Shown here piece by piece: positions 1-42,057 of a stretch of 42,057 bases of DNA (within the stretch, counting starts at the first letter, position 1; each line of letters opens with the position of its first letter). The notes below the pieces were generated by a model. The model was not told where the DNA came from. It searched no databases and saw only the letters and a program-made list of their open reading frames with translations. The translations under genes were made by a program, and so were the position numbers. The DNA comes from a virus, in IMG/VR virus record IMGVR_UViG_3300033153_004872, positions 1-42,057 of that record. The stretch is one strand, 5' to 3'.

Positions 1-579
1 ATTAATATATAATTCTGTATAAGCTTCTCCGGCTTTATCTACATTATTTACAATATCAATTTCACCAATATATCTGACTACTCTTCTGTACTGTCGAGTA
101 CCTGAGGTTATTTCATCTTCCTCAACAAATCTTGGAGAAGTTAAACCACTAACTTGCTCTAAAGCATTAGCTTCACGGAACCTCATAGCTCCAGTTTCCT
201 TTAACCACTTAAAGAATACTCTTTCCGTTACAGATAGGTTTGTAGTGTTATCATAATTAACATCACTAATAATTAATTCTTCTAAATTTAGCGCATAATT
301 CTGAAGACTTTCAGTAAAGTTAACATTAGGATCACCTTTTAAACCGCCGCTCCATATAGCACCATCAATAGTATCAAACTGCATATAGTTTTCATACTGA
401 CTAAATGTTGTTGGATCTAATCTATCAAAATCTGGTAGATTAAGAAGCACAAACTTTGAAAAGACTAATTTAAGATCATCATTATTGAGAGTCCTAGATA
501 AGTCTTTTGCTGCTGATGAGAACGTGTAAAAAGTTCCACCATCTGCCTGGGGTGTCTTTATTAAGGGCGTTGTTGCCAT
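1..579 (-). CDS. Virion structural protein, partial (3' end outside window)
   Basis: An uninterrupted minus-strand reading frame starts with ATG at 577-579 and runs off the window edge, giving the first 193 residues. It begins MATTPLIKTPQADGGTFYTF. I see no signal peptide, membrane segment or catalytic motif. I do not recognise the family. It lies directly downstream of the baseplate/fibre genes with a short A/T-rich gap, so it is probably another late virion component such as a baseplate, fibre or neck protein. The leader (AAAGATAAAGAATATAC before ATG) has no Shine-Dalgarno sequence. The frame is certain, the role is inferred only from position. Confidence 0.75.
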   Translation of the reverse strand, partial: MATTPLIKTPQADGGTFYTFSSAAKDLSRTLNNDDLKLVFSKFVLLNLPDFDRLDPTTFSQYENYMQFDTIDGAIWSGGLKGDPNVNFTESLQNYALNLEELIISDVNYDNTTNLSVTERVFFKWLKETGAMRFREANALEQVSGLTSPRFVEEDEITSGTRQYRRVVRYIGEIDIVNNVDKAGEAYTELYIN

Positions 580-601
580 GTATATTCTTTATCTTTAATT
601 A

Positions 602-1249
602 TTAACTTGTTGTATATCCTGTACCACCTGCAATATACCAAACACCAACACCTGATCCGTTGTCAACGCATAGTAAGTGTACAGTTTGTCCTATACCATT
701 TAAGTTAAGGTTTGTCTGTGCAGCACCAGGTAATACCATGTTATTTGATACACCATTGATTGTTACTAATCCACTTCCTGTAGTATACACAAAGAAAATT
801 TCTTGTCCTATACTTCCATTAAACAATGATAATGTTAATGTGTTTGCTACATCTGAATTTCCGACTCTGTTAATTGTGTATGGAGGAATTGCTGTTGTAG
901 TTCCTACGCTGATAGTAGCCGGCATTGCCTGGCCAGTATCATCTAAAGTAACTGGGTTAACATCATTTCTAAATACACCTGCACCAGACATATTTAAATT
1001 TCCTGTCATCTTAACATTGGTTAAAATATCAAATGTACTTGCATTTACATCTAATAATATTGTACTCAATCCAACTCTTAATGCTTCAGTTGAAACATTT
1101 GCTAAATTAGTTATGGTACCAGCAGATGGTGCAAAGTAAACTTCCATTGCATTAATCTCACTGGAGAGAACATTAAAATTATCGTTAATTACAAGTCTTG
1201 ATCCTGATAAAGAATCAGTTCCTAAAATTTCGGTTACGCTAATTGCCAT
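602..1249 (-). CDS. Small fibre/adhesin-like virion protein
   Basis: 215 residues. The N-terminus (ITEILGTDSLSGSRLVINDNF-like, then an EIN turn) resembles the short attachment domains of phage fibre and head-decoration proteins, in which an 'R.VIN.NF..L...IN' stretch is common. The remainder is rich in N, T, S, G and V with alternating hydrophobics, as expected for a beta-structured trimeric fibre. No enzymatic motif is visible. It starts one base upstream of the end of a leader that follows the 1379-residue baseplate gene, so it is likely co-expressed with it. A baseplate-attached fibre or decoration protein is the best guess; a head fibre is the alternative. Confidence 0.7.
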   Translation of the reverse strand: MAISVTEILGTDSLSGSRLVINDNFNVLSSEINAMEVYFAPSAGTITNLANVSTEALRVGLSTILLDVNASTFDILTNVKMTGNLNMSGAGVFRNDVNPVTLDDTGQAMPATISVGTTTAIPPYTINRVGNSDVANTLTLSLFNGSIGQEIFFVYTTGSGLVTINGVSNNMVLPGAAQTNLNLNGIGQTVHLLCVDNGSGVGVWYIAGGTGYTTS

Positions 1250-1250
1250 T

Positions 1251-4200
1251 TTATTTTATTTGTTTTATATTTAAGATATTTCTATCCTTTTTATATTTAT
1301 TCCCATTACTATCGATAAGTTCTAATGTTATCACATACTTTCCTGGGTCTTTAAAAAGATATGTTAGATACTTACTGTTGAAATATATATCAGCCGCTGA
1401 TGAGTTAGTAGTATTAGTGATGGTCCATTTAGGTTCATCCTTCCCTACTATTCTACATTTGTCATATACAAACATAGCCCATGTCATTGGAGGTAATACT
1501 TTTCCGTCATTAATAAACTTAGCAGTATTCCAAGTTGGGTTATTAGAAATACTTTGACTACTTTTATAAATTCTACTTAAACAATCAATGTTTCCACCAA
1601 TTGGATTATCTTCAAATGGTATATATCCGGACAAGCCACCTGTAGCAAACATACTATCTAAAATATCTGTATTAGGTTTTGCTAATAATGTTTGAATATA
1701 TGTTGTATATAAAGAATGCCCTAATGGGTTTTGATCTTCTACATCAGTAGCAGTAATAGGAGTCCATTCCGGAGATAAAGATCCACCGCTTATATAAGGA
1801 GCAACAAATCCCCATTCAGAATAAATTAATAAGTATAAATACTCCCTCATTAATAAGGCATTAAATTCATCATTACTTTCACCAGGTTGTTGTGTATATC
1901 CTGAGATATCAAAAACTCCATTATTAATTGCTTCTGACATTGCATTATAAGTTGGTCCGTATGGAGATGTTTGATTAAATACATTAGGATATGCACCAGG
2001 TAAACCGAATGTAGTTATAGTATGTAAAGCATGTTCTAATACTTCAGTTATTTTATCCTGTGGAGTAACACCATCTAATTCCCAAATAAAATCAACATTA
2101 GCATTATCATCATTAGTTTGATCCCAGCCAGCATAAGACTCTAACGGTGGAAAATAAGCACCCATTCCTTCATATCCTATTCTCTGAATAGTTTTCTTAG
2201 ATTGTAATGATTGCAATACTGCTGCTTGTTTATTATAATTAATATTAGGACCGTCAGGGTCTAATATCATTTCATATACTCGCGCTACCTTTTTTATAAA
2301 TTCATCTGATACTTTTTCAGTACCACCTAATTCAGGTAACCCTAATAATGTAACACCATTAATTGCCAATGATCTATCAAATGGAGGATATAAAACTGTT
2401 TCCTCTAATGGGCCACCAACATAATCAGTTGCATTCCCTGTACCATCAGCACATATTCTAATTCCATCTACATCAACCATATCAACTGATGTGAAGTCTC
2501 CAAAGTGTCCATAATATCTAGCAACTGCTTGCACAAATATTTCACTACTGGCTGCATTCATTACTAAGTTATAAACATACTTATTTATAATAGGATTAGT
2601 ACTTACATTTAAAATATCAACGGCATCACCTAAAGTAGTTACAGAAAAATCAAAGTATTCTTGGCCTGCTGTCCCATACCTATCTACAATTTTCAAATAA
2701 CTATTTGGAACAACTGTACTGAATTGAAAAAATGCAGGAGTGTCACCTGTAGTAGCAGTCATATCCCACCATAAGTGAAAACCATTATCCCATGTACAAC
2801 TTCTATCATTTAAATTCTTCCACTGATACGGTCCACTAAAACTAGCTTTACCTCCATCTTGAAAGTTTCTAATTTGAAAATCTGTATTAGTTCCTATTCC
2901 AAAATTATTAAGAATTGCATTAACTCTATCTAAAGATTCATATAAGCTTGGAGTTTCTTCATCCCATGTAACAGAAGGCTCTATAGGTAAATTCCACAAT
3001 GAGCCATAATCATTCCATTTATATTTTCCTTCAGCATCCCATGTATAAGTAGATTTTCTAGCTTGATACCATCCAGAATATTCAACCTCTTTTGAATCTA
3101 CGCAAATTTCTTCCATCTTTACAATAGATGAAATGTTGTTATACATATCAAATAGCTTCATCTCTACTGAATAGTCACCTACATAAGGTAACACTATAGG
3201 TAATGTATTATACTTTGCAATAGGTCCTCTTATTGTAAAAAAGTATGGTGGAGAAATGCCAGGAGTTTCATCTTTATAAACAGTCCATTCTATTTCTGCA
3301 ATATTTCCATAATTAATACCATCCCATGTATATAAAGTTTCACCAGGCTGTTGAATAAATGTAAACTGCCCACCATTATTTGAATTTGCTAAAATAACAG
3401 AAGGTACAAATCGGTTTACATCATTACCATAACATCTTATTGCTGGCCCAATTACATTGTCTATTTGAGACCAATCAAACCAGAGCCATGGGTCAGTCTG
3501 AGTATTTTTTAATAATACAATTTGATCATACAAAGAAGTGGTTATAGTTTGAACAGTATCAGTTGCTAATACTGTATGTGATACACTACTTCCTGTAACT
3601 GAATCTGTTAATTGATAAATGTCACCTACATTAGGAGCCTGTATATTAAAATCAAAAGTAAAGAAATCATTTGCATTACTTAATTGATCCCATGTACTAT
3701 TTACATTATCCCAAGTAATACCTGCTGTGCTTGTATTATTTAAAGTTATAATAGCGCCACTTGGAGCACCTGGTTTATCAGGTAATGATTTTGAAGATTC
3801 GCCTGGTACAAAGTCAGCTTGTGTTCTATCTAAATCTGGTGCATATCTTGCAAAATAAGCTAGAAATACGCCAGCGATATCTGACACAGTAACATTTTCC
3901 CCACTCTCTAATGCTCCTAATACACTGTTTGTATCTGGGCCTATTGGTGGAGGTGGTAAAACTTGTCCAGGTACATAATCAATAACCATGTTAGATCCGA
4001 CTGCTTGTGTACCAGCCCTTAATGGATTAATATAAGCATTACATGATTCAATAATAGCTTTCCCAACTATAGCACCTTCTTTTAAACAAAATTCATTAAA
4101 AATTCTAAGATCTTCTAAATAAGTACATGCTTTAGGATTAACTTCAAAGTCAGCCTTTAAACCTGCTCTAATTGTATTTGTATCATTTCTGCTTATTGTA

Positions 4201-5390
4201 TTTGTTACTTCTAATAAACCGAAAAAATCTGCCTCGGCAGTAATCCCTTTAATATGAGCGTTAAGTGGAAGGTATTCATTTTCTAATTTTCTTTTAAGAC
4301 CAAATAACTTAATTAAGATTTCTTCAATAGTAAAATCTTGTAACTCTTCAGTCTTAGGCAAATCCTCATCAGTAAAACTATCAGGTACAATCCTGTTAAT
4401 TCTATAGATAAGTTCAAACATGCTTGTTTTTCTAAAGTTTTTATTAGGTAAAGTTATACTCTTATCATCAAACTGTACCGTAGGAGAAAATAAATCTATA
4501 GCATTACTTTGAATATAATTTCCAAATTGTGGAGAATTACCATTTACATTTTTCCAAAACTCTTTAAGCTTTAAATTATCATAACCAAAAAACTTAATTG
4601 CATTTATTAAACCTTTATAAGAACCAATAAAAGGGTAAATATTACTACCTTCCATCATTATCTCTTTTCTCTTGGTATTAATTTCTACATAATCAGGTAA
4701 AGCCTCTTTTAAATTAGTGTCTCTAAATACAGTACTGTCTGAAGCAATAACACTATATCCCATGTTTTGAGTCATGACTCTAAGTCTTTCATCTTCTTCA
4801 ATACTTTCGGCATATACAGTAAATTCTGCCACAACAGTATTTGTACATTTATCTGTAATGATTAAAGTTCTCTTGTAAGTATTTTCTTGGCTTGATGAAA
4901 AGGTAATATTTACTTGTAATGCCAATGATCTGATATCATCGGTAATAATATAACCTTCACCATTAACTTTTTGGCTATCATCAAAATCTAGTGGAACAAA
5001 AAGTTTATCAACTTTAACTAAAGGTGGACCATCAGGTTCTTGTACTAATGCCGATTGAGTACCTGTATCAAAATTCTTGTCAAATTGAAAAAGAAATATT
5101 TCTTTTGGCGTATTAGTTTTCCATTCAACCTCCCAACCACATCCACCCTTACCAGTAGGATCCGCTGTTGAACCGTCTACATAGTCATGTGGAAAGCCAA
5201 ACTCAAATGCACCAGTTGTAGCATTTATCATTTTTTGTAAAACAAAAATTTGACCTACTTCAAATAAATCAATAGAAACCTCAGGAAGAAATATATCACC
5301 ATACCACTTATCAGCAGTATCGTCATACTTCATATTGTAATTCTTTCCTTGCTTATCAAAGAAATATAAATGTTTCCAGTTATTAGTCAC
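1251..5390 (-). CDS. Large baseplate wedge protein, gp7-like by position
   Basis: 1379 residues, start GTG at 5388-5390. It follows gp25-like, gp6-like and an 89-residue gene, the place that T4 gp7 occupies after gp25 and gp6 in many T4-like phages, although T4 gp7 is shorter (about 1030 residues). The middle carries a conserved-looking stretch near residues 250-285 (YPFIGSYKGLINAIKFFGYD), seen in large phage tail/baseplate proteins. Several tryptophan-rich short repeats of the type TWD..N..W (about residues 555-900) suggest repeated small beta domains. No protease or lysozyme motif is seen. The gp7 assignment rests on gene order and size, not on a firm sequence match. It probably bridges the wedge and peripheral fibres. 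Confidence 0.72.
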   Translation of the reverse strand: MTNNWKHLYFFDKQGKNYNMKYDDTADKWYGDIFLPEVSIDLFEVGQIFVLQKMINATTGAFEFGFPHDYVDGSTADPTGKGGCGWEVEWKTNTPKEIFLFQFDKNFDTGTQSALVQEPDGPPLVKVDKLFVPLDFDDSQKVNGEGYIITDDIRSLALQVNITFSSSQENTYKRTLIITDKCTNTVVAEFTVYAESIEEDERLRVMTQNMGYSVIASDSTVFRDTNLKEALPDYVEINTKRKEIMMEGSNIYPFIGSYKGLINAIKFFGYDNLKLKEFWKNVNGNSPQFGNYIQSNAIDLFSPTVQFDDKSITLPNKNFRKTSMFELIYRINRIVPDSFTDEDLPKTEELQDFTIEEILIKLFGLKRKLENEYLPLNAHIKGITAEADFFGLLEVTNTISRNDTNTIRAGLKADFEVNPKACTYLEDLRIFNEFCLKEGAIVGKAIIESCNAYINPLRAGTQAVGSNMVIDYVPGQVLPPPPIGPDTNSVLGALESGENVTVSDIAGVFLAYFARYAPDLDRTQADFVPGESSKSLPDKPGAPSGAIITLNNTSTAGITWDNVNSTWDQLSNANDFFTFDFNIQAPNVGDIYQLTDSVTGSSVSHTVLATDTVQTITTSLYDQIVLLKNTQTDPWLWFDWSQIDNVIGPAIRCYGNDVNRFVPSVILANSNNGGQFTFIQQPGETLYTWDGINYGNIAEIEWTVYKDETPGISPPYFFTIRGPIAKYNTLPIVLPYVGDYSVEMKLFDMYNNISSIVKMEEICVDSKEVEYSGWYQARKSTYTWDAEGKYKWNDYGSLWNLPIEPSVTWDEETPSLYESLDRVNAILNNFGIGTNTDFQIRNFQDGGKASFSGPYQWKNLNDRSCTWDNGFHLWWDMTATTGDTPAFFQFSTVVPNSYLKIVDRYGTAGQEYFDFSVTTLGDAVDILNVSTNPIINKYVYNLVMNAASSEIFVQAVARYYGHFGDFTSVDMVDVDGIRICADGTGNATDYVGGPLEETVLYPPFDRSLAINGVTLLGLPELGGTEKVSDEFIKKVARVYEMILDPDGPNINYNKQAAVLQSLQSKKTIQRIGYEGMGAYFPPLESYAGWDQTNDDNANVDFIWELDGVTPQDKITEVLEHALHTITTFGLPGAYPNVFNQTSPYGPTYNAMSEAINNGVFDISGYTQQPGESNDEFNALLMREYLYLLIYSEWGFVAPYISGGSLSPEWTPITATDVEDQNPLGHSLYTTYIQTLLAKPNTDILDSMFATGGLSGYIPFEDNPIGGNIDCLSRIYKSSQSISNNPTWNTAKFINDGKVLPPMTWAMFVYDKCRIVGKDEPKWTITNTTNSSAADIYFNSKYLTYLFKDPGKYVITLELIDSNGNKYKKDRNILNIKQIK

Positions 5391-5396
5391 CGTCTC

Positions 5397-5666
5397 TTAA
5401 TTTATTTTTTGATACCACTTAGGTACAGCAAAGTTAAAATAAATTCTCAAATATTTTACACGGTTAATATAAAATACCATAATAGGGCTAAGATAATCTT
5501 CTAAGAAAGAACGTAGGTGTCTATTTCTAAACATATATGAAGACATATTATTTCTTAATAAGTTTAAGCCATAATCATATCCTGTATTTTTTAGCTCCCA
5601 CCCTCTTTCATATGTAGCTCTGTACATGCTTGGAAACCCTACTCTATCATTTTTAACTGTTGCCAT
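5397..5666 (-). CDS. Small baseplate-region protein, unknown
   Basis: 89 residues, rich in Tyr, Arg and Asn (for example FRNRHLRSFLEDYLSPIMVF). It sits between the gp6-like and gp7-like genes with gaps of one and six bases, so it is certainly translated as part of the baseplate block. I recognise no family. The leader AAAAGGAAAATAATATG has a short GGA element, unusual in this window. A small wedge or chaperone-like assembly factor is possible, without direct evidence. Confidence 0.65.
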   Translation of the reverse strand: MATVKNDRVGFPSMYRATYERGWELKNTGYDYGLNLLRNNMSSYMFRNRHLRSFLEDYLSPIMVFYINRVKYLRIYFNFAVPKWYQKIN

Positions 5667-5667
5667 A

Positions 5668-7524
5668 TTATTTTCCTTTTAATGCTTTAAGTGTTGGTGT
5701 ATTTTCTAACCTACCTGTGTTTAAACCTCTGGAGTTAACTCCTGTTGCAATCGTTGTTCCTCGGTTTCTTTGGACTTGGTTATACTTTTCTTGTTGTATT
5801 TTATTATAAAGATTATCAGCAATAGCTTCTTTATAGAATACATTAAGTGAACTGATTTTATTCTGCTCTGGGATAGGCTCATAAAAAGTTCCATTCCTAT
5901 CTTCCCAACCACCTCTTATGATTGCTAAGTCATTATTTTCAATAACAATATCACCAAAGCTATCTAATCCTAAATTAGGATCTTCACCTTTCTTAAGTAC
6001 GATCTTTTTATTTTCAATTAAAACTCTTTGATCTGTAACAGGATCTGTTCCATAGACAGGCACAAAATAAAAACCATCTCTAATTGCCTTTTCATTTTCT
6101 TCTGAGATAAAAAATACATTTACAGAATCAATACCTTCTACGTTTTCAATTATTGAAATAATATCCGAACGAGGAATCCTATCTCTTCTATTTACATTTA
6201 AGAAATAATCATCTAAGTTTTTTCTTATTTGAATTCTTATTTCATCTTTATCAAAATTATCAAACCATCGTATTACAACATTGAGTGCATATCTTTTAAT
6301 AATAGGATCTATGATTCTTGTCTCTGCTGTAACAACTTGTCTGCCACTAGTATTTAAAATTTCATATGTCATTTCTTTTTCCTGTGCCGTCATTGTAAAC
6401 TCATTCTCAGGTATGCTGAAATAATCTAAGTCACTTGTTATTTTTTTCTTTATATCTGGGATTAAGAATAAGTAAATAATATTATCATCATTTAAGTATT
6501 CATCATTTTTTGTATTATAAGCATCTATGAAAGACCAGAAGTCATACTTACTCAAATAGTAAATATAATTATTAGGATTAGCTAAAACAAATGAATTACT
6601 TTGATATGGTGCTATTAGCCTTGTGAATTCAGGATCTTCAGTATCAGAACCAAACATTGGGTTCCTTACAATATTCATTGCAAGAACTTCATTTAAATCC
6701 ACCTGTTCACCTGCTTGATTTGTTCCAGGTTCCGAAAATTTAATATCCAATTGTTTACCACCGATATTACCTACTTGGCCAGCACTTTTAACATAGCTTA
6801 TTCTAATCCTAGCTCCTAATGCAGGAGGTCTACCAAACTGATTGTTTCCAAAGAAACAACTAAGACCACCATTAACACTACTTTTTATCATTGCACATTT
6901 CTCATTAGGATTCATGTCATACAGTGAATCAACTAATTTCCAAAGTTCTCCATCTACATGAACCGATACTAAAAATTGATCAGTAGGATCTTTTGTGGTT
7001 AAATTATAACTCTGTAAAGGTAAGCCTGTTCCAGTAAATGACTGTTCATCTTGTTCTCCTTGTACAACTTCAACATTAACAAACTGCTTATTAGTTTTTT
7101 CTAATCTAATGAAGTCACTATTAAATCTTAAAAAATATGTTTGACCATTTTGTCCAACTTCAAAAGATGACCCATTCATAATCTGAACAAAGTTTCCTTC
7201 GACGAGGCTAGCCGCACTTGTATTCAATCGTAATCCAATTATACCTCTTGCAGAAATACTTCTTGTAGGATCATGACCAGTTAATCTGGATAATCCGTAG
7301 ATAGATTCAATATTTCTAGCTCGGGATATATTTAATTCTGTAGCTACTGCTTCAATGTAAAAGAATATTAATTCACCTAAGTTAGCGACTACTGTTAATA
7401 CTTGACCAAATGGAGAAGCTGGAGTAAAAGTTTCTACGGCCTGGTCATAAGTACGTCCAAGATATTCGAATGCATCAGAAAATAATTCCGTTGCCCTAAT
7501 TCTACTTTTACTAAAAAATGACAT
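5668..7524 (-). CDS. Baseplate wedge protein, gp6/baseplate-J-like
   Basis: 618 residues, close to T4 gp6 (660). The N-terminal part (about residues 25-90: FGQVLTVVANLGELIFFYIE, then a Gly-Leu-Thr-Gly-His-Asp-Pro-T/R region) matches the pattern of gp6/J-type wedge proteins, where a helical hairpin is followed by a 'GL.R.TG..P.' strand. The C-terminal third contains the DEIRIQIRKNLDDYF and SDIISIIENVEGIDSV segments typical of baseplate J-like domains. It lies immediately after the gp25-like gene, as in T4-like phages. In T4, gp6 forms the continuous inner ring of the baseplate. A weaker internal frame at 5721-5912 is a shadow. Confidence 0.88.
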   Translation of the reverse strand: MSFFSKSRIRATELFSDAFEYLGRTYDQAVETFTPASPFGQVLTVVANLGELIFFYIEAVATELNISRARNIESIYGLSRLTGHDPTRSISARGIIGLRLNTSAASLVEGNFVQIMNGSSFEVGQNGQTYFLRFNSDFIRLEKTNKQFVNVEVVQGEQDEQSFTGTGLPLQSYNLTTKDPTDQFLVSVHVDGELWKLVDSLYDMNPNEKCAMIKSSVNGGLSCFFGNNQFGRPPALGARIRISYVKSAGQVGNIGGKQLDIKFSEPGTNQAGEQVDLNEVLAMNIVRNPMFGSDTEDPEFTRLIAPYQSNSFVLANPNNYIYYLSKYDFWSFIDAYNTKNDEYLNDDNIIYLFLIPDIKKKITSDLDYFSIPENEFTMTAQEKEMTYEILNTSGRQVVTAETRIIDPIIKRYALNVVIRWFDNFDKDEIRIQIRKNLDDYFLNVNRRDRIPRSDIISIIENVEGIDSVNVFFISEENEKAIRDGFYFVPVYGTDPVTDQRVLIENKKIVLKKGEDPNLGLDSFGDIVIENNDLAIIRGGWEDRNGTFYEPIPEQNKISSLNVFYKEAIADNLYNKIQQEKYNQVQRNRGTTIATGVNSRGLNTGRLENTPTLKALKGK

Positions 7525-7537
7525 TCAATTTATTTTT

Positions 7538-7900
7538 TTAAAAAAGAGCTCCTATAACTCTCTGTTCATCTACAAATATATCTACAAAAGCACCATCCCT
7601 CTCATCAGTTGAAAAGAATGTAACTTGAGTATCTATTGTATACCCAGCTAGATCTGGTAAACAATACGCAGCTATCTGGCTATTAATTTTATTTTGGATT
7701 GTACTTTCGTTATTAACAAATGAAAATAACAAGTCTTCCAAATTACAACCCATACTTGGTGCCCCTAAAACATCACCTGTTCTTGTAAAAAGAACATTTT
7801 CAATTTTTAAAATTAATTGAGAGATTGAATCAGATACCTCTAAAGTATTATCATTATACTTAGGATCTTCAACATCTCTACTATAAATATCTCTAATCAT
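7538..7900 (-). CDS. Baseplate wedge protein, gp25-like
   Basis: 120 residues, usual size for gp25/GpW-like wedge proteins. The diagnostic stretch is at about residues 37-58: T-R-x-G-D-V-L-G-x-P-x-M-G-C-N-L-E-D-L-L-F, matching the 'R.GE....P.fG..l..llf' core of this family. The rest shows the expected helix-strand pattern ending in a short beta hairpin. In contractile tails gp25 clamps wedge proteins to the sheath and hub. It is the first gene after a late-type promoter motif (TATATAAT, 7920-7927 on the minus strand) and leads into the gp6-like gene 13 bases downstream. Confidence 0.9.
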   Translation of the reverse strand: MIRDIYSRDVEDPKYNDNTLEVSDSISQLILKIENVLFTRTGDVLGAPSMGCNLEDLLFSFVNNESTIQNKINSQIAAYCLPDLAGYTIDTQVTFFSTDERDGAFVDIFVDEQRVIGALF

Positions 7901-7960
7901 TAAAGAACACTAATTTTTTATTATATATTCTCTTTAAAATTAATAGCTTTCAGATTATAA

Positions 7961-8824
7961 TTATCCAGTGAAAAAGTAATCAACACCTTCATCTCCTTTT
8001 ATTTCTTCAACTATTCTATCTACTTCTTCTCTACCTTCTGATTGAATTAGGTCATAATTAATTGTAATGTTACCTGGAAGATTAAACGAGAATGTACCTA
8101 GTATTCTAGACAATTGAATTTTTGCTTGTCCAATGACATATCTTTCAAAAGCTTCATCTTGAAATAATGCACAATCAGAAATTGTTGAAAAGATTTCAAA
8201 TATAACAGCATTCTTTGGTAGCTCACCCTGAAACCTAAACTTTTTAGTTAGTCTATTATATGTATATGATATTTGTGGTAATAAAACTTGTCTTGTATTA
8301 TCTAAGAATAAAGAGTTAACAACATAATACATTAAGTTCTCACTACCTATACCTGCACCATATACATCACTATATATAAACTTATCAATTGAAAAGTCTA
8401 CATCGCCAGCATTAAAACTATAATCACCAAATCCACCATCTTCACCACTAAAGCCACCTATTTCAAAAACATCATTAACGGAATATACTCGGGACGGCAT
8501 CTGAACAATGCCTCTTGGATTATTTATATTTTTCTTATTAGTGATAGTTTCATTATCTTGTCCACTACCATAAGGAACACCTTGTTTAAAATCTGATTTA
8601 TGCAAAGCGCCGGCAGGTAAAGCAATATACATTTGCTCTACACTATCTTCATAGATTTTATAAAAATATTTTTTTGCTCTTTGTATAATGTTTGCTAATT
8701 CCTTCTTAGGAACTGTGAATGGAATCTGGCATGCTATTGTTAATTCATCATTAATTAACTTAATTAATGCGTCTAAACATTCAGCTTCCTCTGGATCATT
8801 ACAATAAGTATTCTTATTAGCCAT
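7961..8824 (-). CDS. Virion structural protein, tail/baseplate
   Basis: 287 residues. The C-terminal 70 residues (AKIQLSRILGTFSFNLPGNI, then a DLIQSEGREEVDRIVEEI helix) form a pattern that recurs in structural proteins of T4-like and related marine phages, but I cannot name the family. The N-terminal part is helical (residues 15-60) and the middle is G/D/F-rich and probably beta. It lies between the amidoligase-like gene (seven-base gap) and the gp25-like gene. No signal peptide or membrane segment is present. A baseplate or tail-fibre-network component is likely. Confidence 0.7.
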   Translation of the reverse strand: MANKNTYCNDPEEAECLDALIKLINDELTIACQIPFTVPKKELANIIQRAKKYFYKIYEDSVEQMYIALPAGALHKSDFKQGVPYGSGQDNETITNKKNINNPRGIVQMPSRVYSVNDVFEIGGFSGEDGGFGDYSFNAGDVDFSIDKFIYSDVYGAGIGSENLMYYVVNSLFLDNTRQVLLPQISYTYNRLTKKFRFQGELPKNAVIFEIFSTISDCALFQDEAFERYVIGQAKIQLSRILGTFSFNLPGNITINYDLIQSEGREEVDRIVEEIKGDEGVDYFFTG

Positions 8825-8830
8825 CTTATT

Positions 8831-10123
8831 TTATATTTTTTCTATTTCAATTATTTCAGCATTTTCAAATCGTGCTAATTTAGTAGCTCTACCTTTTCTA
8901 AATATACCACCTTCCATCTCACCACTAAATACACCTCTTATACCAAAGACATATGAATCTTTACATATTACATTTTTGCTAACATATGAATCTTCAATTT
9001 TTGAATCTGCAACATCAGTAGATCCAAATAAATTACTTTCTAAAATTGATGAATTAATTAATTCAGAACTAAAGATATCACAATTTATAATATTACCTTG
9101 TATCTTAGAGTCAACAATGTCAACACCATTAATTTCAAAACACTTCATTAGCTCAGCATTTTTTATTTGCATTTTACCAGTATCTGCATCATAATTAATT
9201 AAAGCCTCAGTTAGTCCAGCTTTAGTCAAAAGATCAAAAAGTTTCTCTCTCATTTTAGGATAAAAGGTTTCTATAATTTGATCATAAGTTTTTAAATCTA
9301 CCATTAAATGAATTTTAGGAAAGTTCTTTTTAAATGTTTGATAATCTCTATAAGATTCTATAACACTTCTATGGTTTTCTAAAATAGCATCTAATTTTTT
9401 AATGTCTTCTTCATTATAGACTGGATCTGTTAAAGTTTCATATAGTGATAAAACAAAATGTTCAGTTAAATCCATAATTGTGTTATACTTTTTTTCATAA
9501 TCCTTACCACCTAAATATCTAAACTCTATATAATTTTTAGGTATCTTTGAAAAGTTAACACCGTAATATTTTTCAGAAACAAACAAGTAATTTTTCCAGG
9601 AGACTTTTTCTGGAGAAGGTTGAGTCATACCACTTAATGGCACAATAAATTTTATAGATTTAGCATAAACAGAATCTTTTCTATTTGGAAATGCTTCATA
9701 AACTTTATCTTCATCAAAGTTTAAAACAAATTTACCTATGTCTAAACTAGATACATTTGTTGGGGTACCTAATTTATGTCCATCAAATGCTACATTAATA
9801 TGAATAGAGCATCTTTCATTTGTGCTCCCGTTCTCTCTAATCCATTTTAATGTTTTAGCGATAATTAGTTTAGCCTCTACAAAAGGAAGTGGTCCTGTAA
9901 CCATTTCAATCATCCCAGTTCCACCCGAATTATCTGGCTCTAGTTTAAAGACTTCATCGCTTGGAGTAAAATCACTATGAGCCTTTTCTTCTACTCTAAT
10001 TTGCTTATTTAAAGTTTGGGATAAACCTCTCTTTACTTCATCAAGCCCTTCATTGGCAAAGAATTCAAATTCAATACCAATCTTTGAAGCATATATAGCA
10101 TTAAGTTGTTCGTTAGTGTACAT
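8831..10123 (-). CDS. Amidoligase-family protein with C-terminal beta-helix
   Basis: 430 residues. Residues 1 to about 230 carry marks of the amidoligase branch of the carboxylate-amine ligase/glutamine-synthetase-like fold: GIEFEF (16-21), an acidic K-L-E-P-D-N-S stretch (60-66) followed by IEMVTGPLPF (72-81), CSIHINVAF (105-113) and YIEFR (198-202). These supply the expected metal- and ATP-binding glutamates, the His and the Arg. Residues from about 325 on show short isoleucine/aspartate-rich repeats (for example DSKIQGNIINCDIFSSELIN) like a pentapeptide or right-handed beta-helix. Known relatives ligate amino groups to carboxylates, for instance in peptide or cell-wall modification. Here the gene sits inside the tail operon with its own late-type promoter. 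The substrate is unknown. Confidence 0.75.
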   Translation of the reverse strand: MYTNEQLNAIYASKIGIEFEFFANEGLDEVKRGLSQTLNKQIRVEEKAHSDFTPSDEVFKLEPDNSGGTGMIEMVTGPLPFVEAKLIIAKTLKWIRENGSTNERCSIHINVAFDGHKLGTPTNVSSLDIGKFVLNFDEDKVYEAFPNRKDSVYAKSIKFIVPLSGMTQPSPEKVSWKNYLFVSEKYYGVNFSKIPKNYIEFRYLGGKDYEKKYNTIMDLTEHFVLSLYETLTDPVYNEEDIKKLDAILENHRSVIESYRDYQTFKKNFPKIHLMVDLKTYDQIIETFYPKMREKLFDLLTKAGLTEALINYDADTGKMQIKNAELMKCFEINGVDIVDSKIQGNIINCDIFSSELINSSILESNLFGSTDVADSKIEDSYVSKNVICKDSYVFGIRGVFSGEMEGGIFRKGRATKLARFENAEIIEIEKI

Positions 10124-10129
10124 GTAGTT

Positions 10130-10157
10130 CCTGATTTGTTTATATATTCAAACCAGG
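10130..10157 (-). promoter_or_regulatory. Late-type promoter inside an inverted repeat
   Basis: Just upstream of the amidoligase start, CCTGATTTG (10130-10138) and CAAACCAGG (10149-10157) are complementary apart from one G-U. The loop holds AATATATAAAC in minus-strand sense, matching the late promoter motif. The hairpin may act as a terminator or stability element for the upstream S1-domain transcript as well. Confidence 0.5.
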
Positions 10158-10164
10158 AACGGTG

Positions 10165-11307
10165 TTATGCAATGTTCATTGTAATCTTACGATCACTAAC
10201 ATTCACACTTCCAATTTTTACATTTACAGTATCACCTTTAGATAAGTCAGCACCTTTTAATTTAGATTTATGAATTAATCCACTTATACCTTTTTCTAAT
10301 TCAACAAAAGCACCGTATGAAGTAATCTTAGTAACTTTACCTTCAGTGATCATCATAGGTTTATATTTTTCATCAACACCATCCCATAAATCAATCTTAG
10401 GTCCTAATTGGCTTAGGATTATTTTTCTATCTGATATAATTTCTTTTACCCAAAAGTTAATTTCGTCTCCAGGTTTTATTGCTCTATCATCTAAAGTCTT
10501 TTGCATTTCTTCGGTTAATTCAGCTTTCGGAATTAATCCTGTTAAGCATTCATCAAATTCAGCAAATACACCAAACTTAGTGGTACCTGTAACAAAACCT
10601 ACTCTAGGTTCTTTGATAGTTTCATTTAACTTTTCGATTGTTGAAGGAATCATTGTTCTTAAATATTCTCTATGAGATACTACAATTGTATCCTTTTCAT
10701 TAGAGAATGTTATTGGCATAACAATAATTTCTTTACCTACTAAAACATTAAAGTCATGTAATTTATTTAAGCCTCCTAGTGAACCTGGCATAAAACATTT
10801 AATCCCTGCTACATCAACCCAATATCCACCATGAATTAATTCTTTAACTTTAGCAGTAAACCCTACAGCCTTATTTCCAATAGCATCCTTTATTTCTCTA
10901 AGCTTAACTTCTTTTATTGCATCAGAGATAGAAGCAATAACATCTCCCGTAGATTTGTTGGTTTTAATTTTAACATCAATTTCCATATCAACCTCTAATT
11001 GGTCTACAATATAATCTGGTTCTTTAGATAAAGTACAGTGAGCAGTAAATTTAGATTCGATGTCAATAAGAGCAGTTGTCTTATCTTTAGATATAAATGA
11101 AACAATACCTTTTGTTGTATATGCAACATTGTCTTCAATTAATTGAGTTTTTTGTAATGTATGATCAGTAAGACCGTATAATGCTAAAGCATCAGCAGCA
11201 TACATTTCATTACACATTAATTTTGTACCGTCAGGGACTTGAACTTTTACTGTTTTAGTATCAAATGGATCATCACTTAGTTGAATGGTGATTTCTTGTT
11301 CGGTCAT
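10165..11307 (-). CDS. Ribosomal protein S1-like protein, four S1 domains
   Basis: 380 residues with four OB-fold S1 repeats at about 58-130, 145-215, 230-305 and 315-380. The last two are clearest: a GFVTGTTKFGVFAEFDECLT stretch and a GKVTKITSYGAFVELEKGIS stretch, each followed by GLI.K..L. Bacterial S1 binds single-stranded mRNA and helps it onto the 30S subunit; cellular S1 usually has six repeats, so this is a shortened version. The N-terminal 55 residues do not look like an S1 repeat. It has its own late-type promoter (11338-11345). S1-like and other ribosomal proteins have been reported in phages. It may favour late phage mRNAs, possibly with the phage bS21 encoded at 38.2 kb. An RNA chaperone or exoribonuclease accessory role is the alternative. 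Confidence 0.85.
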   Translation of the reverse strand: MTEQEITIQLSDDPFDTKTVKVQVPDGTKLMCNEMYAADALALYGLTDHTLQKTQLIEDNVAYTTKGIVSFISKDKTTALIDIESKFTAHCTLSKEPDYIVDQLEVDMEIDVKIKTNKSTGDVIASISDAIKEVKLREIKDAIGNKAVGFTAKVKELIHGGYWVDVAGIKCFMPGSLGGLNKLHDFNVLVGKEIIVMPITFSNEKDTIVVSHREYLRTMIPSTIEKLNETIKEPRVGFVTGTTKFGVFAEFDECLTGLIPKAELTEEMQKTLDDRAIKPGDEINFWVKEIISDRKIILSQLGPKIDLWDGVDEKYKPMMITEGKVTKITSYGAFVELEKGISGLIHKSKLKGADLSKGDTVNVKIGSVNVSDRKITMNIA

Positions 11308-11337
11308 TTTTTATTTTTTAAGAAGTTAAAATTATAG

Positions 11338-11345
11338 ATTATATA
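11338..11345 (-). promoter_or_regulatory. Late-type promoter motif for S1-like gene
   Basis: Minus-strand TAATATATAATC, about 30 bases before the S1-like start codon. The core TATATAAT is shared with the elements at 7920, 18018, 19690 and 34577. Confidence 0.55.
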
Positions 11346-11399
11346 TTACTCTTTATGTATCTAATATTAATTATACATATAAGTTAGTTGTTTGTTTCA

Positions 11400-11693
11400 T
11401 TATGTGATGGCACCTGTACCAGAACCTGCCTGAGCTGTTGCTGTTCCTACCGTCGTTACAGTAGTAGATACCAATCCTGATTTTATGTACTTATCAATTT
11501 CCAAACCGGCAATTTCACCAAATTTTTCGGCCTGTGCTTCTTCAATTGTAGCGGCTGAAACTGGCATCTTAAAGGGATCTCCTCCATCTTTTATATGTTC
11601 CAGGTTATCCTTTCCTGCTTTTCTACCTGCTTTATTGGCTTCTAACCAGGCTTTTTCCATTCCTGCCTGAATCTGAGATAATACTAATGGCAT
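11400..11693 (-). CDS. Small structural protein, unknown
   Basis: 97 residues: a helical N-terminal half rich in Ala, Lys and Glu (QIQAGMEKAWLEANKAGRK) and a Thr/Gly/Ala/Val-rich tail (VTTVGTATAQAGSGTGAI). It lies between the spike-like gene and the S1-like gene and has a late-type promoter (minus-strand TAATATATAAAC at 11715-11726). I recognise no family. Position suggests a small hub-tip or tail component. Confidence 0.65.
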   Translation of the reverse strand: MPLVLSQIQAGMEKAWLEANKAGRKAGKDNLEHIKDGGDPFKMPVSAATIEEAQAEKFGEIAGLEIDKYIKSGLVSTTVTTVGTATAQAGSGTGAIT

Positions 11694-11714
11694 AATTTAA
11701 TTGTTTGATTTATA

Positions 11715-11726
11715 GTTTATATATTA
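11715..11726 (-). promoter_or_regulatory. Late-type promoter motif
   Basis: Minus-strand TAATATATAAAC about 22 bases before the start at 11693, overlapping the 3' end of the spike-like gene. It is the same motif family as at 10130-10157 and at 32411-32426 on the plus strand. Confidence 0.5.
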
Positions 11727-12644
11727 GTCAGTTGTATTCTTTGAACTGTATGCACCACCTGGTGATGGTACAATAGGTGGACTAGTCGGCGTACCTGATT
11801 TACTTGCAACATGTGTATGCCCATCTACCCAAGCTCTAAATGTATCACCTTTCATAACTGACTCCGCCGCTGCTTCTCCTAGTTTAATACGTGGTGAATT
11901 AACATGAGTTTCAGCAGAAGCATTAATCTTAGCCTCAACACAATTAACAACAGTGTTAGTTGTAGCATTAATTACAGTATCAGCTCCACTGTTAATTGTA
12001 AACTGAGCCGAGTGTGTAAATGTTATATTACCATCATTAAGCATTATAATTGAATCTCCGTTTGCATTTATTATTTCAACAGAGTTATCAGGCTTTACAT
12101 TAACAGTTGTTGGACCTTCGGTTGTAGTATAGTCCATCATTAATCCTTTTTCTTCTGTAAAGAAAACTTTAATATGTTCACCTTCTCTTTCATTTGTTGC
12201 TTCAGATACCCCATCTTCTAATGCACCAGTTAAACCGAAAGCCGTATCATATATTAATACATGAGAATTTTGATATGATGCTTCTATCTCCGCTTTTGTT
12301 TCATCAGAAGGATAAACATTTTCATGATAAACTGGTTGATAAAAATTTCCGTTGTCAAACGTGATCCTAACTATTGAGCCTAGTTTAGGAATTTCAAATT
12401 TACCACTTCCACTATTACTACCTCCATACATTAACTGATGTGGCCTTGACCACGGTAAAGCAGCAGTAGGAATAATAAAAGCACTTTCAGGATCTTCAGG
12501 ATCTACACGGTCATCCATTTTACCATATACCCTAATCTTACATCTCCCTTCAAAGATATCATCATTAGTATCTTCAACGATTCCTACCCATTGTGTAGTT
12601 CGCAAATCATCGGCATTAAAATTTGCTGGATTAACCTTTCCCAT
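11724..12644 (-). CDS. Baseplate spike protein, gp5-like OB domain and beta-helix
   Basis: 306 residues. Residues about 17-110 form an OB-fold typical of gp5/VgrG-type hub proteins (WVGIVEDTNDDIFEGRCKIR, then LPWSRP, then a GSIVRITFDNGNFYQPVY stretch). Residues about 150-285 are short beta repeats (INSGADTVINATTNTVVN, ASAETHVNSPRIKLGEAAAE) like a needle beta-helix, and the end is Ser/Pro-rich. There is no lysozyme domain between OB and helix, unlike T4 gp5, so cell-wall cutting must come from elsewhere. It shares one base with the upstream gene's stop (TAATG). In the particle it would cap the tail tube and pierce the outer membrane. Confidence 0.88.
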   Translation of the reverse strand: MGKVNPANFNADDLRTTQWVGIVEDTNDDIFEGRCKIRVYGKMDDRVDPEDPESAFIIPTAALPWSRPHQLMYGGSNSGSGKFEIPKLGSIVRITFDNGNFYQPVYHENVYPSDETKAEIEASYQNSHVLIYDTAFGLTGALEDGVSEATNEREGEHIKVFFTEEKGLMMDYTTTEGPTTVNVKPDNSVEIINANGDSIIMLNDGNITFTHSAQFTINSGADTVINATTNTVVNCVEAKINASAETHVNSPRIKLGEAAAESVMKGDTFRAWVDGHTHVASKSGTPTSPPIVPSPGGAYSSKNTTD

Positions 12645-14086
12645 TAGTTAAAAATATTTTCGTTAGTTATAGTTGAATTATTTGGAGGGCCTGATGGACC
12701 GAATGCATTACCACCACTAAACTCACTAGGTGGAGTAACAGGATCAAACGCTTGAGTATTGCCTGCAATAGTTTGGTTAGGTTCATCGGCGGTACCTAAT
12801 GGATTATCCCCAAGTCTTTGGCTAATATTTTCATTTTGACCAAATAGTTTTAAACCATCTTCATTACCTTGAACTGCTGCACCAACTAAAGCATTACGTA
12901 AAGCCTGAGGGTTTCCTATACCACCTAAAGTAACTTGTGTCATATCAAACACATTTCCTAATTGAACTGGATTTGCAAAACTAACAGCAGCTCTTCTACC
13001 TAAATCCAAAGCTCCATCAATAGCTTCATTTACCTGATCTTTTGCAAACGCTTTTACTTTACCAAAAAATTGATTATCTGTTTGTACTTTACTTGCATCT
13101 AATTTATTATCATAACCAGCAAACTGAGAAACATTTTCCATTAATGCATAAGTCCATTTAATTTCAGTAGTGGTTATTTCACCACCTGAATTAGTTACAC
13201 CTTCAAATACTTTTCCAGATGCTCTAGGATCCCATTCACAATCAGTAAATTTAAAACCTACTTGTGATGCGTTTTGATTTACATAAGAATCAGAAGAATT
13301 TGTAGTACTAGGGTTTGTTGCCTGTAACCAATTTCTTGTGGTTTTAAATTTTCTTATTTCTTGAACATAAACATATACATCAAACTTCATTAAATTTTTA
13401 GGCAAAATAAATCGCTTGTACATACTATCATACACAGCCATTTTATATAAACTAAATAATGCAGTTAATTTTAAATCTATTGCTTCTAAACATCCTATAG
13501 TAATACCTTCTTCACCGCTACTTCCAGTATAAGGATCAATTGAAAAGTCTGTAGATTTTTGCCAAGCCTCTTGTATTCCTGCTATGGTTTGAAAATAATA
13601 AGGTCTTGTATTGTTAATTTCTTGTATGCCTTGAATAAATGCTTTTAGATATTTAGCTCGATTTACTTCACCTATGGCTTCTAGGTAACCAATAGCAGAT
13701 GCACCGCTTGGTGTATTTAAATCTCCACCAGGTTTTTCTTTTGAAGTTTTATTAAATAATTGACCCGCAGCAGCTATACCTTGATTAACAGTATTCTCAA
13801 CTGTAAATTCTCCATCGTTTATACCAGATCCAGGTCCTGATGTGGCGCCATTAAATAATGGTGATGATATATCAAACATTAAACTGAAGCCAAGATAAGT
13901 AGGATCATCTAATGAGGTTACTCCGTTAGCACCTGACCCATATGCAGATTTTGAATTATTAACAAATCTTTTAGCAAATTCATAACTGCTCGGGAAAGAT
14001 GACCCACCTAAAAGGTTTCCGTAAGGTCCAGCTAACTGAGATACTCCGTTAATTCCTGCAGGGCTAGTTAAATCTACTAAAGGCAT
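12644..14086 (-). CDS. Baseplate/tail structural protein
   Basis: 480 residues, G/S/N-rich at both ends with a conserved-looking central block (about residues 200-290: GCLEAIDLKLTALFSLYKMA, then a PKNLMKFDVYVYVQEIRKF stretch, then VGFKFTDCEWDP). The 'L.LMFD...LF' start and the 'PKNL..FDVY..V.E' block resemble a family of myovirus tail proteins also hinted at in the 616-residue gene at 16150-18000. The exact family is not identified. Flanked by gp27-like and gp5-like genes, it is probably part of the central hub. Confidence 0.68.
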   Translation of the reverse strand: MPLVDLTSPAGINGVSQLAGPYGNLLGGSSFPSSYEFAKRFVNNSKSAYGSGANGVTSLDDPTYLGFSLMFDISSPLFNGATSGPGSGINDGEFTVENTVNQGIAAAGQLFNKTSKEKPGGDLNTPSGASAIGYLEAIGEVNRAKYLKAFIQGIQEINNTRPYYFQTIAGIQEAWQKSTDFSIDPYTGSSGEEGITIGCLEAIDLKLTALFSLYKMAVYDSMYKRFILPKNLMKFDVYVYVQEIRKFKTTRNWLQATNPSTTNSSDSYVNQNASQVGFKFTDCEWDPRASGKVFEGVTNSGGEITTTEIKWTYALMENVSQFAGYDNKLDASKVQTDNQFFGKVKAFAKDQVNEAIDGALDLGRRAAVSFANPVQLGNVFDMTQVTLGGIGNPQALRNALVGAAVQGNEDGLKLFGQNENISQRLGDNPLGTADEPNQTIAGNTQAFDPVTPPSEFSGGNAFGPSGPPNNSTITNENIFN

Positions 14087-14108
14087 ATTTTTATTGTTTT
14101 TATATTTA

Positions 14109-15593
14109 TTAAGTCGTTGGAGTGTATTCCCTACGCTGTAATTGTAATCTCATTCTTAGTGGCCCTGGTTGTGTTAACAAATATTCAATACCAGTTATAA
14201 CATAAAAGCCACTTAAATATTCATTAAGAATTCCACTACCTGGACCTTTAGGTTCATCTTCATCTGACCTTTCTCTATCTTGTGGAGCTGGATCGCCTGT
14301 TTGAGCTACACCATCTCGCTGTTCAGTTAATACAGTTTTAACTGGAGATCCATATTCAAAAATCAAAAGATAAATTCTACTATATCTAGTTAAAGCAGGA
14401 TTTACAGTATCTAATTCTACTTCCATTCCCATTTTTTCTATTTCAGAATTATTTTGATAATTTTGAACTACAGCATATTGAAATTCAGGGTGGACATTAT
14501 CGCCTTGTGTACCTAAATATTTGTATTTAACTTGACTATTTCTAGGGCCTTCTGGTTCACCGTTTATTACTCTACCTTTTGTTGCTGGTATTGTACCTTC
14601 AGTACCATTAGTAAGAGGATCCACAAATTCACTAATCCATTGCTTTGCTTCTAAATCCCAATACTGAGTATATCTTTTATATCCATTTGCTTTACTTATT
14701 TCTCCACTCTTATTAGTAGGTTTATATTTAGATAGATATCTTGCACCCCCTTGCATTTGAATTAAATTAGATAATAGGTTAGGAAACGGAGTTTCACCGG
14801 TTGCACCATCTGCTCCATAAGTATCAGATGCATTTGTACTAAAACTTTGGCTTACTTCTAACTCAGACTTATCTTGATCAAATAATCTATTAACGTCTAC
14901 CATTGTTAAGTAATAATATGGATCAATGTAGCTTGTAAAAAATGTTTCGTCACTTAAATAACTATTTGCAACTATGTCTTGTATCCAAGTTTCAGTTGTG
15001 TCATTAGGATTAGTCCATGTCATTTGATCTGCTGTATCTTCAACATTAGAAGCATAACCTATTTTTAATCTTTCTGCTATATTTGATAATGCATCCCAGC
15101 TTGTAACATTTTCTTCATATTCAACCTTTTCAGTAAATAAATCAGGAATAAACATTCTACCAAATATGTTATATTCTTTAGCGGTCATTCCACCACCTCC
15201 ACCAGCTGGAGAACAATCAATAATAGTAAAATCAATTCTTATAGGCTTAAATGTAGTTTCTTCACCTTGTGACCTAATGTAAAGTTGAATTATATCTCCA
15301 TCTTTAGGATAATTTCTTGCAGTAAAAAGTCCATCAGTATCAGCAAATCTAACTGTTAATGTTGGATAAAACCCAGTAGATTCTAAAGAAAAATATTTAA
15401 GCCTATCCATTTGAACTTGGTATTGATTAATTACAATCAAAGGAATGATAGAAGAAAATTTAGATAATTTTTCTTTCATAGTTACACCGTCAGAATTATC
15501 TGTACCACTTTCAGCATCAGGTATAAATAACTCATCTAGTTCAATAGTAGGTTCTATTATTGTTAATATGTTTCTTTCAATCTGTGTAGACAT
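14109..15593 (-). CDS. Baseplate hub protein, gp27/late-control-D-like
   Basis: 494 residues. The N-terminal third (YQVQMDRLKYFSLESTGFYP, then RFADTDGLF, then GDIIQLYIR, then IRIDFTIID) shows the two-barrel tube-like fold expected of hub proteins of the gp27/gpD type, followed by an ALSNIAERLKIGYASNVEDT segment typical of that family. The C-terminus (GFYVITGIEYLL, then LRMRLQLQRREY) again looks like a hub barrel strand. The order gp53-like, this gene, structural protein, gp5-like spike supports a hub role linking tail tube and spike. Identification is from pattern and order. Confidence 0.78.
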   Translation of the reverse strand: MSTQIERNILTIIEPTIELDELFIPDAESGTDNSDGVTMKEKLSKFSSIIPLIVINQYQVQMDRLKYFSLESTGFYPTLTVRFADTDGLFTARNYPKDGDIIQLYIRSQGEETTFKPIRIDFTIIDCSPAGGGGGMTAKEYNIFGRMFIPDLFTEKVEYEENVTSWDALSNIAERLKIGYASNVEDTADQMTWTNPNDTTETWIQDIVANSYLSDETFFTSYIDPYYYLTMVDVNRLFDQDKSELEVSQSFSTNASDTYGADGATGETPFPNLLSNLIQMQGGARYLSKYKPTNKSGEISKANGYKRYTQYWDLEAKQWISEFVDPLTNGTEGTIPATKGRVINGEPEGPRNSQVKYKYLGTQGDNVHPEFQYAVVQNYQNNSEIEKMGMEVELDTVNPALTRYSRIYLLIFEYGSPVKTVLTEQRDGVAQTGDPAPQDRERSDEDEPKGPGSGILNEYLSGFYVITGIEYLLTQPGPLRMRLQLQRREYTPTT

Positions 15594-15599
15594 ATCTTA

Positions 15600-16136
15600 T
15601 TAATTGTTTCTATTTCTAGTTGGTAAATTAGTTCCTAATTGAATATTTCCACCTTCATATGTCTTAGCGTCTTGTCCTTGCTGTAGCACGTTTGGTGGTA
15701 ATGGAGTTTTAACTCCTGATTTTTTTGACTTAGCTTTTTGAGCTAACCTTTGTATACGAGATTGATCTTCTACACTTTGAACACCAGTATCAACATAAGG
15801 CTTCATAACAGGATTAGGCCTAGATGCAGGGTTTGGTCTTTTATAAACCAAATTAATTTCACTTAAATTAGGTATGACTAAAACATCACCTTCTTGTACT
15901 GAAAACGGATTAAAGATATTATTAACAATACATAATGCATCAACATATTCACCTGTTCCAAAATATCTTTCGCATATCTTATCAATTCTACCAGCCTCAT
16001 CTTGCATAACATAATGTAAAGCCTTAAGACCAGCAGCTTTATCATATTTAAAAGAAGGAGCAGTTAAATCATAATACTGTTCACCTGTTCTTTCAATACT
16101 TAATAAGTTTTTTAAAGTTAATGATTTTATATCCAT
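15600..16136 (-). CDS. LysM-containing baseplate protein, gp53-like
   Basis: 178 residues. Residues about 55-100 form a LysM-like module (DKICERYFGTGEYVDALCIV, then NIFNPFSVQEGDVLVIPN), the pattern of T4 gp53 and of small tail LysM proteins in Mu/P2-type phages. The C-terminal part is Pro/Lys-rich and probably disordered. It is seven bases upstream of the hub gene. In T4, gp53 holds neighbouring wedges together; binding peptidoglycan is the alternative. The leader TTAAGGATG contains a weak GGA element. Confidence 0.8.
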   Translation of the reverse strand: MDIKSLTLKNLLSIERTGEQYYDLTAPSFKYDKAAGLKALHYVMQDEAGRIDKICERYFGTGEYVDALCIVNNIFNPFSVQEGDVLVIPNLSEINLVYKRPNPASRPNPVMKPYVDTGVQSVEDQSRIQRLAQKAKSKKSGVKTPLPPNVLQQGQDAKTYEGGNIQLGTNLPTRNRNN

Positions 16137-16149
16137 CCTTAATTATTTT

Positions 16150-18000
16150 TTATGAATCAATTAGCATACTAACAACACTAGAAACATATTCACCGCTAGT
16201 TGCCTCTGTTGCCGGGGATGCGCTTCCAGTTGTCTTTTTAAGATTTGAAATATCTTTACTTTTAACCTGACCTGCAGTTGCACCTGACTGAGTTTTTTGA
16301 ATACTACTAGTTCCTACATTTGGAATAGCACCATATACTTTTATTTCTTTTCCTGATAAATTTAATATATCTTCAGCCTTATTAGCAGATGCATATATTC
16401 TACCTTTACCTGCATTAAACATATTTTCTATATCTCCTTTATCCCTAGGCTTTCCGTGAGCCATATCTAATTCAAATTTTACCTCCATTGGAAAATCATC
16501 ATAACCTAATCCTGCACCTAATGTCATATTAGCATTTTTACATATCATATTACCCATCATTGCAATCGGATTCAATGGATTACCAATTGTTAAATGCCAA
16601 TCACCAGTAGGCTCACCACTAATGAAAGCTTTGGTTGCACCAGTACCACTATTACCACCAACCTGTCCGCCTAATAAATTACCTAATAAGCCACCTAGAT
16701 AATTCTTGGCTGTTTCAATCCCACCGCTTATGATTGAATCAAAATCAAATCCACCATCAGCATTACCAAATACACTTTTAAATCCACCTTCAATATCATT
16801 AACTACACTACCTGCATAACCAGAAAAATCACCTTGTCTTAATTTTGAAATATCTCCAAACTGACTAGCTACAAAACCAGCAGATCCATAATACCTATGC
16901 CCACCACCAAAGAATGCTCCATTATTAGTTGTCATAGTTAACATATTACTAATAATATCAATCATTGCTATTTTTGGATTAACATAAGCTAATGATTTTA
17001 GTTCATATTCAAAATTTAGTTTAATATCATTAGTAAAGTTTATACCTCTATCTCTTACTTGAGTTGTATTAACAACATTAATAGGACCTAATACAAAGTT
17101 TGCGTAAGTACTACCAAGTCGATCTCCACTCTGTGATCCGTAACCTTGTTGCTTTCTAAACACATCACCTGAACCTTGCCCTTTAGCTTGATTAGCAATC
17201 GCTCTACCTATACCACCAATTTTATTATAAAAAGGTTGCTGAGTATATCCACCATCTCCGCCGCCTTCAATTTTTTCCATTTCACCTTTCAGTTCCTTAA
17301 AGGTTAAACCAAATGACATATTCATAATGTCCTCTAATTTATTACCAGCAGTTTCACCCATATAAGTAATTGCAGTTACACCTGCTACTTGTGAAGTATC
17401 ACCGACTACTATTGGATCTTCTGGTGGTGGTTTTTCACCATCTTTAACTTCTTGCTTAACTGCCTGTGATTCCGAAAACTTAAATATGTTATCTTTAACT
17501 GGCATAGGAAACCTTCTAAGAGTAATTAAATGATTAACTGGTATCTTCTTATAATATTTAGAATATAAAAAATTAGAAGCAGTATATCCTATTTTTGGAT
17601 GTGCTTCATTAAAGTAATTTATTATTTTCATGACAGTAGGTTTGTTACCTGCCTCTCCACCCATCAGTTTACCAGCGGCTCTTTCAGTATCCATGTAATT
17701 ACCTTTAAATCCTTGGTCAGTTGCAAAATCTCCATACATTCCTTGGAAGTTAAATAGTGCGTACTTATTAGCTATTGAACCTACGATTTTTTTACCTGAC
17801 ATACCTTTAGGGATGGTATCACCTGAAGCTTCTGCTGCATTATCAGCTGAATAAAAACTAGTTGCAACGGTATCAGCCAAAGATCTAGCAAAGCCTACAC
17901 TCTCTCCACCAAATACGCCTAATATTTGATCATTATTTTTATTAGGCCCTGGAAAAATAGAGTCATTTAAGTCTCTTATCTTTTGTCCAAACTTTGCCAT
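16150..18000 (-). CDS. Large baseplate/tail structural protein
   Basis: 616 residues. The block NHLITLRRFPMPVKDNIF (about residues 155-175) and the following Gly-rich region with GPINVVNTTQVRDRGINF (about 310) and LTIGNPLNPIAMMGNMIC (about 480-500) look like a conserved family of myovirus structural proteins, but I cannot name it. A long Gly-rich linker (about 375-460) separates the two halves. A late-type promoter (18018-18025) lies in the 26-base leader, so it opens the hub transcript. A tail-hub or tape-measure-associated role is inferred from position. Confidence 0.68.
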   Translation of the reverse strand: MAKFGQKIRDLNDSIFPGPNKNNDQILGVFGGESVGFARSLADTVATSFYSADNAAEASGDTIPKGMSGKKIVGSIANKYALFNFQGMYGDFATDQGFKGNYMDTERAAGKLMGGEAGNKPTVMKIINYFNEAHPKIGYTASNFLYSKYYKKIPVNHLITLRRFPMPVKDNIFKFSESQAVKQEVKDGEKPPPEDPIVVGDTSQVAGVTAITYMGETAGNKLEDIMNMSFGLTFKELKGEMEKIEGGGDGGYTQQPFYNKIGGIGRAIANQAKGQGSGDVFRKQQGYGSQSGDRLGSTYANFVLGPINVVNTTQVRDRGINFTNDIKLNFEYELKSLAYVNPKIAMIDIISNMLTMTTNNGAFFGGGHRYYGSAGFVASQFGDISKLRQGDFSGYAGSVVNDIEGGFKSVFGNADGGFDFDSIISGGIETAKNYLGGLLGNLLGGQVGGNSGTGATKAFISGEPTGDWHLTIGNPLNPIAMMGNMICKNANMTLGAGLGYDDFPMEVKFELDMAHGKPRDKGDIENMFNAGKGRIYASANKAEDILNLSGKEIKVYGAIPNVGTSSIQKTQSGATAGQVKSKDISNLKKTTGSASPATEATSGEYVSSVVSMLIDS

Positions 18001-18017
18001 AGTCGTATCTTATTTTT

Positions 18018-18025
18018 ATTATATA
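18018..18025 (-). promoter_or_regulatory. Late-type promoter motif
   Basis: Minus-strand AAATATATAATAAAAA in the short gap before the start codon at 18000. It shares the TATATAAT core with the other late-type motifs. Confidence 0.55.
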
Positions 18026-18026
18026 T

Positions 18027-18590
18027 TTAACTTAAGCTTTTTAGATACTTAGTAATGTCTAAGTTATCTTTTTCAAATTTATCAGACCAGCCTTTTTTAT
18101 ACCTGGCGTCAAATTCGTTAGTGCTATCTAAAGATAAAGGTCCTCTGAAAAAAGGTCTTGCTGATATCTCTTTAATTTCCTTTAGGTTTTTTGATATCAT
18201 ATAAAACTGAACCTTTTCAAATAATTCAGATAATCCAACTTTAGTCTTTTTGCACATTACAGATTCAACTATGACATAAAACCTTTCTCTATCTTTTTCA
18301 TTTAACCTTTCTTCTAATACCTTTGCAGTTTTATAATCCTCTGCTTTAAGTATCATTTTTCTTGCTCGGTTTTCAAACACGTGCCTGAAGTTCATATCAA
18401 AGAAATGCTTTTTTAGAAATTTCATACTATCATAAAACTTAATAATACGAATTTGATAAAGAGGATTAACAGGATCCCATTTAGAGTCTATAATTTTACC
18501 CTTAACTGGTAAAAGTATATTAGGGTTGGTGTGTGATGCTAATAAGCAATAGACGTTTTGTCCTTTGTTAAATATCCTATGAGTTTTCAT
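18027..18590 (-). CDS. Unknown protein, basic, tail region
   Basis: 187 residues, strongly basic and aromatic (for example FYDSMKFLKKHFFDMNFRHV). The first 60 residues are beta-like with a possible small barrel (KGQNVYCLLASH, PVKGKIIDSKW), the rest helical. Its ATG overlaps the TGA of the upstream gene (ATGA), giving translational coupling. I recognise no family. An assembly factor is as likely as a virion part. Confidence 0.68.
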   Translation of the reverse strand: MKTHRIFNKGQNVYCLLASHTNPNILLPVKGKIIDSKWDPVNPLYQIRIIKFYDSMKFLKKHFFDMNFRHVFENRARKMILKAEDYKTAKVLEERLNEKDRERFYVIVESVMCKKTKVGLSELFEKVQFYMISKNLKEIKEISARPFFRGPLSLDSTNEFDARYKKGWSDKFEKDNLDITKYLKSLS

Positions 18591-18979
18591 TCAAATTCTA
18601 TTATGTCATCAAATAGCTCAGCTGTGCCGTTGACCATAATATCAGGTGAATGATAAATTTTATAAGTTATAGGTTTAGATGATAATGATTCTACGTACTC
18701 CTGTATTCCTCCAACCGTTTCTTTGTTAAGATTACCTAAAACATAAAATATCGTTGTAGATATATTACGGTTAATTGCATTTTGTAATTGCCTCATTAAG
18801 TAAGATGATACTACGGCATCAGATGGCTCAAATTGATAAAAATCATTTTTTGTAAGCTTATTAAATATATCCATATAATTTATACACTCTATACTTCTAG
18901 GTACATTACCTAAAAATGTTTTGACACGCAATGCATCATTAGAGTATATGAAATTAAATTCTATATGTTCTTCTTCCAT
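18587..18979 (-). CDS. Unknown acidic protein
   Basis: 130 residues, start at 18979, stop TGA shared with the next start. The composition is mixed alpha/beta with no motif I recognise. It overlaps the upstream gene by 19 bases. This cluster of small proteins between the fibre gene and the large structural genes probably holds assembly chaperones or small tail parts. The TGA stop here shows that TGA terminates translation in this genome. Confidence 0.65.
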   Translation of the reverse strand: MEEEHIEFNFIYSNDALRVKTFLGNVPRSIECINYMDIFNKLTKNDFYQFEPSDAVVSSYLMRQLQNAINRNISTTIFYVLGNLNKETVGGIQEYVESLSSKPITYKIYHSPDIMVNGTAELFDDIIEFE

Positions 18980-19293
18980 TCTTCTAGTTCCTTAAGCTCA
19001 CTCTTAAGAGATTTAATTTTAAATTCGATATCTTTAGCTGTTGGTTCAAAGTGAGTTCCCCAGCGTGTATTAATATCTAATACATCTTTATCAAATTTAC
19101 TACCTGGCTCTAACCCAAGGTCATCGCACAAATCAAAAAAGAATCTTTTTATATAACTAAATTGATTCCTGTCATTTTCATTTGATTCATAAACATCAGT
19201 TGAAGTAAAATGTTCCCTACCTCCACCATGATTATCATCTATGACTTTTTTGATTACGCCATTTCTGGCAGATTCTAAAACTATCTTAATCAT
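18961..19293 (-). CDS. Unknown protein with C-terminal coiled coil
   Basis: 110 residues. The last 30 residues (KDIEFKIKSLKSELKELEEW) have a heptad-like Leu/Ile pattern and charge, predicting a short coiled coil. The N-terminal half contains HGGGREH. It directly abuts the upstream gene (one base apart) and overlaps the downstream gene by 19 bases. No family recognised. Confidence 0.65.
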   Translation of the reverse strand: MIKIVLESARNGVIKKVIDDNHGGGREHFTSTDVYESNENDRNQFSYIKRFFFDLCDDLGLEPGSKFDKDVLDINTRWGTHFEPTAKDIEFKIKSLKSELKELEEWKKNI

Positions 19294-19677
19294 CTATGAT
19301 CTTTCTTGTAATTTTAATCTTAGTTCTTTTAATGTTTTTCTTGCAACTTTTTTATCAGTATGCCAAGTAGATTTATCTTTAACCATTGTCATAGCAAACA
19401 CTTCTCTTAATTGCTCAATCTCTTTATCAGTATATCCCTCTTCTTTCCACTGAGACATTTTAATAGATTCTAATTCTTCTAATTTTGCTGATAGCGCTTG
19501 GTCTGCATTCTCTAAATTTGCAGTATGAATTTCATTTCCTTTTTCTCTAGTCTTTTTACAAACTTCAAGCCAATCTTTTAATGATAATTTACTTTTCATT
19601 TTTAAAATTCCTTGGTGTTTCATAGCCGCTCTTCTTTGGCGACGATTAGGTATAGTTTGATTTGCAGTCTCGCTCAT
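19294..19677 (-). CDS. Unknown helical basic protein
   Basis: 127 residues, almost wholly helical and rich in Lys, Glu and Leu. The N-terminal RRQRRA cluster (residues 12-17) is typical of small phage proteins that bind nucleic acid or scaffold partners, but is not diagnostic. It is preceded by a late-type promoter (19690-19697). No family recognised. Confidence 0.65.
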   Translation of the reverse strand: MSETANQTIPNRRQRRAAMKHQGILKMKSKLSLKDWLEVCKKTREKGNEIHTANLENADQALSAKLEELESIKMSQWKEEGYTDKEIEQLREVFAMTMVKDKSTWHTDKKVARKTLKELRLKLQERS

Positions 19678-19689
19678 ATGATTAATTTT

Positions 19690-19697
19690 ATTATATA
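19690..19697 (-). promoter_or_regulatory. Late-type promoter motif
   Basis: Minus-strand TAATATATAATAAAA about 13 bases before the start at 19677; TATATAAT core. Confidence 0.55.
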
Positions 19698-19700
19698 TTA

Positions 19701-20237
19701 CTAGTTATAAAGTGTGTACTTGCTCTCAATTAATGATTGTATACTATTATATAAACAGTCTAATATTTCATCTTCAGATAATTGATCGTTAATAAATGAT
19801 TGCAATACATCATTAACTTCATTTCTATCAAAAGAAGTACTCATTAATTCGTAAACGGCTTTTTGTGGAATGTTTACTGGAAATTCTAAAAGAAGTTTTA
19901 CTTTGTTGTTTTTCTTTTGTTTATCAAATAAAACTCTAATAGGGTTTGGTGTAGCATCTAAAGCAGGAATTGAAACCTCAGTTGGTAGCTTTTGTGCTGC
20001 TGATACATTTAACGGATCTGTTTCAGTAGATGTAGGGTTTACAAACTCACCAGCTATATCTTCATCTAATAGTTGAATAAATTCATCCTGTAAATCTTTT
20101 GCTAATCTACCACCTTCATTAAAGTTTATCCACTTATCATCAGTATCTTTAATAGTAACTACATCACCAGATTTTTCCCCTTTAATCCATTGATAGTACA
20201 CCTTCTCTTGTACTTTCTCGGTTTTATCTTTTTGCAT
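19701..20237 (-). CDS. Unknown acidic protein
   Basis: 178 residues with a central low-complexity Pro/Thr/Ala region (about 65-100) and a C-terminal helical domain (VNIPQKAVYELMSTSFDRNE). No motif recognised. It lies just downstream of the collagen-like fibre gene, where T4-like phages often keep fibre-assembly or small structural proteins. A TTTAAAGTATAATAATAAATAG leader on the minus strand may carry a promoter but is a poor match to the late motif. Confidence 0.65.
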   Translation of the reverse strand: MQKDKTEKVQEKVYYQWIKGEKSGDVVTIKDTDDKWINFNEGGRLAKDLQDEFIQLLDEDIAGEFVNPTSTETDPLNVSAAQKLPTEVSIPALDATPNPIRVLFDKQKKNNKVKLLLEFPVNIPQKAVYELMSTSFDRNEVNDVLQSFINDQLSEDEILDCLYNSIQSLIESKYTLYN

Positions 20238-20288
20238 TTGTTGTCTATTTATTATTATACTTTAAATATAATAATTGTTTAAGATCTA

Positions 20289-23200
20289 TTAATTGTAAAC
20301 ATATTCTATTCGATACTTAATCGACCAAGGTTTATCAGAAGACAATGTAATACCAGTACCTCCAGTATCAACAACTTCAAAGGCAAATCCTAATTTATAG
20401 AACTCCTCACGAGTCAATGTGAGAGTAGCTGTATCTAAAATAAAACTCCATGCATATTCTCCGAATGGTCCAGGAACTGTATTAGGTGATATCTGATATG
20501 TTTGAGCGTCCATAATTGTACCAGTAGGTTGATCTGTTGGTGTTGCAGGACCAGCAGTATTAGGAACTATATCAAATTTCTTAATTGCTATTCTAACTCT
20601 TCCTAGATAAGTAGGGTTTGATACTTGCTCTTGTAAGTATGCCATTCCAGTTACTCTTATAAATCCTCCAGTTAAATCATCAGCTGGTGTTGTGTTACCA
20701 ATAAATGCAGCATCAATTAAATCTTCAGTATCAAAGGTATCTGTTTGAGCCGTCTGCATTTCATAGTATTTTTGAGTCGTTGCATCCGGTGAACCCCAGT
20801 TAGGAGCAAGACCACCTACTGCGTATTTACCACTGATAAAACTTCCATTCCAATCAGGTGCTCCAGTTCTATATCCTGAAAACCTATTCATCAATTGTAC
20901 TGGGGCAGTTGCAGAGCCCGCCGGACCTGTAGCTCCAGTTGCTCCAGGATTACCTTGTGAACCTTGATTACCTATGGCACCTTTATAACCATTCATACCC
21001 CAACCAAATACTGGTTGTGTATATGTTAAAATACCAGCACCACCTATATAAGTACCTTTCGTTAATTCTATACCACCATTAACTCCATTTGTAGTACTAA
21101 TATTATTAGGAGCGAATGAATAATAATTTACTTTATCAGGATCTCCGTATTCCCATACTCTAACGAATGCAGTATTGTCAGATGCCGTTATTGTCGCATT
21201 CCATGCAGAGTATACCGTATTACTATTTTGATAATCGATAGGATTACCAGATTGAGGGTCATTACCTGTAGCACTTAAATACATATTGACCTGACCGGCA
21301 GCAGGTTTCCAATTAGGTCCATCAATGTTTGCATCATTTGCACTAAAACTTCCAGTGTTAACATTGGCAGAAGTATATATTGTAAGGAATCCACCATAAT
21401 CTCCTCGTGTACCTGTTGCACCTTGTTGACCTTGAATACCAGCTCCCGTTGCACCTGTTGCTCCAGTAGCTCCTAAAGTTATACCAGTAGATCCTTGGAC
21501 TCCTACTGCACCTTGATTACCAACAACTCCCGTTGCACCCTGCGCTCCTGTACTTCCTTGTACACCGAGTGGTCCTTGATCTCCAACTTTACCTTGAGCA
21601 CCTGTTGCACCTTGTTCACCAATAACACCTTGAGAACCAGTTGCACCTTGTTCACCAACGGCACCTTGAGTTCCTGTTGCACCTTGTTCACCAACGGCAC
21701 CTTGTTCACCATTGGCTCCCTGGGCTCCTGTAGCGCCTTGTTCACCAACTGCTCCTTGATTACCTATAGCACCTGTTGCGCCTTGAGAACCAGTATCTCC
21801 TTGAGAACCAGTTGCTCCTTGTTGACCGATTGCACCAGTTGCACCAGTTGCACCAAGTAAACCACTTGCTCCTTGTTGACCAATAGCACCAGTTGCTCCT
21901 TGAGATCCAGTAGCACCTTGTTGACCTATAGCACCAGTTCCACCTTGTTGACCAATTAAACCAGTTGCACCTGTTGAACCAATCGCACCAGTAGCTCCTT
22001 GACTTCCTGTTGCTCCTTGTTGACCGACGACACCAGTTGCTCCTTGTTGACCGACGACACCTGTTGCACCAGTTGATCCGAGTAAACCACTTGCTCCCTG
22101 TTGGCCTATTGCACCGGTTGCTCCTTGTTCGCCTATTGCACCAGTTGCACCAGTTGATCCGAGTAAACCACTTGCTCCTTGTTGACCTATTGCACCGGTT
22201 GCTCCTTGTTCGCCAACTGCTCCTGTAGCTCCTTGAGAGCCAGTAGCACCTTGTTGACCTATTGCACCGGTTGCTCCTTGTTCGCCTATTGCACCAGTTG
22301 CACCAGTTGATCCAAGTAAACCACTTGCTCCCTGTTGACCGACGGCACCAGTTGCTCCTTGTTGACCGACGGCACCTGTTGCACCTTGTTGGCCAGTTAA
22401 ACCACTTGCTCCTTGTTGACCTACAGCACCTGTTGCTCCTTGGAAACCAGTTGCACCAGTTGATCCAAGTAAACCACTTGCTCCTTGTTGACCTATTGCA
22501 CCTGTTCCACCCTGTTGGCCAATTGCACCAGTTGCACCAGTTGATCCAAGTAAACCACTTGCTCCTTGTTGACCGACGGCACCAGTTGCACCTTGTTGAC
22601 CTATAGCTCCAGTTGCTCCTTGTTGTCCTACAGCTCCAGTTGCTCCTTGGCTTCCTGTTGATCCTTGCATTCCTGTTGCTCCACTTGCACCTGCACCTGT
22701 TGCTCCAATAAATCCAGTTGCTCCAATACCAGTTGCTCCTTGTTGTCCTACAGCTCCAGTTGCTCCTTGGCTTCCTGTTGATCCTTGCATTCCAGTTGCT
22801 CCAATACCAGTTGCACCGGTAAATCCAGTTGCACCGGTAAATCCAGTTGCACCAGTCGCACCAACATCACCGTTACCGACAACTTTAGTTAATGTAAAAG
22901 ATACATTATTCATTGTTATAGTAGATGCAGATGCATTATCAGTTTTAAATCTAACATCTATCACATCACCCGCGGCAAATGTTTCTAAACCGTTTATTGA
23001 AAAAGATCCACTTGTATTATTAGCAAACGCTCTACTTGTTTCTGTTTGTGCAATGATAACACCATTCTTAAATACTCCTACTGTTATTTCACGATTAGCA
23101 CCAGATGTAATAGTATAAATACCACTCATTTTATAAACCCCACCTTCACCTGCATCAATAACTAAAGTATCACCCTGTGCACCTCCGCCAGATGAGACAT

Positions 23201-26200
23201 ATGACATTTGGCTTATTTCACCTACTGCTGAAGTATCCCAGCCATCAAAAACATTATTCCATCCTGCTACTGGGGTAGAACTTAATTCATACATTTCACC
23301 GTATGCAATTGATCCGCTTACCACCCCAGTAGCTCCGGTAAATCCAGTTGCACCAACCCCAGTAGCTCCAGTAGATCCAGTAAATCCAGTTGCTCCAATA
23401 CCAGTTGCACCGGTAAATCCTGTTGCTCCAGTAGCTCCTTGGCTTCCTGTTGCTCCAGTAAATCCAGTTGAACCTATACCTGTTGCACCAGAACCTGTTG
23501 CTCCAGTAAACCCAATAGAACCAGTAGCACCAGTTGCGCCAGTGGCACCACCGCCACCTCCACCGCTACCTTGTAAGTATATACAGTAATTTACATCCTG
23601 GTTTGAACCAGAGGTTGGTGTCCATGCACCACCACTTATATAATTCACAGTTAACTCTTCATAATTACCAGTAGATTGGATATTAGTAACTAAATATGAA
23701 GCAGGTCCTGTAGTAGGTGGAGTAAAAACATTTTCTTCAAATGTAATTATATCACCAACGGTAAGTAATGTTTGTAAAGGGTGAGCTATGCTACTACCAA
23801 TATGAAATGTAGTTACAGTAGACATAAGTCCACCACCCCCATTATGACTTATAGTATTAGTGGCAGCACTTAAAATATTGTTCCATCCAACCCAATTAGG
23901 ATCTGTAGAAGAATTAATACATGCACCGCTAACACTAACAATAGAAGCTCCAGTGGCTCCTTGGGATCCAATACCAGTTGCTCCAGTAAACCCAATAGAA
24001 CCAGTAGCACCAGTTGCGCCAGTAGCACCAGGAGGTCCACCGCTAGGACCCTGTGGACCAGTTGCTCCAACTTCACCAACAGAATTAATTGTTATAGTAT
24101 CAGCAACCTCATCAATTACAAAAGTTACATTTGTACCTGGTATTAAATCAACATCACTAGTAGCAGCACCGTCATCTAATTGAATACTTGCACTTCCATC
24201 AGTATTTTCTAATACAGATAAATTATAAGGTGCTAATGAAGCATTCTCCCATTGATTAGTAGTACTATTATATACAATAAGATCATCATCTTGTACATTA
24301 GTAATAGTAACATCAGTTAATTGTCCTAATGATGTTGCTCCACCACTTCCTCCTGCCTCAACATCAACATAACCTCTATATAAATGTCCATTAGCAGAAT
24401 TAATCCATAATGTTCTTTCTGAAATAGTTCCACCACTAACATCATTACATGCAGGGTTAGCTGCAAGAGAAGGAAGAACTAATCCACCTTTATCAATATT
24501 AACACAGCCTACAAAATAACCAGCCCATGTACCACTATCAGTAATTAAGTCTGTTAAAACTGCTTCACCATTATTTTCATTAGGAGCAAATGTATCTACT
24601 ACATTAGAATATAATCCTACTGTTTGTGGGCTACCTCCAGCATCTGCTTCTGTAAAATATATCATTTCACCAACAGTGATAGCTAAACTATTTTTATAAG
24701 ATAAGGATATGTTAGAACCGATATACTTAGTAGCTGCAGGTGTTTCTCCTGGAACAGGATTTGTTATAATAGAACTTCCTATATAACGACTAAAATCAAT
24801 ACTAAGAAATTGGCTAAGATTATTACCTTCAGCAACACTATCATATGTCAAACTCATATTTTGAGAATAACCTTTAAAGTTAGGGATTGGTGTATACAGC
24901 GATTTAATAGTAGATGTAAAAAAGGTAGGTGTTTGATCATTGTAACCAATAATCTGATTTTCTCCAAACTGCAATGTTCTTATTCCCCAACCTTGTGCAA
25001 CATCTTGTGTCTTATAGACTGAACCTCTCCAATTATCATCTGAGTCAAACCTACCAGAAGCTAGAGTTTGAGAAACCATTGGAACCTTAAAGTCATCAAC
25101 AGCTGCCATAGTATCTGTTGTTAATTGAGGTATATACAATTCATTATTAGCAGATATCCCTAGCGCATCTACAGTTAAGCCACCTGGGCTAGCTCCCATT
25201 GTAATATAATATGATGGTGGGACACCTATTGCTTTAGCATATACGCCAGTGTTAGCTTTCACAACACCAGCTAAACTATGCTGTATTCCAGTTACACCGT
25301 CTGCTAAAGAATTTCTTAATTGTAATTGATGTTGGTTTGAAAGGTTAGAAATATGAACGCCTGTTCCTAAATCAGAAGACCTATTAAATTGTAAATTACC
25401 AACTGCACCATTTAACCTAACTATCCTATCAGCATCCAAGATTAATGAACTAGTGGTATATATGTTTTGTTGTCCTAAACTACCTAATGATGTTGGTGCC
25501 CATACACCTGAACCTGCATTCCATTGCAAAATATCTAATGGTTGAGGTATAACATCTGATACGTTTGATAGCATACCAATTAAAGGTGCACCATCATTTA
25601 AATTTGCAAGATTAACCTTTGCCTCATTAAAATTATAAACAATATTGTCCTGTACATTATTAGTACTAATTGATAATGCAGTACCTGTAGTATTAGTAGC
25701 ATCAAATCCTCTAAATTGTAAATTAACACCAGACTTACCTGCATAAACATCTTGGTGAGTTACACCTTGCCCTATATTTTCACCGAGGTTAGCTTCACCT
25801 GGATTAGAGGCTAATGAATTAATTAATACAATAGATTTAGATGCTAAGTTATATTGAAGCTGCATCCCTTGTCCAGCAATAAGATTAAAAGTATCATCAC
25901 CAACAGTGGCTTTCATTAAAGCATTACTTCCATTTTGTAAAGCTCCAGTAGGTAATGTAGAATTTATATTAATCTTACCAAAGCCATTTGAACCTGATAC
26001 ACTAATAGATCCAGAACCGACACCACCAATAATATCCCACTCAGAAGTATCAAACACACCTTGTGTAGTTCTAATGTTAGCTCTCCACCAAACGAGTACC
26101 TGATCTTCACCAGTAGTTGTAGGATCATCTATAACTACAGGATGATAAACAATATTACCTATCTCATATATTCTAGACTCTACCCATGGGTTAGATACCA

Positions 26201-26297
26201 TTTGAAAATTAGTATCAACCTCTCTATTGAATAGCTCTCTTCTTACCTCTGTTCTAAAAAGAATATATTCTTGTAGGTTATTAAATGACGTTGCCAT
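20289..26297 (-). CDS. Giant collagen-like tail fibre protein
   Basis: 2002 residues. Residues 1-92 form an attachment region, where [17 protein letters not shown] and [11 protein letters not shown] resemble the short aromatic carbohydrate-binding modules (CBM5/12 type) found on phage fibres. Gly-X-Y tracts occur at about residues 741-784, 909-994, 1145-1632 and 1769-1789, with units such as GATGAIGQQ and [13 protein letters not shown]. Between tracts lie globular beta domains (about 785-905 and 1000-1140). The C-terminal 210 residues form a compact domain, probably the receptor-binding tip. Collagen-like tracts trimerise in other phage fibres. The long GQQ-rich tract is unusual and is encoded by near-identical DNA repeats. 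Confidence 0.85.
21400..22862 (-). repeat. Tandem DNA repeats encoding the collagen-like tract
   Basis: About 1.46 kb of degenerate 9- to 27-base units encoding Gly-X-Y triplets, with longer duplicated blocks. One block of about 63 bases is identical at 22611-22673 and 22731-22793 (120-base offset). Blocks coding for [13 protein letters not shown] recur near 21840, 22070, 22145, 22305, 22460 and 22540. Such DNA should expand or contract easily. Confidence 0.85.
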
Positions 26298-26339
26298 TGA
26301 TGTTAAATATTTTTTTATTTATTCTTCTTTCCGATGTCT

Positions 26340-26915
26340 TTATTTTGGAGGATTTTCAACAATAGTTATATCTGAATATGGAAACTGAGATGTGTCTCTA
26401 CTTGTTGTAAATGCTTCTCTAAATGATTTAAGCCACCAGGTATTTTCGGACCATCCAGGTTCTGCATAGCACGGTGAGTAAATTCCTGTTATATAAATGT
26501 ATCTTAGTTCTCTCCAATACTTAAGGTAATCATTTACAGCATTTTTAATTAATTGAATTTGTCTATCAATAAATACCTTTCTTCCAGCATTCCTCTGGCG
26601 GTCAAAAGCAGACCCAGTCTCTAAAGTAAACTTTTCTGTAACATCAATTGCTCTGTACTCAGTTGTAAAATTATAAAGTTCGCTAGTTGCTAAAAAGAAT
26701 TGTATTGAAACTAAATCACCTAAAAAACAATTGTCAATTGGTTTATAATTATCATCATAATATTTTTGCATTGCAGCAACATCGGCAAAATCAATGTATT
26801 CATGTTTTACTCTATCAAAAAAATCAACCTTAATACTTGTGCAAGTTATGCGGTTCTTTTTCATGAATATGAAAAAGTCTAAAGCTAGTTTAAATGTTAT
26901 TGCCTCTAAGATCAC
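26340..26915 (-). CDS. Unknown protein
   Basis: 191 residues if the GTG at 26913-26915 is the start. An ATG at codon 18 gives a 174-residue version starting MKKNRITCT. A minus-strand TATATAC motif at about 26932-26940 precedes the GTG. Aromatic-rich with mixed alpha/beta pattern; no catalytic motif or membrane segment. It lies between the dCMP deaminase and the fibre gene. No family recognised; it could be the first fibre-cluster gene or the last of the enzyme cluster. Confidence 0.62.
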   Translation of the reverse strand: MILEAITFKLALDFFIFMKKNRITCTSIKVDFFDRVKHEYIDFADVAAMQKYYDDNYKPIDNCFLGDLVSIQFFLATSELYNFTTEYRAIDVTEKFTLETGSAFDRQRNAGRKVFIDRQIQLIKNAVNDYLKYWRELRYIYITGIYSPCYAEPGWSENTWWLKSFREAFTTSRDTSQFPYSDITIVENPPK

Positions 26916-26940
26916 TGGGATATACTTTTTTTGTATATAT

Positions 26941-27414
26941 TCAGTCTATGATTAGATGGTAGTCTTTAATTAAAGAATCAATTGTACCGTATGTGATTTT
27001 ACACTGCTTAAAAATTTCTAGGTGATCTTGGTTACGATAATCATCAATCCAATATACATGTTTAAATCCTGCATTAACTAAAATCTTTGTACACATTTTA
27101 CAAGGTGAAAGAGTTAAAAGTATAATGTAATTATGAGGATCATATTCTTTAAATTTAGCAATCATATTTACCTCAGCATGAATAAAGCCACTTTCACCTG
27201 GAGTAAGACTGTCTTCTTCTGTACCAGTCTCTTCATTTATACCGGCTCCACTATAAGATCCATTGTAACCAAAGCTTGCAATTTTACTGAAGTCTTTTCT
27301 TAATGCAATACAACCAACTTTTGTCGTTGATGAATTTGAAAGATTTTTAACATTATCTAAAATTTTAGAAAATGTATCTATTTTTATTTGAAGTCGCTGA
27401 ATCTTGGAATCCAT
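26941..27414 (-). CDS. dCMP/cytidine deaminase family enzyme
   Basis: 157 residues, the usual size for deoxycytidylate deaminase (about 150-190). The zinc site is complete: H79-A-E81 supplies the first ligand and catalytic Glu, and P104-C105-x-x-C108 supplies the two Cys ligands. Residues 30-53 (TKVGCIALRKDFSKIASFGY NG) match the start of the domain. T4 gene cd does the same: dCMP to dUMP, feeding dTMP synthesis, important in an AT-rich genome. It overlaps the end of the HAD gene by 31 bases, so the two are translationally linked. Confidence 0.9.
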   Translation of the reverse strand: MDSKIQRLQIKIDTFSKILDNVKNLSNSSTTKVGCIALRKDFSKIASFGYNGSYSGAGINEETGTEEDSLTPGESGFIHAEVNMIAKFKEYDPHNYIILLTLSPCKMCTKILVNAGFKHVYWIDDYRNQDHLEIFKQCKITYGTIDSLIKDYHLIID

Positions 27415-27965
27415 TTACTCTTAATTAGTTTAGCTTTCATTTTAATACCAGGTTCTTTACTTAATGATTTTGCTAGCTTAATGTTTTCTTCATCATCATC
27501 AAAAAAGGTAAAGTCATTAAATCCCATTTCTATAAATTTTCTAAATGCATCCTTTTTCTTTTCTGAAGTAGATCCTTTAAATCCTAAAGAGGTATCATTA
27601 ATTGCAAATATGTATTGAGGATTTATATTAATACCATTATGAGCAAGAAATTGTTGAATAAGTTTGGAATCATCTCTTGCTGTTATAATCCCAACAGGTT
27701 TTCCTTTTTGAATAGTTCTTCTTAAAATAGAAAATACCCATTCAATAATTTTACCAGCTTTAAGAATATCTAAACTTTGAAAATCCGAAAAGTCCATCTT
27801 ATCATTTGGTCTTTGCTTAAAAGTATTAAATTCTTGTGGGGTAAGTTCAGTAGAAAAACCAGTTTTTGGATTATGAACTTTAATTTTACTGCGAGTAACC
27901 ACAAGAGTATCATCCACATCAAATATGGTTATAGACCTTCTTCTATTTGATTCAAATAATCTCAC
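27384..27965 (-). CDS. HAD-family phosphatase
   Basis: 193 residues with start GTG at 27963-27965. The HAD motifs are present: motif I DVDDT (residues 16-20), motif II T in GIITARDD (about 92-99), a Lys in the KKKD region, and motif IV FFDDDEEN (about 157-164). The family hydrolyses phosphate esters of small molecules or nucleic-acid ends. The substrate cannot be read. Placement next to dCMP deaminase and near ligase suggests nucleotide or DNA-end metabolism. It differs from the second HAD protein at 36968-37546, which is of the T4 Pnk type. Confidence 0.82.
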   Translation of the reverse strand: MRLFESNRRRSITIFDVDDTLVVTRSKIKVHNPKTGFSTELTPQEFNTFKQRPNDKMDFSDFQSLDILKAGKIIEWVFSILRRTIQKGKPVGIITARDDSKLIQQFLAHNGININPQYIFAINDTSLGFKGSTSEKKKDAFRKFIEMGFNDFTFFDDDEENIKLAKSLSKEPGIKMKAKLIKSKWIPRFSDFK

Positions 27966-28050
27966 TTTATTTTATACTTTCTTTTTTCCTTTTATTATTT
28001 ATCAATAAAATTTATAGAACACATTAGATGTACCTAAAAGGTGTTAGTAA

Positions 28051-29373
28051 TTAACAATCCCTTCCGTTAGCATAAATATGTTTTACTACAGGGAATCTTA
28101 GAGAGTAACCTCCAGTTTGATTTTTACTTTCTTCAAAATATTGGATAGTTACTGTTTTACCTATGATCTCCTGTGGAAATTCATAATAGTGTTCTCTTTG
28201 TTCTTTAGAGAAACCTGATCCTACACTAACTTTACAACCTTTATGTTCAATTATAATACTACTTAAACATTCTCTTTCTACTTGTTTACCGTTTTCTGTC
28301 CATCGGATATTTCCATTAATTGCATCTAGGACAGTATATTCTGCATCATGGAATTTTTTAACCTTTAAAAGATTATGGCTTCTTTTACCTTCATAGCCTA
28401 CATTCTTTCTAACCATGATTCCTTCAAATCCTGCCTCTTCAGCATCCTTTGCCATTTCAGTAAATTGGCCATCATTTGAAATTTGTTCTTGTTTAAGAAA
28501 TTCTAACATATCAGAATTAATATCTTCTGGTAATAAATCATAACCATTACGAAGTCTTTCAGTAAGTGGTGTAGTTCCAACCTTATTATCAAATTCATCT
28601 AATGTTAAATAATCAAATATAAAGAATTTAGGATTTTCAATTTGGTGATCCTTCTTTCGGATCTGTTTCATAATTCCTTGGAAGTCTTCATTACCATTTT
28701 CATCTACTAAACAAATTTCTCCATCTAATATAAAGTCTCCACCTATCTTAGAAATTTCATTTTCTAAATTGCCTAGAGTTAAAAATTCTTTACCACTTCT
28801 TGAAAAGAATGTTACTGTATTCATTTCCTTTCGGCAAATACAACGTACTCCGTCTAGTTTTCTTGATCCAAACCAATCTTCATTTTCAAAATCTGTTCTT
28901 TTAGGATTATAAGGATTAGCTAAAGCAACCTTAAATGTAGGAATTAAATCTGGGTGTACTGCTTTGTTAATTGATGTAGTATTAGCACCCATTTTAAGGT
29001 CTCTATCAATCATATTCCAAATGATATCTTCCCATTGTTTGTTTTCTAAAACAAATCGGTTTACATTTGCAATTGCAGTATGTCCTGTACAAACTCGGTT
29101 TTTCAAATCATCCAATAAAGTAAATATACTTCCATAAGTATTTGGATGTCCTACTAAATCTGAATTCTTTTTACAGTTCTTAGAAGTAACATTATATTTC
29201 CAGTATGGATTGTAAGTATATTCAAAAATCTTTTGTAGAAATTCTCTATCTTCATTCTCTTCTGAATTATCAGCATACTTTTTAATAGTTGCAATCTTAT
29301 GATTCCCTGAAGATGAATCTCTCATCTCATTTAAGAATGATTGTAAATAGTTGAGGTTTGTGTAATATGTCAT
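28051..29373 (-). CDS. ATP-dependent DNA ligase, T4 gp30-like
   Basis: 440 residues. The nucleotidyl-transferase motifs are in order: motif I R-K172-L-D-G-V-R (adenylated lysine), motif III FFSRSGKEF (about 192-200), DGEIC, motif IV EGIMVRK (near 321-327) and motif V LLKVKKF (about 338-344). The C-terminal OB fold follows. Length is close to T4 ligase (487). It seals nicks using ATP, while bacterial hosts use NAD-dependent ligase. It has its own early/middle-type promoter (29388-29470). The start codon has an AAACGGAAT leader shared with the 38062 gene. Confidence 0.95.
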   Translation of the reverse strand: MTYYTNLNYLQSFLNEMRDSSSGNHKIATIKKYADNSEENEDREFLQKIFEYTYNPYWKYNVTSKNCKKNSDLVGHPNTYGSIFTLLDDLKNRVCTGHTAIANVNRFVLENKQWEDIIWNMIDRDLKMGANTTSINKAVHPDLIPTFKVALANPYNPKRTDFENEDWFGSRKLDGVRCICRKEMNTVTFFSRSGKEFLTLGNLENEISKIGGDFILDGEICLVDENGNEDFQGIMKQIRKKDHQIENPKFFIFDYLTLDEFDNKVGTTPLTERLRNGYDLLPEDINSDMLEFLKQEQISNDGQFTEMAKDAEEAGFEGIMVRKNVGYEGKRSHNLLKVKKFHDAEYTVLDAINGNIRWTENGKQVERECLSSIIIEHKGCKVSVGSGFSKEQREHYYEFPQEIIGKTVTIQYFEESKNQTGGYSLRFPVVKHIYANGRDC

Positions 29374-29387
29374 ATTCCGTTTATTTT

Positions 29388-29470
29388 ATTATAATATAAA
29401 TATAATACATTTAATTGGGAATTGAACTATAAACTCTTGTTTTTTTCAAAAAGTTATTAACAATTTTAAA
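29388..29470 (-). promoter_or_regulatory. Early/middle-type promoter module (copy A)
   Basis: Minus-strand module: TTGTTAATAACTTTTTG, an A-rich spacer, TTTATAGTTCA, then ATTATATTTATATTATAAT ending about 14 bases before the ligase start. It is almost the same sequence as at 38084-38162 (about six differences over roughly 77 bases) and similar to 36383-36460. Confidence 0.65.
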
Positions 29471-29479
29471 ACAAAGTTG

Positions 29480-29554
29480 TCGGGATGGCAGGATTCGAAC
29501 CTGCGACCTCCTCGTCCCAAACGAGGCGCGATAACCGGGCTACGCTACATCCCG
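29480..29554 (-). tRNA. tRNA-Pro (anticodon UGG)
   Basis: A full cloverleaf can be drawn: acceptor CGGGATG/CATCCCG, anticodon arm CCTCG-TTTGGGA-CGAGG, T arm GCAGG-TTCGAAT-CCTGC, discriminator A. The genomic 3' end is ACA, so CCA must be added. The anticodon TGG reads CCA, CCG and CCU Pro codons. Confidence 0.95.
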
Positions 29555-29558
29555 TGTG

Positions 29559-29631
29559 TTGTCCCTACAGGGGTCGAACCTATACTCTTCTGGACCAAAA
29601 CCAGACGTGTTGCCAATTACACCAAGGGACA
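29559..29631 (-). tRNA. tRNA-Gln (anticodon UUG)
   Basis: Acceptor TGTCCCT/AGGGACA, D arm with TGGTGTAATTGGCAACA, anticodon arm TCTGG-TTTTGGT-CCAGA, T arm ATAGG-TTCGACC-CCTGT. The anticodon TTG reads CAA, the AT-rich Gln codon, frequent in the GQQ tracts of the fibre gene. It lies four bases upstream of tRNA-Pro. Confidence 0.95.
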
Positions 29632-29639
29632 GATTAATC

Positions 29640-29807
29640 TTATAAGTCTTTTTTATCTTTAAGAGCTTTAATAAGCTTATCAAATTGTTTTGAAGTTAAT
29701 CCTTGGTGGCTTGAAGAAAAAGGTTTCCATTGTACAATAATAGCTAAAAGAAATATGCTACCAATAAAATGCCAAAAAGATTGAAATATAAATTCTAATA
29801 ATGCCAT
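29640..29807 (-). CDS. Small single-pass membrane protein
   Basis: 55 residues, MALLEFIFQS start. Residues about 5-26 form one hydrophobic helix (FIFQSFWHFIGSIFLLAIIV), followed by a charged, Lys-rich tail. It begins 37 bases after the 2OG-oxygenase-like gene and ends just before tRNA-Gln. A holin-like or membrane-anchor role is conceivable but unproven; small membrane genes recur in this part of the genome. Confidence 0.55.
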   Translation of the reverse strand: MALLEFIFQSFWHFIGSIFLLAIIVQWKPFSSSHQGLTSKQFDKLIKALKDKKDL

Positions 29808-29844
29808 AGTGATTTATTAATTATATGGATGATAATGATTTAGT

Positions 29845-30426
29845 TTAATATTCAGTGTTAAAGAAAAATGTTTGAAATAATCTACCATCATACTTGTCTT
29901 TACCAAAGTATTCCATAGATTTATGAAACATATCACCTCTATATAAAACTAACCTATTATAAATATTTCCAACCATTGCAGTCATTTCCCATGCATCTGC
30001 ATTATATGCATCAGAATTAATTTTATCCATTTTCTCCTGGTCATAGGATCCGTCTTCACCTCTTGGAGCAAATTCTAACCCAGTTGGTTTATGTCTATAT
30101 AATGCAGTTCCTCCATTAGCTGGAGCATTAGGTGTTAAGTAACAAACACCAGCCCATGTTGTTGAATTATCAGCATGAATCCAACTAACATCTTTTTCTG
30201 TAGTATATTGCCAAGCTGTAGTATAAGCATCTTCAAAATAAGTAATATTTCCACCTGCATGTTGGACTATACCTTGTATGACATCTTGTAAACCCCAAGT
30301 GTGGCATGGGGCAGTTCTTTGGCCAGGGTAATTACCTCTTACATCAAATTCTTGCTGTAAAACCCATTCTCTTGTTTCTTCTGGATTATTATAAAAATTA
30401 TCCGTGATAATTAAATTTGTTTGCAT
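29845..30426 (-). CDS. 2-oxoglutarate/Fe(II) oxygenase-like protein
   Basis: 193 residues. A double-stranded beta-helix iron site is suggested by WIHADN (His84, Asp86), a long strand region, and H168 plus R182 near the end (RGDMFHKSMEYFG, then GRLFQTFFF). The pattern matches phage-encoded prolyl-hydroxylase-like proteins of the DUF6445 kind. Such enzymes oxidise proteins, nucleic acids or small molecules using 2OG and oxygen. The substrate is unknown. The many Pro/Gly repeats of the fibre are one possible target, but that is speculation. Confidence 0.7.
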   Translation of the reverse strand: MQTNLIITDNFYNNPEETREWVLQQEFDVRGNYPGQRTAPCHTWGLQDVIQGIVQHAGGNITYFEDAYTTAWQYTTEKDVSWIHADNSTTWAGVCYLTPNAPANGGTALYRHKPTGLEFAPRGEDGSYDQEKMDKINSDAYNADAWEMTAMVGNIYNRLVLYRGDMFHKSMEYFGKDKYDGRLFQTFFFNTEY

Positions 30427-30447
30427 ATCTAAATATTTTATTATTTA

Positions 30448-30756
30448 TTAGTTAATTTCAGGAGGCTCTTCTTCATCATTCCACGGGCCATCTAAAAATA
30501 ACATCGTTTTTAGTTTTTGTAAATTAGTACATCTTTCATATTGTTCTTCATGTTCAAAATACTTAATAAGACCGTCTATACTTTCTATTTTACTTTCAAT
30601 AGAATCTTTTCTTTTTAAAACTGCACTAGGGCTTTGCATCAAAACGTGGTATGATAAATCCATAAATCTATCAAAGTCAGTATGTTCTAATGTTAGCAAT
30701 AAATTTTTTAAGAATTCATCGCTAAAACCTTTTCCTTTTTTAGGATCTTTTGCCAT
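30448..30756 (-). CDS. Small helical protein, unknown
   Basis: 102 residues. Residues about 60-85 (GLIKYFEHEEQYERCTNLQK) resemble the paired-helix UVR motif of UvrB/UvrC and Clp-type proteins, but the match is short. Its start overlaps the end of the downstream DnaJ piece by 17 bases, placing it in the chaperone transcript. A chaperone partner or adaptor is conceivable. Confidence 0.6.
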   Translation of the reverse strand: MAKDPKKGKGFSDEFLKNLLLTLEHTDFDRFMDLSYHVLMQSPSAVLKRKDSIESKIESIDGLIKYFEHEEQYERCTNLQKLKTMLFLDGPWNDEEEPPEIN

Positions 30757-31018
30757 TGTGTTTATTCTTTATTTTTGTTATTAACATTTTATCTTCATCA
30801 TCTAAATCTGTAGGTATATCTACGATTATGCTTATAAGTAAATCACTATACTTACCTTCTTGTTTATAAATAGGAAACCCTTTTCCTTTTACTCTAAGGA
30901 CCTTTCCATTAGGAGTACCTGGTGGAATTGTGAAAGAAATAATTTTATCAAAACAATCAATACTTTCCTTTCCACCTAACAGTGCATCATAAAGACTTAT
31001 ATTTTTTATTGTATGCAA
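30740..31018 (-). CDS. C-terminal part of DnaJ/CbpA-like chaperone (after in-frame TGA)
   Basis: The 92-residue piece matches the second C-terminal domain of DnaJ/CbpA: ISLYDALLGGKESI, then IPPGTPNGKVLRVKGKGFP. It is in the same frame as the upstream piece, separated by TGA (31043-31045) and eight codons (DFFLDNQG). Those eight codons and the residues around them fit a continuous DnaJ alignment. No ATG is near; the only candidate is TTG at 31016-31018. It is therefore either read by readthrough or reinitiation, or is lost. Confidence 0.7.
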   Translation of the reverse strand: MHTIKNISLYDALLGGKESIDCFDKIISFTIPPGTPNGKVLRVKGKGFPIYKQEGKYSDLLISIIVDIPTDLDDEDKMLITKIKNKHNGKRS

Positions 31019-31042
31019 TCCTTGATTGTCTAAAAAGAAGTC

Positions 31043-31576
31043 TCAATCATTTATTACTTCAATAGTCATTATTAAATCACCATTAAGTTCTTCAGTCTGG
31101 CCACGTTGGCCTAATCCTTTTAATCTTAATTTCTGGCCATTTTTAATTCCAGCTGGAATATCAACCTTTATGGTTTTCATTCCAATGCCAACATCTCTGC
31201 TTGTACCATAATATGCATCAGCTAAAGATATTCGTAAAATACCACTAGTGTTTCTGCCTTTAGAATTATATCCATACCTTTGATTAAAAGCTCCAGCAAA
31301 ATTTTGATTTCTTAATAAGTCTTCAAACATACTGCCTGTAAAATCATGACCAAAATCAGCAAAAGGATTATTGGCTCTTTGATCATATTGAGCTTTCTTC
31401 TGAGGATTGCTTAAAGTTTCGTATGCATCAGCAACCTCTTTAAATTTATCTTCATTACCAGAGCCTTTATCAGGATGATACTGTTTAGCTAATTTTCTAT
31501 AAGCTTTTTTAATCTCACCATCAGATGAATTTTTATCTACTCCTAATATGCTATACGGATCTTTCATTATTTCCAA
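31043..31576 (-). CDS. dnaJ: DnaJ/CbpA-like co-chaperone, N-terminal part
   Basis: 177 residues. The J domain (about residues 5-70) has the essential HPD at 34-36 (KQYHPDKG), followed by a Gly/Phe-rich stretch (about 90-100) and C-terminal domain I (about 112-177, [10 protein letters not shown]). There is no cysteine-rich zinc domain, so it is the CbpA type. It ends at TGA with the second C-terminal domain continuing in frame. J proteins deliver clients to DnaK; phages use host DnaK for replication and assembly. Start may be the second ATG ([10 protein letters not shown]). It overlaps the upstream membrane gene by ten bases. Confidence 0.85.
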
Positions 31577-31911
31577 AAAAGCTGTATACCTATTAGGCTA
31601 CATGCAAGTGCTAATGATACTATTGTTTTAAGTGTTATACCTTCTCCTAAAAAATACCATGTCAAAAATGTGAATGAAATTATACCTGAACCGAAGCCGA
31701 TAAATCTACCTGGCCATAAAAGACCATCATAATATTCTACAATAAACTTTGTACCATAAATTAATATGTAACTAATTGCAGTACCAAAAATAATTGATAC
31801 AGTAAGAGGATTCTTTTTAAACCAAGGCCATACAAATTGACCGTTAGTTTGAATCCAAATTGCAGTTTGCCCAGTAAAGAACAATAAAAATGCTAAAAGT
31901 AACTTATTCAT
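31567..31911 (-). CDS. Integral membrane protein, four helices
   Basis: 114 residues with four hydrophobic segments (about 3-20, 36-54, 68-88 and 94-112). The size and helix number resemble small four-helix inner-membrane proteins, with no transporter motif that I recognise. It overlaps both neighbours by 8-10 bases. A holin-like or superinfection role is possible, but nothing in the sequence shows it. Confidence 0.62.
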
Positions 31912-32170
31912 CTATGTGATATTTATAACCTTGTCTAATCATGTAATCCATGTGGCTTTTCATTTGTTTTGCAGTTATCCAAACTGATGGCTCTGGTTCT
32001 ACTCTTCCATCGTTTCTTTGATCAAATGCTTTATTTAAAAACCATTTCTCCTTTTTGCTTTCCCACCAAAACCAGCACTTCTGCCATGACCTCGGTTTTT
32101 TCATATAAACTTTATTGCCTTTATCCATGTGAGCAATAAATTGTTTATATGTAATATCTTTATTTGCCAT
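31904..32170 (-). CDS. Unknown small protein
   Basis: 88 residues, very rich in Trp, Lys and Met (SWQKCWFWWESKKEKWFL). Overlaps both neighbours by a few bases. No motif recognised. The aromatic-basic composition might suit RNA or membrane-surface binding. Confidence 0.6.
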   Translation of the reverse strand: MANKDITYKQFIAHMDKGNKVYMKKPRSWQKCWFWWESKKEKWFLNKAFDQRNDGRVEPEPSVWITAKQMKSHMDYMIRQGYKYHIDE

Positions 32171-32369
32171 TTTTATCTTGTCCTATTAGATTTAAATTGG
32201 CTTCTTTAATTTGTAACTTTCTTAGCTTTTCATCTAACCTAAATCTCTTTTCTTCTAAAGTATTCTTTTTCTCCATCTGTATAGCAATTCTTTCTAAGAC
32301 ATTTACTAATTTGGGTAGATCTGCATCTAATAATTTACGACCCATTTGTGTTCTAAAAAATTCTGACAT
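32160..32369 (-). CDS. Unknown small helical protein
   Basis: 69 residues, predicted helical, with heptad-like Leu/Lys/Glu pattern from residue 30 on (KNTLEEKRFRLDEKLRKLQI) suggesting a coiled coil. First gene of the minus-strand cluster, divergent from the plus-strand unit. No family recognised. Confidence 0.6.
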   Translation of the reverse strand: MSEFFRTQMGRKLLDADLPKLVNVLERIAIQMEKKNTLEEKRFRLDEKLRKLQIKEANLNLIGQDKNGK

Positions 32370-32402
32370 AATATGTTTATTTTTATATGCATAAACTCAA
32401 TG

Positions 32403-32426
32403 TTTGTTTACAAATATATAAACAAA
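32403..32426 (+). promoter_or_regulatory. Late-type promoter in an inverted repeat, plus strand
   Basis: TTTGTTTA (32403-32410) and TAAACAAA (32419-32426) form an eight-base inverted repeat; the loop and right arm read AATATATAAACAAATAAAAC, the same late motif as at the amidoligase gene. It precedes the plus-strand unit by about 12 bases. Confidence 0.55.
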
Positions 32427-32438
32427 TAAAACTTAACA

Positions 32439-32918
32439 ATGAGCAAGATACCAAAGTTCGAAAAATTTAATGAGGCTATCGTAGCTGCAGGTTTCGGTCC
32501 TAGTTATATGCAACCATACTCTATCGCTACAGGTATACCTAATACGGGATATAGTATGCAGCCTGTAGTTGGGCATGTAAATAATGTTGCAACAGGAATG
32601 GCCGAGCAGGCAAATATGTATGAAACTAATGATAATAGTGATCATACTGCTGAAGCATATTTAAAAGAAGCTAAAAAATATTTAAATGAAGCAATAGATA
32701 AAGCTCATGAATCTTATTCTGCCACTAATGAAGCAATGGTTCAAGTAGCTGGAAAAGATAAACCATCAGGAGCTAAAGTATTAGCAACAGTAATTTCAGA
32801 CTATTTAATTGATAAAAATTATATAAGTGCAATTAACGGAAGGAATCCAAAAGGATCAAGAGAAAAGAAACAATTAATCAGCGAGATCCAAGAACTAATT
32901 ATAAATTCAACATTTTAA
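32439..32918 (+). CDS. Candidate head-packaged protein with capsid-targeting-like N-terminus
   Basis: 159 residues, starting MSKIPKFEKFNEAIVAAGFG. Residues 7-13 (FEKFNEA) match the FxxF.NEA motif shared by the four plus-strand genes and resembling the T4 internal-protein capsid-targeting sequence (YQEFIAEA). The centre is Gln/Asn/Met/Ala-rich, with an acidic-basic helical region from about 70 on. A T4-like prohead protease would cleave after the Glu. No enzymatic motif. First of four co-directional genes after a late-type promoter. Confidence 0.65.
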   Translation: MSKIPKFEKFNEAIVAAGFGPSYMQPYSIATGIPNTGYSMQPVVGHVNNVATGMAEQANMYETNDNSDHTAEAYLKEAKKYLNEAIDKAHESYSATNEAMVQVAGKDKPSGAKVLATVISDYLIDKNYISAINGRNPKGSREKKQLISEIQELIINSTF

Positions 32919-32919
32919 G

Positions 32920-33171
32920 ATGAGCATTAGTAACTTTAAAGATTTTGATTTAAATGAAGCTGATAAGCATGAGTTTAATCCAAATGAAACAGCAGAAAGA
33001 TTAAAAAGGAGAGAGCAGCAAAACATTGAAAGATTTAGAGCTGCCCAGGATAGAGAAGATCCTTTTGCAATAGAATATTATCAATTAAGAATATCTATAG
33101 ACAAACTTGATATTAAAAAATTACAATATCAAACTAAGATTCATCAACTTAAGCAAAAATATAAAAAGTAA
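32920..33171 (+). CDS. Candidate head-packaged helical protein
   Basis: 83 residues, starting MSISNFKDFDLNEADKHEFN. Residues 6-14 (FKDFDLNEA) hold the shared motif with a two-residue insertion. The rest is charged and strongly helical (RLKRREQQNIERFRAAQDRE). One base separates it from the upstream stop; its stop overlaps the next ATG. T4 internal proteins are likewise small and basic/charged. Confidence 0.65.
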   Translation: MSISNFKDFDLNEADKHEFNPNETAERLKRREQQNIERFRAAQDREDPFAIEYYQLRISIDKLDIKKLQYQTKIHQLKQKYKK

Positions 33172-33491
33172 TGATAGGTAAATTTAAAGAATTCTTAAAT
33201 GAAAAAAACTTTATGGTGCCAACGGCTGACACTGCTGTTAAGTATAGAATATCTCATATGCCATTATCAGGTTATATTGTAGCAATGCCATCAAGCAGTA
33301 AAGAATTAGATAAAGAAATAGAATCAGGATTTTCTAAAACTGCAATTGCTAAAGACATAGAAGATATGTTAAATGACCAATTAAAAAAATACAGACAGTT
33401 TATTAGAGTAAAGGTTGATCATGGTTATAAAGGCGCAGGTTACGCATTTACATTTGATATGGATGAATTACTAAAAACATTAAACAAATAA
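33171..33491 (+). CDS. Candidate head-packaged protein
   Basis: 106 residues starting MIGKFKEFLNEKNF. Residues 5-11 (FKEFLNE) match T4 internal-protein targeting peptide position by position (F/Y-x-E-F-I/L-x-E), with cleavage predicted after Glu11. Downstream is a small alpha/beta domain. ATG overlaps the previous stop (TAATG) and its own TAA overlaps the next ATG, so the unit is translationally coupled. Confidence 0.68.
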   Translation: MIGKFKEFLNEKNFMVPTADTAVKYRISHMPLSGYIVAMPSSSKELDKEIESGFSKTAIAKDIEDMLNDQLKKYRQFIRVKVDHGYKGAGYAFTFDMDELLKTLNK

Positions 33492-33970
33492 TGGATAAGC
33501 AAGAAACACAAGACGAAAATTCAATCAGACATTACAAAGGTACTGTTAAACAATTCAAACAAATGTTTGACGACTTAGCAGATGGCAAAGATACTAATGC
33601 ATATGATAGCCCAGTAAGACAAGGGTATGATGTTCATCCTACAAGAGATGAGGATAATAAAAGTCCACACTGGGATGAAGAGTATGAAGATGAGTTAACT
33701 CAAAATGAAAATCATATTCCTACCTTTGAATCATTTTTAAATGAAGCAAAAACTACCGATGGTTTAGGAAAGGATGCTATGGAGATATACCGAGATTTAG
33801 ATTTACAGATAGGTCTTGATGATCCTAAGTACACTATTCGCAGTTACAAAGATATTGAACCTGCTATGAAAGATCATAAGTTATTTAAAAAGTTAACACC
33901 TAGAGAAAAAAGAATCCTAGATAGAGCACTAGGTAACTTAATGAGAATAGCAATCAGAATGGAAAGATAA
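33491..33970 (+). CDS. Candidate head-packaged protein with internal targeting-like motif
   Basis: 159 residues. The motif FESFLNEA lies at residues 79-86, not at the N-terminus, after an acidic linker. If a T4-like protease cuts at this point, the first 84 residues would be a propeptide and the last 73 a mature helical domain (LTPREKRILDRALGNLMRIA). Last gene of the plus-strand unit, followed by a terminator. Confidence 0.65.
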   Translation: MDKQETQDENSIRHYKGTVKQFKQMFDDLADGKDTNAYDSPVRQGYDVHPTRDEDNKSPHWDEEYEDELTQNENHIPTFESFLNEAKTTDGLGKDAMEIYRDLDLQIGLDDPKYTIRSYKDIEPAMKDHKLFKKLTPREKRILDRALGNLMRIAIRMER

Positions 33971-33991
33971 TTTCTATTTACATATAAACTA

Positions 33992-34019
33992 AAAAAGACC
34001 ACTCTATGAGTGGCCTTTT
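33992..34019. terminator. Bidirectional rho-independent terminator
   Basis: A-run, stem CCACTC-TAT-GAGTGG, then CCTTTT. Extra A/T pairs flank the GC stem on both sides, so it can work in both directions, between the plus-strand unit ending at 33970 and the minus-strand gene ending at 34037. Confidence 0.85.
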
Positions 34020-34036
34020 AGTCTTAAAGCTTTTTA

Positions 34037-34561
34037 TTATCTTAGCTTAATATATTTCTTTCTATTTTGAATATACATTTCTCCTATTGGAGCTTCTATT
34101 AATTCTCTACCTAATACATCAAATATTCTATAGTCTTGCTTTTCAATATTGTACAACTCATCTATCCCAACTGTTGCATTACCCATTCTCATCCAAGCCT
34201 GACCATCCCATACTTGATTAAAACAACAATTCATTGTGTCAACATAACCTAACGAATCTGTTAAGGTATAACTAATACATGTTGTAATTGTATCATACGG
34301 CATGCCTGTAGTTGGATTGTAATTATATACTACATGATTACATGGTTGATTAAAACAACTATCTTCACCTAACATTGTTTGATCACCATAAGTTACAGCA
34401 TATAACGGAGCCATCATTGGTAAACTATTTCCAGTTACAGGAATTGCTACTTCTAATTGATATTGTGAACCTGTCGTGTAAGTCATGTTTGAATCACATA
34501 ATGTCTGTGCTTGTAATTGTAGGCCAAGCGAAACCATTACCATCATTAAAATCTTCTTCAT
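34037..34561 (-). CDS. Exported protein with type IX secretion-like C-terminal domain
   Basis: 174 residues. Residues 1-19 are a typical signal peptide (MKKILMMVMVSLGLQLQAQ, cleavage after an AQ). The mature part is Cys-rich (six Cys, including SCFNQPC and NCCF). The end carries the pattern of the Bacteroidota T9SS type-A sorting domain: IFDVLGRE (146-153), a Gly, MYIQN (162-166) and KYIKLR (169-174), where typical domains show 'V.D.LGRE....G.YI....GK..K...'. T9SS substrates cross the inner membrane by Sec, then the outer membrane. Preceded by a late-type promoter. The CTD is short (about 50 residues). The role of the mature part is unknown. Confidence 0.75.
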   Translation of the reverse strand: MKKILMMVMVSLGLQLQAQTLCDSNMTYTTGSQYQLEVAIPVTGNSLPMMAPLYAVTYGDQTMLGEDSCFNQPCNHVVYNYNPTTGMPYDTITTCISYTLTDSLGYVDTMNCCFNQVWDGQAWMRMGNATVGIDELYNIEKQDYRIFDVLGRELIEAPIGEMYIQNRKKYIKLR

Positions 34562-34576
34562 CTTTATTTTTATTTA

Positions 34577-34584
34577 ATTATATA
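34577..34584 (-). promoter_or_regulatory. Late-type promoter motif
   Basis: Minus-strand CTCTATATAATTAAATAAAAA about 16 bases before the exported T9SS-like gene; TATATAAT core. Confidence 0.5.
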
Positions 34585-34632
34585 GAGAGCTTAATTTTTA
34601 GTTTAGGTTCAACTCTCGAGAACCTTACAACT

Positions 34633-35013
34633 TCAAGAGTAAGTTATTTCTATGTTTCCACCAGTATGATCCATTACCCATATATTTTCTTTTATCATTT
34701 TTTGGGCATGTAAGATTTCTGCTTTGTATTCATTCCAATCTTCTTCAGCTTTAATTTGGTCTTTTATATCTTGGCCTAGTTTAAGAGCTTCATCAACTGT
34801 ATGTTTCTTTTTAGGTTTAGGTTCTACTAGTCTTAATTCGGATCCTATAAATTCTGCAATAAGTTTTGAGCTAGCATAAATTTCTTTTACTGCTTTTCTT
34901 TCTGGCATTAAGCTATTTTCACTTTCCATAATTTTTGCTATGTATGCTTTTGGGTACTCAACATCATACTCTGTTTCTTTCCCATTCATATATACTACTT
35001 TTACTTTTACCAT
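34633..35013 (-). CDS. Unknown protein
   Basis: 126 residues. Beta-like start (MVKVKVVYMNGKETEYDVEY), then a Lys/Pro-rich joint (about 65-70) and a helical C-terminal half (DEALKLGQDIKDQIKAEEDW). Located between the T9SS-like gene and the transglycosylase gene; no signal peptide. No family recognised. Confidence 0.62.
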   Translation of the reverse strand: MVKVKVVYMNGKETEYDVEYPKAYIAKIMESENSLMPERKAVKEIYASSKLIAEFIGSELRLVEPKPKKKHTVDEALKLGQDIKDQIKAEEDWNEYKAEILHAQKMIKENIWVMDHTGGNIEITYS

Positions 35014-35016
35014 ATC

Positions 35017-35523
35017 TTATAAATTTATTTTTGCATAATTTTGTACTTTCTTCCAATAGTGAGAAGTTGCAGGTTTTTTAAATCCTTTAGGGCCGCCATT
35101 CCAATTCCTGGCCATCTTTTCAAATGAACTATCAAGATGGTATGCATCTGCCCATATGTTAAACATTTCAATTGACTTGTCACCATTCCTTCTATCACTA
35201 TTTTTAAATCTTTTATCTAGGCCTCGTTTTCGTAGTATGCGATTTACCTCTCTAACCATGATCGGTCTAATTTGTAAAAGACCTACTGATGGTGAACCTA
35301 AATTAAGATCCCCAATTATTGCAGGATTGCCACCGCTTTCAACAAATGCCATAGCCTCTATCAATTCTTCTCGGTTATCTATCTTTCCGTTTATAAGATT
35401 AACTTCTTCTTCTATAATTTCAATTATAAGATTATCTTTAACTTCTATAACCTCATGTTGCATACTTGTAGAACCTGTCATCGTAAGCAAGAACGTTGAT
35501 ATTAGTAAAATATTTTTCATCAT
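35017..35523 (-). CDS. Exported lytic transglycosylase (SLT family)
   Basis: 168 residues. Residues 1-20 look like a signal peptide (MMKNILLISTFLLTMTGSTS). The catalytic core has Glu62 in AFVESGGNP, GLLQIRP (81-87) and a late ARNWNGGP segment, the motif order of lysozyme-like transglycosylases. It would cut peptidoglycan in the periplasm, for lysis or for release. Its ATGATG start overlaps the TGA of the upstream gene. Because the spike at 11724-12644 has no lysozyme domain, this may be the main cell-wall enzyme seen here. Confidence 0.85.
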   Translation of the reverse strand: MMKNILLISTFLLTMTGSTSMQHEVIEVKDNLIIEIIEEEVNLINGKIDNREELIEAMAFVESGGNPAIIGDLNLGSPSVGLLQIRPIMVREVNRILRKRGLDKRFKNSDRRNGDKSIEMFNIWADAYHLDSSFEKMARNWNGGPKGFKKPATSHYWKKVQNYAKINL

Positions 35524-36062
35524 CTATAAATTTTTGAATTTTTCCAATTTCTAAAAGCATGTGTTACCTCTTCATCTACAGTTTCATCTCTAAGAACTAC
35601 ATCTTTTTCTGGTTGAGGTAGCAAAGTATTTATTATTGTTCTAAGATTATAAGCATGTTTTGAATTAATTAACTTACTGTCATATTTACGATCCACATAC
35701 TGTAAACATTTTTCACGGCTTTCAAAATCAATTAATAATTCTAAACCTTTTAGTGCCTGTTGATAATCTTCTTCTGTAGGAACTCGCCATACTTTAACAT
35801 TACCTAAAGCTTTAGTTGAATTACCGCCACCGCTACCACCTTTCATTCCTGCCATAATACCAAACCCACTTCTTTTAGCAAGTTTGTTTATCTTATCAGC
35901 AGAATCTTTGTCCATGATTTGAATCGTATTGCCTGTTTTATGATAAGTAATATCAACACAACCAACTGCTTCCGTAGTGGAGCAGCTAACACAAACTTTA
36001 GTTTGTGGTAAAGCTTTTAGTCGCCTAGCATCAATCTTATCTTTACATTTAATACATTTCAT
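35520..36062 (-). CDS. Zinc-finger protein, DksA/TraR-like N-terminus
   Basis: 180 residues. The first 30 residues hold a four-Cys site (C3-x-x-C6 and C24-x-x-C27) with the RLKALPQTKVCVSC pattern of DksA/TraR zinc fingers. A Gly/Ser-rich region (about 65-85) and a helical C-terminal domain follow. Full DksA has a coiled coil before the finger, while here the finger is at the start, so it is not a simple DksA. Binding host RNA polymerase or DNA is plausible but inferred. Confidence 0.7.
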   Translation of the reverse strand: MKCIKCKDKIDARRLKALPQTKVCVSCSTTEAVGCVDITYHKTGNTIQIMDKDSADKINKLAKRSGFGIMAGMKGGSGGGNSTKALGNVKVWRVPTEEDYQQALKGLELLIDFESREKCLQYVDRKYDSKLINSKHAYNLRTIINTLLPQPEKDVVLRDETVDEEVTHAFRNWKNSKIYR

Positions 36063-36367
36063 TATCTACACTTAACGCTACTAATCTTTGAAGTTCCAGT
36101 GTTAATCATATTTACAACAGCTCCCCAATTTTGATCATCAGCTTCCCATTCAATATCGTGAGGTGTATGTTTCATCGACCAGTTAGAAAGTGCATGCCCG
36201 TTTCCGTTCATTCTAAAATCACCATCAGAATTCTTTCTGAATTTTATGAAGTGTCTGTTATCACACATACAGCTAATAGTTTCAAAAATAACTTCTCTTA
36301 GATTATCACTGTCATAAAGTTCTGTAAATACTGGTGGGTTTTTTAATAGCTCTTGATATTTGCTCAT
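36062..36367 (-). CDS. Unknown protein
   Basis: 101 residues with mixed alpha/beta pattern and two adjacent Cys-rich points (SCMCDNRH). Its ATG is preceded by an early/middle-type promoter module (36383-36460). Its end shares a base with the next start. No family recognised. Confidence 0.62.
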   Translation of the reverse strand: MSKYQELLKNPPVFTELYDSDNLREVIFETISCMCDNRHFIKFRKNSDGDFRMNGNGHALSNWSMKHTPHDIEWEADDQNWGAVVNMINTGTSKISSVKCR

Positions 36368-36382
36368 AATTTAATTTTTAAT

Positions 36383-36460
36383 ATTATAGTATAAATATAA
36401 TCAATTTTTTTAGATTCTGAACTATAGTTTCACGTTTTGTTTAAAAAGTTATTAACAATA
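36383..36460 (-). promoter_or_regulatory. Early/middle-type promoter module (copy C)
   Basis: Minus-strand TTGTTAATAACTTTTTAAACAAAACGTG, ACTATAGTTCAGAA, then ATTATATTTATACTATAAT about 20 bases before the ATG at 36367. Same order of elements as copies A and B. Confidence 0.65.
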
Positions 36461-36472
36461 AATATAAAGTAA

Positions 36473-36556
36473 TGTGGCGTGGCTTGGTTATACCAACAAA
36501 TCAATGCACATTTGAAGTGTTAGCCTTCCATCTTACGTGCTGTGCTACTCACCACA
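36473..36556 (-). ncRNA. Candidate structured RNA, tRNA-sized
   Basis: In minus-strand sense, TGTGGTG (36556-36550) pairs with CGCCACA (36479-36473), closing an 84-base element. Inside is a perfect hairpin TTGGT-ATA-ACCAA, and a CAC/GTG arm with loop TTCAAAT. GC content is above its AT-rich surroundings. It is not a standard tRNA: no T arm in the right place, no anticodon arm found. It lies between a gene stop and promoter copy C. Confidence 0.35.
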
Positions 36557-36560
36557 CTAC

Positions 36561-36758
36561 TTATATACTTGGTTCAGTTTCACCACTAACTCTTTTAAGA
36601 ATAGTAACACAAAATAAGTTATCTCTATCTTTAAGTCTTTCTGCAAACTCAATAGCACGTTCCTTTGTTAATGGATTACTCTGTTGTATTAATGATTCTT
36701 GCATCATTGCAGTTGAATCTTCTGCAAATACTATATAATTATTATCTTCTTTACTCAT
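36561..36758 (-). CDS. Unknown small protein
   Basis: 65 residues, acidic and helical (TKERAIEFAERLKDRDNLF), ending VSGETEPSI. Its ATG overlaps the end of the next upstream gene by four bases. No family recognised. Confidence 0.58.
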   Translation of the reverse strand: MSKEDNNYIVFAEDSTAMMQESLIQQSNPLTKERAIEFAERLKDRDNLFCVTILKRVSGETEPSI

Positions 36759-36958
36759 ATTCTTGTACGTTGTACCAATCCATAAAGCTCGGCATCTTCT
36801 AAGCTAATTTCTACGGCGCTATCATCATCTGCCAATCCTTCATTTAAACACCATTCGTTAATTCCGTATTTTTTACACATTCTTTCCCATGCACTCATAA
36901 GAGGTGCATTTAATACATCTTTCAATTTAACTTTTACTTTTATTTCACTTGTTTTCAT
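36755..36958 (-). CDS. Unknown small protein
   Basis: 67 residues: short basic beta start (SEIKVKVKLKDVL), helix with MCKKYGINEWCLNEG, and acidic end. Stop TGA overlaps the next ATG. No family recognised. Confidence 0.58.
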   Translation of the reverse strand: MKTSEIKVKVKLKDVLNAPLMSAWERMCKKYGINEWCLNEGLADDDSAVEISLEDAELYGLVQRTRI

Positions 36959-36967
36959 AATTCTATT

Positions 36968-37546
36968 TTAAAAGTCACCAGGAGCTACTTGGAAACAAGT
37001 TAATCCATTATTCCTCCACATATCAACAACTTTTTGTCTATCATCAAATACACAGAGGATACGATTCTTCTGATCACCATTAAAGATATCATCTAACCAT
37101 CCTTGTTTAAGTTTATCATCTGGCATAAATGCCCACGGGTGGCCAGTCGGTCTCATTTTCATTATATGAAATGGTACATTATGTTTATCCAACCAATCTG
37201 CCGTTACATCTTTGGTAGCTTTACTACGACCAGAGAATATTACAATTTTAAATCCTTGTGCATCTAAGGTTTGGGCCATTTGAATTACAGGATCATTAGG
37301 AAGATCCAATTTAATATTGTCAGGATCAAAGAATGTATCCCAATCCATTTTACCGTTTGGCTTAGTGGCTAATGCTCGTCTATCATCAATAAGAGCAAGA
37401 GTTCCATCCAAGTCAAAAATTACTACGTCTTTTTTCATATGTTTTATTTTATGTGGTTGTGCATACCATAGAGGATTTGGTAGTTCGGAATAATGATCCC
37501 ATAACTCTTCCTCTAAGACATCCATTGTTATTTCTTTTAAATCCAC
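36968..37546 (-). CDS. Polynucleotide 3'-phosphatase, T4 Pnk-phosphatase-like
   Basis: 192 residues. HAD motifs of the T4 Pnk C-terminal domain are in order: FDLDGTLALID (44-54, nucleophile D45), SGR (105-107), K in DDKLKQ (143-148), and DDR (168-170), with MWRNNGLTCFQVAPGDF at the end, very like T4 Pnk. The first 36 residues replace the kinase domain, so only 3'-phosphate removal is expected. An alternative start is Met37. In T4 this enzyme helps repair host-cut tRNAs together with RNA ligase 1; no RNA ligase is seen in this window. Confidence 0.88.
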   Translation of the reverse strand: MDLKEITMDVLEEELWDHYSELPNPLWYAQPHKIKHMKKDVVIFDLDGTLALIDDRRALATKPNGKMDWDTFFDPDNIKLDLPNDPVIQMAQTLDAQGFKIVIFSGRSKATKDVTADWLDKHNVPFHIMKMRPTGHPWAFMPDDKLKQGWLDDIFNGDQKNRILCVFDDRQKVVDMWRNNGLTCFQVAPGDF

Positions 37547-37650
37547 GAAATTAAGTTAAGAACAAAAATTGTTATAAAGTAACATGCTCCAAAAATTAAA
37601 AGAATGTCAATACTTTCCAATTTACTAAAGGTGTGTTTAAACTTCTTCAT
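37537..37650 (-). CDS. Very small membrane protein
   Basis: 37 residues, MKKFKHTFSKLESIDILLIF start, with one hydrophobic helix (about 15-35). The ATG lies two bases after the TAA of the upstream gene. A longer upstream extension in the same frame overlaps the 136-residue gene and looks like a shadow. It overlaps the phosphatase start by ten bases. Confidence 0.5.
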   Translation of the reverse strand: MKKFKHTFSKLESIDILLIFGACYFITIFVLNLISWI

Positions 37651-37651
37651 C

Positions 37652-38062
37652 TTATTGTATGTTTTCAGATTCATTAGCCCAGTCTCTATCTTGGTCAGCT
37701 GAACACCTAATATTAAGATCATTAAGTTGATCCATTGTACCTTCAAAACCAGGAATATCTTTTGATGCATATTTTCCTTCACCGTTAAATTGATCCCTGA
37801 TTTCTTTTGTCAATTTTGTTACCGAGATTTCTTCATCACCAATAAAGTCAACCTCATGCTCTCGGTATTCATATTTAGCGTGTTCATTTGAATATGATGA
37901 TACAAGGTTTGAACAAACCTCTTTTAGATTATCACAGTAGATAATCAGATCACCTTCAATATCTTTAATGATAAATGTTTGACCACCCTTAGGCTTCCAG
38001 TGAGGAGTTTGAGTGTCTGAATAATTTTCGTAGTACTGAGTAAAGATTCTTAATGTTGCCAT
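37652..38062 (-). CDS. Unknown protein
   Basis: 136 residues starting MATLRIFTQYYENYSDTQTP, beta-like N-terminus, acidic. First gene after promoter copy B, with an ACGGAAC leader like that of the ligase. No motif recognised; conserved-looking N-terminus is often seen in unannotated phage early proteins, but that is an impression. Confidence 0.62.
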   Translation of the reverse strand: MATLRIFTQYYENYSDTQTPHWKPKGGQTFIIKDIEGDLIIYCDNLKEVCSNLVSSYSNEHAKYEYREHEVDFIGDEEISVTKLTKEIRDQFNGEGKYASKDIPGFEGTMDQLNDLNIRCSADQDRDWANESENIQ

Positions 38063-38083
38063 GTTCCGTTTTTGTTTTAATTA

Positions 38084-38162
38084 ATTATAGTATAAATATA
38101 ATACATTTACTTGGGAACTGAACTATAAATTCACGTTTTTTTCAAAAAGTTATTAACAATTT
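38084..38162 (-). promoter_or_regulatory. Early/middle-type promoter module (copy B)
   Basis: Minus-strand TTGTTAATAACTTTTTGAAAAAAACGTG, TTTATAGTTCAG, then ATTATATTTATACTATAAT about 20 bases before the start at 38062. It directly follows the bS21 stop and is nearly identical to copy A at 29388-29470. Confidence 0.65.
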
Positions 38163-38350
38163 TAAAACTGTTTATTTTGCTTTTGTTGATAGATTGCTTT
38201 TTGTTTTGTCTTTCTTTTAATAGTGGAAGGTTTTACAAACTCTTTTCTTGCTCTGATATCTTTAAGGAGTCTAGTCTCTCTACACTTTTTCTTGTATCTT
38301 TTTAATACTTTGTCTATTGATTCTTTTTCTCCTTTTTTTATTATCAGCAT
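38162..38350 (-). CDS. rpsU: Ribosomal protein bS21 homologue
   Basis: 62 residues, full length for bS21. The family core is intact: ESIDKVLKRYKKKC (10-23), RLLKDIRARKEFVKPS (27-42), and K-R/K-rich tail, looking like the Bacteroidota form (FVKPS..R). In Flavobacterium, bS21 with bS18 and bS6 hides the 16S anti-Shine-Dalgarno; I recall a Tyr at position 54 being important, and this protein has Tyr54. The leader AATAAATAGTTAAAATAAAAACTTACAT has no SD, whereas host bS21 genes of this class often carry a strong one. Phage bS21 genes are known and linked to late replication. It could exchange onto host ribosomes. Confidence 0.9.
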   Translation of the reverse strand: MLIIKKGEKESIDKVLKRYKKKCRETRLLKDIRARKEFVKPSTIKRKTKQKAIYQQKQNKQF

Positions 38351-38387
38351 ATGTAAGTTTTTATTTTAACTATTTATTCTTTTAAGG

Positions 38388-38465
38388 TCGGGAAGATGAG
38401 ACTTGAACTCATATGTAACCAATTACTCTTTCTACAAGGTATAAGCTTGAGGAGATACATCCCGA
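38388..38465 (-). tRNA. tRNA-like element, non-canonical or decayed
   Basis: Minus-strand acceptor CGGGATG/CTTCCCG (one T-T mismatch), discriminator A followed by CC, and a perfect T arm ATGAG-TTCAAGT-CTCAT. A GTAA-TTGG-TTAC hairpin sits before the T arm, like a long variable arm. The D-loop GG and a paired anticodon stem cannot be drawn; a TTGTAGA loop (GTA, Tyr) is the only anticodon-like piece. It is eight bases downstream of tRNA-Arg. Confidence 0.4.
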
Positions 38466-38472
38466 TACTCGG

Positions 38473-38546
38473 TGAACCAGACAGGATTCGAACCTGTGAC
38501 CGTCTGCTTAGAAGGCAGATGCTCTATCCAGCTGAGCTACTGGTCC
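38473..38546 (-). tRNA. tRNA-Arg (anticodon UCU)
   Basis: Acceptor GGACCAG/CTGGTTC (one G-U), D arm AGCTCAGCTGGATAGAGC, anticodon arm TCTGC-CTTCTAA-GCAGA, T arm ACAGG-TTCGAAT-CCTGT, discriminator A then CC. It reads AGA and AGG, favoured Arg codons in AT-rich phage genes. Confidence 0.96.
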
Positions 38547-38552
38547 AGATGT

Positions 38553-38717
38553 TTAGGATATGATAGCTGCTATAATTGCTATAACTATCAATCCTATGAT
38601 TGAAATAAAAGCTCCTATATAAGAACCTTTTACTTGCTCTTCAGACCTGCCTTGCCTATACTTGTTATTTTCCATAACCTTTAAAATTTCTTTAGCATTA
38701 TTTGTAAAATGTTTCAT
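38553..38717 (-). CDS. Small membrane protein
   Basis: 54 residues, MKHFTNNAKEILKVMENNKY start, then one strongly hydrophobic helix at about 32-53 (YIGAFISIIGLIVIAIIAAI). N-terminal half charged and likely cytoplasmic. It starts one base after the next upstream gene's stop. Tail-anchored topology; no family recognised. Confidence 0.52.
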   Translation of the reverse strand: MKHFTNNAKEILKVMENNKYRQGRSEEQVKGSYIGAFISIIGLIVIAIIAAIIS

Positions 38718-38718
38718 C

Positions 38719-38943
38719 TTATTCTAATTCCCCATTACACCATGCTTCATAAACTATCTTCATAATGCCACCATCTGTGTCAGCTTCTTCCCAACCAGAT
38801 TTTTCATTCCATTGAAAGAATTCAGTACTATTTGAAGTTTCTGCAATTCTTACTGTTGTAATTTCGCCTTCAACATCTAATTCATATTCTTTAGTAGTTG
38901 CCCACCAAACTTCTTTACTGTCTATAGTCTTAATTTCACTCAT
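38719..38943 (-). CDS. Unknown acidic small protein
   Basis: 74 residues, beta-rich and acidic (WWATTKEYELDVEGEITTVR, FFQWNEKSGWEEAD). No motif recognised; DNA-mimic-like acidity is only a thought. Two bases follow the upstream gene's stop. Confidence 0.58.
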   Translation of the reverse strand: MSEIKTIDSKEVWWATTKEYELDVEGEITTVRIAETSNSTEFFQWNEKSGWEEADTDGGIMKIVYEAWCNGELE

Positions 38944-38945
38944 GA

Positions 38946-39200
38946 TTAAATTTTTGTTAATTGAGATTCTAAAATACTTTTGTCATAATAAGAAGGGATT
39001 CCTTTTGGTGTAGCATTAAGGCCATCAGGTCTAACCTGAAATTTATTGCTACCTACACCTGAGATAATTGTACCTGTGAAAGTCTTATCTCTAAAAACTG
39101 GTAGTACTTCACCATTCCTATCGGTCTTGCCTTCAGGATGTGGTACTATTGTCATTGGTTGAACCCATGTTACTTTGTCGCCTTTTGAAAATTTTGCCAT
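38946..39200 (-). CDS. Unknown small beta-barrel-like protein
   Basis: 84 residues. KGDKVTWVQP at the start and the FTGTIISGVGSNKFQVRPDG segment suggest an SH3/KOW-like barrel with a loop insert. Preceded by an early/middle-type promoter (39217-39256). No family named. Confidence 0.58.
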   Translation of the reverse strand: MAKFSKGDKVTWVQPMTIVPHPEGKTDRNGEVLPVFRDKTFTGTIISGVGSNKFQVRPDGLNATPKGIPSYYDKSILESQLTKI

Positions 39201-39216
39201 GTTAATTATTTAATTT

Positions 39217-39256
39217 GTTATAGTATAATTATAATCTAATTACTTAAATTCTGAAA
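39217..39256 (-). promoter_or_regulatory. Early/middle-type promoter (copy D)
   Basis: Minus-strand TTTCAGAATTTAAGTAATTAG then ATTATAATTATACTATAAC about 17 bases before the start at 39200; overlaps the 3' end of the PspC-like gene. Confidence 0.6.
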
Positions 39257-39422
39257 GTTCTTTTTTAAGAAAAATCCAAAGAGTTAAATAAACCCAAAAA
39301 GCCCAAGGAAAGATAAAAAGAAAACCAACCCTCCAAAGAATTGAAGGTATACCTGACCAGTTACCTAAGCCTTTACATACTCCGCCGATATATCCATTGC
39401 CTCTATATAAATTACTCATCAT
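39240..39422 (-). CDS. PspC-domain small membrane protein
   Basis: 60 residues. LYRGNGYIGGVCKGLGNWSG (residues 5-24) followed by a hydrophobic helix (about 29-52) ending in FLKKE is the PspC domain pattern (LYR....I.GVC.GLG.yfgi, then a membrane helix). PspC proteins sense or modulate membrane stress in bacteria and are usually longer; this is a bare domain. Overlaps the upstream gene by 11 bases. It may damp the host envelope-stress response, an inference. Confidence 0.82.
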   Translation of the reverse strand: MMSNLYRGNGYIGGVCKGLGNWSGIPSILWRVGFLFIFPWAFWVYLTLWIFLKKELSEFK

Positions 39423-39762
39423 AACTTGTATTGATTATTCCACCTATAATTTTTGTATCTGCTAAATGAGACATATCATTTGGATCATACTCATGTGGCT
39501 TGGTAATGATAGTAAAACCTTTTTCTGTTTTTACAAATTTTTCTATGATAACATTAAAGTCTTCATCCCAAACAATATGAGATAGCATTTTGCCTTTTTC
39601 TAAAAATGGACCTCCACTAGGATCTACCATTATAGTGTTTCCACTGTCATCGCTTCCTTCGCGATAATGTCCAAATGGACCTTCCCATTCTATGCTCTTG
39701 TCTTTATTCATACTGAATGTATAAATGTCTCCGTACCTATTTTTATATTTTGCCATATTCAT
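39412..39762 (-). CDS. Unknown protein
   Basis: 116 residues, beta-rich with repeated acidic turns (EGSDDSGNTIMVDPSGGPFL). Start ambiguous: MNMAKYKNRY or MAKYKNRY. No motif recognised. It lies just downstream of tRNA-Leu. Confidence 0.6.
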   Translation of the reverse strand: MNMAKYKNRYGDIYTFSMNKDKSIEWEGPFGHYREGSDDSGNTIMVDPSGGPFLEKGKMLSHIVWDEDFNVIIEKFVKTEKGFTIITKPHEYDPNDMSHLADTKIIGGIINTSYDE

Positions 39763-39774
39763 TTATTTTATTTG

Positions 39775-39860
39775 TACCGCTGGGCGGGCTCGAACCGCCA
39801 CGAGCATTACTGCTCAACAGATTTTAAGTCTGTCGTGTCTACCAATTCCACCACAGCGGC
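39775..39860 (-). tRNA. tRNA-Leu (anticodon UAA)
   Basis: Acceptor GCCGCTG/CAGCGGT, D arm with TGGTGGAATTGGTAGACA, anticodon arm ACAGA-CTTAAAA-TCTGT, long variable arm GAGCAGTAATGCTC, T arm GGCGG-TTCGAGC-CCGCC. It reads UUA, the commonest Leu codon in AT-rich genomes. Confidence 0.96.
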
Positions 39861-39866
39861 ATTCAT

Positions 39867-40118
39867 TTAGAACGGCATGTCTAAACCGACCATGCTACGG
39901 TGTTCCTTTGGTAAGTTATATTTTATCAAAAATTCTAACATCTTACTTCTACTTCCACCATTAGTTGTACTCGACCATTCTTCAATAACCGTTTCTTCTC
40001 CATCACGAGTTTCAATAATGTCATACCAATAACCTAGTACCGGATCAAACCCCCAGTTAAGGTCGACATAAACTTTGTCTTTTGTTATTCCATGCATCCT
40101 TGAATTATAACGACTCAT
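39867..40118 (-). CDS. Unknown protein
   Basis: 83 residues, with YVDLNWGFDPVLGYWYDIIE in the middle and a basic C-terminal helix. First gene after promoter copy E. No motif recognised. Confidence 0.6.
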   Translation of the reverse strand: MSRYNSRMHGITKDKVYVDLNWGFDPVLGYWYDIIETRDGEETVIEEWSSTTNGGSRSKMLEFLIKYNLPKEHRSMVGLDMPF

Positions 40119-40142
40119 TTTTGATTTGTTTTTAATTTGTTT

Positions 40143-40182
40143 GTTATAGTATAATTATAATCTACAAAAACTTGTTCTGAAA
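40143..40182 (-). promoter_or_regulatory. Early/middle-type promoter (copy E)
   Basis: Minus-strand TTTCAGAACAAGTTTTTGTAG then ATTATAATTATACTATAAC about 25 bases before the start at 40118. Confidence 0.6.
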
Positions 40183-40183
40183 G

Positions 40184-40372
40184 CTATTCCCAAAAACCTT
40201 TTAAAAAATTATACAAGAAGATTACCAAACAGAACGGCCATAGTGAAACCCAGTAGACACGTTCCCATCCTTTTACTTCATGGTCTCTATCTTGAGATTT
40301 AACCAACATTTCAAAGAGCAGTCCGAAGATAGCTCCACAAATTCCGTAAGGTACTACAATTTCTTGTATCAT
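40184..40372 (-). CDS. Small two-helix membrane protein
   Basis: 62 residues with hydrophobic helices at about 6-23 and 39-58, joined by a charged loop (KSQDRDHEVKGWERV). Shares one base with the upstream stop. No family recognised; a hairpin topology is likely. Confidence 0.58.
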   Translation of the reverse strand: MIQEIVVPYGICGAIFGLLFEMLVKSQDRDHEVKGWERVYWVSLWPFCLVIFLYNFLKGFWE

Positions 40373-40560
40373 TATTTAATCCATTCTATGTAAGCCATCT
40401 GATAAGCTGCTGTCTTGCTTAATTCAGGATCGTCTTTTATAAACATTTCAGCAGTAGTCTTAACTTCGGCTCTAAGGTTATACGCATTGGCTTCTGTTAG
40501 TATCTCTTCTACCTGCTCCTCTTCTTCCATCCAATCCCATTCTCTTCCACTATTAATCAT
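40372..40560 (-). CDS. Unknown acidic small protein
   Basis: 62 residues, helical and acidic (DWMEEEEQVEEILTEANAYN). No motif recognised. Confidence 0.57.
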   Translation of the reverse strand: MINSGREWDWMEEEEQVEEILTEANAYNLRAEVKTTAEMFIKDDPELSKTAAYQMAYIEWIK

Positions 40561-40562
40561 AA

Positions 40563-40727
40563 CTAGTTTTTAGAGGAGCTCCAACTAACTCCGATTATTA
40601 TTAATACACACGCCATTGGTATTTGTCCAGAGAAAGCCTCGCCTTCTGTAGACAAAGTCCAAAATAATAGGGATGATCCAATTGCCATTAAACCTAGCCA
40701 TCCATTTTTGCTAATCCATTTTTTCAT
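40563..40727 (-). CDS. Small two-helix membrane protein
   Basis: 54 residues starting MKKWISKNGWLGLMAIGSSL, with hydrophobic helices at about 10-25 and 36-48. Ends two bases before the next start. Too short for any family call. Confidence 0.5.
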   Translation of the reverse strand: MKKWISKNGWLGLMAIGSSLLFWTLSTEGEAFSGQIPMACVLIIIGVSWSSSKN

Positions 40728-40813
40728 ATTTTTCTTTTTTTAATTTTTAGTACTCTAATTCTTTATAGGGCGGTCGCACATCCGTCGCACATTTTTACTC
40801 CGAAAGCACATAG

Positions 40814-40951
40814 TTACCCGATAAGCTGTAGACCCAATTGCCAAAAAGCAAATCCAATTGCATAGACAATTAAACCACAAAGGCAAGCAAGTATCGCATA
40901 CGCTACTCCAAATATACAAGCTTCACAAACTTTTAGTATTCTATTCCTCAT
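40814..40951 (-). CDS. Small membrane protein
   Basis: 45 residues starting MRNRILKVCEACIFGVAYAI; one or two hydrophobic helices span residues 10-42, with four Cys. Overlaps the end of the upstream zinc-protein gene by 11 bases in another frame. No family recognised. Confidence 0.5.
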   Translation of the reverse strand: MRNRILKVCEACIFGVAYAILACLCGLIVYAIGFAFWQLGLQLIG

Positions 40952-41321
40952 CTTTAAATACATTTTTCAATTTCTTTTGTTTCTTCTGTACCTCAGCTTC
41001 TTCCATTAACTCATCATACCTATCATCCCAATAGTAATCAACCACTTCTTCATAATCATCAACATCTATATGGACCATAGTAGGACAGACCTTCGGAATA
41101 ACAAAACTAGTATAACGGTAACCATCCCCGTACTCAGGTTGATTACGAATAGCATCTATAAAGGTACCATTAGTAAAACCCAGTGGAATGGCAGGACCGT
41201 AATAGACCGCGTTAAGTCCGTCTTCCTTGTAGTGTCCACCAGTCACGCCACAACGGCAGGTCCTGGTAGTCTTTGTTAGTTTCACGATATCCTCGCATGT
41301 ATTACAGAATAGTAGTTTCAT
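40941..41321 (-). CDS. Zinc-ribbon-like protein, unknown
   Basis: 126 residues. A probable zinc site is formed by C6-x-x-C9 and C22-x-C24 (KLLFCNTC, TCRCG), then GGHYKEDGLNAVYYGPAIPL, a block I have seen in small bacterial/phage proteins without assigned function. The end is acidic then Lys-rich. First complete gene downstream of copy F with the 49-residue gene between. Confidence 0.65.
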   Translation of the reverse strand: MKLLFCNTCEDIVKLTKTTRTCRCGVTGGHYKEDGLNAVYYGPAIPLGFTNGTFIDAIRNQPEYGDGYRYTSFVIPKVCPTMVHIDVDDYEEVVDYYWDDRYDELMEEAEVQKKQKKLKNVFKDEE

Positions 41322-41322
41322 T

Positions 41323-41472
41323 TTATTTCCAGTTATTTACAGATTTACCAATGTAGAACACGGAAACCACCAGACCGATATAGACCACGAATCGCAACGA
41401 AAGGGCGATAGAGTCCAGGGCTAGTTTGATTTGTGTCACATCTGTTGAGTTTTGTGTTAGGGCTTCGAACAT
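41323..41472 (-). CDS. Small single-pass membrane protein
   Basis: 49 residues, MFEALTQNSTDVTQIKLALD start, then a hydrophobic helix at about 28-42 (FVVYIGLVVSVFYIG). Preceded by promoter copy F. It starts the rightmost recognisable operon. Confidence 0.52.
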   Translation of the reverse strand: MFEALTQNSTDVTQIKLALDSIALSLRFVVYIGLVVSVFYIGKSVNNWK

Positions 41473-41491
41473 ATCTTTTTATTTTTTAAGG

Positions 41492-41535
41492 TTATTATTT
41501 ATATTAATTATAACAAGTGTACCTTAACTCTGAAA
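41492..41535 (-). promoter_or_regulatory. Early/middle-type promoter (copy F)
   Basis: Minus-strand CTTTCAGAGTTAAGGTACACTTG then TTATAATTAATATAAATAA about 20 bases before the start at 41472. The core is less exact than copies A-E. Confidence 0.5.
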
Positions 41536-41539
41536 GACT

Positions 41540-42057
41540 CTAAAGAGTTTATTTGCACATATTTTTTTCGGGCTAGTTTTTTTCTGGACTAGAAATGCGT
41601 ATTATAGACATCTTTAACTAGTGAGGATCTGGAAGTAGTGCATTTTTCTGGCTGGAAATTTTTGGGTTACCAAAAGTCATGCCGCCAGTAGACCTCCAGA
41701 TGGGCAAGAGAAAAATACACCTTAAGAGAAAGATACTCTTCGTTACAACTAGTCTCTGGATATCACCTGCCATACCATCGGGTGAGACTATCCGCCATAA
41801 CCACTAATTGCCCAACAATACACAGACATGCATTGACTAGACCACCACTATAGCAACTAGCTGCCATAGCCACTATATAGCAGATCTGTGTTTCAATGGT
41901 TGACCCGTAGACTACCTCTACTACTATACTAGGGTTGATGATGATATGGTCTATTAGGGTGGTTTGAGCGTGAGCAGGCGCGAGTGAGCTAGCAGCAGAT
42001 CTAGACCATTTGGACTGTTCTCCGTATATATAGGTGTTTGACGACAATAGACGAAAC
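41540..42057. other. GC-richer, CTAG-rich stretch without a convincing gene
   Basis: Composition rises to roughly 45-50% GC in sampled lines, against about 25-35% elsewhere. CTAG occurs about ten times between 41401 and 42057. A 13-base element gccata(a/g)ccacta is found at 41794-41806 and 41863-41875. The only sizable frame, minus 41763-42047, begins with TTG and looks like low-value shadow. An origin, packaging or regulatory region is possible; nothing proves it. Confidence 0.5.

Follow-up and report, generated by a model that had tools for sequence, protein, structure and literature searches.

The window, that is, the whole 42,057-nucleotide stretch of viral DNA analyzed here, encodes a 174-residue protein, P0001, that is very likely a cargo protein which a phage of marine Flavobacteriales addresses to the Type IX secretion system (T9SS) of its host. 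As judged from sequence comparisons, it would leave the cytoplasm by way of a Sec signal peptide and then cross the outer membrane by virtue of its C-terminal tail of about 43 residues, most plausibly a short T9SS sorting domain. The original prediction had proposed a phage protein directed to the host T9SS by a type A C-terminal domain (CTD) with a beta-sandwich: the core idea finds strong support in these comparisons, whereas the type A sandwich does not hold. The features of the gene and its surroundings are collected in Table 1.

Table 1. Features of the P0001 gene and its neighbourhood (positions in the window)
Feature	Position	Strand	Basis
Gene of the predicted exported phage protein P0001, 174 aa, ATG to TAA	34037..34561	-	ORF and translation; relatives
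Sec signal peptide, residues 1-18, predicted cleavage between A18 and Q19 (Q-rule)	34508..34561	-	Sequence; relatives; PMC5837995
Mature body, residues 19-131, beta-rich, probably Ig/Fn3-like	34169..34507	-	Model; alignment
Flexible linker, residues 129-142, with predicted PT/GI-like sortase site between V131 and G132	34136..34177	-	pLDDT below 50; dN/dS 0.88
Putative short T9SS C-terminal sorting domain, residues 132-174	34040..34168	-	Tail profiles; model
Motif B, FDVLGRE, residues 147-153	34103..34123	-	Alignment; PMC11969387
Motif D, GEMYI, residues 160-164, GxxY spacing	34070..34084	-	Alignment
Motif E, KKYIK, residues 168-172	34046..34060	-	Alignment
Promoter-like TATATAAT, 23 nt upstream of the ATG	34577..34584	-	Likeness to tail/baseplate-region elements
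Leader palindrome GGTTCTCGAGAGTTGAACC, conserved	34606..34624	-	Stays with the gene where upstream genes differ
Terminator-like hairpin downstream of the P0001 gene, common to convergent plus-strand genes	33993..34019	-	
Upstream neighbour, 126 aa, no family	34633..35013	-	Synteny
SLT-like lysozyme gene, upstream, signal-peptide-bearing	35017..35523	-	Match below curated cut-offs; not constant in relatives

The P0001 gene and its phage setting

The plus strand is crowded with stop codons throughout the P0001 gene, and the coding strand, which the original prediction had left unstated, is the minus strand. The translation opens with MKKILMMVMVSLGLQLQAQ, runs on with TLCDSN, includes IFDVLGRE and closes with GEMYIQNRKKYIKLR; its 174 residues include six cysteines, and four in the body (C22, C69, C95 and C113) are conserved. 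Between 24 and 48 viral loci keep a relative of the gene, and the mean dN/dS in the family is 0.15 over the body, 0.88 over the linker and 0.15 over the tail, which is the pattern expected of a folded cargo, a linker that is cut and a folded signal. Given this conservation, the dN/dS pattern and the match of the tail to an independent HMM (see below), we take the ORF and its sorting signals to be real rather than products of chance.

The same contig encodes baseplate, tail-sheath-like and fibre genes, and the order lysozyme, 126-residue protein, P0001 is kept at four related loci (L002, L003, L004 and L025). The tail and baseplate genes, together with this synteny, indicate that P0001 is encoded by a phage gene and is not bacterial contamination. 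The sheath-like protein matches those of large phages with mostly Bacteroidota hosts, namely Tenacibaculum phages pT24 and PTm1, Flavobacterium MaF61, Chryseobacterium MA9V-1 and Prevotella Lak, as well as PAU, whose record names Sphingomonas.

The promoter-like element of P0001 resembles one found in the structural block at a distance of 20-38 nt before six genes on the minus strand, that of the sheath-like protein among them, and is a probable late promoter; from its resemblance to the elements of structural genes we infer that P0001 is probably made late. More generally, two classes of promoter-like elements are seen on the minus strand between positions 7900 and 40153 of the window, (A)ATATATAAT before structural genes and TATAnTTATAnTATAA before accessory genes. 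The RNA folding energy of the leader palindrome, taken alone, is not significant. Just upstream of the gene in L016, L017, L018, L020 and L055 there is a hairpin resembling a tRNA T-arm, GTTGGTTCGAATCCAAC; it was rejected as a tRNA because ARAGORN predicts none and Rfam gives no match at the site, and it is possibly a recombination site.

Elsewhere in the window, a 2002-residue protein (20289-26297, minus strand) with a long stretch of collagen-like GAT/GQQ repeats is probably a fibre. A DnaJ-like gene (30740-31567, minus strand) is split by a single in-frame TGA (31045-31043); its relatives, for instance that of L003 (8264-9088), are uninterrupted at this position, and the TGA may represent real decay, recoding or an assembly error.

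Signal peptide, body and linker

The Sec signal peptide of the original prediction was retained, but its end, placed there after residue 19, was shifted by one residue: the A18-Q19 pair is invariant across 28 aligned relatives and fits the Q-rule described for signal peptide cleavage in Bacteroidetes (PMC5837995), which makes cleavage between these two residues the likelier one. A signal peptide was likewise recovered in all 68 distinct complete ORFs bearing the same kind of tail, with 66 conforming to the Q-rule (background ORFs: 90/448), where the calls come from a simple home-made script rule rather than SignalP, and the 68 are not independent in that many have common bodies.

The model of the entire protein is weak (pLDDT 63), with residues 129-142 disordered between the body and the tail. 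Foldseek searches initiated with it recovered Fn3/Ig matches that are likewise weak (best E 0.04), while a search of the PDB with the model of the tail found nothing; hence, the structure searches carry no weight in the T9SS argument. No enzyme-like motif was seen in P0001.

The tail as a putative short T9SS sorting domain

The C-terminal IFDVLGRE, Gly, MYIQN and KYIKLR that had been singled out as T9SS hallmarks are all present in the translation. To place them in context, an HMM built from 14 bacterial T9SS-type tails with unrelated bodies was run against the 1033 frames of the window: P0001 was the sole match (E 3.6e-13), the next-best frame scoring E 0.8. In profile-profile comparisons, the phage tails match the bacterial short tails (98%, E 6e-14), which in turn match the long CTDs (E 2e-6); the phage tails also match the long CTDs (57%, E 1.1e-4), with the similarity lying mainly over motif B. 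None of 200 column-shuffled controls attained any of these scores. The tail ends within 0-3 residues of the C-terminus in each of the 68 tail-bearing ORFs, and is found on proteins as different as Omp28, AhpC/TSA, thioredoxin-like, BNR and xylanase-like proteins.

Across the tail relatives the F/Y-D-x-x-G-R signature and K168 are conserved. The predicted cleavage site reads TV/GI in P0001 and PT/GI in relatives, with I133 present in 90% or more of them. The spacing of motif D in P0001 is G-x-M-Y-I, unlike the textbook G-x-Y-I; both GxYI and GxxYI occur among the related tails of bacteria and phages, those of phages being mostly GxxYI. Counted from the predicted V131/G132 site to the C-terminus, the tail spans 43 residues, which lies within the published 40-55 residue range of short CTDs; the domain of TIGR04183 and PF18962 has 70-80 residues. 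Modelled alone, the tail reaches a pLDDT of 81, rising above 90 over the motifs and the last ~27 residues, and is predicted to form short strands in a small three-stranded arrangement, as published for short CTDs, instead of the beta-sandwich that had been foreseen for the C-terminus. It has neither the YPNP strand nor the full beta-sandwich of the type A CTD.

The HMM check that had been suggested, using TIGR04183 and PF18962, yielded no match for P0001. Searches of Pfam, NCBIfam and PHROGs with the protein and a tblastn search of INPHARED were equally negative, and the NCBIfam T9SS models caught none of 28 relatives. When TIGR04183 was run on the phage records with relatives, the P0001-type gene went unmatched save in L025, where the score of 12.4 bits fell short of the cut-off of 23. 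However, bacterial cargo that ends in a tail of this type, for instance xylanase-like and BNR proteins, likewise escapes both TIGR04183 and PF18962; we therefore do not take the missing match as a refutation. The failure is misleading in that these models cover a domain of 70-80 residues. The original prediction had offered the want of both an HMM match and a sandwich as grounds for rejection, a rule that would reject P0001 wrongly since the same models miss bacterial cargo with this tail.

Exchange of bodies and further cargo in related phages

The relatives show that the parts of the gene vary separately. In L025, at the same position between the same genes, the DNA of the leader (89% identity), signal peptide (86%) and tail (80%) is close to that of the window while the body is only 50% identical; L005 presents the reverse, with a body at 86% and a tail at 68%. 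At the equivalent place L061 encodes two tail-bearing proteins, one Omp28-like and the other small and related, and in L056, L063, L119 and L121 a tandem pair of body domains is followed by a single tail. Such variation of the body, flanked by a signal peptide and a tail that stay constant, is consistent with a diversifying product exposed at the cell surface.

Some relatives encode additional T9SS-type cargo. G001, a 55-kb relative whose protein is 88% identical, has a protein combining cohesin with PF18962 (TIGR04183, 41 bits) and another short-tail protein within a run of genes encoding signal peptides. Six further tail-bearing viral records and the 462-kb phage LR756500 each encode a single full TIGR04183 protein; those of the six viral records are frames of 1130-1341 residues, with GCTDxxAxNYNxxAN repeats in those inspected, and in most of the full-TIGR04183 phage proteins a PT/SI-like site lies upstream of the long CTD. 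Host-like cargo in the phage relatives includes Omp28, redoxin and cohesin.

The run in G001 (L028, 5224-11603) comprises eight genes, most with signal peptides, among them the short-CTD protein, a 398-residue protein with a weak SdrD-B-like match, a 364-residue protein and the cohesin protein with a T9SS CTD, the others having no assignment; sugar-nucleotide-like genes are nearby. In L221, L222, L223 and L224 a signal-peptide protein of ~360 residues resembling an outer-membrane barrel adjoins the 1130-1341-residue T9SS repeat protein.

Bacterial genomes bearing the tail

All nine bacterial genomes with the tail encode SprA and contain 4 to 97 TIGR04183 matches each. Two further tail-bearing records, titled Pelagibacter and Nitrosopelagicus, have no SprA (0/2) and are probably misbinned phage contigs. 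The loci L122 and L123, from Nitrosopelagicus and Pelagibacter bins, resemble misbinned phage DNA of the P0001-related group. The phyletic distribution is narrow: the tail occurs in 26 of 52 genomes of the flavobacterial family of G021 (23/49 minus the three genomes that led there), whereas in a phylum-wide sample the centre genome alone bears it, with none among the 296 others, and a second phylum has none in 298 genomes apart from a probable misbin (G035). Being clade-restricted and concentrated in one flavobacterial family, this version of the tail offers an indirect clue to the likely host family. A chromosomal relative of P0001 from Flavobacteriales (L125) has the same tail and lies amid T9SS-like cargo, including deiminase-like and choice-of-anchor V genes.

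Proposed mechanism and alternative explanations

The sorting signals, their co-occurrence, the modularity of the tail and its association with T9SS-bearing genomes are all supported by the comparisons above. In the mechanism we consider very likely, P0001 would be exported by Sec and cut between A18 and Q19 by signal peptidase I; its cysteine-containing, Ig-like body would then fold in the periplasm; and the last ~43 residues, as a minimal short CTD, would be recognized by the host T9SS, with its SprA translocon and PorV-type shuttle, and the protein taken across the outer membrane. A PorU-type sortase might then cut the linker near V131/G132, leaving the body on the surface or releasing it.

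Two alternatives place the protein elsewhere. P0001 might be exported by Sec and stay periplasmic or bound to the outer membrane, with its C-terminus being the end of its own fold and the likeness to T9SS signals arising by chance or from some other shared function. The curated T9SS models that find no match, the GxxY spacing and the tail model that has no structural counterpart would all accord with this, but it is decidedly improbable: the tail is found on many unrelated bodies, always C-terminal and always together with a signal peptide, in SprA-bearing bacteria, and the near-neutral linker lies between two constrained parts. That P0001 is instead a fibre or decoration protein of the virion is exceedingly improbable; the contig is rich in tail genes and the promoter element is like theirs, but for cytoplasmic assembly a protein would hardly need cysteines, a secretion tail or a signal peptide of the Q-rule type, and this one has relatives on bacterial chromosomes.

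If P0001 is a T9SS cargo, we tentatively favour, among its conceivable uses, a covering or remodelling of the infected cell's exterior that would lower adsorption of the same or competing phages; the original prediction had named adsorption, superinfection or gliding as conceivable targets. The main rivals are a host-directed benefit and lysis. As an auxiliary gene captured from the host, P0001 might serve adhesion, particle binding or nutrient capture rather than defence against phages, and both the chromosomal relatives with the same tail amid T9SS-like cargo genes (L125) and the host-like cargo of the phage relatives speak for this; yet no signs of lysogeny were seen, slow benefits would be of little gain to a lytic phage, and the promoter element is like that of structural genes, so that this use appears rather doubtful. 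A cargo that weakens or modifies the outer membrane late in infection, and so aids lysis or release, would suit the late-type promoter element and the upstream gene with its SLT similarity, itself below cut-offs, as well as the gene order conserved at the four loci and the lysozyme near the distant relative L122. However, the close relatives L005, L009, L013 and L023 (82-84% identical protein) have no lysozyme neighbour, the Ig/Fn3-like body shows nothing enzyme-like and the bacterial chromosomal relatives lie outside any lysis context (L125); a lytic function is accordingly improbable. We give little weight to a role in the virion or in lysis only, since the gene travels separately from its lysozyme neighbour and has relatives on chromosomes.

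Beyond P0001 itself, it is conceivable, at somewhat less than even likelihood, that a widespread group among the phages of marine Flavobacteriales keeps a display slot, in which a fixed leader, signal peptide and short tail with exchanged bodies would give infected cells a variable coat, chosen by the phage and displayed through the host T9SS, and that the short signal constitutes a second, unrecognized class of address label in Flavobacteriales.

Relationship to known systems

Phage genes with Q-rule signal peptides have been noted in Porphyromonas gingivalis phages, where they are of unknown function and were suggested to modify the host envelope (PMC10367356). P0001 shares with them the Q-rule signal peptide in a phage gene, but T9SS is unmentioned in that work. 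The P0001 tail resembles the type A domains of TIGR04183 and PF18962 in where it sits and in its cargo logic, to which profile comparison adds motif B, and related phages carry full versions of these domains; it differs in lacking the YPNP strand and the full sandwich, and falls below detection by the models.

A close parallel comes from Prevotella intermedia, whose T9SS cargo includes proteins with signals of 40-55 residues, cleavage and glycosylation having been established by mass spectrometry for some (PMC11969387). The layout of these short CTDs comprises a PT/GI site whose Ile is conserved, motif B of the form Tyr...Gly-basic, motif D of the form GxY (or GxN) plus Ile, motif E with a basic residue, and a single sheet of three strands; P. 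intermedia is the only species reported to have both CTD lengths (PMC11969387). The P0001 tail agrees with them in its length class, the predicted PT/GI-type site with Ile, the Tyr/Phe...Gly-Arg motif B, motif E and the accompanying Sec signal peptide, and probably in motif D and the single small predicted sheet. By contrast, P0001-type tails occur in marine Flavobacteriales and their phages, and their motif D is mostly GxxYI. As standard T9SS models miss the short signal, cargo bearing it is probably undercounted in phages and Flavobacteriales.

A phage-encoded T9SS cargo was proposed in 2020 for Cryophage, where it was called a unique occurrence, and a change of the cell surface and superinfection exclusion were suggested (PMC7468147). 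In both cases phage proteins with predicted T9SS sorting domains vary between phage variants; however, the type A sorting domains of Cryophage are borne by an endoglucanase, a GH39 enzyme and a protein with PA14, whereas P0001 belongs to a family of small, probably Ig-like proteins whose short tail escapes T9SS models, in a large-phage lineage and on many contigs. With the P0001 tail it becomes possible to test directly whether a phage uses the secretion machinery of its host to redecorate that host. As far as the literature searched shows, three points are new: that phages and Flavobacteriales have the short-CTD form at all, how broadly it occurs, and that bodies are swapped between constant signals. 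Cryophage is the sole earlier report of phage-encoded T9SS cargo that we found there; here such cargo appears to recur across a marine phage lineage, some members of which encode several types.
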